From contig NZ_CP023069.1 in assembly GCF_002288525.1 (NCBI RefSeq), positions 186,001 through 250,000 of the forward strand: a stretch of 64,000 bases of DNA. The letters run 5' to 3'. The position numbers and the translations under genes are program-made. This DNA is from Sinorhizobium sojae CCBAU 05684. GTDB lineage: Bacteria; Pseudomonadota; Alphaproteobacteria; Rhizobiales; Rhizobiaceae. The notes beneath the pieces were generated by a model. The model did not search any database, was not told the DNA's origin, and was given only the letters and a program-made list of their open reading frames with translations. Positions 1-64,000 of the stretch are shown here, one piece after another (the first letter of the stretch is position 1; each line of letters begins with the position of its first letter).

Positions 1-31
1 TTTTGGGCGCCGCGCGTGGTAACGTCGGTCC

Positions 32-265
32 ATGGAGATCGATGAGGACAAGATCGACGATGCCGTTTTGGCGCTGTTATGGCTGACGCTGCATAACGAG
101 CGTTGTGCCTGGAAAGGCTTCGACTGGGCAACGACGGATAGGCTTCACAAGAAGGGCATGATCGGCGACCCAGTCAACAAGTCGAAGTCATTGATCCTGA
201 CCGATGAAGGCTTGGAGCGTTCGGAAGCGTTGTTCCGGGAGCTGTTTACGCGGCCGCCGCAATAG
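32..265 (+). CDS. DUF6429-family small protein next to IS66
   Basis: A 77-residue protein starting MEIDEDKIDDAVLALLWLTL, a pattern I know from DUF6429 proteins (acidic start, AWKGFDW centre, LTDEG near the end). No enzymatic motif is visible and its function is unknown. It converges on the IS66 tnpC gene, the two stop regions overlapping by about 20 bases, so it sits between tnpC and the presumed end of the element and is probably an IS66 passenger. The window edge is only 31 bases upstream, so its promoter region is not seen. Confidence 0.7.
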   Translation: MEIDEDKIDDAVLALLWLTLHNERCAWKGFDWATTDRLHKKGMIGDPVNKSKSLILTDEGLERSEALFRELFTRPPQ

Positions 266-1946
266 CCGTCCCTTTGTGTGTCTTCCATTGCCAAGGCAGC
301 AGTTCGTGCAGGCGGGAGACGGGAAGATCGGCGATGCGGGCGAACACATCGGCGAGCCACGCCTTTGGGTCGACGTCGTTGAGACGGCAGGTCGTGATGA
401 CGGAGAGCATGATGGCGGCACGATCGGCGCCACGCTGGGAACCGGCAAAGGTCCAGTTTCGACGCCCGAGTGCAATACCTCTCAGAGCGCGCTCGGCGGC
501 ATTGTTCGTGAGACAAATCCGGCCATCTTCGAGGAAACGGGCAAAACCATCCCACCGCTTCAGCATGTAATCGATCGGCTCGATCGCCTCGGACGATTTG
601 CTGAGCATGGCGCGCTCCCGTTTTAGCCACTCGTGCATGTCATCGAACAGCGGCTTGCTCTTTTCCTGCCGCGCGGCCAGTCGTTCTTCGGCGCTCAATC
701 CATTGATCTCGCGCTCGATCTCAAACAACGCATCGTACCGTTGGACGGCCTCCAGGGCGATCGGCGAGATCGGCTTGCCTTTGCGTTTGCGGTCGCGGGC
801 ATTTTTCTGGATGTCGGCCAGTTCAAAGAATTTGCGCCGCGCATGCGCATGACAAAAGGCGAAGGTGATCGGTACCGCTTTCTTTTCGGCGACACTGAGC
901 GGCTCGAAGCCATTGTAACAATCACTCTGCAGAATGCCGCCATACCCGGCCAGGTGCTTCTGCGGATGCTCGCCGCGGCGGTCGCTCGAAGCATAGTATA
1001 TGGCCGCCGGCGCTGCCGCTCCGCCGTAGGGCCGGTCATCGCACACGTAGGTCCATATGCGCCCGGTCGTGCATTTGTCTTTGGCCTGAATGGGAATGGT
1101 GGTGTCGTCGCCAAAAAGGCGCTCGGCCGCGAAGACATGCGCCTCGATCAGATCAAAGATCGGCAGGAGCGCGGCCGTTCCATACCCGACCTGGTCGGCC
1201 AGCGTCGAGGTCGAAAGCTCGATGCCCTCGCATTTGAACCGGGTGCTCTGGCGGTTCAGCGGACTATGCATGCCGAACTTATCGAACAGGATCGTCGCCA
1301 GCAGATGAGGACCGATGAAGCCGCGCGGCGTGGCATGGAACGGCGCCGGCGGCTGGCTGATCGCTTCGCAGTCACGGCAGGTAAATTTCTCCCGCACCGT
1401 CTCGATCACTTTGAACCGGCGCGGAACCTCCTCGAGCGTCTCAGTGACGTCCTCGCCCAGTTTCGACAGGCGCGACCCGCCGCAGCATGCACAGGTGACT
1501 GGGGGATCGATCACCACGCGCTCGCGTTCGATATCCTCCGGCCACGGCTTTCGGACCGGCCGTTTGCGCGTGAACGAACGCACGCTCGAGGTCTTGGCGG
1601 CAGCCGCCTGCGCTGCGGCTTCATCCTCCGTCGCTGCCATCACCAGTTCTTCGAGCTGCAATTCCATCTGGTCGATCAGGCGCGCCGTGCGCTCGGATCG
1701 CCGGCCGCGCAGTTCGCGCTTCAGCTTTTCGATCGCCAGCTCCAGACTGGCAATCAAGGCCTCACTGTCCGACAGCATGGCCTGCGCATTGGCGGCTTGC
1801 GCCACCGCAATGTCCCGCTCGGCGACGACGGTATCGCGCTCGGCAACAACGACATCACGTTCAGCCTGTAACATCTCACGCTCGGAAAGCAGCGCCAGAT
1901 AGGCGCTCGCAAGGTCCGCAGGAAGGTCCACAGGCTTCGAAGTCAT
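246..1946 (-). CDS. tnpC: IS66 family transposase TnpC
   Basis: A 566-residue protein with the usual IS66 TnpC layout: an N-terminal coiled coil with heptad-like repeats (ERDVVVAERDTVVAERD), a basic segment, a zinc-binding motif (CACCGG and CRDCE) near residues 155-195, then the DDE catalytic core with GDDTTIP and a C-terminal LTNNAAERALRG motif. Full length for the family, with no frameshift. It is the last gene of a tnpA-tnpB-tnpC set on the minus strand. A second, clearly different IS66 lies at 16.0-19.5 kb. Confidence 0.95.
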   Translation of the reverse strand: MTSKPVDLPADLASAYLALLSEREMLQAERDVVVAERDTVVAERDIAVAQAANAQAMLSDSEALIASLELAIEKLKRELRGRRSERTARLIDQMELQLEELVMAATEDEAAAQAAAAKTSSVRSFTRKRPVRKPWPEDIERERVVIDPPVTCACCGGSRLSKLGEDVTETLEEVPRRFKVIETVREKFTCRDCEAISQPPAPFHATPRGFIGPHLLATILFDKFGMHSPLNRQSTRFKCEGIELSTSTLADQVGYGTAALLPIFDLIEAHVFAAERLFGDDTTIPIQAKDKCTTGRIWTYVCDDRPYGGAAAPAAIYYASSDRRGEHPQKHLAGYGGILQSDCYNGFEPLSVAEKKAVPITFAFCHAHARRKFFELADIQKNARDRKRKGKPISPIALEAVQRYDALFEIEREINGLSAEERLAARQEKSKPLFDDMHEWLKRERAMLSKSSEAIEPIDYMLKRWDGFARFLEDGRICLTNNAAERALRGIALGRRNWTFAGSQRGADRAAIMLSVITTCRLNDVDPKAWLADVFARIADLPVSRLHELLPWQWKTHKGTAIAAAA

Positions 1947-1991
1947 GAAGCCATTCGATCAGATTCACTCAATATTTTCAATGCAATAATG

Positions 1992-2345
1992 CTATCCGAC
2001 CCGTGTCGGACGCCAGGTTTCCTGCGGATTGCGCCAGTCGATCCCGGACAACAAATAAGACAATTGCGCCGGTGAGATCGCTACCGCGCCGCCCTCCATA
2101 TTCGGCCAGATGAACCGGCCCTTCTCCAGCCGCCGGGTAAAAAGGCAGGCGCCCAGACCATCATGCCAGATGATCTTCAAAATATCCGATCTGCGGCCCC
2201 TGAAGACGAAGAGATGCCCTGACAACGGATCACGTTTCAGAACCTCCTGCACCCGAAGCGCCAGGGAGGGAAAGCCACAGCGCATGTCCGTATACCCCGT
2301 TGAAAGCCAGACCTTGACGCCTGTTCCCATCGGAAACGGATTCAC
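1992..2345 (-). CDS. tnpB: IS66 family accessory protein TnpB
   Basis: A 117-residue protein of the IS66 Orf2/TnpB family, recognised by VWLSTGYTDMRCGFPSLA, SGHLFVFRGRR, KIIWHDGLGACLF and the C-terminal GIDWRNPQETWRP. It is required with TnpA and TnpC for IS66 transposition; its biochemical role is not settled. Its start overlaps the end of tnpA by 4 bases (ATGA type), indicating translational coupling. Confidence 0.95.
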   Translation of the reverse strand: MNPFPMGTGVKVWLSTGYTDMRCGFPSLALRVQEVLKRDPLSGHLFVFRGRRSDILKIIWHDGLGACLFTRRLEKGRFIWPNMEGGAVAISPAQLSYLLSGIDWRNPQETWRPTRVG

Positions 2346-2713
2346 CGCAGCGCCTCCAGTCCGCGCATGATCCGAAGCAGCGCTTCAACGTCGACATCGC
2401 GGTCCACGATCACACGGCGACCATTCGCGCTGACAACCTCCATCCGGCCGGCGTTCGGCAATGACCCTGCTGCCGGCTCTACCTCTGGAACAAGCAGCGC
2501 CGGGACAAAGCCGCCCACAGGCGACGCAACATCCAGTTGCCACGCTCGTGCGAGCCGGCGCCATTCATATAACTGCGAACGCGATATACCATGTCGCCGC
2601 GCCGTCGTCGCACACAAGCCAGGTTCCAAATAACTCTCCGCGACAATCTGGAGCTTCATCTCTTTGCTAAAACGACGACGCCGACCCGTGTCGACAATCT
2701 CAACTCGATCCAT
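2342..2713 (-). CDS. tnpA: IS66 family accessory protein TnpA
   Basis: About 123 residues starting MDRVEIVDTGRRRRFSKEMK. It has the helix-turn-helix of IS66 TnpA (KLQIVAESYLEPG then ARRHGISRSQLYEWRRLAR) and a C-terminal VDVEALLRIMRGLE segment. An upstream in-frame ATG at 2767 is possible, but the internal start gives the usual family N-terminus. First gene of the tnpABC unit. Confidence 0.9.
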   Translation of the reverse strand: MDRVEIVDTGRRRRFSKEMKLQIVAESYLEPGLCATTARRHGISRSQLYEWRRLARAWQLDVASPVGGFVPALLVPEVEPAAGSLPNAGRMEVVSANGRRVIVDRDVDVEALLRIMRGLEALR

Positions 2714-2791
2714 AGCCGCACTGTCCTTTTTGACGTCAATAAGGACAGTCAGTGCCAAATCCGACAATTCCTACAAGGCGGCCCACCTCGG

Positions 2792-3622
2792 ATGCGTACG
2801 GTCATTTACAGACAATACAATCTTCTTTGCTTCGCCTTTTTTGTTTTCGCCGCTCCAACAGCCGGCGCGCAAGAAGCTAAGATACCAGAAGGGTATAGAC
2901 TTGTATGGTCAGACGAATTCGATCGTGCCGGCCTGCCGGATCCCGCGAAATGGGTTTACGATACGGAGGGCAATAAATCGGGCTGGTACAACAACGAGAA
3001 GCAATACTATGCGGTAAAAAGACGCAAGAACGGCCGGGGTAAGGACGGTAAACTCATCATCACTGCCCGTAAGGAACGGCTGACGAGCGCATCCGACTAC
3101 GGCGGACAGAACTACACCTCCGCGCGCCTTATCACACGCGGAAAGGCCGCTTGGGTTTACGGGCATTTCGCAATCCGCGCACGCCTGCCCTGTGGCCGAG
3201 GTACCTGGCCGGCATTTTGGATGCTTGGCGCTGATAAAACGCCTTGGCCTGAAAATGGGGAGATCGACATCATGGAGCAGGTCGGCAGTGCGCCAGACAA
3301 GATCAAGGGGACAATTCACACTAAGGCAACAGCGCGCACGTTCGGCATCGGGGGTGAAACCGTTCTATCAGACGCGTGCCGTCGCTTCCACATCTATACA
3401 CTAACCTGGACTCCCACCGCGATTTCCATCGGTGTTAATGGGCACTCCTACTTCACCTACAAGAACCCTCAAGAGGGCAGCAGCAGTTGGCCTTTCGATA
3501 CTCCCCACTTTCTCCTCTTGAACCTAGCTATTGGTGGCGACATGGCCGGCAAGATTGACGACGCAATCTTCCCGGTTTCAATGGACATTGACTACGTGCG
3601 CGTTTACCAAAAAGTCAATTAG
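2792..3622 (+). CDS. Secreted glycoside hydrolase family 16 (beta-glucanase/ExoK-like)
   Basis: A 276-residue protein with a Sec signal peptide (hydrophobic LLCFAFFVFAAPTAGA, cleavage after AGA) and a single GH16 domain. The catalytic signature GEIDIMEQVG gives the nucleophile and acid/base glutamates of the E-I-D-x-x-E motif. Conserved flanking pieces are LVWSDEFD, TWPAFWMLG and the terminal MDIDYVRVYQKV. The fold matches endo-1,3(4)-beta-glucanases and rhizobial ExoK-type exopolysaccharide glycanases; the substrate cannot be told from sequence. The ATG at 2792 is chosen because it leads straight into the signal peptide; the reading frame is open upstream into the IS66 end. It lies directly beside IS66 and may have travelled with it. 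Confidence 0.88.
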   Translation: MRTVIYRQYNLLCFAFFVFAAPTAGAQEAKIPEGYRLVWSDEFDRAGLPDPAKWVYDTEGNKSGWYNNEKQYYAVKRRKNGRGKDGKLIITARKERLTSASDYGGQNYTSARLITRGKAAWVYGHFAIRARLPCGRGTWPAFWMLGADKTPWPENGEIDIMEQVGSAPDKIKGTIHTKATARTFGIGGETVLSDACRRFHIYTLTWTPTAISIGVNGHSYFTYKNPQEGSSSWPFDTPHFLLLNLAIGGDMAGKIDDAIFPVSMDIDYVRVYQKVN

Positions 3623-3799
3623 CCCGACCGCGACGCGGTGCTTAATCTCCGCCCCCGGCGCCGAAATCAGTAACGCGGCGCAGATCCACACAATATGCAA
3701 GCAGCTAGACGCCGCGACACGCGGATAATCCCCACACCTTAGTCTAAAAGAGAGGCGCTAAGCGTCGTACAAACGCTCACCCTAGTGGATGGAATCTAA

Positions 3800-4731
3800 G
3801 AGCCTGACCGAAAAAGAGTTGAGTGAAATCAGCCAGTTGTGATTCTGTTTGTTTGCTTAGGACGAACGGAGACCACAATGGGCTGGACTGATTTCACCCG
3901 TCGGCAATATGCCCGACGCGCAAGGCGGTATGCAAGCGATCTGACGGACCGGGAATGGGGATTGATCTCGCCTTGCCTGCCTGGACCGCGGCGGTTGGGC
4001 AGGCCGCGCAGCACCGATCTTCGCGAGGTCGTGAATGCGTTGCTTTACATCGCCACGACGGGGTGCCAGTGGCGGATGATGCCCAAGGATTTTCCGCCTT
4101 TTACAACTGTCCAGTCCTATTTCTACGAATGGCGAGCGACAGGGTTATGGGGTCGGATCAACCATCATCTTGTGATGGAGGCGCGCGAATTGGAAGGCCG
4201 GGAAGCCTCGCCATCTGCTGGCGTGATTGACAGTCAAAGCGTGAAAACCACGGAAAGCGGCGGAATTTCGGGCTATGACGCGGGCAAGAAGATCAAGGGA
4301 CGGAAGCGTCATATCGTCGTCGACACGCTCGGGTTGATGGTCGGCCTCAGGGTTCACAGCGCCGATATCCAAGATCGCGACGGCGCACCTGCCGTCCTCA
4401 AAACCATTCTCAAGCGCTGGCCGTGGCTGAGACATATCTTCGCCGACGGTGGTTATGCCGGACCGAAGCTGAAGGGCGCACTCCAAAAGATCGCTGCCTT
4501 CACTCTCCAGATCGTCAAGCGGACCGACAAGGCCAAGGGCTTCGAAGTTCTGCCGCGGCGCTGGGTCGTGGAGCGCACCTTCGCATGGCTTGGCAGATGC
4601 CGACGATTGGCTAAGGATTGGGAGAAGTCCATCGCATCAGCCGAGGCTTGGATCACTATCGCCCACATCCGGGTCCTGACACGACGCTTGGCAAGGTACG
4701 GATATTGTTGAGACCTTTTCGAGTCAGGCTC
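3800..4731 (+). mobile_element. IS5-family insertion sequence, copy 1 (932 bp, TSD TAA)
   Basis: Ends are GAGCCTGACCGAAAAAG on the left and the imperfect inverse CTTTTCGAGTCAGGCTC on the right. A 3-bp target repeat TAA lies at 3797-3799 and 4732-4734. It contains one full transposase gene. Translations in all frames are the same as in the copies at 35489-36420 and 45290-46221, pointing to recent transposition. The insertion sits at the stop codon of the downstream minus-strand gene and recreates its TAG. Confidence 0.93.
3878..4711 (+). CDS. IS5-family transposase (copy 1)
   Basis: A 277-residue single-ORF DDE transposase starting MGWTDFTRRQYARRARRY. The N-terminal DUF4096-like segment (LTDREWGLISPCLP) is followed by the catalytic core with GVIDSQSVKTTE (first D), HIFADGGYAG (second D) and RRWVVERTFAWLGRCRRL (E). 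The ATG at 3878 is preferred over the upstream GTG at 3839 because a purine-rich GACGAACGGAGACC site precedes it and the family starts here. Intact and likely functional. Confidence 0.93.
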   Translation: MGWTDFTRRQYARRARRYASDLTDREWGLISPCLPGPRRLGRPRSTDLREVVNALLYIATTGCQWRMMPKDFPPFTTVQSYFYEWRATGLWGRINHHLVMEARELEGREASPSAGVIDSQSVKTTESGGISGYDAGKKIKGRKRHIVVDTLGLMVGLRVHSADIQDRDGAPAVLKTILKRWPWLRHIFADGGYAGPKLKGALQKIAAFTLQIVKRTDKAKGFEVLPRRWVVERTFAWLGRCRRLAKDWEKSIASAEAWITIAHIRVLTRRLARYGYC

Positions 4732-5216
4732 TAAGAGTTCAAGCCGTCGCCGTGAGCGCGATATACATCATGCCTTCCGTCCATAAGCATGGGCGGACGT
4801 TGCTCGATTCGAACTTTCAAGTCTGACAAAGCGCCGGGAAGGATGAGACCCTTCGGAGTAGCATCATCTGCCGTGACAAAAACTGGGTCAAGCACCGGAC
4901 GACAGCATTTGAAATGAACGGCAGCGTCCTCGATTTTTATCGAGGGGGAAAAATGAGGTTCGCTTCCATCACCTCGGATAAGAACGATTCTCCCCCCAAG
5001 AGGCTGAGGGTAGGAGGCAAAAACAGTGAAGGCTGTTATCCCATCCCGCAGTCCTTCGTCATCTAAGAATAGTGCATGCGAGTCGTCAAAGCGGATCATC
5101 TGCACCAGTCGGCAACCGAGCAGACTAAAGATTGGCGCAAGTCCGGTGCCGTCGGCAACCTCGACGGTGCGAAAGAGTGTCGTCTCCGGGTCTAAGAGGT
5201 ATGCGACATTCTTCAT
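4731..5216 (-). CDS. DUF3846-like hypothetical protein
   Basis: About 161 residues starting MKNVAYLLDPETTLFRTVEV. The first half (IDP-like start, GCRLVQMIRFDDSH, LFLDDEGLRDG) resembles DUF3846 domains found in phage and plasmid proteins; no function is known. The ATG at 5216 has GGAGAAAGG about 8 bases upstream; the frame is open further upstream to 5408 but without a better site. The TAG stop is built from the IS5 target repeat plus the first IS base. Removing the IS restores the same TAG, so the coding sequence is unchanged by the insertion. Confidence 0.5.
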   Translation of the reverse strand: MKNVAYLLDPETTLFRTVEVADGTGLAPIFSLLGCRLVQMIRFDDSHALFLDDEGLRDGITAFTVFASYPQPLGGRIVLIRGDGSEPHFSPSIKIEDAAVHFKCCRPVLDPVFVTADDATPKGLILPGALSDLKVRIEQRPPMLMDGRHDVYRAHGDGLNS

Positions 5217-5429
5217 GTCCCAGCCTTTCTCCATTGTCATAAATGGCGTGACCCAACAAAAGGCATCCGTCACAGGATCAAACAGCGGCGTGAAGCGCAC
5301 GTCGGGTGGTCTTTCGCTATGCAGCATTTGCCAAGATTGGGAAAATCGATTTTTTGTATGGGGCCTATCCACACCATGGAATGTGGGACGGATTGCGTTC
5401 AAGCACATCAGTGTATTGCGCTTTTGGTT

Positions 5430-5816
5430 TTAATTCACGAGTGACTGCGTGTCCAGTCGGACAATGATTCCGAAACGAAGCGGGCCACCCATTTCGATTT
5501 CATTCCGGTGATTCCGACGCGAAGCCGGACAGTATTGGTGAACCCTGGGTCGTTGCGATATGCGCAGTTGGTGTTGCGCAATGATTCGTCTGCTGACATC
5601 ACCGAGCTCAACGCGGGAGGCATTGTGCACGTTCGGTCGAGGATGACATACCAGTGATCGGCACGCGACGGGTCCTCCACTGTAATAGGTTTCAGCCAAA
5701 TGATGATGTCCCAGGGGGTGGTGTAGCAGTCGGCAGCAAGGCGTGCTTCCAGCAGGAGCCGGGCGGGGGCAGCTTGCCACAGCGGCCAGGCTGATTTGCG
5801 GATGATCATAGCTCAT
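5430..5816 (-). other. Degenerate stretch with an IS-end-like repeat and an unrecognised ORF
   Basis: Two overlapping minus-strand frames are open but neither product is recognised. The part at about 5440-5530 (containing GGCCACCCATTTCGATTTC) looks like the end region of an IS21-type element, so this is probably IS debris. From 5817 to 5936 I see only the lead-in to the IS110 transposase. Confidence 0.3.
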
Positions 5817-5936
5817 AGCGGCGATGGCTCAAGGGTCATGTAGATGGACCGCTGCACCGCCCATTTGATGGCATGGACCGCTCCCTTCCCCTCAGCGAAG
5901 ATGGCGGGCGTCTTTTAGCCAAGGAGGAATGTTTCC

Positions 5937-6974
5937 ATGCCTGTTGTTGCCGTTGGTCTTGATCTCGCAAAGACAGTCTTCCAAGCTCACGGCGTTGATG
6001 ACGCCGGTCAAACCGTTCTACGCCGACGCCTTGGACGAAGCGAGTTGCTCGCGTTTTTCGCTAAGCTGCCGCCTTGTCTGATTGCGATGGAAGCATGCTC
6101 GAGCGCTCATCACTGGGCTCGCGAGCTGGTCACGATTGGTCACGACGTTCGGCTCATTCCGCCGCAATATGTCAAACCCTGTGTCAAACGGAATAAGACC
6201 GACGCCGCAGACGCAGAGGCGATATGCGAGGCGGCGACTCGGCCAAACATGCGCTTCGTTCCAATCAAGACCCGAGACCAGCAAGCCGTGCTCGCTTTGC
6301 ATCGATCTCGTTCATTGCTGGTTCGGCAACGAACAGCATCGATCAATGCTGTTCGTGGATTGGTCGGTGAGTTTGGGCTCATCGCCGCAAAAGGCCGCTA
6401 CCGCATGTCAGAGCTGCGGCAGCGAACGAACGCAATGACGCCAGACCACCTGCCGGCGATCGCCTGCCAAGCTATCAATACCCTCTTCGATCATATCGAT
6501 ATGCTCGAAGAACAGATCGCTGCTGTCGAACGACAAATTGTCGAGTGGCACAAGAACAACGAAGATAGCCGCCGGCTGGCGACTGCACCCGGCGTAGGCC
6601 CAATCACTGCGAGCGCCATCGTCGCAGCTGTGGGAGACGGTTGTCAGTTCCAATCCGCCCGGCACTTTGCGGCCTGGCTCGGGCTGACTCCGAGGATGCA
6701 TGCGAGCGGGAGGAAGGAGCGTATCGGCAGGATTAGCAAGGGAGGTGACAGATATCTGCGGGCGCTTCTCATCCATGGCGCGAGAGCGATTGTCGGAACG
6801 CTGTTCCGCAAAAACGTGCCGCCTCGTCCGTGGCTGCTTGCCCTCGCGGCACGCAGACCGACGAACGTCACCGCTGTCGCAGTCGCGCACAAAACGGCAC
6901 GCGCCTTATGGGCAATGCTGACGCGGGATGAGAAGTATCGCAAACCAATTGCTGCGACACCGTCTGCAGCATAG
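5937..6974 (+). CDS. IS110 family transposase (IS1111-type)
   Basis: A 345-residue DEDD-type transposase. The N-terminal RuvC-like domain shows GLDLAKTVFQAHGV (first D), AMEACSSAHHWAR (E) and KTDAADAEAICEA (two D). The C-terminal Tnp_20 domain shows APGVGPITASAIVAAVGD, FAAWLGLTPR and GDRYLRALLIHGARA. Full length, with ribosome-binding AAGGAGGAA upstream. IS110 elements lack clear terminal repeats and target duplications, so the boundaries are not assigned. Related but distinct copies lie at 11498-12520 and 28836-29732. Confidence 0.93.
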   Translation: MPVVAVGLDLAKTVFQAHGVDDAGQTVLRRRLGRSELLAFFAKLPPCLIAMEACSSAHHWARELVTIGHDVRLIPPQYVKPCVKRNKTDAADAEAICEAATRPNMRFVPIKTRDQQAVLALHRSRSLLVRQRTASINAVRGLVGEFGLIAAKGRYRMSELRQRTNAMTPDHLPAIACQAINTLFDHIDMLEEQIAAVERQIVEWHKNNEDSRRLATAPGVGPITASAIVAAVGDGCQFQSARHFAAWLGLTPRMHASGRKERIGRISKGGDRYLRALLIHGARAIVGTLFRKNVPPRPWLLALAARRPTNVTAVAVAHKTARALWAMLTRDEKYRKPIAATPSAA

Positions 6975-7126
6975 CAGCTTCAGCACTGTTCCTATGATCA
7001 GTGCTGGCTTGCGAGGGTAATCGAATGTGATGGCAACCGGTATGATCCGGGTTCGGCAAAGGCCCATGAAACGATGCGAGCCAGATGAGCTCGTCCATTT
7101 GTCTGGCCGCCGATCCGCGAATACCA

Positions 7127-7531
7127 TCAAGGCCTGCGGCCGAGTGGCTCGCGTAAACAGGCCGGATACACGACCGCAAGAACCGTGTCTGCCGTTATGT
7201 TCAATTTCGCCTTGCAAACAGGGAGCGGTCCATACACGTCGTTCTGCTCCAACAGCAATGCGCCGACGAGACGCGCGATGGCGTCGTCGTTGGGGAAGAT
7301 GCCGACGACCTCGGTGCGTTGCTTGATCTCGCCGTTGAGGCGCTCGATCGGGTCGAGTGCAACTTGGCCCAGTGCTGCTTGTGGAAAGGTCATGTAGGCC
7401 AGCACGTCCTCTTCGGCATGATCCATGATTGAGGCGAGCTTGGGCACCTTTGGCCTGATCTGGTCGGCGACTTTGCGCACTGCTGGCTGGCGGCTCGGGC
7501 TTGCCCCGCTGCGGAAATCGACGGGCGGCAA
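7127..7531 (-). pseudogene. IS256-family (mutator) transposase, C-terminal remnant
   Basis: The frame encodes PIERLNGEIKQRTEVVGIFPNDDAIARLVGALLLEQND (given here as one recognised conserved block from about residue 62 on) preceded by MDHAEEDVLAYMTFPQAALG, both typical of the C-terminal third of IS256-type transposases. Upstream catalytic parts are missing or scattered in other frames. Non-functional debris. Confidence 0.8.
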
Positions 7532-7797
7532 GCAGAAGCTCGGCCGATCTCGATAGTGGGCGAGCGCACGCTAGGCGTCTGCTGATTATCGGCAGCATGG
7601 CGGTACAAAACAGGCGGCAAGGCGCGGCCACGTCGGAGACGCTTGCAAGCGTCCCGAGACTATAGTGGGCGAACATTGTCGTCCATTCGACACTTGCCAT
7701 TTCGCGGGCGAGTACCGCATGCTCCAGTGGCACAAAGACACTTACACTGCCGGCCGATGGATTGATGGTGCCGGCGAATGCGACCAGGGGATGACGT

Positions 7798-7943
7798 TAC
7801 CCATGTTCAAATCCTGCGCCTTCGTCGCAAGCTGGGGCAGGGGCCCGGGCCGGAGCGTGCAGTATATGCGTACCCAGCGGGGTGCGGGCTATGTTTTCGA
7901 CAGCGACGTAAAGGTTGAAGACCTGAGGACACGCAGTCATTGA
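7798..7943 (+). pseudogene. Remnant of an OmpR-type response regulator DNA-binding domain
   Basis: A short frame ends in VQYMRTQRGAGYVFDSDVKV, which matches the last strand-turn-strand of an OmpR/PhoB winged helix (consensus R-T-V-R-G-x-G-Y). The receiver domain and most of the effector domain are absent. I read it as the tail of a lost two-component regulator gene. Confidence 0.45.
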
Positions 7944-8330
7944 CAACGCACTTTCTCGTTTTCGCCTTGAGCCGCATTCGGCGGTGGGCAGGACGGGTCC
8001 GGTGAGTTTCCATCACATCTTTTCGTCATATGGACGGACTAATCAAACGTATTTTCGCGGTGCTTGCAGTGCACTCCCCTCAGGGGAGATATTCGCCGGT
8101 TGCACGTCACGGTGCCCGGCCGGACGGCGTTTGAAGGTACATGGCGTCGCGCAAAGTGAGGGCCGAATGCCCCTTGGAATTGTGCGCGTCAAGCTTCTGC
8201 GCCTTGCTGAACGTCGTGGCTGGCAGGAGGCGGATTTTTCCCGTCTGAGTGCCGATCAGACACTCGATATGACCGCCGAAGGGGGCCTCACCCGGCGGTC
8301 GCCATTCGATTGCTGACCGTAGCCGCCGCG
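7944..8330. other. Intergenic region without a recognised gene
   Basis: Open frames exist on both strands (for example 7984-8316 plus) but give no recognisable domain and lack convincing start signals. Nothing further is supported. Confidence 0.4.
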
Positions 8331-10318
8331 TCAAGAAGGTCGACGCCGGAGTCGCGAGCCGGGGCGTTGAACGCCCTCTCGCGGTACACCCGAAGTCTCT
8401 AATCGGGAATCAACTTGCGGCATGGTACGGTAGTCATCGAGATCCGCCTCCTTCAGCAACTTCCAATAATCGACCAGACGCCAAGGGCTGTTTGTCACGA
8501 TTCGGCCCCGGTCGTTGCGGAAAAAGGTGGACATACCCTCATGGCTCCAGATCATCTGCTGGTGCATTTGTTGGATTTTCCGGTTGTAATGTTGATATAT
8601 ATCTTGCCGGCATTCTACTTCGACAAGTCTCTTCTCGCCCATCTGGCGCAGAACACTTAGTACATAATCGATTTGGCTCTCGATCGTGAAGATGAAGCTG
8701 CCGCGATGGCCGAGCGCCGTATTGGGACCATAGAGCATGAAGAAATTTGGGAACCCCGCCACAACGGTGCCAAGATAAGCCTGACAGTCATCATCGTCCC
8801 AGACGTCACGTACCGTCCGACCATTGCGTCCGATTACCTCAACCGGAAGTAGATATCGTGTCGTATCGTAGCCTGAGGCGACGATAATAAGTTCTGCCTC
8901 ATGCGTTTCATCATCAATCGCATGGATCGACCTGCCCTCAACACGCGCAGCAGCTCCGTCTACCAGCGTAACATGCGGCTTTAGTAGGGTTCTGTACCAG
9001 CCGTTGTCCAGGAGCATCCGCTTGCCGAATGGAGGGTACGACGGGATGACCTTGGCGATAAGATCAGGGCGCCCCGCCAGCTGTCCCTCGATGTATTGTG
9101 TGTAAGTCTCGCGGTCGCGGTCGTTAACCGCATTCACGGAACGGTCCGGATGCGGCCAGGCCGGATCCTTGTGCAGGGCCTCATGCACTTCACTGTCGTA
9201 AATCCAACTCAGGCGGAGCCTGTACAGCCATTCATAGTGTGGCACCTCGCGGAACAAGAACTGCATCGGTTCCAGGACCGGTTTTTGAAATTTCGGGAAG
9301 GGCGCCACCCATTGACGTGAGCGTTGGAAGATTGTCAAGGCACCCACCCGATCTGCGATGGCGGGAACAACCTGCATTGCCGAAGCGCCATTGCCAATCA
9401 CGGCCACACGTTTACCGTCGAGCGCGACTTCTGGATCCCATTCCGAGGTGTGCACCACCGGGCCGTCGAAGTTGCGCAGGCCCGAAAGGTTGGGCCATTT
9501 CGGCGTGGTGAAGCCCCCCACCGCCGAGAGGACCACATTGGTCACGAGGGTTTCTTCCGTGCCGTTGGGCAGACGTAACCGGGAGTGCCAAGTTAGGCTC
9601 TCTTCGTCATAGCGGGTGACCAGGCACTCCGTGCCGTAGCGGATGGAACTCTCGATCCCAAAGTCCCGGGCAACACGGTTGAAATAGTCGTCGATTTCCT
9701 TTTGCAACGGGAAGAACGTGCTCCAGTTGCCACTGGCAAGAGTGTACGAGTAGAGATGCCCCGGCGTGTCCACTCCACAGCCAGGATAGTGATGTGCGTG
9801 CCAGACCCCGCCGGTGCTGTCTTGCTTTTCGACCTGGATGTAGGAAATGCCCAATTGTCTTAACCGAATTGCCGCTGCGACACCGGACATGCCCGCCCTG
9901 ATGATGAGTACACGAAATCCTTTCGGCAAGGACACGGGGTCCGGAATGGCGCCTGCATATCTCCGTAGCTTATGAAGCATCATGTCAGCGTATTCTGGCG
10001 GGATAGGCTCGGCCTCCGACACAGTCAGCATGCGGATCAACTCTTCTTCCGACAGGTCCTGCTTGGTGACTGGTGCGCCGCTGTGCCAACAGATGATGGC
10101 GTCCAGTGCTGCATTACGAATCTCCGTCTGTAATTCGGCCGCGAGCCCCCTGAATCGTTGTCGCCCCAGACACTCTTTACGGGAAGAAACGGTGGGGTGA
10201 GCCAGTATTCTTTTCCCGTGAACTGATACAGAAGGAGTAATAGGGTTGGAATATTGGCCGAAGGGAGTGCCTCGGCGATGCGGTGGCGGAACAGGGCGAG
10301 GTCCGAAGAGTGAGCCAT
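8331..10318 (-). pseudogene. Flavin-dependent Baeyer-Villiger-type monooxygenase (y4iD-like), frameshifted
   Basis: FAD/NAD(P)H monooxygenase related to what I recall as pNGR234a y4iD. The BVMO fingerprint F-x-G-x(3)-H-x(3)-W appears as FDGPVVHTSEWD, and the NADPH Rossmann motif as VIGNGASAMQ. The true start is ATG at 10318 with AGGAGG 11 bases upstream, giving MAHSSDLALFRHRIAEALPS. This frame leaves the main one at a run of five C (10146-10150, plus strand); a sixth base would join them into the expected N-terminal extension. In addition the first FAD-binding motif reads RAGMSG instead of GAGMSG (GGG to AGG change). Two independent defects suggest a dead gene, though the homopolymer indel could be a sequencing error. 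Confidence 0.85.
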
Positions 10319-11209
10319 GATTTAAGTTCCTCCTGTTGCATATATCCAATCCCCCGCCAGACGCTCAGTTTACTGCCTCGGCTTCGGCGTGGTTGCGGCA
10401 ATCGGCATTAGAGAAGATTCGACAAGCAAGCTCCCGAATGTCTGATCCAAATCGCGCTTGATAAAGCGAGTCGAAGGTCGCCACGGCGGGGAGGTTCTCG
10501 GGCGCCGTCGTGCCGCCGGCCCGGGCTCGACTGCGAGATATGCCCCTGTGCTGCCTCGGCTCGACCAGGCGCGCGCAGCCGGTTACGTCTGCATCTGAAA
10601 CGATCCACCCCTTGATGATCGGAAGGCGGGCTCGGCAGAAACCATTGGCTAACATGTCGAAATCTCTGCGCGATAAGGTGGGTCCGTGACGTGTCCTGCA
10701 AATGCCTAGAAGCAATATGCGTGCCAAAAGGAAGAACTCTTCTTAATGCAACGAAATGACTCAAGCAGCGGTCTCGCGTGTCCAACATTGTCGTACATAG
10801 GACGAGCCTCAACCTGACATTAATCGTAACACTGTATGTCTGTCTTCGTGGCCGAGTGGCTCGTCCTACACTGCACTTCCAAGGTTGCTCGGATGAGCCG
10901 ACCCGATCCTAATCATAGGAGGACGAGCCGTGGCAGATTATCGGCTACGCCGCATCAGCGTCTGGTTGCCGACGCTCACGCGTCAGATGTAGCCGCTCCC
11001 GTCTGCAGGAAATCTACGCCGGGCTAGATCCTGTCCCGCTATTTGCGCGATATCCGCGCCCGTGCAGGAGCGACTCGCTGCGTTTGCCGACACTCCGCCG
11101 GCCATGCGCTCTGACGGGGTAGATCAGCCGATCGACCTTTTCCTGGCGAGTTTGCGGACTGGAAAGAGAGAGCTACCGGCGGACGGATCGCCCGCTTGCG
11201 AAAACCAAA
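10319..11209. other. Region without a recognised gene
   Basis: Several overlapping short frames (10365-10727 and 10408-10812 minus; 10836-11027 and 11062-11562 plus) give no recognisable family. The stretch lies between a decaying monooxygenase gene and transposase debris and is probably non-coding remnant DNA. Confidence 0.4.
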
Positions 11210-11458
11210 AGAGGACGGCGGCGTCGTGCTCTCGTCGAGGCGACTACCGACGTGCGAAATTGGTTCGAAGCCGAACCATGGCGGACCGGCAGCGAACTTC
11301 TGTCGCGACTGCAGGCCGAGTATCCCGGCGATTACCCCGACAAACTGCTTCGAACACTTCAGCGCCGGCTGAAGGTCTGGCGCAGCGAACAGGCGGACGC
11401 GTTGCTGTTTGGCACCTTGATGATGTGGACGCCCCCGCGCCGGCGGTTGCCGCTATGA
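11210..11458 (+). pseudogene. C-terminal remnant of an integrase-core (DDE) transposase
   Basis: The frame reads ALVEATTDVRNWFEAEPWRT then LLSRLQAEYPG and LLRTLQRRLKVWRSEQ, a C-terminal pattern I associate with integrase-core transposases of proteobacterial IS elements. The catalytic part is missing. The precise IS family is uncertain. Confidence 0.5.
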
Positions 11459-11497
11459 TGCCGGCCAGTTACCCGCAGCAAAAGAGGAGCGTTGACA

Positions 11498-12520
11498 ATG
11501 CAGATCACGACCGTTGGATTGGATTTGGCCAAGAGCGTGTTTCAGGCGCATGGTGTCGATGAGACAGGCGCAACCGTGCTGGTGAAACGGCTGCATCGCA
11601 AGCAGATGCTGCCGTTCTTCTCGAAGCTGCCACCCTGCCTAATCGGAATGGAAGCGTGTGGCACAGCGCACCATTGGGCTCGGACGCTCGCCGCCATGGG
11701 GCACGAGGTCCGGCTCATTCCCCCATCCTACGTGAAGCCCTATGTCAAACGCGGCAAGAGCGACGCGCTGGATGCCGAGGCAATCTGCGAAGCCGTGCAG
11801 CGCCCGACGATGCGGTTCGTGCCTGTGAAGACGGTGGCGCAGCAGAGCATTCTCATGACTCATCGCGCCAGGTCGCTGCTCGTTCGCCAACGCACCATGG
11901 TCGCAAATGCGTTGCGGGCGCATCTGGCTGAACTCGGCTTAGTCGCCAATCCAGGCATTGCCAATCTGGCAAAGTTGGCGCAGCAAGCGCTGTCTGGCGA
12001 GAGCAGCTTGCCCTCCTATGCCCGGACCACGCTGGACATTCTGATCCGGCAGATCCTGGTGTTTGCCGATGAGATCGCTGCGCTGGATCAGCAACTTCTC
12101 GCTTGGCATGCCGACAGCGAGGCCAGTCGCCGGCTCTCCGCTATCCCCGGCCTCGGCATAGTCACAGCCACGGCGGTCGCCGCCACCGTCACCGATCCCG
12201 AGCAATTCCGCTCCGGCAGGCAATTTGCCGCCTGGCTCGGCCTGACGCCGCAGCAGTGTTCGACCGGAGGAAAAACCCAGCTCGGCGGCATCTCCAAGCA
12301 GGGAGACCGATACTTGCGGAGGTTGCTCGTCGTCGGCGCCACCGCCGTTATCCGTCATACGAAGGACAAGGCAACGCCCCTGGCGAACTGGATCAGAAAG
12401 CTCCTGGAGAAAAAGCCGTTCAGGCTGGTCTCCGTTGCCCTCGCCAATAAACTCGCGCGGATCGCATGGGTCGTGCTGACCCGCAAGGAAGCCTATCGGG
12501 CCCATGAAATGATCGCCTGA
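11498..12520 (+). CDS. IS110 family transposase (second element)
   Basis: A 340-residue IS110/IS1111-type transposase starting MQITTVGLDLAKSVFQAHGV. Catalytic residues are seen in GLDLAK, GMEACGTAHH and KSDALDAEAICEA; the C-terminal domain has IPGLGIVTATAVAA, FAAWLGLTPQ and GDRYLRRLLVVGA. The ATG at 11498 has AAAGAGGAGC 8 bases upstream and is preferred over TTG at 11492. Related to but distinct from the 5937-6974 copy. A downstream tail (12600-12770, with AGGCCGGACATATGA) resembles the tail after the third IS110 at 29.9 kb, marking part of the element's right side. Confidence 0.93.
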   Translation: MQITTVGLDLAKSVFQAHGVDETGATVLVKRLHRKQMLPFFSKLPPCLIGMEACGTAHHWARTLAAMGHEVRLIPPSYVKPYVKRGKSDALDAEAICEAVQRPTMRFVPVKTVAQQSILMTHRARSLLVRQRTMVANALRAHLAELGLVANPGIANLAKLAQQALSGESSLPSYARTTLDILIRQILVFADEIAALDQQLLAWHADSEASRRLSAIPGLGIVTATAVAATVTDPEQFRSGRQFAAWLGLTPQQCSTGGKTQLGGISKQGDRYLRRLLVVGATAVIRHTKDKATPLANWIRKLLEKKPFRLVSVALANKLARIAWVVLTRKEAYRAHEMIA

Positions 12521-13208
12521 GTTCAATCCCAGAGAACCGGAATTGGTAACGGCAGTCGATGATGTGTAACGATCGAGCCAATGGTGAGGCCAACCCGTCT
12601 GATTCAATGCGCTTCAAACGCGCGCCAGCTTGATCAGGGTCCTCATCGGCGGATTTCCATCAGGGCCAGCGGTCAAACTTCATACCGCACAAACAGGCCG
12701 GACATATGAAAGCAACCGATCAAACCACCCGACAAAAAGCCCTTGCCATAGGGGGCGTCCACATATGAATCAGACAGGGCCTGGTCCGCAAGGACACAAA
12801 ACTCGTCGATAGTTTCTATCCTCTTCTCGGCCGGAAAGGCCCGGCCGGCGTCGAGGATGAAATTCGTTACTTTCTTCGCTTCCTCACCGCGCCGCGCCCG
12901 CCGCTCGTCCCAACGATCAAGCCAATTATGATACACTCTGGTTGCTTCCTAACTCGCTTACTCGCCATCGCCCAAACTCTGGATCAAAGCGGCCGGTGCT
13001 CCACCAAGGCTCAGAGGTCATCGTGGAGCACCGGCTGGAACTCGCTGCGCCTGTTGCACCCGAGGGCGCCGCCATCGACCTCTTTTCCGCACTTGGCTCA
13101 GGCGGAGCAGGAAGGCGAAGTCAGCGTGCGCATCGACGAAGGCGAGGCGCCGCTGAGCCGCTGGTCCCATTGTCTCTTGACATCACTCCTGGTCACTTTC
13201 TGTTTTGT
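12521..13208. other. IS110 tail and an unrecognised short minus-strand ORF
   Basis: Bases 12600-12770 share AGGCCGGACATATGA and CCCTTGCCA...CCACATATG blocks with the region after the IS110 remnant at 29.9-30.0 kb. A minus-strand frame 12673-12936 (GTG start with AGGAAG upstream, NWLDRWDERRARRGEEAKKV) faintly recalls the start of some alpha/beta-hydrolase genes but is cut off. No gene is supported from 12940 to 13208. Confidence 0.35.
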
Positions 13209-13890
13209 TTAATTCACCTTCTGCAACACGTGAATGGCTGAGCCGGCGTCGTCTGAGAGCACATCTATTGGCACAAAACCCGCTCGGTGTGCACATTTTT
13301 TGAAAAACGACTCAGAGAAACAAAAAGAGTTCTTCAGATGCAGTCGCTCGCCACTTAATAGGATGATATCCTTGCCGCCAATGCAAAAGTCCAGGTTCTT
13401 TTTGACCACCGCTGTATGTATGACTTGCATGAATTGGTCTCCACCAATAACATCCGGCTCATACTCAAATGCCTCTGGATCGAAATTGCCGTCGACCGGC
13501 AGCTCTGCCTTCATTCTATAGAACACATTTAGCTGAAATTCAGGATGCGCTTCATAGTAGGACTTCGCCACATCCCTCCTCAAATCTGAGCCAATTGAGA
13601 TCGCAACCCAGCACCTCTTCGCACTATTCGATATCTTCTTCAGCGTCTCGACGACCGCTTCCATGGGGTGCGTATCATTTGTTGGGACAGCAAGATTTCC
13701 AAATGTCCGGCCAAACATGACAATAAATGCCGCTTCATCGTCGAAAAATAGCGTCGTCCAGAGAATATATCGCCGCGTATGAACTCGATTTTCAACCCTA
13801 AAGCGGATGACAACTGTGCTATGTCCCCGAGGAATTCTCTTGACCGGTCGACGAGCGTGCAACGTGAGGTTTCGCCTCGCAGACCTATAA
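13209..13890 (-). pseudogene. EgtD-like methyltransferase, C-terminal part (cut by IS630)
   Basis: The last 180 or so residues resemble the C-terminal half of histidine-specific (EgtD/DUF2260) methyltransferases: VMFGRTFGNLAVP, FQLNVFYRMKAELPVDGNFD, FEYEPDV and the closing SESFFKKCAHRAGF...VLSDDAG. Just upstream, another frame encodes LVDRSREFLGDIAQLSSALG and KIEFIRGDIFSG, the preceding SAM-binding part, so there is a frameshift near 13755. The gene is interrupted at 13890 by an IS630; its N-terminal part is at 15050-15460. EgtD makes the ergothioneine precursor; whether this paralogue did so is not known. Confidence 0.6.
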
Positions 13891-13892
13891 TA

Positions 13893-15047
13893 CCAACGAG
13901 CGGTGATCATGACCGATGCGCCCATTCGCGGAGTCCGATGGACATGATCTTCCACGGCTGGTCGACGAGCTTGTTCCACGCGGCGCAGCAATGGGCGACG
14001 ATGTCGTCGTAGTCTTTGAAGATGCGGTTCGAGAGCCAGTTGTCGCGCAGGAACTGCCAGACGTTTTCCACGGGGTTCAGTTCCGGCGAACGAGGCGGCA
14101 GGAACATCAGGGTGATGTTGTCCGGCACTTTGAGCTTCGGCGTGACGTGCCATCCGGCCTGATCGAGGATGAGCACGGCATGCGCTCCCTCATCGACGGC
14201 CTGGCTGATCTCGGCGAGATGCTGCTGCATGGCTTCGGTATCACAATAGGGCAGGACAAGGCCCGCACCCTTTCCCTTCCGCGGGCAGACGGCCCCGAAG
14301 ATGTAGGCCCACATGGTGCGCTGATCCAAGGGTGCGGAGGGTCTGGTTCCGCGACGCGCCCACCGCCGCGTGATCTTGTTCTTCTGGCCTATGCGCGCTT
14401 CGTCGGCCCACCAGAGCTCGAGGTCGGTGCCGCGCGGGAGCCGGCCTCGGATTTCCGCCAGAGCGGCGGGGAAGTCTTTTTAAAAGCTTCTGCCTCCAGC
14501 TCGTTCTGGGCGTAGTGGCGCGGGCGGGCCGACAGCTTGGCGAAGCCGAGCGCCTTCAACTCACGGCCGACAGTCGTCTCGTCCATCGCGATGCGGAATT
14601 CCTGGAATATCCACTGCACCAGGTCCTTGCGCCGCCAGCGGACGACACCGTGGATCGCAGGGATCGGGCCGCTTTCGACGATCTTCGCCAGCGCATGGCG
14701 CTGAGCGACGTTCAGCTTCGCTCGGCCGCCGGGTGCTTTGCCGTTCACCAGCCCGTCGGGGCCGCGCGCATTGAACCGCAGCACCCAGTCACGGACGATC
14801 TGCAGCGTCACGCTGCCGATCCGTGCCGCATCCGAGCGCGAGCCGCCGTCATAAATCTCGGCGAGCGCCAGCAACCGCCGCGCCTGGTTGGCATCCTTCG
14901 TTTGCCGTGCGAGCTGTCGAAGAGCACGCCCATCGAAATCATCACGCAACAAAATTGCTGAACCCATCGCAAACCTCCCGTTTGCTGCATGGATTCAGAT
15001 TCGAAGCCCCGTGGGAATCCCTGAGAGTCGGAAACGGCGCTCGTTGG
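13893..15047 (-). mobile_element. IS630-family element (1155 bp, TSD TA)
   Basis: Terminal inverted repeats are CCAACGAGCG at 13893 and CGCTCGTTGG ending at 15047, flanked by TA at 13891-13892 and 15048-15049, as expected for IS630/Tc1-type insertion. The single transposase gene is split over two frames by a -1 frameshift site. It interrupts an EgtD-like methyltransferase gene. Confidence 0.88.
13907..14967 (-). CDS. IS630-family transposase made by -1 frameshift
   Basis: Frame 1 (start 14967) gives MGSAILLRDDFDGRALRQLA, a helix-turn-helix domain (YDGGSRSDAARIGSVTLQIV) and the start of the linker. Frame 2 continues into the DDE core (DQRTMWAYIFGAVCPRKGKG, ILDQAGWH, FLPPRSPELNPVENVWQ). The frames join at the slippery heptamer T-TTT-AAA (plus 14479-14485, read on minus), after which -1 slippage gives KKDFPAALAEIRGRLP, the usual family sequence. 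About 350 residues in total. Confidence 0.85.
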
Positions 15048-15049
15048 TA

Positions 15050-15460
15050 TAACAAGCGGAAGCGTTTTCTGTTGGAAGGCTCGCACTGTTCCAGGCCCAT
15101 ACTCCAGAACCGAAATTCCTTTACGACATCGTTCGTCCTGGTGATGCCATTGAACATAATCTCTGACTCTCCCGTGAAGTTTTTGGGCTAACTTGAGTTC
15201 AGCATCCACCATATTGGTTGTGCCAGTGACGAGCACATTACTGATCCTCTGGGCTTCAGCCTTAGCCCATAACAACGCGCCACTCATTGGATTGCCATTC
15301 CGGTCGACTCCAGTGTGGTGAGCGTATTGTTCAGCACCTAAGTCAGGCGCATACTTTTGCCGAAACAGCTGCAAACTTGTTTCAAGAAAGCTCAAGCTGA
15401 TCGCCTCTCGATTCTTTAACGGCTCGTCGGATCCCCAGTTGACGCACTTACCGCCGCAAA
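15050..15460 (-). pseudogene. EgtD-like methyltransferase, N-terminal part (cut by IS630)
   Basis: The frame reads AQKLHGRVRDYVQWHHQDER and then SVLEYGPGTVRAFQQKTLPL, a SAM-binding motif I (E-x-G-x-G) in the form seen in EgtD-like methyltransferases. It runs into the IS630 at 15047. Joining across the IS (one TA kept) gives a stop and a frame change before the C-terminal part, so the gene was broken by more than the insertion. Where it starts upstream is unclear. Confidence 0.5.
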
Positions 15461-15791
15461 CGAAGGTGGTGCGCGTAGTCCCCGAATGCCGTCGCCGATC
15501 CCAGACACGAGAAAGCACGGCTCGGTAGTCAGAGCAGAAGCGCGGCGCAATCGCCGATAAGCCTGATGAGTCTGTTCATGGCGTATTTCACTGAACCCAT
15601 AAGAGAGGCTACAGGGTTTGAAGGAGTAATCCTTGACGTGGATCAAAGACAAACCCGAATCTGGGAGGGGTCTTGAACAAATGACGTTGGAAGGGGCGTG
15701 CCTGTCGATCACTACACGATCTTTCGCTGGGCTAGAAATACGCGCCGGAGATCGAAAAGCGGCTGCGTTGGCACCGGCGTCGGCTGCAGTC

Positions 15792-15878
15792 GACAAGTTG
15801 GCGCGTGTGAAAGTCCGTGGTCAATGGACATACCTTTACCGCGCCGTCGATAAAATTGGCAGCACGATCGACTTTTTA
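15792..15878 (+). pseudogene. IS6-family transposase fragment
   Basis: About 29 residues (VRGQWTYLYRAVDKIGSTID) match the conserved start of the catalytic core in IS6/IS26-type transposases (K-W-x-Y-L-Y-R-A-V-D-x-x-G). Nothing else of the element is visible. It abuts another transposase remnant at 15885. Confidence 0.7.
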
Positions 15879-15884
15879 TCTGTC

Positions 15885-16031
15885 CCCGGCGAGCCGTCGA
15901 TCTGAATGAGTTCGCCGAAGCAATCGCGCCGGCCGCGCGGCTGGAAAACCCGCTTCTTGCGTTCGCGTCGCAACACCCAGATGCCGGCTTCCATCATCCA
16001 CTGACGCAGCGTCTCCTTGCTGACGGCAAGG
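15885..16031 (-). pseudogene. ISNCY-like transposase, part downstream of the IS66 insertion
   Basis: The frame reads AVSKETLRQWMMEAGIWVLR, then PRGRRDCFGELIQIDGS, the region after the helix-turn-helix and the first catalytic D of ISNCY-type transposases. The sequence directly preceding it in the protein (EHYLDFGPTLAAEKLIERHR) is found at 19471-19620, beyond the IS66. Together they are one gene split by IS66. Confidence 0.7.
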
Positions 16032-16044
16032 AGTAACCATCCGG

Positions 16045-16335
16045 TCAGGACCGCAGTAGCCGAGGCTTTTTGCGATTTCTTTCTGCCACTGGTTTCGATG
16101 GCGGGTCGCCAATTCCGCGAAGATTGCGGATAATCTGTTGAAGGTTTTCGATCCCCACTTGGGTGAACAAGATGATGTGCTCGCTGAGCTCCGAGGCCGG
16201 ATAGTCATCATATGCCCACAAGCAGCCATCTTCAGAGAACATCTCAATCGAACATTCTCGCAAGAAGTCTTCGTCCTCATCAAGCATCGCGGCGACATAT
16301 TTCAGGGTGTAGAGGGCAGAGTTGCGGTAGCCCAT
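16045..16335 (-). CDS. Hypothetical IS66 passenger protein
   Basis: A 96-residue acidic-to-basic protein starting MGYRNSALYTLKYVAAMLDE, with no domain I recognise. It lies 29 bases after the pRiA4b ORF-3-like gene, on the same strand and within the IS66 boundaries, so it appears to be the last gene of the IS66 operon. The end of the element is only 12 bases past its stop codon. Confidence 0.55.
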   Translation of the reverse strand: MGYRNSALYTLKYVAAMLDEDEDFLRECSIEMFSEDGCLWAYDDYPASELSEHIILFTQVGIENLQQIIRNLRGIGDPPSKPVAERNRKKPRLLRS

Positions 16336-16364
16336 GATGCCTCGTTCTGTGTTTTCAGATTTGG

Positions 16365-16976
16365 TCAGTGCTGCTGGTTTTGGCTCTTCGCAAATCCAGC
16401 TTTTCCAAGTGTCCGACGGCGGGCAATTTTAGCGACACGGTCTTGAATGATATCAACGCTTAAATCTTCTGGGTCGAAGCGGCCACCATACCAACGCACG
16501 AACTCTCGATGCTGCGCATGCCGTGGCTTCGCCATGACGTTCAGGAATTCCTCGAACCCCGAGGTGCTGCCAACATCTTCCGGCGGCGCTCTGCGCTCAC
16601 CATCGATGAAGCGCGGATATTCGATGCTGGGGTTTCCATCCTCCACTGCCTCGACCGTGATAGTGTGCCGCCAGTTATCACCAAAGTCATAGGTGTAGCT
16701 AAAGGTCGCGATCCCACGCTCGATGAGTGCCGCTATGCGGACGTTGCGAGCAGCAAAGGTTTTGCGTTCGTAGAGGTCTTCTGGATCCGGCACATCGTAA
16801 CATCGCCCACCAGCCTCGAACTCGAACAGATGATAATCCTCGAACAGCATCACGGCCTGAATGACATCGTGGAGCCCCTTCAAGCTCATCGTGAGTGGAA
16901 CCTCGACCCTGCGCCAGATCAAAGGCTCGATATCGTCGAGTTGGATATGTAGCCTGGCGATGCGATCGACGGTCAT
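16365..16976 (-). CDS. Plasmid pRiA4b ORF-3 family protein (IS66 passenger)
   Basis: A 203-residue protein of the PRiA4_ORF3 family: LHIQLDDIEPLIWRRVEVP at the start, HLFEFEAGG, then FSYTYDFGDNWRHTITVE and FDPEDLSVD. Its function is unknown; the family is common on rhizobial plasmids. The ATG at 16976 overlaps the tnpC stop (ATGA), so it is translationally coupled to the transposase gene, which supports its being a real passenger and not a neighbour. Confidence 0.85.
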   Translation of the reverse strand: MTVDRIARLHIQLDDIEPLIWRRVEVPLTMSLKGLHDVIQAVMLFEDYHLFEFEAGGRCYDVPDPEDLYERKTFAARNVRIAALIERGIATFSYTYDFGDNWRHTITVEAVEDGNPSIEYPRFIDGERRAPPEDVGSTSGFEEFLNVMAKPRHAQHREFVRWYGGRFDPEDLSVDIIQDRVAKIARRRTLGKAGFAKSQNQQH

Positions 16977-18610
16977 GATGCCAAAGCCATCATAGGCCGC
17001 GGACCTGTCCAATTCCACGGCAGCAGCTCTGCAAGCTTTGTTGTCGGCGTGTCAGCGATACGCGCGAGAACGTCGGCAAGCCAAGCCTGCGGATCGACGT
17101 CGTTGAGCTTGGCCGTCATGATCATCGTCGCCATGAAGGCGGCGCGATCAGCACCACGATCAGAACCCGCAAACAGCCACGACTTCCTGCCGAGAGCGAA
17201 GCCGCGCAGAGCGCGTTCGGCGGCATTGTTGGTCAGGCAAATCCGACCGTCGCCCAGGAAGGACGTAAAGCCCTCCCAGCGCTTTAGCATGTAGTCGATC
17301 GGCTCGGCGACCGGAGAGCTGCGCGACAGCTTTGTCCGCTCGGCCCGCATCCAGGCCTCAAGCTCTTCGACAAGACGACGGCTGTCCCGCTGGCGTCGCG
17401 CCAGTCTTTCACTTGCAGCGAGACGATTGATGTCACGCTCGATATCGAACAGGGCATCGATCCGTTTCACGGCCTCGAGCGCCACCGGCGAGATCGGCGT
17501 GGCGTTCTTTCCCCGTTTGGCGTTGGTGGCGATGTCGGCAAGCACGAAGAACTTGCGACGCGAATGCGACCAGCACAATGCCTGGGTCAGCGGACCAGAA
17601 TCGCGGTCCATTTTGAAGAGCGGGTTGTAGCCGCCATAGGCGTCGGCCTGCAGAATGCCGGTGAAGGTCTTTAGATGGCGCTCGGGATGTTCCTGCCGCC
17701 GATCGCGGGAGGCATAGTAGAGGGCGGCTGGCGGCGACGTTCCGCTGAACGGCCGATCGTCCCTGACATAGGTCCAAATCCGCCCGGTATCGGTCTTGCC
17801 CTTCGCCAGGATCGGCACGGTCGTGTCATCGCCATGTAGACGCTCGGCGGTCAGCACATGCGCCTCGATCAATCCGTGCAAGGGCTTCAAGACCGCGGCG
17901 CAAGCCCCCACCTGGTCGGCAAGCGTCGAGAGGCTGAGGTCGACACCCTCGCGGGCATAGCGTTCACTTTGCCGGTTCAGCGGTTGATGCTGGCCGAACT
18001 TCTCAAACAGGATCATCGCCAGCAGGTTTGGCCCTGCAAAACCGCGCGGCGTCACATGGAAAGGGGCCGGTGGCTGGGCGATCTTCTCGCATTCGCGGCA
18101 GGAGAACTTCTCGCGCACCGTCTGGATGACCTTCCACTGGCGCGGGATCACTTCCAGCGTCTCGGCAATGTCCTCGCCCAGTTTCGCCAGCTTGGCCGAG
18201 CCGCAGCATGGGCAGCTTGTTGGCGGAGCAATGACGACGCGTTCGCGCGGCAGGTGCTCCGGAAACGGCTTGCGCGATGGACGCTTGCGCTCGAAGGCCC
18301 GAACCGTCGAGGATCGTGCCGCCAGTTCAGCGGCCAATTCGTCCTGGCTGGCGTCCGCCTCCAACTCTTCGAGCTGCAATTCCATCTGCTCAAGAAGCCG
18401 CGCCTTGCGCTCCGAGCGGCTGCCATGAATGTCGCGCTTGAGCTTCTCGATCTCCAGCCTCAACCTGGCAATCAGCGCATCCGAATGCGAGTTCACTGCC
18501 TGGGCTCGGGCAGCAACGGCCTCGGCTTCACGGCGTGCCGCGCGCTCGGCGAGGATCATCGCATGCGCGCTGGCAAGGTCGTCGGGAAGCTGATCGGCCG
18601 CATCGGTCAT
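16973..18610 (-). CDS. tnpC: IS66 family transposase TnpC (second element)
   Basis: A 545-residue TnpC with N-terminal coiled coil (AERAARREAEAVAARAQAV), zinc motif (CPCCGSAKLAKLGED and CRECEK), GDDTTVPILAKG and LTNNAAERALRGFALGRKSW. Full length. It differs clearly from the 246-1946 copy, so the two IS66 elements are separate arrivals and not a local duplication. It ends by overlapping the start codon of a passenger gene. Confidence 0.95.
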   Translation of the reverse strand: MTDAADQLPDDLASAHAMILAERAARREAEAVAARAQAVNSHSDALIARLRLEIEKLKRDIHGSRSERKARLLEQMELQLEELEADASQDELAAELAARSSTVRAFERKRPSRKPFPEHLPRERVVIAPPTSCPCCGSAKLAKLGEDIAETLEVIPRQWKVIQTVREKFSCRECEKIAQPPAPFHVTPRGFAGPNLLAMILFEKFGQHQPLNRQSERYAREGVDLSLSTLADQVGACAAVLKPLHGLIEAHVLTAERLHGDDTTVPILAKGKTDTGRIWTYVRDDRPFSGTSPPAALYYASRDRRQEHPERHLKTFTGILQADAYGGYNPLFKMDRDSGPLTQALCWSHSRRKFFVLADIATNAKRGKNATPISPVALEAVKRIDALFDIERDINRLAASERLARRQRDSRRLVEELEAWMRAERTKLSRSSPVAEPIDYMLKRWEGFTSFLGDGRICLTNNAAERALRGFALGRKSWLFAGSDRGADRAAFMATMIMTAKLNDVDPQAWLADVLARIADTPTTKLAELLPWNWTGPRPMMALAS

Positions 18611-18655
18611 GGCGAGATGGAATCATATTCGCTCCGACCTTTCCAGCCATTTCCA

Positions 18656-19003
18656 CTATCCAGCAGAGCTCGGACGCCAGGTTTTTTGCGGCATTCGCCA
18701 GTCGATTCCTTCGAGCAGATAGCCGAGCTGCGCCGGCGTGATCACCACCGTGCCGTCGGCCGCTGACGGCCAGATAAAGCGGCCGCGCTCAAGCTTCTTC
18801 GTGAACAGGCAGGCACCCTGGCCGTCGTGCCAGATCACCTTGATTAGGCCGCCCTTCCTGCCGCGGAAGCAGAACAAATGGCCGCTATGCGGATCACGCT
18901 TCAGTGTCTCCTGCACCATCAGCGACAGGCCAGGAAATCCCCTCCGCATGTCCGTATAGCCCGTCGCCAGCCAGACCTTTACGCCGCTCGGAACCGGGAT
19001 CAT
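18656..19003 (-). CDS. tnpB: IS66 family accessory protein TnpB (second element)
   Basis: A 115-residue IS66 TnpB (GVKVWLATGYTDMRRGFPGL, SGHLFCFRGRKGG, GIDWRMPQKTWRP). Its start overlaps the tnpA stop by 4 bases. Between it and tnpC are 45 bases without a gene. Confidence 0.95.
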   Translation of the reverse strand: MIPVPSGVKVWLATGYTDMRRGFPGLSLMVQETLKRDPHSGHLFCFRGRKGGLIKVIWHDGQGACLFTKKLERGRFIWPSAADGTVVITPAQLGYLLEGIDWRMPQKTWRPSSAG

Positions 19004-19392
19004 CGCCGTTCCACGACATCGAGGATGCGGCCCAGAGCTTCGGTGTCAACATCACTCTCCACTCGAATGCGCCGGCCGCGGCCAAGCTCGATCGTCACGA
19101 TACTTGGCTTCTTGCGCGCCCGTGGTGCCGGTGTCGTCTCCAAAGGATCAGGCGCTGGCAACGCCGCGACGACCTCAATCGGAATGAATGGAGGCACGGA
19201 CGGCGCTGACATTTGGCAGAGCTCTTTGCGCCACCGGAATAGCTGACTGACATGAATCCCGGCCGAGCGCGCCACATCCGAAACAACGGTTCCAGGCTCT
19301 AACGCCGCCGCTACCAGCCGTTCTTTCTCTTCGCGAGACCAATGCCGGCGACGCTCGACCGACGTGATCACCTCAATATGCTGCTTCGTCAT
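19000..19392 (-). CDS. tnpA: IS66 family accessory protein TnpA (second element)
   Basis: About 130 residues starting MTKQHIEVITSVERRRHWSR with helix-turn-helix (EEKERLVAAALEPGTVVSDV, ISRS-like GIHVSQLFRWRKEL) and the closing VDTEALGRILDVVERR. An alternative upstream ATG at 19440 would add 16 residues; neither has a strong ribosome-binding site. Confidence 0.85.
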   Translation of the reverse strand: MTKQHIEVITSVERRRHWSREEKERLVAAALEPGTVVSDVARSAGIHVSQLFRWRKELCQMSAPSVPPFIPIEVVAALPAPDPLETTPAPRARKKPSIVTIELGRGRRIRVESDVDTEALGRILDVVERR

Positions 19393-19470
19393 AGGACTAC
19401 TCCCAGTGCTACCACCAGGACTTCCAATGTTCGGCATCACATCACAAGACGGCCGTCACCGTGGGGATAC

Positions 19471-19620
19471 CGGCAAGCCGGTGGCGTTCGATCAGCTTCT
19501 CGGCCGCCAGCGTCGGTCCGAAATCCAGGTAATGCTCACGCACCAGGTCGAGCACCAGGTTGCGGAAATCCTCGCTGTGGGGCTTTATTTCCGGAAGGCC
19601 GCCAGCCAAGTAATGAAATG
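19471..19620 (-). pseudogene. ISNCY-like transposase, part upstream of the IS66 insertion
   Basis: The frame reads EDFRNLVLDLVREHYLDFGP then TLAAEKLIERHRLA, which joins in frame in sense with AVSKETLRQWM at 16031 on the other side of the IS66. The N-terminus beyond about 19620 is lost. One dead transposase gene disrupted by IS66. Confidence 0.65.
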
Positions 19621-19737
19621 CAACGCGCTTGTTCAGCCGAGCCGCGCAATCTTCATGGAGCGAGTTTATCCGATACCATTTAGCGTTGATTGTAGACGCA
19701 AAGTTGCTAATCTCGCGTTCAAATGGAAGGGGCTTTC

Positions 19738-20452
19738 ATGAAAACTATGGTTGCAATGCTTCTTGCAGCGGTTGGCGTTGCAGTCAGTGCCAGCAGCACT
19801 TTGGCGGTTAATTTCTGCCAGTCCAACAAAGACCGGAATTGCTTTACCGGCAGTTTCGGACTTGTCGACATTCCCGGTGACGCAAGCCATAAGCTGCTCA
19901 AGGCAGATTTCGGATATGTCGATTTGAACGGAGTGGGTTGGCAGACCAACAAGGAGACGAAGACTGACGGCGCTTCGATTCCGCCGCTATTGCAACCGTT
20001 TGTCGGTTCCCCATGGGAAGACGGCTATATTCGTGCAGCCGTCATCCATGTACTGCGACAGGCACGTTCGAACTTGGAAAGAGACGCATCGCGTCTTCTA
20101 TGACGCCATGCTGGCCAGCGGCTTGGAGAAACCGAAAGCGAAATTGCTGTTCTACGCCGTCTATGCCTTTGGTCCACGCTGGGGCTATCTCGTTCCCGGA
20201 GAGAAGTGTGCGGCTGGGAAGAACTGCATCCAGATGACAGGAAAGGACGCCGCGTTCGTGCAGTTGCCTGGGGAATTGGCCGATCAGTCGAGCGCAGGCG
20301 AATTGAAGGCGATCAAGGCGACCATCGATCTCAAGGAGCGTTCTGGTGATGCGTTAACGCTTGATGAACTCATGGCGATCGCCGACGAAGCTCACCCCCA
20401 GCAAACACTTCGTGATCAGCGGCCTGCCGGTGGTGATGAGATCACCAAGTAA
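19738..20452 (+). pseudogene. DUF1353 family protein with signal peptide, frameshifted
   Basis: The ATG at 19738 opens a signal peptide (MKTMVAMLLAAVGVAVSASS) and a DUF1353-like start (TDGASIPPLLQPFVGSPWED, AAVIH). The frame is lost after base 20050; the family's next residues, YCDRHVRTWKETHRVFYDAM, continue in the frame of 20000-20452. Two bases appear to be missing (CAT-G-TAC for an expected CAT-GAC-TAC). Function of DUF1353 is unknown. A GGAAGGGG site precedes the start. Confidence 0.65.
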
Positions 20453-20708
20453 CGGTGCAAGTCGTCGATGGAGGACGCGAGGAAGAGGGACCGTCTTTCA
20501 AGACCGACAGCACTATACGATCTTGAGAAGGAGATCATCGCTTCAACCGGCGGCCAAGTTAGGCTTCGTCAACTAGAGCATCGGATTGAAATCCGGAATC
20601 GAAGGATTGAACTAACCCGCTGACGCGGGATAGGTCGGGTTTGGAGGCGCGGTCTCCTGATGGGATGTTGGGGTGTTGAGAACCAACCCTTGACCAGGAG
20701 ACCGACCG

Positions 20709-21578
20709 ATGACCGACGCCCCGGCAGCGGTGAACCCGCTGCGCCGCCGCATGATCGACGACATGACGCTCCGCAACCTGTCGCCGGCCACGCAACGATC
20801 CTACCTGCATGCAGTGACAAAGTTCAGCCGTTATTTCGGCCGCTCGCCGGATCGGCTGGGGCTGGAGGATGTGCGCGCTTTCCAGGTGTACCTGGTGTCG
20901 CAGGGCGTCTCCTGGCCGGCGCTCAACCAGACGGTTTGCGCGCTGCGGTTCTTTTACGGCGTGACGCTGGACCGGGCGGAGCTTCCCGAGCGAATTGCCT
21001 ATGCGCGCACGCCGCGCAAGCTGCCGGCGATCTTGAGCGCCGACGAGGTCGTGCGGTTTCTCGAAGCGGTGCCGTCCTTGAAGGCGCGCACGGCGCTGAC
21101 GACCGCCTATGCCGCCGGACTGCGCGCCTCGGAGGCGGTGAGCCTGAAGGTGGCCGACATCGACAGCCAGCGCATGGTGATCCAGGTCCGTCACGGCAAG
21201 GGCGCCAAGGATCGCACGGTGATGCTGTCGCCGCAGCTGCTTGGCATCCTGCGCACCTATTGGCGGCTGGCGCGCCCCAAGGATTGGCTGTTTCCCGGAC
21301 GGGGCGACAAGCCGATCGATGTGCAGGTGCTTTATGCCGCCTGCCGGTCGGCGACCAAGGCGGCGGGATTGACCAAGCGGGTCAGCGTGCACACGCTGCG
21401 GCACAGCTTTGCCACCCATCTGCTCGAGAGCGGCGTCGATATCCGCATCATTCAGGTGCTGCTCGGACACACCCACCTGTCGACGACGGCGCACTACACC
21501 CAGGTGGCGACAACGACGATCGCCCGGACCGAGAGCCCGCTCGACCGGCTGCGCCTCGAGGTCGTGCCGCCGGTCTGA
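20709..21578 (+). CDS. Tyrosine recombinase associated with IS91-like element
   Basis: A 289-residue site-specific recombinase. The SAM-like N-terminal core-binding domain (LRNLSPATQRSYLHAVTKFS) is followed by the catalytic domain with R in GLRASEAVSLKV, H-x-x-R in HTLRHSFATHLL, and H...Y in LLGHTHLSTTAHYTQV. It ends 9 bases before the transposase gene. Such recombinases accompany many IS91 elements of proteobacteria; their role there is not settled. Confidence 0.92.
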   Translation: MTDAPAAVNPLRRRMIDDMTLRNLSPATQRSYLHAVTKFSRYFGRSPDRLGLEDVRAFQVYLVSQGVSWPALNQTVCALRFFYGVTLDRAELPERIAYARTPRKLPAILSADEVVRFLEAVPSLKARTALTTAYAAGLRASEAVSLKVADIDSQRMVIQVRHGKGAKDRTVMLSPQLLGILRTYWRLARPKDWLFPGRGDKPIDVQVLYAACRSATKAAGLTKRVSVHTLRHSFATHLLESGVDIRIIQVLLGHTHLSTTAHYTQVATTTIARTESPLDRLRLEVVPPV

Positions 21579-21587
21579 GATCGCGCC

Positions 21588-22763
21588 ATGCGACCGGCGC
21601 TGGAGGTGGCGGATATCTTCCGCCGCCATGGCCCCGCTTATCGTCGTACCCATGACGGTCATCTCGGCCGGGGGGAACGCCGCGTCATGGCGGCGATCGC
21701 GCTGTGCCGGACGGCGGCGCTCGGCGGCCATGTCGAGACCTGCGACGACTGCGCCTTGAGCCGCGTCGCCTACAACTCCTGCCGCAACCGCCATTGCCCC
21801 AAATGCCAGGGTGCCACGCGCGATCGCTGGCTTACCGACCGCCAGGCCGATCTGTTGCCGGTACCGTACTTCCATGTCGTGTTCACCGTACCGGCCGAGA
21901 TCGCCGCGATCGCCTATCAGAACAAGCGGCAGCTCTATGCGATCCTGTTCGAGGCGGCCGCCGAGACGCTCAAGACCATTGCCGCCGATCCCCGGCATCT
22001 CGGCGGCGAACTCGGCTTCCTCGCCATCCTCCACACCTGGGGGCAGACGCTGACCCATCACCCGCACCTCCACTGCCTCGTCCCCGGCGGCGTGCTGGCC
22101 GCCGATGGCGGACGCTGGATCGCCTGTCGCCGCCGCCGTTTCTTCCTGCCGGTCCGGGTGCTCTCCCGGCTGTTCCGCCGCCTGTTCCTCGAGCGTTTGC
22201 AGGCGGCGCAGACGGCCGGAGGCCTGCGTTTCTTCGGCGCCCTTGAACCGCTTGGCGACGGCAATGCCTTGGCCCGGGCGCTGCGTCCGCTGCGCAAGAA
22301 GCGCTGGGTCGTCTATGCCAAGCCGCCGTTCGGATCGCCCGAACGGGTGCTCGCCTATCTCGGCCGCTACACCCATCGCGTCGCCATCGCCAACAGCCGC
22401 CTCGTCAGCGCCGACGACACCGGCGTGACCTTCCGCTGGCGCGACTACCGCCATGGCAATGCACCGCGCTCGATGACGCTGGCGCCGCACGAGTTCATCC
22501 GCCGCTTCCTGCTCCACTGCCTGCCCGACGGCTTCCACCGCATCCGCCACTACGGCTTCCTCGCCAACGGCATCCGCCGCGCCCGCCTCGCCGTCATCAG
22601 GCGGTTGCTGGCCGATGCCCCGCCGCAACGCCGCCGGGCCGAAGGCAGTCAGTCCGGGCACCAGCGCGACCGCTTCGATCCCTCCGTCTGTCCCTGCTGC
22701 GGCGGCATCCTGCGCATCACCGCCAGGCTGCCGCGGGCGCGGGCATGGCCCGACACGTCATGA
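21588..22763 (+). CDS. IS91 family transposase (HUH/Y2)
   Basis: A 391-residue protein with an N-terminal zinc ribbon (CDDCALSRVAYNSCRNRHCP, then KCQ), the HUH motif in THHPHLHCLVPGG and the catalytic tyrosine region YLGRYTHRVAIANSRL. These define the rolling-circle transposase of IS91/IS801-type elements. Intact. The frame extends to PRARAWPDTS at the C-terminus. Strong GC bias gives long open frames on the opposite strand that are not genes. Confidence 0.93.
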   Translation: MRPALEVADIFRRHGPAYRRTHDGHLGRGERRVMAAIALCRTAALGGHVETCDDCALSRVAYNSCRNRHCPKCQGATRDRWLTDRQADLLPVPYFHVVFTVPAEIAAIAYQNKRQLYAILFEAAAETLKTIAADPRHLGGELGFLAILHTWGQTLTHHPHLHCLVPGGVLAADGGRWIACRRRRFFLPVRVLSRLFRRLFLERLQAAQTAGGLRFFGALEPLGDGNALARALRPLRKKRWVVYAKPPFGSPERVLAYLGRYTHRVAIANSRLVSADDTGVTFRWRDYRHGNAPRSMTLAPHEFIRRFLLHCLPDGFHRIRHYGFLANGIRRARLAVIRRLLADAPPQRRRAEGSQSGHQRDRFDPSVCPCCGGILRITARLPRARAWPDTS

Positions 22764-23122
22764 GTGCCTGCCGCCGCGCCCATTGGTCCCGACAGCCTTG
22801 CCGTATCAGCCCAGGTCGGTGCGATGCGGATCTGTGCCCCCTGCGTCATCCCGCTGCGGTTCTGGCGCTGCCAAAGCCGCGCTCAAGACCCCAGTGTTCC
22901 CCACAACACCAGCGCCGGACGCCGCCGCACCGGGCCATTGCCCCCGCCGCAGCGGCGCGCGCCATCAATATCGGCGCGCCAAGATCAAACGCCGCAGCAC
23001 TAAATCCATAGCGCCGTGCCAGCGTCAGCGGGCCAGTTCAATCCGGCTTCAATGAGGTCGCGCCCGGCGTCAGTTCGCCAGCCCATCCCTGCGCGACCTC
23101 ACAGAACCCTCCCGATTCCCTT
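22764..23122. other. IS91-like element right part, no gene
   Basis: GC-rich, without a recognisable coding region. It contains the presumed right end of the IS91-like element (around 23100) and the left non-coding part of the resumed IS630 (CCTCCCGATTCCCTTTTGCG). Confidence 0.5.
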
Positions 23123-23161
23123 TTGCGGAGATTTGTGATTCACCGTGATGGGAGGTGGATC

Positions 23162-24116
23162 ATGGGCAAGAGCTATTCGTCGGATCTTCGTGATCGCGTT
23201 GTTGGGTTTGTCGAGGCGGGGCATTCTCGGCGTGCTGCGGCGCGCCATTTCGGGGTCAGTGAGAGTTTTGCAGTCAAGCTGATGCAGCGCGTTGAGCGGC
23301 ATGGGACGGCGGCGCCGGTCCGTCAGGGCCGCCCGCCGGGCGGTCGGCTTGTGGCTTTCGAGGCTTTCCTGGTCGCGGCGGTTGAAGCAAAGCCGGACAT
23401 CACCATGCCGGAACTGGCGGCCCGGCTTTCGGCGGAACGAGGCATGAAGGCCGCCCCGGCCGAGCTTTCCCGTTTCCTGTGTCGGCGCGGCTTCACATAT
23501 AAAAAAAGTCCTGATGGCGTCGGAGCGCGCACGCGCGGCGATCCGGGCTGAGCGGCGCGTCTGGATCGAGCTGCGCCAGCCGAGGATGCGGCTCGAGCCC
23601 CATCGCCTCGTCTTCGTCGACGAGACCTCGGTGAACACCAAGATGGTGCGGCTGCGCGGCCGCAGCCTGCGCGGCACGAGGCTCATCGCCGATGCGCCGT
23701 TCGGCCACTGGAAAACGCAGACCTTCATCGCCGGGCTGCGCTGCCATGGCATCACCGCCCCCTGGGTGATCGAGAAGGCGATCAACCGGCCGGCCTTCGA
23801 CACCTGGGTCGAAACCCAGCTCGCGCCGACCCTTGCCAAGGGCGACGTCGTCATCCTCGACAACCTCGCCTTCCACAAGAGCGCACGCGCCGCAGAATGC
23901 CTCAGAGACAGGGGCGCCTGGTTCCTGTTCCTGCCGCCCTACAGTCCGGACCTCAACCCTATCGAGATGGCCTTCGCCAAACTCAAGGCGCACCTGCGCG
24001 CCGCCGCAGCCAGAACCTTCGACGCACTCTGGAAGGCAATCGGCAACATCTGCGACCTCTTCAACAGAACCGATTGCTGGAACTACCTCAAGGAAGCTGG
24101 ATATGCGTCCGATTAA
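23162..24116 (+). CDS. IS630-family transposase in two frames
   Basis: Frame 1 from ATG 23162 gives [20 protein letters not shown] with a helix-turn-helix ([20 protein letters not shown]). Frame 2 carries the DDE core ([50 protein letters not shown]). They meet at a run of seven A (about 23501-23507, TATAAAAAAAGTCC); removal of one A restores the frame, so transcriptional or ribosomal slippage there is likely. Total about 315 residues. Confidence 0.85.
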
Positions 24117-24179
24117 ATGTCCGATGCTCTAGCGGAAAGTCTCAGTTGGCTGCTGAAGTTCGCAGCGCACGAGTCTTTG

Positions 24180-26261
24180 CTATTTCCGATCTACGACAGG
24201 CTTTGCGAATAATCGCGCAGGGGTCCGACCTTGCAGTAATGTGGCAAGGAAGGAGGGACGGCGTGAAACCAGGGTGTAGAGCAAAGGCTCGTCGGTCCGG
24301 GTCCACGGCGCAAGCCACACCTGGCAGTTCGCACCCGCGGCGCCGGCGAGGGTACTGAGAATTTCTCGGACCAGAGAGGTATCAAGTTTGGTGGTGCGGG
24401 CGATGCCTGCTTCTGTGCGCAAGTCGAAAGCGGGATCGAGAAGAGCCGCGAGGACGGCGCGCACAAAGTCCGGCCGTAAGTCGGCCGCCGGGAGAGGCCA
24501 GCCTTCGATCTGGTCGCGCATCACCAGCTCCTGCAGAAGTGTCAGGCGGATATAGTCGACGATCCTATTCCGGCCGACGAGCAGCAGGAAGTTCAGCCCG
24601 AGCTTCATGCGAGCGCTCGTCGTCTCGGTGCTGACAAGACGCCGCGCGACGGCGACCAGTCGCGCCTCGATGCGTTTGACCAGCAATGCGAAGGCGTTTT
24701 CGTCTATTCGCGCCCAGCGAGGATAGGGCACCTCCGGCAGGGCATCGCCGACGAGGGGAATGATCGGTACATAGTCATGCATGCTGCCGTCCGAAAGGGT
24801 CTTGCTGATCACCGCGTTTCGCCGTTCGGCTGCGCCCTCCGGCCCGTGTAGCGTCTGATGGTTCTTGTCGATGGTGAGATGGCGCATCAAGAAATATTGG
24901 CAGTTACGGCGGCCGAGCTGGTAGTCGTGGTCGCGGAACGCCTCCAGGACGAAACCGCCGAAGCCGCCGAGCAAACCGCTTGCGATCGAGAAGGTCTCCT
25001 CCCGCTCCTCGCCGCCGGGCGTACTAGGCGGCACGCGGTGTGGCGAGATCATGAACCGGCTGTGGGTGCCTTCGGCGGCGACGGCGAGCAACTGATCAGG
25101 CTTGAAGCGTACCTGCTGGCGGAGCGCCGTCACCACGCGCCTGGCAATGCTGAGCACCCCGAGCGGCGGTTCGCCATCGCCGAGAAAAGGTGGCCCCTCG
25201 GGAAAGGGCGCGATCATGATAACGGCTCGATCGGTCTTTTCGGCGTTCCGTTCATTGGGCCGGGGCGGGTCCTTCATCAGGGTGAAGCGGACATATTCGA
25301 ACGGGTCGTTGTTGATGAGGCCACCATCGACAGAGACGAACGAAAAGGGATAGTCTTGCGACGACGGGACATGCCACGCGTCCGGCCACGTGGGTATTGG
25401 TTTGAGCTCTGATTGATCCTCGGAAATCGGAAACTTCGCCTTTGCATATTGCGAGGTGGCCGTCGCTATCACGCGCGGTGAAAGGCCAATCGGGAAGGCG
25501 CCGGAGGCGAGGGCGGCATTGGCGAAGGCAAGCCATTCCGGCGGGCGCGTCGACGCGCCCGTTGCGCCGAACAGTGACGTGGCCGCGATCGACGTGCCCG
25601 AATCTGTGTCGGCGAAGGGGCTGGGGGACGGCTTCCACGTGCCGATGCCCTCGACCACGTAGTGCACGCGGTCGGCGTGCGTCATCATGTTGTATTGACC
25701 GCCGCTGAAGTGGATCGCGTAAGGCACGCCGCGCAAGTTCGACAGCATCATGTAGAAATGGAGCGAACTGGCGACATAGGGGCGTGGGCTGAGGGTACCC
25801 GTCGCCTCCAACGCCTCAGCCCCAATCGCGGTCAACACGTTGGCGTTTAAAACCGAGATGACGGGCCGCCCGCCCGCCAGGTCTTTGAGCGACAGCAGGT
25901 CGGGTGAGCCGTCGGGGGAAACCAGCGTCGGGCGGGTCACCCAGGACCGGTAAAGACGTCCGAGAGTGAAGCGGATGTTCTGGCTGCCGGGGGCGGGACT
26001 TGGGAAGGTCGCGGGAGCCTCGCGGCCGCCGGCGGCGATCACGCCAATGGCGGCGGTGATCGCGCCAGCAGAGGCCCCGGAGAGCGCCTTCAGGCGAACG
26101 TCGTATTCCGGCAAGTCGGGGGCCCCCTCCGCCTTTGCCTTTTCCCATGCGTCGAGTGCCTGGATCAAAAAGTCGAAGACTCCGGCCGAATAGGCGCCCG
26201 CCGAAATCGCGCCCGACATCGCAATGCCGATTTCGAAGGTCGGTTTGGAGCCGTCGGTCAT
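24180..26261 (-). CDS. Patatin-like phospholipase domain protein
   Basis: About 693 residues starting MTDGSKPTFEIGIAMSGAIS. The oxyanion-hole glycines lie in SGAISAGAYSAGVFDFL, the nucleophile serine in LSGASAGAITAA (G-x-S-x-G) and the aspartate of the Ser-Asp dyad in FVSVDGGLINND. The C-terminal half is of unknown type. No signal peptide. GAGGGAAC precedes the ATG at 26261. It lies 78 bases downstream of a RoxA-like cytochrome gene and probably forms an operon with it and the broken catalase-like gene. The right side abuts the IS630. Confidence 0.88.
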   Translation of the reverse strand: MTDGSKPTFEIGIAMSGAISAGAYSAGVFDFLIQALDAWEKAKAEGAPDLPEYDVRLKALSGASAGAITAAIGVIAAGGREAPATFPSPAPGSQNIRFTLGRLYRSWVTRPTLVSPDGSPDLLSLKDLAGGRPVISVLNANVLTAIGAEALEATGTLSPRPYVASSLHFYMMLSNLRGVPYAIHFSGGQYNMMTHADRVHYVVEGIGTWKPSPSPFADTDSGTSIAATSLFGATGASTRPPEWLAFANAALASGAFPIGLSPRVIATATSQYAKAKFPISEDQSELKPIPTWPDAWHVPSSQDYPFSFVSVDGGLINNDPFEYVRFTLMKDPPRPNERNAEKTDRAVIMIAPFPEGPPFLGDGEPPLGVLSIARRVVTALRQQVRFKPDQLLAVAAEGTHSRFMISPHRVPPSTPGGEEREETFSIASGLLGGFGGFVLEAFRDHDYQLGRRNCQYFLMRHLTIDKNHQTLHGPEGAAERRNAVISKTLSDGSMHDYVPIIPLVGDALPEVPYPRWARIDENAFALLVKRIEARLVAVARRLVSTETTSARMKLGLNFLLLVGRNRIVDYIRLTLLQELVMRDQIEGWPLPAADLRPDFVRAVLAALLDPAFDLRTEAGIARTTKLDTSLVREILSTLAGAAGANCQVWLAPWTRTDEPLLYTLVSRRPSFLATLLQGRTPARLFAKPVVDRK

Positions 26262-26339
26262 CACTGTTCCCTCAGTTGAGCGGCGCCGCATTGATCCCGG
26301 CGGGCGCCATGACGTTCGTGCACGGCTGCCGCCGGCTGC

Positions 26340-28130
26340 CTACAATGTCTTCAGGTATGCAATGAGCGCCGCCTTCTCATCCGGCTTCAGCGCCGGGCCG
26401 ATCACGCCCGGGCCGGGGGTGTCGCTGAATTCGTGACCGGCATTGCTGTTGCCCGGCTTTGCGGTGTCGAACTTGAAGCCACCCTTCAATTCGTCCGTTA
26501 GATAGCCAAGCTTGTCCGGGTCGTATTCGCGATTGCCGAGCCAGAACGTCTTCGGCCGTTCGCCGGCCGGGGAAAGCAGGGCATCGATGGTCGGCACCGA
26601 GCCGTTGTGCAGGAAGGGCGGCGTCGCCCAGATGCCGTCGAGCGGCCGTCCCTTGTAGGCAAGCGGCGCCTGGATGCCGTTCTGGCGATTGCCATTCATG
26701 ATCCCCCGTTGCTCGGCCGGCACCGGCGGGGTCTGGTTGTCGTACCAGCGAGCGGCTGTCTTTGCGACGAGCGCGCCGAGCGCGCTGCCGAACGAGTCGG
26801 TGTCGATGCCGAGCTCGGAGGGAAGCTTGACCTTGCGCTCCGCCATGCTTTGGGCCTGGGCCGGATCCGTGCCGATATTCTCGACGTTGATGATGGGCAC
26901 GCGGAGATAGCGCTCGCCGGCCGAATTCTCGTTCGTCCAGTGCTTCTGCTCCCAAAAGCCCTCACTGCCGACCGGTGGCAGGTGGCAGCCCTGGCACCGG
27001 TCGGCGTAAACTGCGGCGCCCTCGGTTGCGAGTTTGGTATCGATCGAACCGAACAGGTTGGAAGGCCAACGCGGGGGACGCAGGCCGGTGAAGCCGTTCT
27101 CTGCCGTCGGTTGCTTGCCGGCCAACTGCTGCTCGATCTCGAAAATCGTGTCGACCTTCACCGTCGAGGCAAAGAGTGGCTGCTCCGACTTGGTGAGATT
27201 GATGAAGGCGCGGACCCCCAACGCTTCGCCCGCATTGCGCACCATCGGCTGCATGATCGAGGCATTGTATTGGACCCAATCGAACCAGGACGTGTCCCAG
27301 ATATGTGGGAAAGCGACTGGCGCGGATTGAGCGACGTAGTTCTCCGGCCGCTCAAGGTCGAGCGAGAAGACCTGGTTGCCGATCCGGTTGAGTGCATCCA
27401 ACCGGCCGAACCCCTCTTCGATACTTTTTTCGGCCACCTTCTTTTCGAGATCGACTTCGATCCTGCCACCCGCAAGCACCTTGTCGAGCTGTTTCTTGAG
27501 CACGGCCCTGGCTTTTTCATCCGCCTGCGGCCCGAGCACTGCCGTGGCGAAGCGGTCGAAACGGAAAGGCGCATAGCGGGTGAAGAACAAGGCCAATCCT
27601 GAAGCCTTGCGGAATTTTCCAAGATCGGTGAGTGCCGGGCCGCCATCGACCATCACGGCAGTACCCTTGTAAGTGAAGCGACCGGTGTGGCATGCCGCAC
27701 AGGTGAGCCCGACGGTGGTGAGCGGCCTGCCGGTCGCTGGGTTGACCCACGGTTGGGCGGTTTTGGGATCGACAAGATCGCCGCCATGGGCAAAGCCGAC
27801 CGGAAGGCCGGATGAATCCGCCGTAATGAAGCCGAAGCGGTCGAGATAATCGCTGGACAGGAAGGGCGGCCCGGCTGTCAGCGTGAAGGTGGGCTGCTCC
27901 AACGCCGCCAGCCATTCGTAGGGCATCGAGAAGGTCACCGTGCCCTGGTCGGCATGGTGCATCCAACCGCGTTGTGATTGTGACCAGTTCTGCTCGAGCC
28001 AGGTGACCTTGTCCACCTTCGGATAGTCAGGAAGATCGACGCTAAACATCCGAACCACATAATAGAGGCCGGCTGCGACCAGCACGGTGAACCCGAGCAG
28101 GATAGGCCAAAATCGCGACTTGCGTTTCAT
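26340..28130 (-). CDS. RoxA-like diheme cytochrome c
   Basis: A 596-residue protein with an N-terminal membrane anchor or signal (FWPILLGFTVLVAAGLYYVV) and two haem c motifs, CAACH near residue 145 and CQGCH near residue 379. The layout matches the RoxA/di-haem peroxidase-like family of periplasmic cytochromes, which includes rubber oxygenase. The C-terminal haem domain closes with a PPFLHNGSVPT motif common to cytochrome c peroxidases. Substrate unknown. It is followed by the patatin gene and preceded by a catalase-like stump, on the same strand. Confidence 0.82.
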   Translation of the reverse strand: MKRKSRFWPILLGFTVLVAAGLYYVVRMFSVDLPDYPKVDKVTWLEQNWSQSQRGWMHHADQGTVTFSMPYEWLAALEQPTFTLTAGPPFLSSDYLDRFGFITADSSGLPVGFAHGGDLVDPKTAQPWVNPATGRPLTTVGLTCAACHTGRFTYKGTAVMVDGGPALTDLGKFRKASGLALFFTRYAPFRFDRFATAVLGPQADEKARAVLKKQLDKVLAGGRIEVDLEKKVAEKSIEEGFGRLDALNRIGNQVFSLDLERPENYVAQSAPVAFPHIWDTSWFDWVQYNASIMQPMVRNAGEALGVRAFINLTKSEQPLFASTVKVDTIFEIEQQLAGKQPTAENGFTGLRPPRWPSNLFGSIDTKLATEGAAVYADRCQGCHLPPVGSEGFWEQKHWTNENSAGERYLRVPIINVENIGTDPAQAQSMAERKVKLPSELGIDTDSFGSALGALVAKTAARWYDNQTPPVPAEQRGIMNGNRQNGIQAPLAYKGRPLDGIWATPPFLHNGSVPTIDALLSPAGERPKTFWLGNREYDPDKLGYLTDELKGGFKFDTAKPGNSNAGHEFSDTPGPGVIGPALKPDEKAALIAYLKTL

Positions 28131-28182
28131 GCGTCTTTACCCCCAAAGCTTGAAAGCGCCCCTTCCAGTGCGGCGTGGTCCT

Positions 28183-29732
<1,550 letters not shown>

Positions 29733-30571
29733 GCTGACAACGAACATCACGAACTGCGCGGCACGGTAGCCGCCAGTGGCAAGGTGCACAAACAAGCGAT
29801 GATTCCACAACGGGACGAAATCCCGAGGCGAGAGAGGCCAGCGCGCCATTGCGCTTCGAGCGCGTTTGGTTGATCAGTCACTCGTTTCGCGGATTTCATC
29901 GAGGCCAGCGGTCCACAGAACCGCGCTGATAGGCCGGACATATGACCGCACCGTTCCCGCGGGATGAATCGCTGAAAAATGCCCTTGCCAAGCGGGTCGT
30001 TCCACATATGTCGCGCTGCAGCCTGACGAAGTCAGACGTCTGTCAAAGCGACGTCTTCGCTGCCAGTGTGTGCGGCAGCCGTCAGCTATTGAATGCAGTC
30101 TAACACTTGGTGCCCGTCCATCATCAGCTCAGTGAGACAAGCGGGCATCCTTCAAGCGGTCGGCTACTAAGGTTAGCTTGCGGCCAGACATATGTGGCCA
30201 TGCTGACCTATCCTCTTCAGCCTAGCCAAAAGCCTCGCCGCGCGGCTACCGCTGCACGTCGGTCGCGCGACCCCTGGCCGAAGTTGCTTGGCTGGTGGCG
30301 TGAGCCCACTGCCATAATTGTCGTGCCAGGCGCAACTCCACCGCTACGTTGCCTGGATGCGCGACGAACGCGTTCGCTGTTTCGTAGTGGCGGATCGGTC
30401 TCCTCCTTGTCCACCGCTCGCCAGCGGGTAACTGCTCATCGTCTCTCTTTCCGGCACCCCCGCACCCGCAGGCGATAGTGACAGCGCCGATAGGCTTGCA
30501 CCTGCGTGCGACCACTCTTCCATCTCCTCAATAGCCTCCATCCAAATAAGCGATTTTACATATCTGCTGAG
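29733..30571. other. IS110 tail and region without a gene
   Basis: 29880-30010 is the IS110 right-side sequence. From 30060 to 30571 no frame gives a recognisable protein. Confidence 0.45.
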
Positions 30572-30595
30572 TGTAGAGCGACAATCTGGCTGAGA

Positions 30596-33078
<2,483 letters not shown>

Positions 33079-33205
33079 TCACCAGATGAATCGGCGCGGC
33101 AGCAGCGGTAGAACTCCGTTCGGGCTACGCCCTCTCTGCGTTCCACCGCTGCTGCCGAGTCTCATCTTGATTGACGCTTCGTCTCATCTTGGTTGTCGCG
33201 CTGCA

Positions 33206-33452
33206 GCTGAGATTTCCCATTAGAATAGCGTGGCATTTTGGGTTGAATTCAATTGGGACAAGGATAGCAGTAGACGCGGAGCCTTCTCCACACACGGCTG
33301 CCGCATCGAGTGGTATGGGCTGTCGGCAAACTGCTCCGGTCCGAAGCCGCACTCTCACCATGAATCCACCCGCGCCCTGTTTGAAACCGCCGAGCCCCGG
33401 TTCGCCCGCAGGGGCCGTGTCAACCGTATAGTCGCTCTAAAGAGGACCACCT
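33206..33452. other. Intergenic region
   Basis: No recognisable coding or regulatory feature, apart from the IS21 target repeat GCTGAG at 33206-33211 and an AGAGGA site at 33441 ahead of the virK start. Confidence 0.4.
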
Positions 33453-33880
33453 GTGAAACATATCGTTGCAACCTTATTCGGGATACTGTTTGCTACAGCT
33501 GCCAATGCCGCCGGCGATAGTCATGCACTGGCGAGCTTGAACGCGCGCTGACTACCGGCAAACCGGTGAGTGTGACGGTCGATTTAGGCATGTGCACTCC
33601 GGCGACTGCCGATACACCGTCGACCAAGACGCGTGGAGGCGTTAGCATAGACGGCTATAGGATCACATCTGACGGCACCCTCGCTTTTGCAGATCAGCAT
33701 TTTACCATAGATCGTGACGGTAAGCCGGTTGTCCAGTTTCTTCGTTACCGGATCCGGCCGGACGGTGGCGCCGAATTCACCATGGTCGTCTTCAATGTGC
33801 CCAGTTACGAGCGAAAAGGAACGAGCCTGGTCTATAAGTGCTCAATTGGTCACGGATTGAGCTTCTTCTCTTCACCGTGA
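33453..33880 (+). pseudogene. VirK family protein, frameshifted
   Basis: The GTG at 33453 (AGAGGA 8 bases upstream) opens a signal peptide (VKHIVATLFGILFATAANAA) that stops after about 30 codons. The family body, TTGKPVSVTVDLGMCTP, KTRGGVSIDGYRITSDGTLA, FLRYRIRPDGGAEFTMVVFN and VYKCSIGHGLSFF, lies in another frame, shifted at about 33510-33530. VirK proteins are secreted, of unknown function, first known from Agrobacterium virulence regions. One indel inactivates it, unless it is a sequencing error. Confidence 0.72.
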
Positions 33881-34011
33881 TCTGGCATGTTGCAGCACGA
33901 TCGCGCGGGTTCGGGTGGCGGATCGTCCCGGATCGGCGGCTGAAGGTTTTCCTGTGGCACCCGCCCGTGCCATTTGCAGTGGTCCCGATAGGTAAAGGAA
34001 CCCGCCTGCCG

Positions 34012-35488
34012 CTATCCTTGAGCTTCTTCAATGCGGTCTTTCATGCCGTCGCTGGTCTGCCAAGCATAGCGGTCACCGAGGTCCTCTTCGATCACGCCGG
34101 CCGCGTATAACTGATCGAGCAGGTCGGCGACTGCAAGTACGCTCATTCCATCCGTCGAGGCCCGCATAACCAACTCCGAGGCTGTAAAGTTGCCGCACGC
34201 GATTAGATGGCCAACCGAGATCGGAGCGTAGTCGAGCACCCGGTGTTCCATGCTTCGCGAGCGGAGATGGAAGCAGCGGTCTCCCGCTGTGTACTCCAGG
34301 TCCCTGCGAAAGCGGATCGGCAGGTCGGGGGCTGGGCTCTCGAGCATATGTTGATCAATCATGCTCTTGAGCCCGTCCCGGAACTCGTCAGGCGTCCTGA
34401 ATGACCGTTGACCCACTATGCGATACCCGAGGGGCCAGCGTTCGCTACCCGGTACCGGCGTCACTAGTTGCAAACGTCTCTGCGGCATATTTACGAGGAA
34501 GCCGGAAACACAGGCGATCGTCGTGTGATTGCGCTCCGTCAAGGCGATTGCCTCTTGCCTCGCACTGAGTTTCTCCTTCCGCTTGCGCGCACGCCCCGTG
34601 AAAGCCTTTGCGGTCGGGGCGTCCTTGCCCTGCATGATGAGTTCGACCCCTGTCAGTTCTTCAGGCGAAAACGCCCTGTGGATCTGATTGAGATGTGCCG
34701 TGCTGAGCACAGAGAAGCGATTCATCGTAGTGCCATAAAGATTGAAGAGGCCGAGCACGCGCCTGGTGAGTGCCTCATCCTTGAGCGGGGCGGCCGTCGT
34801 TGTTTGCGGCAATGCGCCCGTGATCTGATAGTAGTCGAAGAGAAAGCGGTCGTACTGCGGGTTGTCCATTGGCTCTGTGGCCCAGTAGCAGAACCCAGTA
34901 CGAGCTGCCGGGCCAAACACCTCGCTCGCGACACCAACCACGCCGCGCCAAAGCTCTGCATGCTGTTTGCTATACTCGTAATAGCCTTTGAACGGAGCGG
35001 CCGAGAGGCCGCAGAACCAGCAACCGACGGTGCACCCTTCCCTCAGCTCGAAAGCGATGATGGGGTGTGTGATCGACGGTGCTGATCCGCCCAATTCGTC
35101 ATTACAACGCCGAATTTGGCGCTCGCGCCAGGCATGAAAGCGAGGGTTGGTCATTGACATATCGCCATGGTCGCGCAGGAGGTCGCGATGGCGCAACATG
35201 TCGCGCATGTACTCGTCCCACATTATCGACAGCGGCCATGGTGCAGACTCCGGCTTGTAGCGGTAAGTAAGATGATCATCGCGCCAGAGCGGCAGTATCT
35301 CCAGTGGGTCAACTTCAATGCCATAGCGCTCTGTTACCGCGCGAGGGGCGTCGGCGCTCTCCGAAACCGCGGTGCGGAACTTTATGTCACCAGCCAGCCG
35401 TTCCATGAAACGCTTGATGTGCGACAAGGTGCGCCGTTGCTCCGGCGTGCGCCGGTTAAAGATCTGGCGCCAATACTCGCCTTTATAA
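34012..35488 (-). pseudogene. PoyD-type radical SAM peptide epimerase, 5' end cut by IS5
   Basis: About 490 residues of a radical SAM enzyme. The cluster motif C-x3-C-x2-C is CTVGCWFC in FELREGCTVGCWFCGLSAAP, a form I associate with RiPP-maturation amino acid epimerases (PoyD/OspD family, TIGR04517), which convert L- to D-residues in a precursor peptide. Upstream of the TTG at 35427 the frame stays open (YKGEYWRQIFNRRTPEQRRT) to the IS5 edge at 35488, showing that the N-terminus is missing here. The first 24 residues are beyond the IS at 36421-36492. Excising the IS leaves the two parts one base out of frame. Translation from TTG 35427 might still give a shortened enzyme. Its presumed substrate gene is at 36540-36917. 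Confidence 0.82.
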
Positions 35489-36420
35489 GAGCCTGACCGA
35501 AAAAGAGTTGAGTGAAATCAGCCAGTTGTGATTCTGTTTGTTTGCTTAGGACGAACGGAGACCACAATGGGCTGGACTGATTTCACCCGTCGGCAATATG
35601 CCCGACGCGCAAGGCGGTATGCAAGCGATCTGACGGACCGGGAATGGGGATTGATCTCGCCTTGCCTGCCTGGACCGCGGCGGTTGGGCAGGCCGCGCAG
35701 CACCGATCTTCGCGAGGTCGTGAATGCGTTGCTTTACATCGCCACGACGGGGTGCCAGTGGCGGATGATGCCCAAGGATTTTCCGCCTTTTACAACTGTC
35801 CAGTCCTATTTCTACGAATGGCGAGCGACAGGGTTATGGGGTCGGATCAACCATCATCTTGTGATGGAGGCGCGCGAATTGGAAGGCCGGGAAGCCTCGC
35901 CATCTGCTGGCGTGATTGACAGTCAAAGCGTGAAAACCACGGAAAGCGGCGGAATTTCGGGCTATGACGCGGGCAAGAAGATCAAGGGACGGAAGCGTCA
36001 TATCGTCGTCGACACGCTCGGGTTGATGGTCGGCCTCAGGGTTCACAGCGCCGATATCCAAGATCGCGACGGCGCACCTGCCGTCCTCAAAACCATTCTC
36101 AAGCGCTGGCCGTGGCTGAGACATATCTTCGCCGACGGTGGTTATGCCGGACCGAAGCTGAAGGGCGCACTCCAAAAGATCGCTGCCTTCACTCTCCAGA
36201 TCGTCAAGCGGACCGACAAGGCCAAGGGCTTCGAAGTTCTGCCGCGGCGCTGGGTCGTGGAGCGCACCTTCGCATGGCTTGGCAGATGCCGACGATTGGC
36301 TAAGGATTGGGAGAAGTCCATCGCATCAGCCGAGGCTTGGATCACTATCGCCCACATCCGGGTCCTGACACGACGCTTGGCAAGGTACGGATATTGTTGA
36401 GACCTTTTCGAGTCAGGCTC
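35489..36420 (+). mobile_element. IS5-family insertion sequence, copy 2 (932 bp, TSD TAA)
   Basis: Same ends and length as copy 1, with TAA at 35486-35488 and 36421-36423. All six-frame translations equal those of copies 1 and 3. It sits inside the 5' end of the radical SAM epimerase gene, between the codons for about residue 24 and the rest, in the opposite orientation. Confidence 0.93.
35567..36400 (+). CDS. IS5-family transposase (copy 2)
   Basis: A 277-residue transposase, identical in translation to the copies at 3878-4711 and 45368-46201, with GVIDSQSVKTTE, HIFADGGYAG and the terminal VVERTFAWLGR catalytic region. Intact. Confidence 0.93.
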   Translation: MGWTDFTRRQYARRARRYASDLTDREWGLISPCLPGPRRLGRPRSTDLREVVNALLYIATTGCQWRMMPKDFPPFTTVQSYFYEWRATGLWGRINHHLVMEARELEGREASPSAGVIDSQSVKTTESGGISGYDAGKKIKGRKRHIVVDTLGLMVGLRVHSADIQDRDGAPAVLKTILKRWPWLRHIFADGGYAGPKLKGALQKIAAFTLQIVKRTDKAKGFEVLPRRWVVERTFAWLGRCRRLAKDWEKSIASAEAWITIAHIRVLTRRLARYGYC

Positions 36421-36492
36421 TAAGGTGAGCCCTTGAAGCCGTTTCTTGTAGGCCAGATCGCATGTCTCGTTCCCGATGATATTTGCTGTCAT
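36421..36492 (-). pseudogene. N-terminal fragment of the radical SAM epimerase
   Basis: The ATG at 36492, 48 bases after the precursor stop, begins MTANIIGNETCDLAYKKRLQ and runs 24 codons into the IS5 right end. Its position and the presence of the truncated maturase just beyond the IS make it the original start of that gene. A weak GAAGAG site precedes it. Inferred from context; so short a fragment cannot be assigned by family alone. Confidence 0.6.
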
Positions 36493-36539
36493 GCTCTCTT
36501 CGCACCGATCGTCCAAGCCAATGCGCTCCGGTAAAAAAA

Positions 36540-36917
36540 TCAGCTTGAAACATGAACAACAATTACAACAAGTTGAACGACCGCGGCGACGGCGGCGCCC
36601 TTTTCAGCCATATGCAACGGCCGCGTGAGTCCATCCGTAACGGGACTATCTAAGGCAGTAGATTGTACAAAGCGCGGCAAGGCCGGAACGCGCGAGCCAC
36701 GCTTGCTGTTCGCCATCGCGTCGAGCTTCTTGCCAGTAGACTTCCGTCGGCTGTCCAATCGGATGTAGTTTTGAACTTCGTCAAGCGTTATGTTGTAGCC
36801 GAGACTCTTTCCGATCGCTACGATTGGTGCAAGACCCGTGGCACTTGGCTTGAGGTTTGCAGGCAGCCTGCCTTTGTCCAAATCGTTGACGAATCGCTCT
36901 ACGTCAGCTCGCGCCAT
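36540..36917 (-). CDS. Nif11-leader RiPP precursor peptide
   Basis: A 125-residue protein. Residues 1-52 match the Nif11 leader domain ([11 protein letters not shown] at 6-16, [20 protein letters not shown] at 32-51). A basic linker follows, and the C-terminal 19 residues, [19 protein letters not shown] (107-125), are almost all Val, Ala and Ile. Nif11-type leaders guide RiPP enzymes, and Val/Ile-rich cores are the usual substrates of PoyD/OspD epimerases. AAAGGA lies 7 bases before the ATG, and a -24/-12 promoter starts 72 bases upstream. No double-glycine cleavage site is evident, so the exact core is unknown. No transporter or protease gene is nearby. Confidence 0.82.
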
Positions 36918-36988
36918 AGCTAATTCCTTTGCTCATAGTTGCCAATTACACCGCCTCGCTCTTGCCGGCGTGGATGATGCCGTGAACG

Positions 36989-37005
36989 AGCAAGCGCCGT
37001 GCCAA
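36989..37005 (-). promoter_or_regulatory. Sigma-54 (-24/-12) promoter of the RiPP operon
   Basis: On the minus strand the sequence is TTGGCACGGCGCTTGCT, an exact match to the TGGCACG-N4-TTGC consensus with GG-N10-GC spacing. It points to the precursor gene, whose ATG is 72 bases further. The nearest perfect TGT-N10-ACA NifA site is 590 bases upstream at 37589-37604; a near match (TGT-N10-ACC) is at 37049-37064. Confidence 0.82.
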
Positions 37006-37556
37006 CCTAAAAATGTCGTCATTTTGTGCATTTTCAGAGTGCATGCATTGTCAACTTGCCGACCTTTAGTCCCGAACCGGCCAATCGGCCGCTCCGAAAT
37101 GTAGACATCCGCAAAATTCTTCACTAAGGACAGCGCTCTCTTTTTGCCCGCTCAGTTGCGGATTCCGCCAGTCGATTCATTCAGTGAAACATCGGGATAC
37201 GCTCAAAAGCGTGACGACGGCGTAGCGGCGTCAGAGAGAAGCGTCGACGAATCACGCACTGCCAAACGGCCGGCACAGCAGGTCGACGACCCCCCGCGGC
37301 GGTGGGGAGATCAGAGCTGTATGCGTATCATGGACATGACCCAGGCTCATGCAACCCTGACCGCGACCAGCGCTGAAGCAGGCCGACGGCATCGGGTTGG
37401 CACTTTAGGCACCGACGCATTAGCAATGGACGCGCATCTGCGCCGACTCGGTATCAGCGATGTGCATTATGATCTGTCTAGGTTTCGATCGCCTTGGTCT
37501 TCCGACCCTTCCATGCACCACGTGCCAACGAGTTTTATTACAACCTGCTAACCGCT
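37006..37556. other. Intergenic region between nifW and the RiPP operon
   Basis: It holds a possible degenerate NifA site at 37049-37064 and a 30-base scar of an IS66 tnpB end near 37150-37180 (minus frame IDWRNPQ). The rest, including the plus-strand frame 37144-37551, gives nothing recognisable. Insertion debris here may have moved the nifW-end NifA site away from the RiPP promoter. Confidence 0.45.
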
Positions 37557-38009
37557 TCATTCCAGCGCGTCCGGAGCCGCGACTACTTTGTCGGACTGAT
37601 GACATCGCTGTGTCGCAACCCCGCCGCAGTCACTGATTTCGGATGGCTGCAAGAGTTCTTCCAATGGTACGAAGACTTGGATCGGCGCAGCAGCTTTGGT
37701 CGGCTCGCGATCCTCAAGCACCTTGAAAACACGATGTTTGAGTGGCGACGAAGTTGCAAAGTCCCTGTAAGCGCGCTCGAGTGCGGCGCGCGCACGGGTG
37801 GCGGCCGTGCCTGTGGGGAGATCGGAAAAGTCCTCCGCGACCAGATACTGACCCATGCGCTTCATTATGTGGAGCCGTGATGTGTTTAGCACCTTTGGGT
37901 CATAGGTGACGCCGAGGGCATCGAAGAACTCCTCGGCGGCCGACAAATCCTTCAGCCAAGTCAGAATGTCAGTGCCATCAGGGGCAAAGGTCGCATCATC
38001 ATAAGACAT
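37557..38009 (-). CDS. nifW: Nitrogenase-stabilising protein NifW
   Basis: A 150-residue NifW. The family core is clear: LSAAEEFFDALGVTYDPKVL, SRLHIMKRMGQYLVAEDFSD, then FATSSPLKHRVFKVLEDREP and VFVPLEELL. NifW protects the MoFe nitrogenase component from oxygen damage. It is longer than usual (about 110 residues) through a short N-terminal extension and a 25-residue tail. AGGAGA lies 6 bases upstream of the ATG. It follows nifS by 163 bases. A decayed copy of its 3' half is at 56840-57003. Confidence 0.93.
   Translation of the reverse strand: MSYDDATFAPDGTDILTWLKDLSAAEEFFDALGVTYDPKVLNTSRLHIMKRMGQYLVAEDFSDLPTGTAATRARAALERAYRDFATSSPLKHRVFKVLEDREPTKAAAPIQVFVPLEELLQPSEISDCGGVATQRCHQSDKVVAAPDALE
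37589..37604. promoter_or_regulatory. NifA upstream activator sequence in the 3' end of nifW
   Basis: TGT-N10-ACA (TGTCGGACTGATGACA) inside the last codons of nifW. The homologous position in the decayed nifW copy is the activator site of fixA (56835-56850), so this was probably a fixA-type enhancer. Here the next sigma-54 promoter downstream is that of the RiPP operon, 590 bases away. Confidence 0.55.
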
Positions 38010-38172
38010 TGCATTCTCCTACTGGCCGCGGAATAGCTGCTTTCGTTCCAACACATGGTCCCGGCCCTGCACCCCATGATGACCCTGGGAAGAGCTGTGA
38101 TCGAGACGCCATCAGTGACGGGTATTCGGACATTCCCAAGCGCTGAAACGATCGTATGTGCCGGCAGAGCGT

Positions 38173-39336
38173 CTACCCGGCAAATACTGGACGAGATTCA
38201 CGCAGTTTTTTCACAACTGCGGGTATCACCTGCAACACCCGATCTATATCCTCTTCACAGTTATAGCCTGACAACGAGAAGCGGACTGCTCCGACCGCCT
38301 GCCTGTGGGGAGTACCCATGGCTTTTAGAACATGGCTCGTCGATAAAGAACGAGAGGTACAGGCGGTTCCGGAGGAGCAGGCGATGCCATGGCGATTGAG
38401 CAGAAACTGCATGGCTTCACCACCGACGCCTTCAAAGGCAATGCTCGTTGTGTTGGGCAACCGCGTCACCGGATCACCCATTACGAAGACTTGGGGGACA
38501 CGCTCGAGAAGTCCTTTCTCCAATCGATCGCGGAATGATCTTATTATCGCATTGTCCTTGTCCATACAATCCAACGCGAGTTCTGCCGCCTTGCCCAGAC
38601 CTACTATCCCGGGCGTGTTCTCCGTGCCCGCGCGCCGGTCGCGCTCCTGGTGGCCACCCTTAATGAGTGCGTGAAAGGGCACCCCGCGCTTTATGTAGAG
38701 TGCCCCGACGCCCTTCGGGCCATGGAACTTGTGCGCGGAAAGCGACAGCATGTCGATCGCCGTTGATTTCAAGTCAATCGGTAGCTTGCCGACTGCTTGC
38801 ACCGCATCGGTGTGGAAAATTGCGCCGACTTTTTTGGCCATCTCAGCTAGCTTTACCACAGGAAAGAGCGTTCCCGTCTCGTTGTTGGCCCACATGATCG
38901 AAACGATTGCTACACGGTGTGTAAGGGCGTCCTGATAAGCGTCAAGGTCAAGTCGGCCCTGGTGATCCACTGGGACCTTGTGCACCTTGGTGCCGCGTGT
39001 CTTCTCCAGATGGGTGCAGAGCGTCAGCACCGCAGGATGCTCGACCGCCGAAGTTACGATCTCAGTGCGCTCAGGCATAGCCTCGAGCCCCGAAAGGATC
39101 GCCGCATTGTTGCTTTCGGTCCCGCCCGAGGTAAAGGTGATCTCTGGGTCGAACTTTGCACCGATCAGTGCTTGCAACTGCCTGCGCGCTACGTTAATCG
39201 CTGCCCCGGCAGTAGCACCAGCGTCATGCATCGAGGAAGCGTTGCCAAACACATCTGCGAAGAATGGCAGCATCGCCTGGAGAACTTCCGCATCGACGCG
39301 CGTCGTTGCGTTGTTGTCGAGATAGATAGGCCTCAA
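38173..39336 (-). CDS. nifS: Cysteine desulfurase NifS
   Basis: A 387-residue PLP enzyme that supplies sulfur for nitrogenase Fe-S clusters. The start MRPIYLDNNATTRVDAEVLQ, the PLP lysine K203 in SLSAHKFHGPKGVG and the catalytic cysteine C326 in CSSGTACTSRSL are in place. Length is normal. It is followed by nifW and preceded by a dead iscN/hesB copy that once shared its sigma-54 promoter at 39813. A fragment of a second nifS lies at 57004-57075. Confidence 0.95.
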   Translation of the reverse strand: MRPIYLDNNATTRVDAEVLQAMLPFFADVFGNASSMHDAGATAGAAINVARRQLQALIGAKFDPEITFTSGGTESNNAAILSGLEAMPERTEIVTSAVEHPAVLTLCTHLEKTRGTKVHKVPVDHQGRLDLDAYQDALTHRVAIVSIMWANNETGTLFPVVKLAEMAKKVGAIFHTDAVQAVGKLPIDLKSTAIDMLSLSAHKFHGPKGVGALYIKRGVPFHALIKGGHQERDRRAGTENTPGIVGLGKAAELALDCMDKDNAIIRSFRDRLEKGLLERVPQVFVMGDPVTRLPNTTSIAFEGVGGEAMQFLLNRHGIACSSGTACTSRSLSTSHVLKAMGTPHRQAVGAVRFSLSGYNCEEDIDRVLQVIPAVVKKLRESRPVFAG

Positions 39337-39403
39337 GATAATTCTCCAGCTACCGAAACGACGAAAGGTTTACAAATGGCGATCGTGGCATTGTAGAAGT
39401 GCT

Positions 39404-39769
39404 TTTTGATCCAGCATTACTGTTCTCCCGTGCGTGGCGATCAGCCGAACGATTTGCCGCAGGCTCACCTCTCCCGCGTGTTGAAACGTTGAAGACGAAC
39501 CCGGGCGAATCCACCCTTGGGATGACGTCCTTGGGATGACGTCCCGGGCCAGGCCGGCCACATGGGGTTGGGGGTCCGAGTCAACAAATATGTTGATCCC
39601 ATCCTTCTCGATAACAGTGTCGCCCTCGCGCGACTCAGTCTCTAATGCAAAATGGTATATGCACAGCCGTCCGCTTGAACCGTCATATGCATAAGCCATC
39701 GGTGGGTTCAGAATCGCGGGAAGGAGCGAGCTTCACTGCACTAACGGCTCTTCCGTTGAGACCTATCAT
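39404..39769 (-). pseudogene. Dead copy of the HesB/IscA-like gene (iscN)
   Basis: From ATG 39769 the frame reads MIGLNGRAVSAVKLAPSRDS then EPTDG, matching MITLTDSAIAAIKFALSQTC-EPADG of the intact gene at 57136-57456, with the same AGGAGAAACGA site upstream. A shift follows, and a second frame gives FALETESREGDTVIEKDGIN and FVDSDPQPHVAG. A 14-bp tandem duplication (TTGGGATGACGTCC at 39517-39530 and 39531-39544) breaks it again; without it RVDSPGFVFN follows as expected. The cluster-binding cysteines are lost. Confidence 0.85.
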
Positions 39770-39812
39770 GGATCGTTTCTCCTGGTTCGAAAAGGCCTTT
39801 GCAAATCGGTCA

Positions 39813-39829
39813 AGCACAAACTATGCCAA
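39813..39829 (-). promoter_or_regulatory. Sigma-54 promoter of the iscN'-nifS-nifW unit
   Basis: Minus-strand TTGGCATAGTTTGTGCT: GG and GC are 10 bases apart, with TGGCA at -24. It lies 44 bases before the dead iscN start and is the nearest promoter to nifS. Confidence 0.72.
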
Positions 39830-39890
39830 CGAAAAAACGGTTCTGAAACAACACCGAAACTCAAACATCGGTATGACATTTGTCCGATAA

Positions 39891-39906
39891 TGTCGGAAAT
39901 CGGACA
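39891..39906. promoter_or_regulatory. NifA upstream activator sequence for nifS unit
   Basis: TGT-N10-ACA (TGTCGGAAATCGGACA), 62 bases upstream of the -24 element of the nifS promoter. Confidence 0.75.
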
Positions 39907-39954
39907 TTGTCGAATTAGCCCACACCAAAGAGCGCCTCTGTGCCGCAAACAGGA

Positions 39955-40350
39955 TGCGATGTGATGACTTCGGCGGCGCAGCTCTTCGAAAGCTTGATGG
40001 CAGACGGAGGATGCCAGCCATAGCGGCGATTGCTGGCACTTGCCTCACTCTACGATGGCGGCCCGCGTTCGGAGGCAGCGCCATTCGCCAGCGAGATGCT
40101 GCAGTGTTGGGCCGGGTGCTGCGATCCGACTCGGACCCCAACGAACGGTGCACCGCGCGACCGAGTGACACTGAATGACGTCAGCGCCCGGGGCTGGCAA
40201 AGGACGTCGAAAGCAGGCTATCCTAAAAATTCACTGGCGCGCAGATTGGTCCAGAAGTTGCGCATTTCGGATGAGAACACGGTTGGGCGTGAACTGGAGA
40301 CGCCCGGCTTCGCCAGAGCTCCCACAAATGCAACTACAGCGAAGCGGGCA
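39955..40350 (+). pseudogene. IS630-family transposase remnant
   Basis: Scattered frames read DDFGGAALRKL, LLALASLYDGGPRSEAAPFA and LRISDENTVGRELETPGFAR, matching DDFDGRALRQL, LLALAEIYDGGSRSDAARIG and FRIAMDETTVGRELKALGFA of the IS630 at 13.9-15.0 kb. Several frameshifts; the catalytic part is absent. Its right side replaces the end of the neighbouring peptide-binding protein gene. Confidence 0.8.
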
Positions 40351-42202
40351 AATGACAGGCAGCGCTCTTCGACCACCACACCTCGGGGAAGCCCAGTCCG
40401 TATTTCGGCAACTCTTTCGGCCGGGCCAGCGCGTCCCAATAGGCGATTTGGGCGGCCAGCTTGTAATAGAGCGGAATGACGTAATTATGGGCGAGCAGGA
40501 CGCGATCGAGTGCCTTCGTTGCGGCAACCAGCGTTTCGCGATCCTTTGCGAAGATCACGCGCTCAATCAATGCGTCGACGCCAGGGTCGGAGATGCCGGC
40601 ATAATTCCTGGAGCCCTGGCGTGTGGCGGCTGCCGATCCCCAGTAGTCCGCCTGTTCGTTTCCGGGGCTCAAGGACTGACCCCAAACTTCCCAGGTCACA
40701 TCGTAGTCGAAGGCACGCTTGCGATTGGTATATTGCGATGGGTCCACCGTGCGCACGCGCGCTTCGATACCGATCCGCTTCAGGTTCTGCGCATAGGGCA
40801 AGGCGACGCGCTCGAATGACGGGCTGCTCAACATGATCTCGAAGGAGAACGGCTTGCCCGTCTCAGTATTCACCATCCGGTTACCGTTGAGCTCGAACCC
40901 CGCCTTGTTCAGGAGCTCGATCGCCTTGCGCAGGTTTTCGCGCGCCTTTTGCGGCGTGCCGCCGACCGGGTTGCTATAAGGGGTGGTGAACACTTCGGGC
41001 GGCACGAGGTCCTTGACCTCGTTCAGGTTCTTCAGTTCCTTGCCTTCCGGCAGACCGGAGGAAGCGAGTTCTGTGGCGAAGAAGAAGCTGTTCACGCGCT
41101 GATACTGATTGTAGAAGATGGTCCGGTTCAGTTCTTCGAAGTCGAGCGCATAGTTCAATGCCTGGCGCACCCTCTCGTCGTCGAAGGGCTTGCGGCGCAT
41201 GTTCGGCACCATCGCCTGCATCACGGCCGTTGCCCGGAAGGGGTTGGGAATTTCCTCGCGTTTAACGCGGCCATCCTTCACCGCCGGAAAATCGAAGGCC
41301 GTAGCCCAGCGCATCGCCTGGTTCTCCCGCCAATAATCGGTGTTGCCGGAGCGGAAGGCCTCGAACTCGACGTCGCGATCGCCAAAAAAGGAATAGGTGA
41401 TCGAATCGAAATTGTTCTGCCCGACATTGACGTTGAGCGCGACGCCCCAGTAATCGGGCCGGCGCTCATAACGAATGGTCCCGCCGGGGGCGAACGAAGC
41501 GATCCGGTAGGGACCTGACCCCATCACCGGTTCAAGCGTCGTTCGCGAAATGTCGCGCGGCTTGCCGTCCGGTCCAGTGCCCTCCCACCAGTGCTTCGGC
41601 ACAATCCGGATCTGCCCGAGGATATGAGGAAGTTCGTGATTGTTTTTGTCGTCGAAGTGAAAGGTGACGTCCCGATCCCCTGTCTTTTCCGCCTTCACGA
41701 CATGCCGATAGTAGCTTTGATAGAGCGGGTTCAGTTCCTTCGCCTTGTCGAAGCTGAAGACGACGTCTTCCGGCGTCACCGGCTTGCCGTCGGCCCATTT
41801 CGCTTCCTGCCTCAGCCGGAACGTGGCCGAGGAGATGTCGTCGGGGAAGGAAACGCCTTCGGCCAGAAGCCCGTAGGCCGTCGAAATCTCGTCCTCTGAC
41901 GGTTTCATGAGCGTGTCGAAGACGAAATCCAGGCCGACGGCCGTTTCGCCCTTCACCAGCAGGGGATTGAACGTGTCGAAGGTGCCTGTCTGTGAAAGCC
42001 TGAGATCTCCGCCCTTAGGTGCCTCGGGATTCACATAGTCGAACTTTTTGAAGCCGGGCGGATATTTGAGATCATCGACGAGCGACAGTCCGTAGTGCCA
42101 GACCGGCTGCTCATGAGCCTCCGCAGCCGGCACCAGTAGTAAGGACATGGCCATGAACGCGGTCGCAAACTTCAGTCTTCCAATGACGCCGATGTCCAGC
42201 AT
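40334..42202 (-). CDS. Periplasmic solute-binding protein, family 5 (YejA-like)
   Basis: About 622 residues. The ATG at 42202 (AAGGAGAAAGGACGAG upstream) leads into a signal peptide (LKFATAFMAMSLLLVPAAEA). The body is SBP_bac_5, as in peptide/microcin C-binding YejA (FKKFDYVNPEAPKGGDLRLS, FRLRQEAKWADGKPVTPEDV, RQALNYALDFEELNRTIFYN). No permease or ATPase gene is adjacent, so it is an orphan. The last residues after PEVWW (SKSAACHLPASL) come from an IS630 remnant, so the native C-terminus is lost but nearly the whole domain remains. Confidence 0.88.
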   Translation of the reverse strand: MLDIGVIGRLKFATAFMAMSLLLVPAAEAHEQPVWHYGLSLVDDLKYPPGFKKFDYVNPEAPKGGDLRLSQTGTFDTFNPLLVKGETAVGLDFVFDTLMKPSEDEISTAYGLLAEGVSFPDDISSATFRLRQEAKWADGKPVTPEDVVFSFDKAKELNPLYQSYYRHVVKAEKTGDRDVTFHFDDKNNHELPHILGQIRIVPKHWWEGTGPDGKPRDISRTTLEPVMGSGPYRIASFAPGGTIRYERRPDYWGVALNVNVGQNNFDSITYSFFGDRDVEFEAFRSGNTDYWRENQAMRWATAFDFPAVKDGRVKREEIPNPFRATAVMQAMVPNMRRKPFDDERVRQALNYALDFEELNRTIFYNQYQRVNSFFFATELASSGLPEGKELKNLNEVKDLVPPEVFTTPYSNPVGGTPQKARENLRKAIELLNKAGFELNGNRMVNTETGKPFSFEIMLSSPSFERVALPYAQNLKRIGIEARVRTVDPSQYTNRKRAFDYDVTWEVWGQSLSPGNEQADYWGSAAATRQGSRNYAGISDPGVDALIERVIFAKDRETLVAATKALDRVLLAHNYVIPLYYKLAAQIAYWDALARPKELPKYGLGFPEVWWSKSAACHLPASL

Positions 42203-42418
42203 CTCGTCCTTTCTCCTTGTTTTTATCCATTCGCCGCCACGGTGTTTGTGGGGCGGCTCCAAGTCGTTGCAGGATCGGCATGCCAGTGGCCGATCGTCCC
42301 TAGATATGGGCAATTCACACTCCTCAAAAATTGATTTTCTAAATTCTGTTCATAGCGTCTATGGATATGCGGAGCTTTTTGCCTGGTAGGGTCGCGGCCT
42401 GTGTCGCTGTACCCGCTG
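42203..42418. other. Intergenic region upstream of the binding-protein gene
   Basis: No promoter or gene could be assigned. It joins the decayed dctA copy on its right. Confidence 0.4.
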
Positions 42419-42897
42419 TCACTTTTTCTGGCGGCGGCGATGACGTGGATGTCGACCAGTGTCGCAAAGTCTTCCTTCGTCGCTGACAAGCGTCGACGGG
42501 ATAACCAGCATCAGGAAACCGGTCATCAACTGTTCTTGCGCCTTTTCCACACAGCCGGCGACCGCCTCGGCATTGAGCGAGGCCGGATCGATAAGCACTG
42601 CCCGCACCCGACTGCATCACGTTGATGACCGCGAGGTGGACGGCAAGTACCAAAGTCGAGGTCAGGTATCAAACTCGCCTTGCCGGCGATGGGACCAACC
42701 TTGGCGAGACCGGTTATGCCTGCGATTTCCGTCGCGACCTTCAGGAAGATCACCGGTGCAATGATCATTCCAAGCTTTCCGATGTCCGGATAGAAATATC
42801 CAAACAGGATGCCCGCGATCGCTGCCAGAACCTGGGCATAGAGATGGCGATATAAGGGTGGCTTGGCGCGGGTCTCCGCGGAATGCTCAATGGTCAT
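42419..42897 (-). pseudogene. Decayed dctA copy (C4-dicarboxylate transporter)
   Basis: From ATG 42897 (GGAGG 8 bases upstream) the frame reads [20 protein letters not shown] then [20 protein letters not shown] and [20 protein letters not shown], parallel to the intact dctA at 60070. A stretch is deleted after PDIG and the later parts ([43 protein letters not shown]) are spread over other frames. Everything beyond the first third is gone. Confidence 0.85.
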
Positions 42898-42986
42898 CAG
42901 GAGATCCTCCATATGGCGCGCGCCCGGTCGCCTGCCAGGCCGATTTTCCGAAAGCCGACAGCGGCGACTGTCATGTGAAGCTGATG

Positions 42987-43003
42987 AGCAATGGCCGTGC
43001 CAG
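42987..43003 (-). promoter_or_regulatory. Sigma-54 promoter upstream of the decayed dctA
   Basis: Minus-strand CTGGCACGGCCATTGCT, an exact TGGCACG-N4-TTGC match, 90 bases before the dctA' start. dctA is classically transcribed by RpoN with DctD, so the promoter outlived its gene. Confidence 0.75.
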
Positions 43004-43194
43004 TTGCCATTAAACCGTCGGCCGTGAAGAACTCGGAAGCCGCTGATTTGACGTAAGAATCGAGGGATCTGCAGATCTTCTAATTGCCGGAAACAGCCGC
43101 CGAACGGGCTGTTCCTTGCAAAATCAGTTTGAGGTTTGCCTGGTTGGCGAAGCGTGATTCACTGGGTTTATCGCGGTGAATCGGAGAACCAGGA

Positions 43195-44458
43195 ATGGGT
43201 AAACCACGCGAACGGCGCCAAACGGGTGAACAGGATTTATTCCGATCCCGGCTCGACCAGATCATCAATATGAAGCACGAACTGGTGCGTCTGGCGCAGG
43301 CTATTGACTGGCCTGTGTTGGAAGGCCGCTTTGGGACGGTCTATTCGGACGGAGCGGGCATGCCGCCATTGCCGACGCGGCTGATGGCGGGCTGGCCATT
43401 CTGAAGCACACGTTCAACCTGTCGGACGAGGCGCTGTGCGAGCGCTGGGTGGAGAACCCCTACTTTCAGTACCTGTGCGGCGAGGAGTTCTTTCGGCACG
43501 AACTATCGTTCGACCGCTCCTCGATGACGCGCTGGCGGCAGCGCATGGGCGAGGAACGGATCGGCGGGCTCTTGCAGGAGAGCTTGGCCGTGGCAGTCAA
43601 GACAGGCGCGATGAAGCCGCAGGATACGCGGCAGGTGATCGTGGACACGACCGTTCAACCGAAGAACGTCATGTTCCCGACGGATGCCAAGCTTATTCAC
43701 ACCAGCGCTACGCTCATGCGAAGCAATTCAAACGGGCCGGCAAGGCGCTGCGCAAGTTGAAGACCTATCTCGGCCGGACCGTTCGCGACATCGAGCGTCA
43801 GATCGCCGGCGACGAACAACTCGACGCGATCTTCAAATGGTCGCTTTATCAGGCAAAAACGGTCATCGCGCAGCGGCAACGTCAGCGTGGCCGCAAGATC
43901 TACAGCCTGCATGCCGACGAAGTCGAGTGCATTGGTAAAGGCAAGGCGCACAAGCCCTATGAGTTCGGAGTGAAGGTGTCCGTGGCCACAACACTGAACC
44001 GTTCAAAGGGCGGGCAGTTCGCCCTGCACGCGACGGCGCTGCCCGGCAATCCCTACGACGGCCATACGCTCGCGACCGTCATTCCGGATATGGAAAAGAT
44101 GCTTGGCAACGAGCTCTCCCGCATTCTGGCCGATGCTGGATACCGCGGCCATAATGCTCCCGAAAGGCACAAGCTGAGGGTCTTCACCAGTGGCCAGAAG
44201 CGCCGCCTCACGCCCCCCATCAAACGCCAGATGCGACGACGATCGGCGGTCGAACCCGTCATTGGACACCTCAAGAGCGAACACAGAATGGACCGGAATT
44301 ATCTCGCTGGCGAACAGGGGGATGCCGTCAATGCCGTTCTGGCCGCCGCCGGATACAACTTCTCCCTCCTGCTGCGATGGTTCAGGCAGCTTTTGTGTCT
44401 GCTCGCCGCACTACTCCTCACGTTCCAGAGCCGACCAATGCCGCAGCAACCTGCCTGA
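43195..44458 (+). pseudogene. IS5-family transposase gene broken into three frames
   Basis: Successive frames give FRSRLDQIINMKHELVRLAQ, then LAILKHTFNLSDEALCERWV and ENPYFQYLCGEEFF, then YAHAKQFKRAGKALRKLKTY, ADAGYRGHNAPERHK and RRRSAVEPVIGHLKSEHRMD. Frame changes near 43395 and 43715 destroy it. This is a different IS5-group element from the three intact 932-bp copies. It sits between the dctA and dctD remnants. Confidence 0.85.
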
Positions 44459-44483
44459 AAGCGAGTTCTTCACGATCGACTAA

Positions 44484-44690
44484 ACCGCAGATCCTGACGC
44501 CCGAAGTGCTTACTGTTCTCGACCCGGCCAGCCCCGCCATCCCGGTAACCGGCCACGGCGACATACTGATGGTAGTGCAGGCGATTAGGACGACGCCTCT
44601 GACATTATCGCCAAGCTCTTCGCCGCCGACGTGATCCACGAATTTGAGTGCGCGAACACCATCGGTCTGGCACGACGGGACTGCCACCTC
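44484..44690 (+). pseudogene. Receiver-domain fragment of a DctD-like regulator
   Basis: The frames read IPVTGHGDILMVVQAIR followed, after a shift, by DASDIIAKLFAADVIHEFE, which correspond to VTGHGDIPMAVQAI and GAYDFIxKPFAADRI in DctD response regulators. No ATPase or HTH domain remains. Being next to, and divergent from, the dctA remnant, it fits the tail of a lost dctBD pair. Confidence 0.7.
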
Positions 44691-45072
44691 ACCGCCTTCT
44701 GTCCATAATTCTCACCTTTGTCTCAAGGCAAACCTTGGCCGGCAAGAAATGTTATTTGCCTCCAACAAATGACCGCCGAGACATCTTAATCGGCCTCCAG
44801 CCAAAGTCCGCAGCCGCTGCATCGATTGTCGATAAAGACCCGGGTGGAGGATAGCGAGATGACTGATTTTTGGCGCCACCGACAGAACTGGCACAAATCT
44901 TGAAACTGCTCATTGCGAGGCGGCGGAGCTGCTCATTGCGGCAACAATCCTATGCCTCGACTGCGCCACGTATGAAGATTTCACAATACTATTCAATTGA
45001 GTTCTTGCGACAAATGGGCGTTGACGATGTGCAAGATGGTCGCCAGAGCCGCTGTAACGAGAGGAAAGCGAA
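44691..45072. other. Upstream region of the truncated ORF at 45073
   Basis: It contains the possible sigma-54 promoter at 44889-44903 and GAGGAAAGCG just before the ATG at 45073. No gene is supported inside it. Confidence 0.4.
44889..44903 (+). promoter_or_regulatory. Possible sigma-54 promoter
   Basis: TGGCACAAATCTTGA has a perfect -24 half and TTGA instead of TTGC at -12, the same variant seen before nifQ (59178). It points to the ORF at 45073, 170 bases downstream. No TGT-N10-ACA site was found upstream of it. Confidence 0.45.
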
Positions 45073-45289
45073 ATGTCCAGGACCGCAGAAAAGCCCTTCG
45101 AAACTGTCGAAAACTCGATCGTCGGTCAATCCACGGCAATCAAAAGGGGCGAGCAGTTGACGCATGCTATTGAGTCACAGGAACTGGCCGGATCCGTCTT
45201 CAAGTCAACAATGATGGTGGGATTTGAACTGTCGCTGAACACTTTCGCTGCAGTCCAAGCCAACACCTTCGCTAATTTGCACCATCTTA
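45073..45289 (+). pseudogene. Unrecognised gene cut by IS5 copy 3
   Basis: The ATG at 45073 has GAGGAAAGCG 3-8 bases upstream and opens [20 protein letters not shown] then [20 protein letters not shown] and [10 protein letters not shown]. The helical, polar character is faintly phasin-like but I cannot assign it. The frame ends in the IS; after excision it would continue as KRSRYEYCRLESW, which looks non-coding. A sigma-54-like element lies upstream, so it may have been a symbiosis-regulated gene. Confidence 0.5.
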
Positions 45290-46221
45290 GAGCCTGACCG
45301 AAAAAGAGTTGAGTGAAATCAGCCAGTTGTGATTCTGTTTGTTTGCTTAGGACGAACGGAGACCACAATGGGCTGGACTGATTTCACCCGTCGGCAATAT
45401 GCCCGACGCGCAAGGCGGTATGCAAGCGATCTGACGGACCGGGAATGGGGATTGATCTCGCCTTGCCTGCCTGGACCGCGGCGGTTGGGCAGGCCGCGCA
45501 GCACCGATCTTCGCGAGGTCGTGAATGCGTTGCTTTACATCGCCACGACGGGGTGCCAGTGGCGGATGATGCCCAAGGATTTTCCGCCTTTTACAACTGT
45601 CCAGTCCTATTTCTACGAATGGCGAGCGACAGGGTTATGGGGTCGGATCAACCATCATCTTGTGATGGAGGCGCGCGAATTGGAAGGCCGGGAAGCCTCG
45701 CCATCTGCTGGCGTGATTGACAGTCAAAGCGTGAAAACCACGGAAAGCGGCGGAATTTCGGGCTATGACGCGGGCAAGAAGATCAAGGGACGGAAGCGTC
45801 ATATCGTCGTCGACACGCTCGGGTTGATGGTCGGCCTCAGGGTTCACAGCGCCGATATCCAAGATCGCGACGGCGCACCTGCCGTCCTCAAAACCATTCT
45901 CAAGCGCTGGCCGTGGCTGAGACATATCTTCGCCGACGGTGGTTATGCCGGACCGAAGCTGAAGGGCGCACTCCAAAAGATCGCTGCCTTCACTCTCCAG
46001 ATCGTCAAGCGGACCGACAAGGCCAAGGGCTTCGAAGTTCTGCCGCGGCGCTGGGTCGTGGAGCGCACCTTCGCATGGCTTGGCAGATGCCGACGATTGG
46101 CTAAGGATTGGGAGAAGTCCATCGCATCAGCCGAGGCTTGGATCACTATCGCCCACATCCGGGTCCTGACACGACGCTTGGCAAGGTACGGATATTGTTG
46201 AGACCTTTTCGAGTCAGGCTC
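45290..46221 (+). mobile_element. IS5-family insertion sequence, copy 3 (932 bp, TSD TTA)
   Basis: Same ends and length as copies 1 and 2, with TTA at 45287-45289 and 46222-46224. It interrupts the ORF starting at 45073. Confidence 0.93.
45368..46201 (+). CDS. IS5-family transposase (copy 3)
   Basis: A 277-residue transposase with the same translation as the copies at 3878 and 35567 (GVIDSQSVKTTE, HIFADGGYAG, VVERTFAWLGR). Intact. Confidence 0.93.
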   Translation: MGWTDFTRRQYARRARRYASDLTDREWGLISPCLPGPRRLGRPRSTDLREVVNALLYIATTGCQWRMMPKDFPPFTTVQSYFYEWRATGLWGRINHHLVMEARELEGREASPSAGVIDSQSVKTTESGGISGYDAGKKIKGRKRHIVVDTLGLMVGLRVHSADIQDRDGAPAVLKTILKRWPWLRHIFADGGYAGPKLKGALQKIAAFTLQIVKRTDKAKGFEVLPRRWVVERTFAWLGRCRRLAKDWEKSIASAEAWITIAHIRVLTRRLARYGYC

Positions 46222-46224
46222 TTA

Positions 46225-47018
46225 AAAGATCGCGGTATGAGTACTGCCGTCTTGAAAGTTGGTGCATGACCGTTCACAAGTCCATCAGGATGGCCCCGCC
46301 TGACGTGTGCGGCCCATATGCCCGCAACGACCCGCTCTCAGGTGGATCCCAAACCTTAGTACGACTGGAGTTTTGGCGGTGGCCTGGAACCTTTAAACGG
46401 CAGCGTCGGCCCCGTGCACCTACTTAGGAAGGTAGGATCTCATAGGCAGCGTTAGAATAGACTGTGCGAACCAGGAGCAGCGCCGATGCACTTCGACGGA
46501 CGCGCGATCTTTTGCTCCAAGCTCCGTAAAGATTCACGGTAATGTGCTGAGAGTTCTGCAAATTCTCTGAGAGGGGCGGTGGCAGGCCGGTGATGTTCCC
46601 GTCACCTGATGCCCCCACGAGGAACTCAACCGACCAAGACTGAAGATCGGACTGCCGTCGCCGCCGTCCAAGACATTCTGCTTCGCGCCGCATGTCCAGC
46701 GCCATGCCCACCTCAATTTCCTGAACTTGACGCACAGAACCACATCCACCGGAAATCATAACGCCCGTTGAGGTGGCTCGCCCCAAAACTGGCAAATCCG
46801 CAGCCTGATACATGTCCAGCCCAAAGGGCGCACTCCAAGGAGGTTAAAAGTTCGGCCTTACTAACAGTTAGACATAAGGATGGTCATCAGGCTCCGAGCA
46901 GGTCGCGCGTCAGGATTGGGGAAGAGAACACGGGCGAAGGTTTCGCCCACCATCTGCATGACCCGCCGATTTCAGCACCACGCGAACCTATGTAGCCTTG
47001 CAGGGAATTCCGACCTCT
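46225..47018. other. Region without a recognised gene
   Basis: Minus-strand frame 46424-46813 (MYQAADLPVLGRATSTGVMI) and short plus-strand frames give no family I know. The stretch lies between IS5 copy 3 and a decayed membrane-protein gene and is probably remnant DNA. Confidence 0.4.
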
Positions 47019-48026
47019 TTAGCGCTTCACCCACCGAAACACGGCCGCTGCTCCTGCTGCTACCAGAAAGAGCCGGACAATTTGATGGAGGACAACATAG
47101 GGCATCTCGACGCCAAGCGACAAAGAAATGAGGCTTATCTCGGCGACATTTCCCGGCGAGTAGGCGAGCATGAGAGCGGTGAACCGGTCTCCTGTCAGGA
47201 AGGAGAGAACGCTCGCGAAGACCAGCGTCACGGACAAAACAGGATTGTAGAGCCGAAGGACAAGCCGATGACTTCCACGATCTTTCGAGGCGGCGGCATT
47301 GCGAGACGGCAGCCGATGGTTGCCCCGATGACGACTTGCGCCACGGCGCGTGCCGCAGTCGGCAACTCGAATTGCGTCAATCCCAATGCATGATGGCACT
47401 TGCAGACATGGGCCCGAGCAAATAGCGCGCTGGCAGGCGCAGCAATCTTCCGGCAACCACTCCGAGCAAAACGGCTGCGGAGAACCACACAACGTCCTTG
47501 ACGCAGAAGCTCGCGAGCGGAACGAAAGCGACGCGGGTGCCATGCGGCGCGCCTCCGGCAACGCTCGGTATCAGGAACGGCAAGGAAAGTGCCACCAAGA
47601 TGATCCGAGTGGTCTGGACGAGCGCGATCTTCTTCTCGTCGCCGCCGCGTTCCAGGCCGAGTGTCACCATGTCGACAACGCCTCCCGGCATTGCCGAGAA
47701 AAAGGCCGTGGGATGGTCAAATCCCGCCACACGCCAAAAATAGATGTAGCCCAATGCGCTCGCGGCCACGATGAACACCGCTAGGCCACCAACCGGCATG
47801 CTCGAACACTGCAGGCGAGAACGACGTTCCGAGCATTGCGCCAATAGCGGCGGTCATTGGCAGTCGAGCGAAGGGAGGGATAGCCACAGGCAGCCCGAAC
47901 AGCGCACCCACGCCGGTGGCGATGATTGCGCCGGCGAGCCAGGCGAGCGGCATATCGAAATGCCACATAACCCAGCCGCCAAACGCTGCCAGCGCGAGAG
48001 TCAGGGAAAATGTCGCAACTGAACTG
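47019..48026 (-). pseudogene. AbrB-family (putative ammonia monooxygenase-like) membrane protein, frameshifted
   Basis: Three frames in order give FGGWVMWHFDMPLAWLAGAI then PPFARLPMTAAIGAMLGTSF; GYIYFWRVAGFDHPTAFFSA then MPGGVVDMVTLGLERGGDEK and ARYLLGPMSASAIMH; and YSPGNVAEISLISLSLGVEM then PYVVLHQIVRLFLVAAGA. These are the repeated halves of the AbrB (TIGR03082) multi-pass protein. Shifts near 47800 and 47390 make it non-functional. Function of the family is unclear. Confidence 0.72.
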
Positions 48027-48681
48027 ACGCACCCGGATTACGCATCATAGACCATAGGACGCCACAGCCTCGGAATGTGTGACGTTTGTGCGCGATCGAA
48101 ATAGACACGCATCAATTGAATTGCCGAGCGGATTGCGGTGCGGCGCCCTTGCCGGATCGAGGCCGCGTCGTCGGGATAAGCACGCAGTGGACGTCGCCGA
48201 TTTGTGCGATCGCTTGGCGTCGAGAACCATCACGCGATCTCCGCAGGCCGATTGGGACGCCGACGCCCAAGACGGTAACGCCCTTAAGCGCGCTGGTCGA
48301 AACCTCGCACGTGACAAGCGGTTCGGCGCGTGCGGTCCTTAGACTTCAGCTCCCAAGGGCGGCGCAGGATAGCTGCCTTTCCGGTCGTCATTGTGAACTC
48401 CTTCATCAGTGGGCTTGGGTCGCCACGCAGGCGCCCGCTGGACCGATTGCGCCGCCGGGACCTTGAGTACCCTTCGGCCAACAGGCGCACTGCGTCGTTA
48501 AGCTTAAGCAAGGGCAAGGGCAAGGGACGGATGCTCGAGGGCGCGTTGGCAAGAAGGCATCAAGCAGATCGGAGGCAATAGCGCTGTCGGAGGCATTCGA
48601 AACCGCAGGTCCAGCCACGCCAGTTCAAACCACTTTCGGCAAGGCTGCTCCGAACGAGCAGACCGGAAGTCTGTGTTGTAT
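48027..48681. other. Region downstream of nifT without a gene
   Basis: Open frames on both strands (48045-48317, 48086-48466, 48504-48884) are overlapping and unrecognised. No clear terminator hairpin was identified by eye after nifT. Confidence 0.4.
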
Positions 48682-48912
48682 TCATGATGTTTTTCTTTGC
48701 GCTGCATCATCCACCATCTTCTTTGCCTCGACGGTGACGGGTAACTGAGTGTCCTTCGGAAGATCAGGCAATAAGAGCCGCCAGCCGTTCCTGAGCACCA
48801 CAATGCCGCCCCATAGGCCTTCATTCTCAACCTGGACGATCGGCTCTTCCAGATCCTTCTTGGGAACATACGCTGATAAACCATTGCCAGTTCTGCGGAT
48901 TGTTACTTTCAT
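48682..48912 (-). CDS. nifT: NifT/FixU family protein
   Basis: A 76-residue protein with the family signature MKVTIRRTGNGLSAYVPKKD then LEEPIV and LWGGIVVLRNGWRLLLPDLP. Role in nitrogen fixation is minor or unknown. Its start overlaps the nifZ stop by 4 bases, so it is the last gene of nifB-fdxN-nifZ-nifT. Called fixU in pNGR234a. Confidence 0.92.
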   Translation of the reverse strand: MKVTIRRTGNGLSAYVPKKDLEEPIVQVENEGLWGGIVVLRNGWRLLLPDLPKDTQLPVTVEAKKMVDDAAQRKTS

Positions 48913-49232
48913 CGGGCTTTTCCTTCGCTCCGATCAGTGCATTCAGCAGTTGCCAGGGTTGAGACCTCGTCGAGGCTCATCAGTTCACGCGCACGCATTC
49001 CGACGACGATGCCGCGATCAATCCAATCGACGGCATAGATGTAAAACTGCTGGAGAAAGGTCCCCACATCGCGTATAAAACCCGCGTCGCCTTTCCTGAC
49101 GAGGCGTTCTCCGATTTCCTTGCCCGGGTAGGTGCCGTCATTCTTGATGTGGCGTGTGGCACAGACTTTCTCACCCGGCATGAAACGTGGAGGATTATGG
49201 ATTTCGACCTCCTCTTCGCGTCCAAGACCCAT
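48909..49232 (-). CDS. nifZ: NifZ protein
   Basis: About 107 residues starting MGLGREEEVEIHNPPRFMPG. The family core KVCATRHIKNDGTYPGKEIG, ERLVRKGDAGFIRDVGTFLQ and QFYIYAVDWIDRGIVVGMRA is complete. NifZ acts in P-cluster maturation of the MoFe protein. AAAGGA lies 6 bases before the ATG at 49232; upstream in-frame ATGs at 49238 and 49247 are less well placed. Confidence 0.92.
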   Translation of the reverse strand: MGLGREEEVEIHNPPRFMPGEKVCATRHIKNDGTYPGKEIGERLVRKGDAGFIRDVGTFLQQFYIYAVDWIDRGIVVGMRARELMSLDEVSTLATAECTDRSEGKAR

Positions 49233-49313
49233 CGCCATTCCTTTCATTGTCGGGGCTACGCAGGGAAAACCAGGGCCTGCCGCGCGCGGAGGCCTGGCCA
49301 CTGCATTCGGCGC

Positions 49314-49508
49314 TTAAGCCGGCACGCAGGTCTTCGGCACCGGACATACCGAGGCGCATTGCTGTAGCTCGAAAGCTCCCTTGCATTCGGTGCATTTGTC
49401 AGGATCAATCACGTACTTCTCGCCCTTGTACTCGATGGCGCTGGAAGGGCATTCGAACTCGCAGGCGCCGCACTGGGTGCATTGGGATGCGATGATTTTG
49501 TAGGCCAT
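49314..49508 (-). CDS. fdxN: FdxN-type ferredoxin
   Basis: A 64-residue 2[4Fe-4S] ferredoxin: C-x2-C-x2-C-x3-C in [11 protein letters not shown] and a second set with an insert in [17 protein letters not shown], the form found in the bacterial-type ferredoxin next to nifB. In S. meliloti FdxN supports nitrogenase electron supply. The second of two tandem ATG codons is used, 7 bases after AGGAG. It is 33 bases downstream of nifB. Confidence 0.94.
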
Positions 49509-49541
49509 CATTGAACTCCTGGTTCGGTCGGGTGAGCCGCC

Positions 49542-51023
49542 TCAAGCGGTTAGCTGCGATCGGTCGGAACCATGCTTAGTGGCGTAAAGAGCGCTGATCG
49601 CGGCTTCGATATAATCATAGCCAAAGGCGTCCGTTGCCTGTATTCCAGCTTCCAAGAGCTGCTTTTTGGGGCAATCTCCGATCCTGGCGCAAAGCACGAA
49701 ATCGATGCCTTCGAGTGCGGCGATAATGTCGCCGAGCGTGGCGTCCTCGCCCCAGCCCCCATGGCAATACGGCTCGACCTTACGGTGCCCCACGAACTTG
49801 ATCCCTGTTTGCGAGGCTTCGTAAACCTGGAACTCCTTCGCATGGCCGAAATGTTCGTTGATGCGTCCTCCGCCCTTGGTCGCAACAGCCACTTGAAGCG
49901 AACCAGGGATGTTCACTGATGCGACCGTTGCGATCGCCTCCTTCTTAGCCGCTGAATGGTCATCGCGTATGCGTGCAACTACCTCCCGGTAGGCGTGTCG
50001 CTTGCCACCGTCGTAATCAAGTTCGAGCGGAATCTGGTCGAGCGTGAACTCCTGGCCACGATCAGCGCCGAGAAGGCCGACTGCATCGGCACGGCACTGT
50101 CGACAGTGACGCATCAGCTTGGCACCGCCTTCGAGACGATCCTGAAACGCCTTCAGTTCGAGCGCATTTGGGCCGCGCTGTCCGGCCAGGCCAAACCAGG
50201 TGCCGTGGGCCGGTTCGGAAATCAGCGGCATGACGTTGTGCAGAAACGCGCCGCGCTCCTTGACCCATTTGTTGACTTCGATGAGGTGCTGGTCATTGAC
50301 GCCGGGGATCATCACCGAATTGATCTTCGTGAGGATGCCGCGTTCGCTCAACATCTCAAGTCCCAACATCTGCTGCTCATGCAGGATTTTGGCAGCGGCG
50401 ATGCCAGTGTAGCGGCGATGGCCATAAAAAATCCACGGGTAGATCTTCTCGCCGACTGCGGGATCGACCATGTTGATGGTGATTGTCACGTGACTGATGT
50501 TCATTTCCGCCAACTCGTCGACATGCTCCGGCAGGGCAAGTCCATTGGTGGAAATGCATAGCTTGATGTCGGGGATCTCGCTTGCGACGCGTTCGAAAGT
50601 CGCCCTTGTCTTTTTCCAGTCGTAACAAGCGTCGCCCGGACCCGCGATGCCGAGAACGGAAAGCTGCGGGACTTCGTTGGCAACCGCAATCACCTTGCGC
50701 AGCGCCTGGTCCGGTGTCAGCTTTTCCGACACGACACCAGGCCGACTTTCGTTGGCGCAATCATATTTACGATTGCAGTAATTGCATTGGATATTGCAGG
50801 CTGGCGCGACTGCGACGTGCATACGGGCGAAATAGTGGTGCGCTTCCTCTGAAAAGCAAGGGTGATCCTTGACCTTCTCCCAGGTGGCCGAATCCATGTC
50901 GGTTGGCCGTGAGGACGAACCGCAGGACGAGGATGCACAGTCACCGGATTTTGCGGCTGTCAGCAACTGCCCAGAGGATGTCGTGTTGGTCAGGCTTTCA
51001 AGCCACGTTATTGGTGCACTCAT
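49542..51023 (-). CDS. nifB: FeMo-cofactor biosynthesis protein NifB
   Basis: A 493-residue radical SAM enzyme starting MSAPITWLESLTNTTSSGQL. The SAM cluster motif is CNIQCNYC in VAVAPACNIQCNYCNRKYDC; the C-terminal NifX-like domain (INEHFGHAKEFQVYE, GDIIAALEGIDFVLCARIGD) is present. It makes NifB-co, the core of FeMo-co. The start at 51023 is 40 bases after a strong sigma-54 promoter, so the longer upstream frame is not used. Confidence 0.96.
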   Translation of the reverse strand: MSAPITWLESLTNTTSSGQLLTAAKSGDCASSSCGSSSRPTDMDSATWEKVKDHPCFSEEAHHYFARMHVAVAPACNIQCNYCNRKYDCANESRPGVVSEKLTPDQALRKVIAVANEVPQLSVLGIAGPGDACYDWKKTRATFERVASEIPDIKLCISTNGLALPEHVDELAEMNISHVTITINMVDPAVGEKIYPWIFYGHRRYTGIAAAKILHEQQMLGLEMLSERGILTKINSVMIPGVNDQHLIEVNKWVKERGAFLHNVMPLISEPAHGTWFGLAGQRGPNALELKAFQDRLEGGAKLMRHCRQCRADAVGLLGADRGQEFTLDQIPLELDYDGGKRHAYREVVARIRDDHSAAKKEAIATVASVNIPGSLQVAVATKGGGRINEHFGHAKEFQVYEASQTGIKFVGHRKVEPYCHGGWGEDATLGDIIAALEGIDFVLCARIGDCPKKQLLEAGIQATDAFGYDYIEAAISALYATKHGSDRSQLTA

Positions 51024-51062
51024 CGAACGGCTCCACTGGTGACAAAGGGTCGTTGTCGGACC

Positions 51063-51079
51063 TGCAAGCGCTGTGCCAA
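51063..51079 (-). promoter_or_regulatory. Sigma-54 promoter of nifB
   Basis: Minus-strand TTGGCACAGCGCTTGCA with GG-N10-GC spacing, between nifA and nifB, so nifB-fdxN-nifZ-nifT has its own promoter. Confidence 0.88.
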
Positions 51080-51150
51080 CACAATAAGATGGGAATTTCA
51101 AAGGATTGGCGTTCCGTGTTCGATTTAGGCCAATGCTCCGAAGCGGGTTT

Positions 51151-51166
51151 TGTCGAAGTCGCGACA
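51151..51166. promoter_or_regulatory. NifA upstream activator sequence of nifB
   Basis: TGT-N10-ACA (TGTCGAAGTCGCGACA), 72 bases upstream of the nifB -24 element. Confidence 0.82.
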
Positions 51167-51247
51167 GGAAGCTGCCAAATTGGACAATAGACCTGCGCGC
51201 CTGAGGAAGACGGGTGGCCACGCCCATGATAAGTGGGCTCACCGAAT

Positions 51248-53032
51248 TTAGATCTTCTTCACCTGTATACCATGCCGGCGTAAAGCATAGCCGACTTGCC
51301 GCGGTGTGAGGCCGAGGATCCGAGCTGCCTTCGCCTGAACCCAGCCGGCCTTCTCCATCGCGCTGATGAGAAGCTCGCGGTCCGTTAGATTTGGTGCCAC
51401 CGTTAAGTCGCCAGGACTATTGGGGTAACCGAGACCGACCGGCGATTCGACTGGCAAACGTCTGCTCATAGTCAATCCGTTGAGCGAATGGGTGCCAAGC
51501 GGTCTATCAGCGGTTTTCCCGAGCATTGAAGAAAAGCACTGGGCATTCTGGCAGGAGAAATCCGATGGAACAATCGTCCCCGAACGCGCGAGAGTGGCGG
51601 TCCGGCGGACGCAGTTTTCAAGCTCTCGGACGTTGCCGGGAAATTTGCATCTCGACAGGATCTCGAGTGCCGCAGGCGTGAATTCGAGATTGCGATTGTT
51701 TTCCCTGTTGAACCGGTCGAGGAAAACCTTCGCAAGGCGTGGAATATCTCCATTTCGCTCCCTGAGAGGCGGCAAAAAGAGAGGCACTACATTGATGCGA
51801 TAATAAAGGTCAGCCCGGAACTCCCCCTCGGCCACCGCCGTCTCCAGGTCCTTGTTGGTGGCGCATATGAGTCGGACGTCCACTTTGAGCGTTTTTGTGC
51901 CGCCAACTCGCTCAAGCTCTCCTTCCTGCAAGACGCGCAACAGTTTCGCTTGAAAGGCCGGCGAGATCTCGCCAATCTCGTCGAGCAGGAGCGTCCCGCC
52001 ATCCGCCAGTTCGAAACGGCCTGCGCGCTGAGAGATGGCCCCCGTAAAGGCGCCCTTTTCATGCCCAAACAGTTCCGATTCCAGGACGCCTGCAGACAGT
52101 GCCGCGCAATTCAACTTCACGAACGGCTTTTTTCTGCGAGGTGAAAGCTCGTGGATTGCCTTTGCGAAGAATTCCTTGCCTGTGCCGCTTTCGCCCCTGA
52201 GGAGCACCGCAGAGTTGGTTTGTGCAACGACTTTGACGCTTTCAACCACTTGCCTGAGTGCGGGGCTTTCCCCGACAATCCAGTCGATTCTCGTAGGCCG
52301 TTGTCGGGTTGGTTCAGGCAGTTCCTTGTCGCCTGCACTAATCTTGCGATCGCCCTCCTCGCCGATCGGCCGACTATCGCGGCTCTCGTGGCCATCCAGC
52401 CGAACCGCTCGGGCCGCAAGGTTGGCGACCATCGACAGGAAACGCACCTCTTCCTCAAATTGTGTTCTGGTGGCTGCGCCATCCTTGGCGCGGTCGATCC
52501 ATAATGTTCCAAGCGTTTCTTGATCGGCCTTCATCGGGACACCAATGAAGGTGACTAGGCCAGTGCCGCTCACGATACTCTGAAGCTCATCCTGGAACAG
52601 TTCCGACCTGCAAGTGTCCGGTACGACCAGCGGCGCACCTTTTGCGACGATTCTATCTATTGCAGCCTTCGCAGCAATGTGGCGCGCGCCTGATGATGGA
52701 GGCTCAACCCCGAACGTCGCAGTTGTCTCGGGCTCTCCTTCAGCGCCCACAACGACGATTGCGCCGCGCCGCATTGGCAAAAGTGCGGGGAGGGTGTTAA
52801 TCACATTGGCAAGCTTGATCTCGAGGCTGGCTGAAGTGATCAAAACCTTCGATATCCGATAGAGACCGCTGCACCCCAAGTCCCGTTTGTGCATGGTTTT
52901 AGGGGATAATTCAGTCATACACTCATCGAGCCAATTCTTACGAGGAAACACCCTGAGCGTCGTACGAACGGCTCTTGGCTCCCTACGAGAAAATGCCGCC
53001 TTGCTGACATTATCAAGTGCTTGCGATTGCAC
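51248..53032 (-). CDS. nifA: Nif-specific transcriptional activator NifA
   Basis: A 594-residue bacterial enhancer-binding protein, from GTG at 53032; ATG at 52918 is an alternative giving 556 residues. GAF domain at about 60-215, AAA+ domain with GESGTGKE (280-287) and the sigma-54 contact GAFTGA (327-332), and a Fis-type helix-turn-helix at the end (AKAARILGLTPRQVGYALRR). Cysteines 462, 474, 494 and 499 have the C-x11-C-x19-C-x4-C spacing of oxygen-sensitive rhizobial NifA. It lies 52 bases after fixX and is probably transcribed from the fixA promoter. Confidence 0.96.
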   Translation of the reverse strand: MQSQALDNVSKAAFSRREPRAVRTTLRVFPRKNWLDECMTELSPKTMHKRDLGCSGLYRISKVLITSASLEIKLANVINTLPALLPMRRGAIVVVGAEGEPETTATFGVEPPSSGARHIAAKAAIDRIVAKGAPLVVPDTCRSELFQDELQSIVSGTGLVTFIGVPMKADQETLGTLWIDRAKDGAATRTQFEEEVRFLSMVANLAARAVRLDGHESRDSRPIGEEGDRKISAGDKELPEPTRQRPTRIDWIVGESPALRQVVESVKVVAQTNSAVLLRGESGTGKEFFAKAIHELSPRRKKPFVKLNCAALSAGVLESELFGHEKGAFTGAISQRAGRFELADGGTLLLDEIGEISPAFQAKLLRVLQEGELERVGGTKTLKVDVRLICATNKDLETAVAEGEFRADLYYRINVVPLFLPPLRERNGDIPRLAKVFLDRFNRENNRNLEFTPAALEILSRCKFPGNVRELENCVRRTATLARSGTIVPSDFSCQNAQCFSSMLGKTADRPLGTHSLNGLTMSRRLPVESPVGLGYPNSPGDLTVAPNLTDRELLISAMEKAGWVQAKAARILGLTPRQVGYALRRHGIQVKKI

Positions 53033-53084
53033 CTGTGAGCGCCCGTCAACGTAACCATCTTGTTAGACAAAAGTGAGATGCAAG

Positions 53085-53378
53085 TCATCCGAATTTAAAG
53101 AGCACACCGAATCCACCTCGCGGATAGCTCCAATCAATGTCACCGCTCTCTTCGCACAGCACTCTACATGTCCCGCATTCCATGCATCCATCCGCAGTAA
53201 CCTCTACTTGGCCGTCTTCATTCACCTCGTAGCATTTCGCGGGGCAAACAACGGTCAGCGCAAGCAGGTTTGGGCTCGGAGACTGATGCTGCCGCACCTT
53301 GATGTGCGGCCGCCCCGCGTCCACCAGGTAACGGTTTTGGTAAAGCTTGTCTTCAATGCGAACGACTGAAGCTGTCAT
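53085..53378 (-). CDS. fixX: Ferredoxin-like protein FixX
   Basis: A 97-residue protein starting [20 protein letters not shown]. Cysteines in VCPAKCYEV and [16 protein letters not shown] bind Fe-S. It works with FixABC in electron bifurcation to reduce ferredoxin for nitrogenase. The ATG at 53378 has GGGGAG 8 bases upstream and follows the fixC stop by 14 bases. Confidence 0.95.
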
Positions 53379-53392
53379 CTCAATGCTCCCCT

Positions 53393-54700
53393 TTAGCGCC
53401 ATGCCAGTGCCAAGCGGACTGCGTCGCTGACCAGTCCCCATCGCGAACGCGCTTTAATAAGAGCGGCTGTGGTCGCTCTTTCCTTCTCGATCTTGGGTGT
53501 GCCGTCGACGCGCACGAAGTTTTGCGCCGCTTGCGACATCAACTGCGGATAAGTCGTGAAGAAATTGCGTGAATTCGTGTGGAGCAGGGCGGGCATGTCC
53601 TTGTACTTTCTGAGGTCTTTCAGAACGAAAGACTTGTCCAGCATGGCCTTGTAAAGTGAGAGATTGTCACTCGTCATCGGGTGTTTTCGGCTCTTGATTG
53701 CGGCGATCGCCTCGCCGGCGATGCGGCCCGACGTCATGGCGAGGTTCGAGCCCTCGCGGTGCACGGCGTTGTTGAGCTGCGCCGCGTCGCCAACCACGAC
53801 CCAGCCATCGCCAAAGAGCTGCGGAATTGCCTTGAATCCGCCCTCCGGAATGAGGTGCGCCGCATATTCCTTAATCTCCGAGCCCGCAAGTAGCGGCCGG
53901 ATTGATGGGTGGTTCTTGAATGCGTCAAGTAGCGCGTAAGGACTTTCCAGGGTCGCTGCGAAATGGGAGACAAGGCAGCCGATGCCAAGCGAGATCGATT
54001 CCTTGTTGGTGTAGAGGAATCCCAAGCCGGCCATTCCGCGCGAGATTGTCCCTGCCGCCTCAATAACACAGCCTTGATCGCCGGTAAGGCCGAAGCGTTC
54101 ATTGATGACCTCTTCCGGTAGGAAATGCATTTCCTTGACAGCGAGTGCCACGGCTTCGGGTTTCGGCACCTTGCGAAATCGTGCTCTCGTGCCGAGGAGG
54201 CCGTTTACGCCTTCGGCGAGCACGACCACGTCCGCATGGATGACGCTACCCGCTCGATCGGTATGGACGCCTATCACCTTGCCGGCAGCATCGAGAGCCA
54301 GTTCCGTCACCGTCGTCTCGCACAAAACTATCGCGCCCGCCGCTCGGACTTTCCGCGAAAACCACTTGTCGAACTGGGCACGAATGATCGTGTAACGGTT
54401 TGGCGCCGGCTCATTGAAGTCGTCCGACCGGTAGTGCATTCCGGTGTGTGACGTATCGTCCGTTACCCAGAATCGCTGCTCGACCAGATGCCGCTCAAGA
54501 GGTGCATCATCCCGGAAATCGGGAATGATTGTCTCCAGCATGTTGGCGTACAAGATAGCGCCTTGGACGTTCTTGGAGCCCGGATATTCTCCGCGCTCCA
54601 ACTGCAACACTTTTAGACCGCGACTTGCCATGGTGTATGCAGCCGCGTTTCCAGACATACCGGCACCGACGACGATGGCGTCGAATCTTTCCTCGGTCAT
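53393..54700 (-). CDS. fixC: FAD-dependent oxidoreductase FixC
   Basis: A 435-residue protein homologous to ETF:quinone oxidoreductase. It has an N-terminal FAD motif ([20 protein letters not shown]), VVLAEGVNG and the second FAD region [20 protein letters not shown]. Part of the FixABCX bifurcating complex at the membrane. It begins 10 bases after fixB. Full length, no anomalies. Confidence 0.96.
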
Positions 54701-54710
54701 AGGTTTTACC

Positions 54711-55820
54711 TCAGTTCACAAGTCTCAGACGATTGGCCGGCGCCAACCGTCTGGTGAAAGCTTCCGTCAACGCCGGCAGAAAGCTGACAGCATCGGTGAC
54801 AACACCGACATGGGCGAAATCGAAGATGGGCGCGTGTGGATCGGTGTTGATAGCGACAATCAGGTCAGCTCCCTCGACACCGACGCGGTGCTGGACCGCG
54901 CCTGATATTCCAGCCGCTATATAGAGCTTCGGGCGGATCGTTTTTCCAGTTTGGCCGATCTGCCGATCAGCTGGCATCCAGCCCTTTTGGACGAGCGGCC
55001 TGGAACAGCCGTAGTCACCGCCGATCGTCAGCGCGAGGTCTTTGATAAGCAGCAGGTTCTCTGCATTGCTGAGGCCCAGCCCGCCGGCAACCACCACATC
55101 CGCATAGGCGAGATTGGCGTTGCCCGATCGGTCGTCGGAAAGGAAACCGACGACCTTCGTGACGATATCTTCCTCCAACATCCGCCAATCGTGCCTGATT
55201 ACCCGCCCGATCGGCTTGTTTGACCGCTGTGGCATGCGCATGACCCTTGGCCGCACAGTTGCCATTTGGGGCCGGCAATTGAGCGTATAAATCGTGCAAA
55301 GCAACGAGCCACCGAACGTGGGCCGGGTAGCTGCAAGCGAACCGTCCTCGTCGACATCAAGTCCGGTGCAGTCGGCTGTAAGCCCCGTCAGCAGTGTGGT
55401 CGCGACGGAACCGGCGAGGTCGCGACCCAGCGTCGTCGCACCGAGAAGCAGAATCTCTGGCTTATGGGTAATGACCAGATCTGTCAGTGCATTGGCGAAA
55501 GGCTCGTTTCTATAATCCGTGAGCAGCGGCTCCTCGACGAGATACACCAGATCCGCACCATAGGCGAAGGCCTCAGCAGCGGCGTGCAAGGTAGAATCCC
55601 CCGGAGGCCCGAGAATAATACCTGCGAGCTGAACCCCCAGTTGGTCGGCAAGTCTGCGGCCTTCGCCGAGAAGTTCGAACGAGACCGGGTGGACATGGCC
55701 GCGTTCCAGCTCCATGAAAACCCAGACGTGCCGGTAGTCTCTGAATTGCTCAGGCAGGTCCTTTTTCATGCTGGCACGGGCTTGGGCCGGTGGTGGTGCT
55801 TTACTTTTTCGAGTTCCCAT
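54711..55820 (-). CDS. fixB: Electron transfer flavoprotein alpha subunit FixB
   Basis: A 369-residue ETF-alpha protein ([20 protein letters not shown] at the start, [20 protein letters not shown], the FAD-binding C-terminal part with [20 protein letters not shown] and [20 protein letters not shown]). Partner of FixA. Nine bases separate it from fixA. Confidence 0.96.
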
Positions 55821-55829
55821 AATCTGCTC

Positions 55830-56687
55830 CTATCTGCTCACGCTACGAGTGGAGGAGAGCTCGTGCTCCAGTGCCGGCTGATGGGCGAAGATTGAAGTGA
55901 CCAGCTCGTTAGCTACGTCCTGCACTGCCTTCTCGACGGTGTCGATCTGCACCGCTTTTTGCTCGCGCGGGGTAGGGGCAAAGACCCGCTTGACGACCGT
56001 CGGCGAACCGCGCAGCCCGCATTTTGTGATGTCTTCAATGCCAGCCTCCACCGCATTCCACTTGACGATTTCGCTGCGTGCGGCCCGCAAGGCATCATCA
56101 AGTGAGCCGCGGCGAATGGCATTCGATCCTTCCAGCATGGTGATCAGGCAAGGCAATTCGCTCTTCAGGACGTGCGTGCCGCCTTCCGAGCGACGCTCGA
56201 CCGTAATCGCGCGCGTGCGGAGATCAATGGAAGTGACCTTTGCGACATAGGTCAACTGCACGAGGTCGAGGCGCTTGGCTATTCCGGGGCCGACCTGGGC
56301 GGTATCGCCGTCGATCGTCTGCTTACCTGTGAAGACGATATCAGGCGATCCAAAGCTATTGCCAATCTTCGCGATTGCCTGAGAAAGAGCAAATGAAGTC
56401 GCCAGCGTGTCGGAGCCGGCAAAGTGCCGGTCGGTCAGAAGTATCGCGCGGTCTGCGCCATAAGTGAGCGCCTTGCGTAAAGATTCCTCGGCCATGGGCG
56501 GGCCCATGGTGAGCACCGTGACCTCGCCGCCATGGTGGTCACGCACTTGGAGTGCCTGTTCGAGGGCAAACAGGTCGTAAGGGTTGATGATAGTCGGCAC
56601 GCCTTGGCGCATGATCGTGTTCGTCACCGGATGGACGCGTATCTGCGCCGAATCCGGGACTTGCTTGATACAGACTACGATGTGCAT
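55830..56687 (-). CDS. fixA: Electron transfer flavoprotein beta subunit FixA
   Basis: A 285-residue ETF-beta protein starting MHIVVCIKQVPDSAQIRVHP, with VLTMGPPMAEESLRKALTYG, FTGKQTIDGDTAQVGPGIAK and the ETF-beta signature further on. The longer open frame to 56864 crosses the promoter and is not used. First gene of fixABCX-nifA. Confidence 0.96.
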   Translation of the reverse strand: MHIVVCIKQVPDSAQIRVHPVTNTIMRQGVPTIINPYDLFALEQALQVRDHHGGEVTVLTMGPPMAEESLRKALTYGADRAILLTDRHFAGSDTLATSFALSQAIAKIGNSFGSPDIVFTGKQTIDGDTAQVGPGIAKRLDLVQLTYVAKVTSIDLRTRAITVERRSEGGTHVLKSELPCLITMLEGSNAIRRGSLDDALRAARSEIVKWNAVEAGIEDITKCGLRGSPTVVKRVFAPTPREQKAVQIDTVEKAVQDVANELVTSIFAHQPALEHELSSTRSVSR

Positions 56688-56741
56688 GAGGTCTCTCTGG
56701 CTCCGATCGCATGTAAGATGACGTCTTTCGCCTCCCTTCCA

Positions 56742-56758
56742 AGCACCAACCATGCCAA
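56742..56758 (-). promoter_or_regulatory. Sigma-54 promoter of fixABCX
   Basis: Minus-strand TTGGCATGGTTGGTGCT, GG-N10-GC spaced, 55 bases before the fixA ATG. Confidence 0.82.
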
Positions 56759-56834
56759 CCAACTGTGGTTCAAGAAGCCCATGAAATCTAAGGAGCTTTT
56801 TCGGCACACAGGACGGCGGCCTGCGTGATAGCGT

Positions 56835-56850
56835 TGTCGGCTTCATGACA
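56835..56850. promoter_or_regulatory. NifA upstream activator sequence of fixA
   Basis: TGT-N10-ACA (TGTCGGCTTCATGACA), 77 bases upstream of the -24 element. It lies in the remains of a nifW 3' end; the intact nifW carries the equivalent site at 37589-37604. Confidence 0.82.
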
Positions 56851-57075
56851 TCGAATCGTCGCAACCGCTCCGTACGTGTCGTTTCCCGATGATTTTAGGC
56901 CGAGTCCCAATGACAAATGTGCGGTTAGGCGCACTGCTTTGGTCCGCTTGCGCTCCTCTAGCATCCTAAAGATCCGACGTGATAACGGCGAAGTGGTTGC
57001 AAACTCCCGCTTTATGTAAAGTGCCCCGAAGCTCTTCGGCCCCTGGAACTTGTGCGCGGAAAGCGACAGCATGAA
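56836..57075 (-). pseudogene. Fused remnant of nifS and nifW
   Basis: The frame reads HFMLSLSAHKFQGPKSFGAL then YIKRE (NifS around the PLP lysine) and continues directly with FATTSPLSRRIFRMLEERKR (NifW near its end) and then VATIRCHEADNAI, matching the tail of the intact NifW (VATQRCHQSDK). An internal deletion has joined the middle of nifS to the 3' part of nifW. It sits between iscN and fixA, the place expected for nifS-nifW in an iscN-nifS-nifW-fixA order. Confidence 0.88.
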
Positions 57076-57135
57076 GTGTGTTGCTGATCCCTCTCGTGGA
57101 TGACCTAGCATTCTCGTTCCCCTCTGTTGATGCGA

Positions 57136-57456
57136 TCAGCCGAAAGACTTCCCGCAGGCGCAGTTCTCTCGCGCGTTGGGGTTCTCAAAGATGAATCCGG
57201 GGGAATCGACACCCGTGGTGAAGTCCACAGTCATGCCGCTGACATGAGGTTGAGAAGCTGAGTCTACGTACACCTTGACCCCACCCGCCTCAATGACAGC
57301 GTCGCCGTCGCGCGACTCGCGGTCCAAGCCCAGGTGGTATTTAAAACCCGAGCAGCCGCCCGCTTCCACTTTGATGCGTAGCCCATCCGCCGGCTCGCAA
57401 GTCTGTGAAAGCGCGAACTTTATTGCGGCAATCGCACTGTCGGTGAGCGTTATCAT
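57136..57456 (-). CDS. HesB/IscA-type iron-sulfur carrier (iscN/y4vC-like)
   Basis: A 106-residue A-type carrier starting MITLTDSAIAAIKFALSQTC. The three cluster cysteines are in EAGGCSGFKYHLGL and NCACGKSFG. It hands Fe-S clusters to nitrogenase-related proteins. The ATG at 57456 is preceded by AGGAGAAACGA. It has its own sigma-54 promoter and NifA site. A dead paralogue precedes nifS at 39.4-39.8 kb. Confidence 0.92.
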   Translation of the reverse strand: MITLTDSAIAAIKFALSQTCEPADGLRIKVEAGGCSGFKYHLGLDRESRDGDAVIEAGGVKVYVDSASQPHVSGMTVDFTTGVDSPGFIFENPNARENCACGKSFG

Positions 57457-57493
57457 GGGTTCGTTTCTCCTGGTTTCGAGTCGCTTGCGAACG

Positions 57494-57511
57494 ATGCACC
57501 TAGTGTGCCAA
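57494..57511 (-). promoter_or_regulatory. Sigma-54 promoter of the intact iscN-like gene
   Basis: Minus-strand TTGGCACACTAGGTGCAT with GG-N10-GC spacing, 38 bases before the ATG. Confidence 0.8.
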
Positions 57512-57554
57512 CCAGAAACCATCACGAAAACAACACGTTGTTCAAACACAGCCA

Positions 57555-57570
57555 TGTCGTTTGTACGACA
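57555..57570. promoter_or_regulatory. NifA upstream activator sequence of the iscN-like gene
   Basis: TGT-N10-ACA (TGTCGTTTGTACGACA), 44 bases upstream of the -24 element. Confidence 0.75.
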
Positions 57571-58129
57571 CAGTCGTAGTTACGACATTTGGGTGTTAAA
57601 CCGAGTTCGTGTGAGGCTCTCCGCGACGCGCCGAGCATCGACGTTTATCCTCGGCAGGGGCTGCTGAGACTCCGGCGCGGAGATTGGATACCCGGTCGAT
57701 TGAAGGAAACTAAACCCTCAGCGGGAATGTGCCGTACCGTCCCGTGCCGCAGCATGAACTGCTCCGGCGCAATTCCTTCATGTCGGTGTACATAGGCCAA
57801 ATGCTCCTCTTGCGAACGCGAGTTCGATCACGACATCAATTGTGATGACAGACTTGCTCATGGGAACTCGCCTTTAACTTCGGTTCCGTGCCCGAAAAGC
57901 GGCATAGCAGGAAGCAGTATCTCGGTGAAATCGATTATCTCGATGGCACGCATTAGCTCAATGGATCGAGGGATCGTCCGCGAGCAGACCGGCAAGTCAC
58001 CTTGAGCGGCGATTTTCCTGCTGCGCGGGGTTCATGAAATTGCGCTGAGGGCTGCTCAGTGGGTAGCTGCGGCGCTCACTGTCAGCACCGGCTCCGCAAC
58101 ATCAGACTGGATAGCTCACATGGCAAAAA
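57571..58129. other. Region without a recognised gene
   Basis: A minus-strand ATG at 57861 opens only 27 codons (MSKSVITIDVVIELAFARGA); neither it nor an overlapping frame with HEGIAPEQFMLRHGTVRHIP could be assigned. No other feature is seen up to the end of the peroxiredoxin gene. Confidence 0.4.
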
Positions 58130-58696
58130 TCAAAATTTAATCGGGACACGACCGAGACGTGCGGTATCGAAAGTCCTCAGCGTTTCAAGAATGTTCTGCG
58201 GAGAAGATGCCGAATAAGGATCGGACTCGCAGTTGTCCGAGAAACCTTCTTCTTCGAACCATTGCTCCACCACGCTATCATTGACCACGGCAGCGTAGCG
58301 CCACGAGCGCATTCCGAAGCCGAGATTGTCCTTTGCAACCAGCATGCCCATCTTGCGAGTGAATTCGCCCGAACCATCCGGGATAAGCCTGACCTTCTCT
58401 AAGCCCAACGCCTTGCCCCATGCGTTCATGACGAAGGCGTCATTAACTGACAGGCAGTAGACCGCTTCGATTCCTACCTTCCGGAATTCGTCGTAAAGTC
58501 TCTCAAAGTCAGGCAATTGCTGAGTTGAGCAGGTCGGGGTGAACGCACCGGGAAGCGAAAACAGAACGACGCGCTTGCCACTGAAGTAATCCTCGGTTGT
58601 TCTGACTTCCCATCGGTATGGGTTTGGCCCTCCTATTGTCTCGTCGCGAACACGCGTGCGAAAGGCAACGAAAGGGATTCTTTTTTTCACAGGCAT
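58130..58696 (-). CDS. Peroxiredoxin of the Prx5 type (y4vD-like)
   Basis: A 188-residue thiol peroxidase with the peroxidatic site PGAFTPTCSTQQLPDFERLY and the C-terminal extension of the Prx5/AhpE-like group (NCESDPYSASSP). It reduces peroxides and is found next to nif genes in rhizobia, where it may protect nitrogenase or the bacteroid. Divergent from nifQ, with a sigma-54 promoter 104 bases upstream of its start. Confidence 0.9.
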   Translation of the reverse strand: MPVKKRIPFVAFRTRVRDETIGGPNPYRWEVRTTEDYFSGKRVVLFSLPGAFTPTCSTQQLPDFERLYDEFRKVGIEAVYCLSVNDAFVMNAWGKALGLEKVRLIPDGSGEFTRKMGMLVAKDNLGFGMRSWRYAAVVNDSVVEQWFEEEGFSDNCESDPYSASSPQNILETLRTFDTARLGRVPIKF

Positions 58697-58799
58697 TGAG
58701 CATCGCTCCTTCGAAAAAAGAACTGAGCATTCGCCGCCTCTGGACCCTCTGGCGAAGCACCGTTACTTGAATAATCAGCTCGTCGGCCAACGAACAGAC

Positions 58800-58816
58800 A
58801 GCAAGCGGCGTGCCAC
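58800..58816 (-). promoter_or_regulatory. Sigma-54 promoter of the peroxiredoxin gene
   Basis: Minus-strand GTGGCACGCCGCTTGCT, an exact TGGCACG-N4-TTGC match. The nearest NifA sites are the two upstream of nifQ at 59046-59089, which could serve both directions. Confidence 0.75.
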
Positions 58817-59045
58817 TTTAGATCCAAGCTCAAACAGCACTGCTTCGGTACGGGCATGGCAATCTTGTGCGCGGACTGGCTATTGGCGTAAACTGGACGC
58901 GCACACACCTTCTCGTGGCTCAACCCGTCTGCGACAAGCTGCGGCGGCCGCGCGTATCAACGTGCCGCCTGCAAAGTTCATTTTAACAGGAACTTGCCGA
59001 ATCGACCGTTCCGCGTTTCCGGTTAAGAAACTCGACCCGTGCTCT

Positions 59046-59089
59046 TGTCAGAGGGCCGACATCATGTCGCCTTTGTCGCCCTTCCGACA
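59046..59089. promoter_or_regulatory. Two NifA activator sites upstream of nifQ
   Basis: TGT-N10-ACA occurs at 59046-59061 (TGTCAGAGGGCCGACA) and 59074-59089 (TGTCGCCCTTCCGACA), 28 bases apart, 89-132 bases before the nifQ promoter. Confidence 0.8.
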
Positions 59090-59177
59090 CGGCCGCATTT
59101 CCCCCTGCTTCCTACAGACCTCCGTTCAGCCTTTGAATGGAACGCACGAACTTAACCCTTCGGCTCAGTAGACTGGA

Positions 59178-59193
59178 TTGGCACGAATTTTGA
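59178..59193 (+). promoter_or_regulatory. Sigma-54 promoter of nifQ
   Basis: TTGGCACGAATTTTGA: perfect -24 half, TTGA instead of TTGC at -12. With two NifA sites upstream it is the likely nifQ promoter; the ATG is 82 bases further. Confidence 0.65.
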
Positions 59194-59274
59194 AACGCCC
59201 CCGGGGGGCACAATTGCCGTGCAGGCATCTCTGGGGCGCCCTCGTGTGGAACGAAAGCAGGGAAGGATGGGAAC

Positions 59275-59994
59275 ATGTCAAATCTAGCTGAGGTCCGCGC
59301 TTTGTCGAAAGGGAGAGTAACACTCGGAATCAGAATGACCGATCGGCCCGGTTGGCGACAGTTATCCGAATTGCTGGACCTCGAACCATGGCCGCCTACG
59401 GACCTCGAAATGGATTTCGACCAGTACGTGCTTGCATGTGTCCTTTCGCGTGCACTCGAGGAAATCGATGCCGGCGAGGCAACGGCAACAGAGGCAACTG
59501 GTCTTTCGCAAGTAGAGCTGCGGGACATCCTGAACCGCAGTTTTCCCGCCCCAACTATTCATGTTTTTCGCTTGGAAGAGGTAAGAGATTCGGAGCCCGG
59601 CCCCGAGGAGGAACTTCTGCGCGGTCTGCTGCTCGCGCATGCTCGAGCGGGCGATTCGGCGAGCGTGCTTTTCGCCAAAATCATAGCCCGGCGTGCCTTG
59701 CGCCACGACCATCTCTGGAGGGAGCTTGGTCTTTTTGATCGAGTCGAACTCAGCCGATTGCTCGCCAGCCATTTCCCAACGCTTGCAGCCGGCAATACCC
59801 AAAACATGCGGTGGAAGAAGTACTTTTATCGCAAGCTGTGTGAGGCCGAGGGCTATTCGCTGTGCACGGCGCCTTCTTGCCCGCAATGCAAGGAATTGGA
59901 GAGCTGCTTTGGCCCTGAGGAAGGCGAAAGTGCTTCACCGGTCGGGAAAGTTGGCGGAGAGGCTGAGCTTAAGCGCCGCCTAGGCCGGCTATAG
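59275..59994 (+). CDS. nifQ: Molybdenum donor protein NifQ
   Basis: A 239-residue NifQ. The conserved Fe-S/Mo site C-x4-C-x2-C-x5-C is C197-C202-C205-C211 (CTAPSCPQCKELESC). The body (RWKKYFYRKLCEAEGYSLCT, FDQYVLACVLSRALEE) matches. NifQ delivers molybdenum to FeMo-co assembly. ATG 59275 follows GGAAGGATGGGA. First gene of a plus-strand run with dctA and the P450 genes. Confidence 0.93.
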   Translation: MSNLAEVRALSKGRVTLGIRMTDRPGWRQLSELLDLEPWPPTDLEMDFDQYVLACVLSRALEEIDAGEATATEATGLSQVELRDILNRSFPAPTIHVFRLEEVRDSEPGPEEELLRGLLLAHARAGDSASVLFAKIIARRALRHDHLWRELGLFDRVELSRLLASHFPTLAAGNTQNMRWKKYFYRKLCEAEGYSLCTAPSCPQCKELESCFGPEEGESASPVGKVGGEAELKRRLGRL

Positions 59995-60069
59995 ACGGCT
60001 GGGAGGCCTTTTCGTGATCTCTGCATGCGCGGATTACGAGTGCGCATGCACCAAGTGGAGGAAATCATC

Positions 60070-61539
60070 TTGATCGTAGAAAACGTGGCGGTGGTCCGCG
60101 GCAAGACACCCCCTTATAGACATCTATACGTCCAGGTCCTCGCGGCGATCGCCGTGGGCATCCTGCTCGGGTATTTCTATCCGGATGTCGGCTCCAAGAT
60201 GAAGCCGCTCGGCGACGCCTTCATCATGCTCGTCAAGATGATCATCGCGCCGGTGATTTTTCTGACGGTCGCGACCGGCATTGCCGGCATGACCGATCTC
60301 GCCAAGGTCGGCCGCGTCGCCGGCAAGGCGATGATCTACTTCCTGACCTTTTCCACCCTCGCGCTCATTCTCGGCCTCATCGTCGCGAATATCGTCCAGC
60401 CGGGTGCGGGCATGCATATCGATCCGGCCTCGCTCGATATGAAGGTGATCACGAGCTATGCCGAGAAGGCGCATGAGCAGTCGGTCACCAGCTTTCTCAT
60501 GAACATCATCCCGACGACGCTGGTCGGTGCTTTCGCCGAGGGCAACATCCTCCAGGTACTGTTCACCTCGGTCCTCTTCGGCATTTCGCTCGCGATGGTC
60601 GGCAAGAAGGCCGAGGCCGTCGTCGATTTCCTGCACGCGCTGACGTTGCCGATCTTCCGGCTGGTGGCGATCCTGATGAAGGCCGCCCCGATCGGCGCCT
60701 TCGGTGCTATGGCGTTCACCATCGGCAAGTACGGCGTGGCATCCATTGCCAATCTCGCGATGCTGATCGGCACCTTCTATCTCACCTCGTTCCTGTTCGT
60801 CTTCATGGTGCTCGGCGCGGTCGCACGCTACAACGGCTTCTCGATCGTGGCGCTCATCCGCTACATCAAGGAAGAACTGCTGCTCGTGCTCGGGACGTCC
60901 TCCTCGGAAGCAGCGCTGCCGGGGCTGATGAGCAAGATGGAGAAGGCAGGCTGCAAGCGCTCGGTTGTCGGCCTAGTCATTCCGACCGGCTACTCATTCA
61001 ACCTCGACGGCACCAACATCTACATGACGCTCGCGGCGCTCTTCATCGCCCAGGCGACCGATACGCCGCTCTCCTACGGCGATCAGATCCTGCTGCTCCT
61101 CATCGCCATGCTGAGTTCGAAGGGGGCAGCTGGCATTACCGGCGCTGGCTTCATCACGCTTGCCGCAACCCTCTCCGCGGTTCCCTCCGTGCCGGTCGCC
61201 GGCATGGCGCTGATCCTCGGCATCGACCGCTTCATGTCCGAGTGCCGGGCGCTCACCAACATAATCGGCAATGCGGTCGCAACGATTGTGGTGGCGAAGT
61301 GGGAAGGCGAGCTTGCCCCGGCGCAGCTTGCAACCACCCTTGCAGGCAAGGCGCCGGTCGAGACCATGTCGGGTTTGTCAAGTCAGCGGAGTGACACTGT
61401 TGAACTCGGACAAAAAGTGCTGTTTGTTGCAACCAACTCCGCAGATCGTGCTCTTGCCGGTCGCCCAGGGGGGCGCGATTCCCGTCGAATTGCTCCCGAT
61501 CATTCCGCTCAGGTCTTCGGCGGTCCGCTAAGCTTATGA
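60070..61539 (+). CDS. dctA: C4-dicarboxylate transporter DctA
   Basis: About 489 residues. DAACS-family symporter for succinate, malate and fumarate, the carbon source of bacteroids. Signature parts are [40 protein letters not shown] and [20 protein letters not shown]. The TTG start at 60070 is 8 bases after GGAGG and aligns with the ATG of the decayed dctA copy (42897); ATGs at 60025 and 60046 lack a site. After about residue 433 (GKAPVETM) comes a 56-residue tail unlike normal DctA ends, which overlaps the P450 start by ATGA. Confidence 0.92.
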
Positions 61540-62780
61540 GTGACTTAAGGAGAAAGCGAGTGAAGACCAACCCCATTCCAGATCATGTTCCGCCCGCACT
61601 GGTGCGGGACTTCAGTCTTTTCACGTCGCCTGGCATGGCGCCGACGCCTAACGGGGATCCGCACGCCGCCGTGGCTTGCGTTCATGATAATGGCCCGCCG
61701 ATCTTTTACTCTCCTTCCAACACGCGCGATGGACGAGGTACCTGGGTCATAACACGGGCGAGAGACCAGCGCCGGGTCCTTGAGGATACAGAGACCTTTT
61801 CCAGCCATCGCAGCATCTTCGCCTCGGCACTTGGCGAAAACTGGCCGGTCATCCCCCTCGAATTGGACCCCCCGGCCCATGGAGTGTTTCGTGCACTGCT
61901 AAACCCTCTGTTCTCATCCAGGCGGGTGTTGGCGCTGGAGCCGACTATCCATGCCAGAGCAGGCGCGCTGATCGACTGCATTGCGAAAGAGAAGACCAGC
62001 TGTGACGTGATGAAGGATTTCGCCTTGCCCTTTACGGTCAGCGTTTTCCTCAGCTTTCTGGGACTTTCCCAGAGGCGATCCGAAGTACTTGTCGGCTGGG
62101 TAAGCGATTTGCTCCACGGCAATGCAGAAAAGCGAACGGCAGCAGCCCGCTCGGTCGTGGCCTTTATTGACGAAATGGCAGCGATGCGCCGCAAGTCGCC
62201 AGCCGTCGATTTCATGACCTTCGCCCTGCAGGCGAAAATCGAGGGCCGCTCTTTAACAGAAGAGGAAGTCCGCGGCATCGGTGTGCTTTTCTTGGTCGCG
62301 GGGCTCGACACGGTTGCCGCCGCCATTGGCTTTGACATGGCCTATCTTGCACGCAATCCAAAGCACCAGGAGTTGTTGCGAAACGAACCGGATCGGCTCG
62401 GGCTCGCCGCTGAGGAACTGCTGCGCGCCTATTCAACCGTTCAGATAATCCGCGTGGCCACGAAGGACACCGAGTTCGAAGGCGTGCCTATCCGTGAGGG
62501 TGATTATGTTTCCTGTCCCGCGATGATTGCTAATCGAGATCCGTCTGAATTTAAGTGCCCCAACACTATCGATCTGGCACGACAGGATAATCAGCACACC
62601 GCCTTTGGCTATGGACCACACCTTTGCCACGGAGCGCATCTCGCACGGCGAGAAATCGTCATTGGCCTACGTGAATGGTTAGCGCGCATCCCAGCTTTCC
62701 GCATCAAGGAAGGTACGGCGCCGATAACTCATGGCGGCCATGTATTCGGGATCAGTAATATCATCCTAACTTGGGCCTGA
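61536..62780 (+). CDS. Cytochrome P450 (CYP127A-like, y4vG-like)
   Basis: A 414-residue soluble bacterial P450. The haem-binding loop is [14 protein letters not shown] with Cys364, the I-helix AGLDT at 255-259 and E-x-x-R in EELLR (294-297). I recall the pNGR234a homologue as CYP127A1; the substrate is unknown. The ATG overlaps the dctA stop, so translation is coupled. Followed by a SnoaL-like and an SDR gene. Confidence 0.92.
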
Positions 62781-62855
62781 TTGGACGGGCGAGGCGGTAG
62801 CAATGAAGCGCCGATCGCTCCCAAGTCTTCATCGCTTACCGCATCTCACCGCACC

Positions 62856-63431
62856 ATGATGAATGAAGAAAGCATAACCAATCTATTCGACCGAGAAGCA
62901 ATCCGCGACTGTCTCCATCGCTACTGTCGAGGAATCGACCGGGCAGACGAGGCTGCACTGCGCAGCTGTTATTGGCCCGATGCACGCGACAATCACGGAA
63001 GCTACTCCGGCTCTGCCGCAGGGTTTATTCAGCATGCACTCAACGTCTTCAAAACTAAGCCGCGCAACATCCACCAGCTTGCGAACATAATCATTGAGTT
63101 CCTGGGCGCGACAGAGGCCGCCGTCGAGAGTTATTTCACCGCGCTGCAGCGCGGTCCCGACGCAACAGGCGAGATAAAGCAGGTGCTCTTGTGCGGACGC
63201 TACTGTGATCTGTTTCAGAAAAGGGAAGGGGAGTGGCGCATCGTCGAACGGACGGTAGTCTATGATTGGGTTGAGAAACAGAGACCACCGAAGTCCTCGG
63301 AAGCAGAGCGGTTCGGTCCTCGCCAACCGATTGGGGCACCGCATCCGAATGATCCCGTTTACGAACTTTCGAAGCGGCGAGTTGCTGCGAAAAATCATCC
63401 AAAGGACCTGATCGGCAGTGGAGAAGAATAA
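62856..63431 (+). CDS. SnoaL/NTF2-like protein (y4vH-like)
   Basis: About 191 residues starting [20 protein letters not shown]. It has the SnoaL_4 pattern ([32 protein letters not shown], then [20 protein letters not shown]). Such proteins include dehydratases, isomerases and ring-opening or hydroxylation subunits. The upstream TTG at 62781 would also be in frame; no strong ribosome-binding site marks either. Between P450 and SDR genes it probably acts on the same small molecule. Confidence 0.82.
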
Positions 63432-63493
63432 CCATGATACGACTGCGCTACCCTCCGATTCCTCGAGGCCGAGCCCGTGGAGCACAGAGACGC

Positions 63494-64000
63494 ATGGACG
63501 ATCGCCAGGTTCAGCCAGGGCGGGTCATCGTCGTCACAGGTGCCGCAGGGGGTATCGGCCGCGCGCTCGTCGATATTTTTGCCGCGAATGGAGATGTCGT
63601 TGTCGCGGTGGACCTCCCGGACAGCGGCGTAATCGAACTTGGCCAAAATCTCGGAGAGCCCCATCTTGGCCTCGAGGTTGACGTGTCGCGAGAGGACGAT
63701 GTCGTCGCATTGCGTGCCCTTCTGGAAAAACGATTCTCGCGGATTGAAGTGCTCGTCAATAATGCGGGGATTGGGCCGACCATGGCTGCGACCGCCGATA
63801 CTGCTCTCGAAGATTTTCAAGGCGCTCTAGCGATAAACCTTGTCGGGGCTTATTCGATGGCGTGCGAAGCCGCGAAGCTGATGAAACCTGGCGCCGCCAT
63901 CGTCAATGTCGCTTCGCTGGCTGGGCTGCTCGGCAATCCGAAGCGCAGTGCCTACGCCGCTTCGAAAGCTGGTCTGATCTCAATCACGAAATCGCTGGCG
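63494..64000 (+). CDS. Short-chain dehydrogenase/reductase (y4vI-like), cut by the window end
   Basis: The first 169 residues of an SDR. NAD(P)-binding TGAAGGIGRA, NNAG in VLVNNAGIGP, the catalytic serine in IVNVASLAGLLG and Y-x-x-x-K in SAYAASKAGL are all seen. The ATG at 63494 is used; an in-frame ATG at 63434 is possible. The homologue I recall (y4vI) is a double-length SDR, so the gene may run well past the window. Confidence 0.9.
   Translation, partial: MDDRQVQPGRVIVVTGAAGGIGRALVDIFAANGDVVVAVDLPDSGVIELGQNLGEPHLGLEVDVSREDDVVALRALLEKRFSRIEVLVNNAGIGPTMAATADTALEDFQGALAINLVGAYSMACEAAKLMKPGAAIVNVASLAGLLGNPKRSAYAASKAGLISITKSLA

What the first reader, a model, noticed from the sequence alone, without database searches (positions are those of the whole stretch)
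34012..37005. Nif11-leader RiPP with a PoyD-type epimerase inside the nif region
A 125-residue Nif11-leader precursor ends in a run almost entirely of Val, Ala and Ile (107-125). The next gene is a radical SAM enzyme with the CTVGCWFC motif of RiPP amino acid epimerases. Known relatives (PoyD, OspD families) place D-residues in Val/Ile-rich cores. This suggests that a rhizobium makes an epimerised, hydrophobic peptide during symbiosis. No transporter, protease or other tailoring enzyme lies nearby, so the system is minimal or uses genes elsewhere.
Basis: partly seen in the sequence, partly recalled or inferred. Interest (0 to 1): 0.9.

Follow-up and report, generated by a model that had tools for sequence, protein, structure and literature searches.

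The report
Nodule-linked epimerised peptide pathway, broken here
Many root-nodule bacteria carry a small two-gene pathway, usually under a nitrogen-fixation type promoter, that appears to make a short greasy peptide with mirror-image amino acids; in this strain a jumping gene has cut off the start of its key enzyme.

Summary
The pair is real. The enzyme is a PoyD-type epimerase by model (E 1e-167, full profile). The precursor is a divergent Nif11-type RiPP precursor: its own Pfam hit (18.1 bits) is under the cut-off of 23.8, but relatives in the same gene position reach 41.6. Intact copies exist in NGR234, CCBAU 83666 and S. shofinae.

The family is more than a local pair. A precursor or remnant lies upstream of the epimerase in 58 of 60 loci. 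In Bradyrhizobium the epimerase occurs in 25 of 113 nodC-positive and 0 of 100 nodC-negative genomes. A sigma-54 site with 0-2 mismatches lies in 37 of 46 distinct upstream regions. Published data already hold three precursors, not treated as RiPPs in the passages seen. A natural deletion in one clade joins leader to tail, pointing to the last ~20 hydrophobic residues as core. Chemistry and function remain inferred.

The parts
36540..36917 (-). RiPP precursor ORF, 125 aa, divergent Nif11-type leader plus hydrophobic C-terminal tail
   Evidence: ORF; Pfam Nif11 18.1 bits, under cut-off 23.8; homologous to Nif11 precursors in the same gene position
36774..36917 (-). leader part, residues 1-48 (Nif11-like)
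   Evidence: Pfam match to residues 1-47; conserved block ERFVnDL...ATGLA...GYnfTlDE
36543..36599 (-). inferred core, residues 107-125, [19 protein letters not shown]
   Evidence: hydrophobic tail kept in 46 distinct homologues; 24 of 29 changes at hydrophobic positions stay hydrophobic; leader joined directly to tail in the S. americanum clade
36989..37004 (-). sigma-54 -24/-12 promoter-like site TGGCACGGCGCTTGCT, 71 bp upstream of the precursor ATG
   Evidence: exact match; similar position in relatives
37049..37064 (-). degenerate NifA upstream-site-like sequence GGTCGGCAAGTTGACA (one mismatch to TGT-N10-ACA)
   Evidence: the NXT3 relative has the exact TGTCGGCAAGTTGACA 155 bp upstream of its start
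35489..36421 (+). IS5-family insertion element that separates precursor and epimerase and removes the epimerase start
   Evidence: flanks 36422-37100 identical to L009, 33900-35488 with 2 mismatches in 1589 bp
35528..36400 (+). IS5-family transposase gene (NF033580, 265.5 bits)
   Evidence: two further ORFs in the window with the same translation
34012..35488 (-). PoyD-type radical SAM peptide epimerase, 5'-truncated; longest ORF with a start codon is 34012-35427 (TTG, 471 aa)
   Evidence: TIGR04517 558.6 bits; truncation
35011..35034 (-). CTVGCWFC radical SAM cluster motif (Cys132, Cys136, Cys139 of the 471-aa ORF)
   Evidence: Cys at these columns in 61 of 61 aligned open frames, near-copies included
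34510..34512 (-). Cys306, candidate hydrogen-donor cysteine (Cys180 is the other invariant one)
   Evidence: invariant in 61 of 61; role by analogy with Cys372 of PoyD as described in PMC8326336 (passages)
37557..38009 (-). nifW, neighbour upstream of the precursor
   Evidence: NF002009, 179.7 bits
38173..39336 (-). nifS, neighbour
   Evidence: ORF; annotated nifS at this place in NGR234 and CCBAU 45436

Best explanation
This is the damaged S. fredii-type copy of a small RiPP pathway that is widespread in root-nodule bacteria. SHOWN by sequence: a Nif11-type precursor stands directly upstream of a PoyD-type radical SAM epimerase, in most lineages behind a sigma-54 site; in the two genera tested the epimerase occurs only in nodC-positive genomes; in the window an IS5-family element has removed the start of the epimerase. 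SHOWN by others' data, matched here: three precursors of the family appear in published bacteroid or rpoN data sets. INFERRED: in nitrogen-fixing bacteroids NifA and sigma-54 switch the operon on; a C-terminal RRE of the epimerase binds the leader; the enzyme abstracts alpha-hydrogens in the Val/Ala/Ile tail and re-donates hydrogen from a conserved cysteine, setting D-residues at spaced positions; lineages with the second enzyme (15 of 32 loci) add C-methyl groups; the tail (about 18-20 residues) becomes a protease-resistant, membrane-inserting peptide. No exporter or dedicated protease recurs nearby, so it either stays cell-bound, is released on lysis, or uses general machinery. In the window strain precursor transcription should continue, but epimerisation has probably stopped.
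For: Epimerase model, full length; cluster cysteines plus Cys180 and Cys306 invariant in 61 of 61 open frames; AlphaFold2 model (pLDDT 77.3, pTM 0.79) with PDB hits to RRE domains (8t19 and 5v1v, prob 0.99 and 1.00, E 0.05 and 0.10) and to a radical SAM enzyme (4k36, E 0.046). Precursor or remnant upstream in 58 of 60 loci. Sigma-54 site with 0 / 1 / 2 mismatches in 4 / 20 / 13 of 46 distinct upstream regions. Nodulation link: Sinorhizobium 16 of 33 genomes with a match (14 over cut-off), all 16 among the 31 nodC-positive; Bradyrhizobium 25 of 213 with a match (22 over cut-off), all 25 nodC-positive (113 of 213) and nifH-positive (133 of 213 over cut-off), Fisher p 3e-8 and 4e-6 (species are not independent events); an even sample of the class has 3 of 385 over the cut-off, own genome included. 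Expression: MCHK_12735 (12.54 kDa) and pRL100099 (14.45 kDa, pI 8.86) in bacteroid proteomes; the first tag is the precursor in L005, the second equals the precursor in L008 in computed mass and pI. DOA9 nif11, site TGGCACGCTCCTTGC, reported lower in rpoN mutants, equals the site found in L033. Epimerase dN/dS 0.17-0.27 in 11 of 15 pairs. Tail kept hydrophobic, 24 of 29 changes against 52% expected, p 5e-4.
Against: The window strain's enzyme is truncated and the genome has no second copy. The precursor itself is under the Nif11 cut-off and that of NGR234 gives no Pfam hit at E up to 0.1. 9 of 46 upstream regions have no sigma-54 site: four of the R. leguminosarum group, two Microvirga, one marine, two internal S. 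meliloti copies, although a protein matching the R. johnstonii precursor is found in bacteroids. The nearest exact NifA site starts 687 bp upstream of the window's precursor. No PDB fold hit of the model reaches E 0.001, most listed hits are Rubisco barrels, and the aligned range is not given, so the RRE reading is weak. The epimerase is broken or fragmentary in several strains and absent from most nodC-positive genomes tested (no match in 88 of 113 Bradyrhizobium and 15 of 31 Sinorhizobium), so it is not essential. The published falls are not specific: in PMC8436566 they are among 111 lowered genes, and pRL100099 goes up (1.23) in the gmcA mutant. Outgroups (Methylococcaceae, a marine MAG) and Microvirga, not tested for nodC, carry relatives. 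No D-residue, mature mass or activity is known to me.
Confidence: 0.72

Rival explanations
1. The tail is only a membrane anchor and the precursor acts as an unprocessed small membrane protein; the epimerase acts elsewhere or on another peptide.
For: Double-glycine cleavage site missing in the S. fredii type and no protease or exporter recurs nearby. Precursors were detected in proteomes as named proteins.
Against: The two genes are linked in 58 of 60 loci across rhizobial genera and one outgroup; in 15 of 32 loci a second peptide-modifying enzyme, TIGR03975, joins them; the enzyme model has weak hits to RRE domains.
Confidence: 0.15
2. In the window strain the epimerase still works: translation starts at the internal TTG, as annotated in CCBAU 45436, CCBAU 25509 and SMH12.
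For: TIGR04517 covers the TTG-started ORF from profile position 1; the frame is otherwise intact with 2 changes against L009; annotated as a 471-aa CDS in three strains.
Against: The TTG codon is residue 35 of the intact protein and falls inside a predicted helix (residues 29-47); the segment HYRQIFDRRTPEQxRTL before it is conserved; the element stands between promoter and gene, its transposase gene in the opposite orientation.
Confidence: 0.2
3. The pathway is a mobile bacteriocin-type cassette used against competing bacteria, carried on symbiosis plasmids only because these are conjugative and gene-rich.
For: Patchy presence and broken copies; 49 of 59 plasmid records with a match are typed conjugative; the tree mixes genera.
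Against: Absent from nodC-negative Bradyrhizobium (0 of 100); sigma-54 sites of the nif type; lowered in abiEi mutant nodules together with nif and fix genes, though among 111 genes; no immunity or export gene recurs nearby.
Confidence: 0.25

Closest known systems
PoyD / polytheonamide pathway (and PlpD, OspD, AvpD of cyanobacteria)
   Same: Same epimerase model (TIGR04517), CxxxCxxC motif, V/A/I-rich core; many rhizobial loci also carry a RiPP radical SAM C-methyltransferase, as polytheonamide does (that last point recalled)
   Different: Nif11-type, not nitrile-hydratase-type leader; inferred core of about 18-20 residues against 48; nitrogen-fixation-type promoter; no protease or transporter recurs nearby
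Nif11-type RiPP precursors (PF07862 / TIGR03798)
   Same: Leader of this type in the better-scoring members
   Different: The S. fredii precursors score below the cut-offs and lack the double-glycine site
Epipeptide YydF and its epimerase EpeE (formerly YydG)
   Same: Radical SAM epimerisation of Val and Ile in a membrane-active peptide (PMC8326336, passages)
   Different: Enzyme without significant homology to the PoyD type and with a second cluster (same passages); own export and protease genes (recalled)
Gramicidin A (recalled, works-like only)
   Same: Short Val/Ala/Leu-rich peptide in which alternating L and D residues allow a membrane beta-helix
   Different: Non-ribosomal; no evidence here for the D-pattern or for a channel

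Membership tests
PoyD-type RiPP epimerase (TIGR04517) | score over the curated cut-off along the whole model | tested here: met
   558.6 bits against 325, positions 1-446 of 446
PoyD-type RiPP epimerase (TIGR04517) | CxxxCxxC cluster motif and a strictly conserved further cysteine | tested here: met
   Cys132, 136, 139, 180, 306 invariant in 61 of 61 open frames; which of 180 and 306 equals PoyD Cys372 was not determined
PoyD-type RiPP epimerase (TIGR04517) | C-terminal RRE | tested here: inconclusive
   strand-strand-strand-helix-helix-helix at 412-476 of the model; RRE-domain hits with prob 0.99-1.00 but E 0.05-0.10, aligned range not shown
PoyD-type RiPP epimerase (TIGR04517) | L-to-D epimerisation of a precursor | not testable with these tools
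   needs D2O labelling and chiral analysis
PoyD-type RiPP epimerase (TIGR04517) | intact reading frame with its own start in the window | tested here: not met
   start removed by the IS5-family element
Nif11-type RiPP precursor (PF07862 / TIGR03798) | leader over the model cut-off | tested here: inconclusive
   window 18.1 bits against 23.8, not met by itself; 5 of 10 relatives over the cut-off; TIGR03798 matches 5 of 8 at E up to 1
Nif11-type RiPP precursor (PF07862 / TIGR03798) | double-glycine before the core | tested here: not met
   absent in the window; present as VGGK in M. huakuii and others
Proteusin in the strict sense (nitrile-hydratase-like leader) | NHLP leader | tested here: not met
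   no such Pfam or NCBIfam hit for the precursor at E up to 1
NifA / sigma-54 regulon | -24/-12 promoter | tested here: met
   exact site 36989-37004; 37 of 46 distinct upstream regions with 0-2 mismatches
NifA / sigma-54 regulon | TGT-N10-ACA upstream site near the promoter | tested here: not met
   only a one-mismatch form at 37049-37064 in the window; exact sites 138-229 bp upstream of the start in the NXT3, USDA1963, one Mesorhizobium and several Bradyrhizobium loci
NifA / sigma-54 regulon | NifA-dependent expression in nodules | not tested
   published data concern M. huakuii, R. leguminosarum (pRL tags) and DOA9, not this strain

The most novel reading that the evidence does not exclude
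Nitrogen-fixing bacteroids of many legumes make a short D/L-alternating Val/Ala/Ile peptide, a ribosomal counterpart of gramicidin, whose membrane insertion changes bacteroid or symbiosome membranes; its repeated loss (IS insertion, frameshift, truncation) would then reflect host-genotype-dependent selection.
Probability: 0.15. Interest if true: 0.95.

Novelty: new variant of a known kind. Interest (0 to 1): 0.7.

Why it matters
Nodule chemistry is usually read from the plant side (for example plant peptides that act on bacteroids; recalled). A bacterial peptide with D-residues made at the nitrogen-fixing stage would be a new class of symbiosis molecule, and it is directly testable because two well-studied strains (NGR234 and R. 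johnstonii 3841) carry intact genes and a deposited proteome with a matching precursor exists (PXD017485, named in PMC7105596). It also offers a very small natural set for studying PoyD-type enzymes: one precursor, one enzyme, one short core.

Tried and rejected
Considered and dropped: (1) an anaerobox (FnrN/FixK) as the promoter where sigma-54 sites are missing: none found within 500 bp in the 8 loci searched, 4 of them of the R. leguminosarum group. (2) The methyltransferase elsewhere in the window's genome: no match with the L008 protein (the tool warns that an empty answer without a positive control shows nothing). (3) Nearness to nif genes as a general rule: rejected, 2 of 41. (4) A PDB relative by sequence: five hits, best E 0.48, none a radical SAM enzyme by name. 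(5) Phage carriage: no match in the phage collection. (6) dN/dS of the window copy after the insertion: only 2 changes against L009, no inference possible. (7) NGR234 locus names y4wG-y4wL (recalled names) in the literature: three papers in the listing, two with y4wH, none opened. (8) The proteome paper on S. fredii CCBAU25509 and 45436 (PMC6865838) holds none of the four terms tried in its main text. (9) VIA-align comparison: library not available.

Rows dropped or limits: the tree (quick method, with long-branch warnings for the outgroups and Microvirga) used 45 of 61 open frames, near-copies left out by name; its methyltransferase labels were set by hand. Frames under 400 aa (L046, L048, L049 and one part of L035) were not in the cysteine count. 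The neighbour count used 32 of 60 loci, ORFs of at least 90 aa, flanks of at most about 8-10 kb and often less. Precursor selection figures come from 12 chosen pairs that share lineages, so the p-value is optimistic; part of the precursor dN/dS run failed and is not used. The precursor profile was built from 8 sequences that include the window's. The genome scan used two short peptide patterns and will miss relatives.
Full report
What is there. On the minus strand, downstream of nifS and nifW, lies a 125-codon ORF (36540-36917) and then, beyond an IS5-family element, a radical SAM ORF (34012-35427). The enzyme matches TIGR04517 (radical SAM family RiPP maturation amino acid epimerase) over the full profile at 558.6 bits, cut-off 325. 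The precursor matches Pfam Nif11 at 18.1 bits, under the cut-off of 23.8. The genome holds one epimerase; a search for the C-methyltransferase of relatives found nothing there (no positive control).

The insertion. Compared with the uninterrupted locus of Sinorhizobium shofinae CCBAU 251167 (L009), window 36422-37100 is identical and 33900-35488 differs at 2 of 1589 bases; 35489-36421 is extra and holds an IS5-family transposase. Two more ORFs with the same transposase translation lie in the window. The element removes the first codons of the epimerase; the remaining frame has no ATG, GTG or TTG before the TTG at 35427, which is residue 35 of the intact 505-residue protein. Intact pairs are in NGR234, CCBAU 83666 and L009. 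In the model of the intact protein (pLDDT 77.3) residues 29-47 form one helix, so a TTG-started product would begin inside it. I conclude that this strain's copy is probably inactive; a weak internal start is not excluded.

The family. A search of 72,556 plasmid records gives 52 with a match to the window's enzyme, 50 of them in rhizobial genera (Rhizobium 24, Sinorhizobium 20, Mesorhizobium 5, Aminobacter 1) and 2 cyanobacteria, and 59 with the M. huakuii enzyme. A scan of one genome per species with two peptide patterns gives 41 loci: 38 in Sinorhizobium/Ensifer, Rhizobium, Mesorhizobium, Bradyrhizobium and Microvirga, 3 outgroup loci. In 32 loci compared for shared neighbours, clusters present in at least 4 loci were the precursor, the epimerase, a TIGR03975 C-methyltransferase (15 of 32), a GNAT-like gene (4 of 32), a transposase (5 of 32) and ORFs antisense to or overlapping these. 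The tree places the window in a Sinorhizobium-Mesorhizobium group without the methyltransferase; the presence of that gene needs 5 changes, at least 3 forced by well-supported branches. The epimerase is under purifying selection: of 15 pairs, dN/dS is 0.17-0.27 in 11, 0.34, 0.48 and 0.03 (near-saturated dS) in three, and undefined in one.

The nodulation link. Sinorhizobium: 16 of 33 genomes have a match and 14 are over the cut-off; all 16 are among the 31 with nodC; 29 of 33 have nifH over the cut-off. Bradyrhizobium: 25 of 213 have a match (22 over the cut-off); all 25 have nodC (113 of 213) and nifH (133 of 213 over the cut-off); Fisher p 3e-8 and 4e-6. Even samples of the order and of the class give 1 of 397 and 3 of 385 over the cut-off, own genome included (4 and 7 at E up to 0.001). 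In Bradyrhizobium genomes of at most four contigs the epimerase lies within about 310 kb of a nifH on the same contig in 10 of 13 (read; exceptions G445, G502, G608). These are counts of species, not of independent gains, and most nodC-positive genomes have no epimerase (88 of 113 Bradyrhizobium, 15 of 31 Sinorhizobium).

Promoters. An exact sigma-54 site ends 71 bp upstream of the window's precursor; five exact sites occur in the window, and sites with up to one mismatch number 12 against 2.5 expected. Over 46 distinct upstream regions the best site within 300 bp has 0, 1, 2 or more mismatches in 4, 20, 13 and 9, in those with 0-2 mismatches 55-150 bp before the start, mostly 66-90. The two-mismatch sites alone would be weak evidence (3.5-9% of shuffles reach them); their steady position is what counts. 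Exact NifA sites within 250 bp are found in a minority; the window has a one-mismatch form.

Published data that fit, and how far. PMC8436566 (part 1 of 2 of the section with table 4): in abiEi mutant nodules of M. huakuii, two Nif11 precursors (log2 -6.00, -4.35), an amino acid epimerase (-4.46), a maturation protein 1 (-3.03) and an N-acetyltransferase (-3.22), all listed on pMHa, fall together with fixA, nifB, nifT, nifX and nifZ on pMHb; they are among 111 lowered genes, and I could not map these tags to coordinates. PMC10454058 (outline and one passage): MCHK_12735, 12.54 kDa, ratio 0.50 in the hypE mutant, bacteroid proteome; this tag is the precursor in L005, computed mass 12.54 kDa. 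PMC7105596 (passages): pRL100099, 14.45 kDa, pI 8.86, in bacteroids, raised (1.23) in the gmcA mutant; the precursor in L008 computes to 14.45 kDa and pI 8.86, the tag itself was not matched. PMC13207237 (passages): nif11 of Bradyrhizobium DOA9 has reduced expression in rpoN mutants in free-living culture, predicted site TGGCACGCTCCTTGC at -76; L033 has that site 74 bp upstream of the precursor next to an epimerase and a methyltransferase. None of the passages seen treats these as a RiPP pathway. Ten searches of this open-access library listed no paper on rhizobial PoyD-type epimerases; some listings were cut (12 of 3,101 shown), subscription journals and preprints are not held.

Where the core is. 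In 46 distinct precursors the last 18 residues are 80% V/I/A/L (rest 34%), while the middle is variable. In S. americanum and relatives (L004, L013, L015) the middle is missing and the leader runs straight into EEKxPGFAAVVV...; the epimerase frame is full-length in these three, though truncated in the related GR64 (L075). At hydrophobic tail positions 24 of 29 replacements stay hydrophobic, against 52% for random single-base changes (p 5e-4). This delimits the inferred core to about 18-20 residues.

How it probably works. By analogy with PoyD as reviewed in PMC8326336 (passages): alpha-hydrogen abstraction by the 5'-deoxyadenosyl radical, back-donation from a cysteine, D-residues at 1,3-spaced positions, RRE at the C-terminus. 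The rhizobial enzymes have the cluster cysteines and two further invariant cysteines. The fold search gave no hit at E 0.001; RRE domains appear with high probability but E 0.05-0.10, a radical SAM enzyme at E 0.046, and most other listed hits are Rubisco barrels. A D/L-alternating tail of this length could span a membrane as a beta-helix; that step is speculation.

Verdict. New variant of a known kind; interest 0.7.

Noticed in passing
3839-4711, 35528-36400, 45329-46201: Three IS5-family transposase ORFs with the same translation, all on the + strand; one interrupts the epimerase.
   Followed up: partly
10711-10726, 42987-43002, 51063-51078, 58800-58815 (-): Four further exact sigma-54 -24/-12 matches in the window; 51063 lies in the 5' part of a nifB-like ORF and 58800 about 100 bp upstream of a peroxiredoxin-like ORF (both gene names recalled from the translations, not searched).
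   Followed up: no
33566-33880 (+): ORF at the place of the NGR234 VirK-family gene (438 bp there), shorter here and in CCBAU 45436 (291 bp) and 25509 (219 bp); the identity of the window's ORF was not searched.
   Followed up: no
L007 7605-9882: S. meliloti USDA1963 carries four tandem precursor copies before the epimerase, one of them split into two frames.
   Followed up: partly
L069, L070, L071, L075, L048: Broken or fragmentary epimerases in S. medicae WSM419, S. meliloti SM11, R. leguminosarum BIHB 1217, S. fredii GR64 and B. huanghuaihaiense; a precursor frame is intact in L071, L075 and L048 but decayed in L069 and L070.
   Followed up: partly
L008, L036, L037, L049: R. leguminosarum-group loci lack a recognisable sigma-54 site although a protein matching the R. 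johnstonii precursor is detected in bacteroids; the promoter is unknown.
   Followed up: partly
L039, L040: Two Microvirga species carry two divergent epimerases side by side, a methyltransferase on the other strand and a GNAT-like gene, without a sigma-54 site.
   Followed up: no
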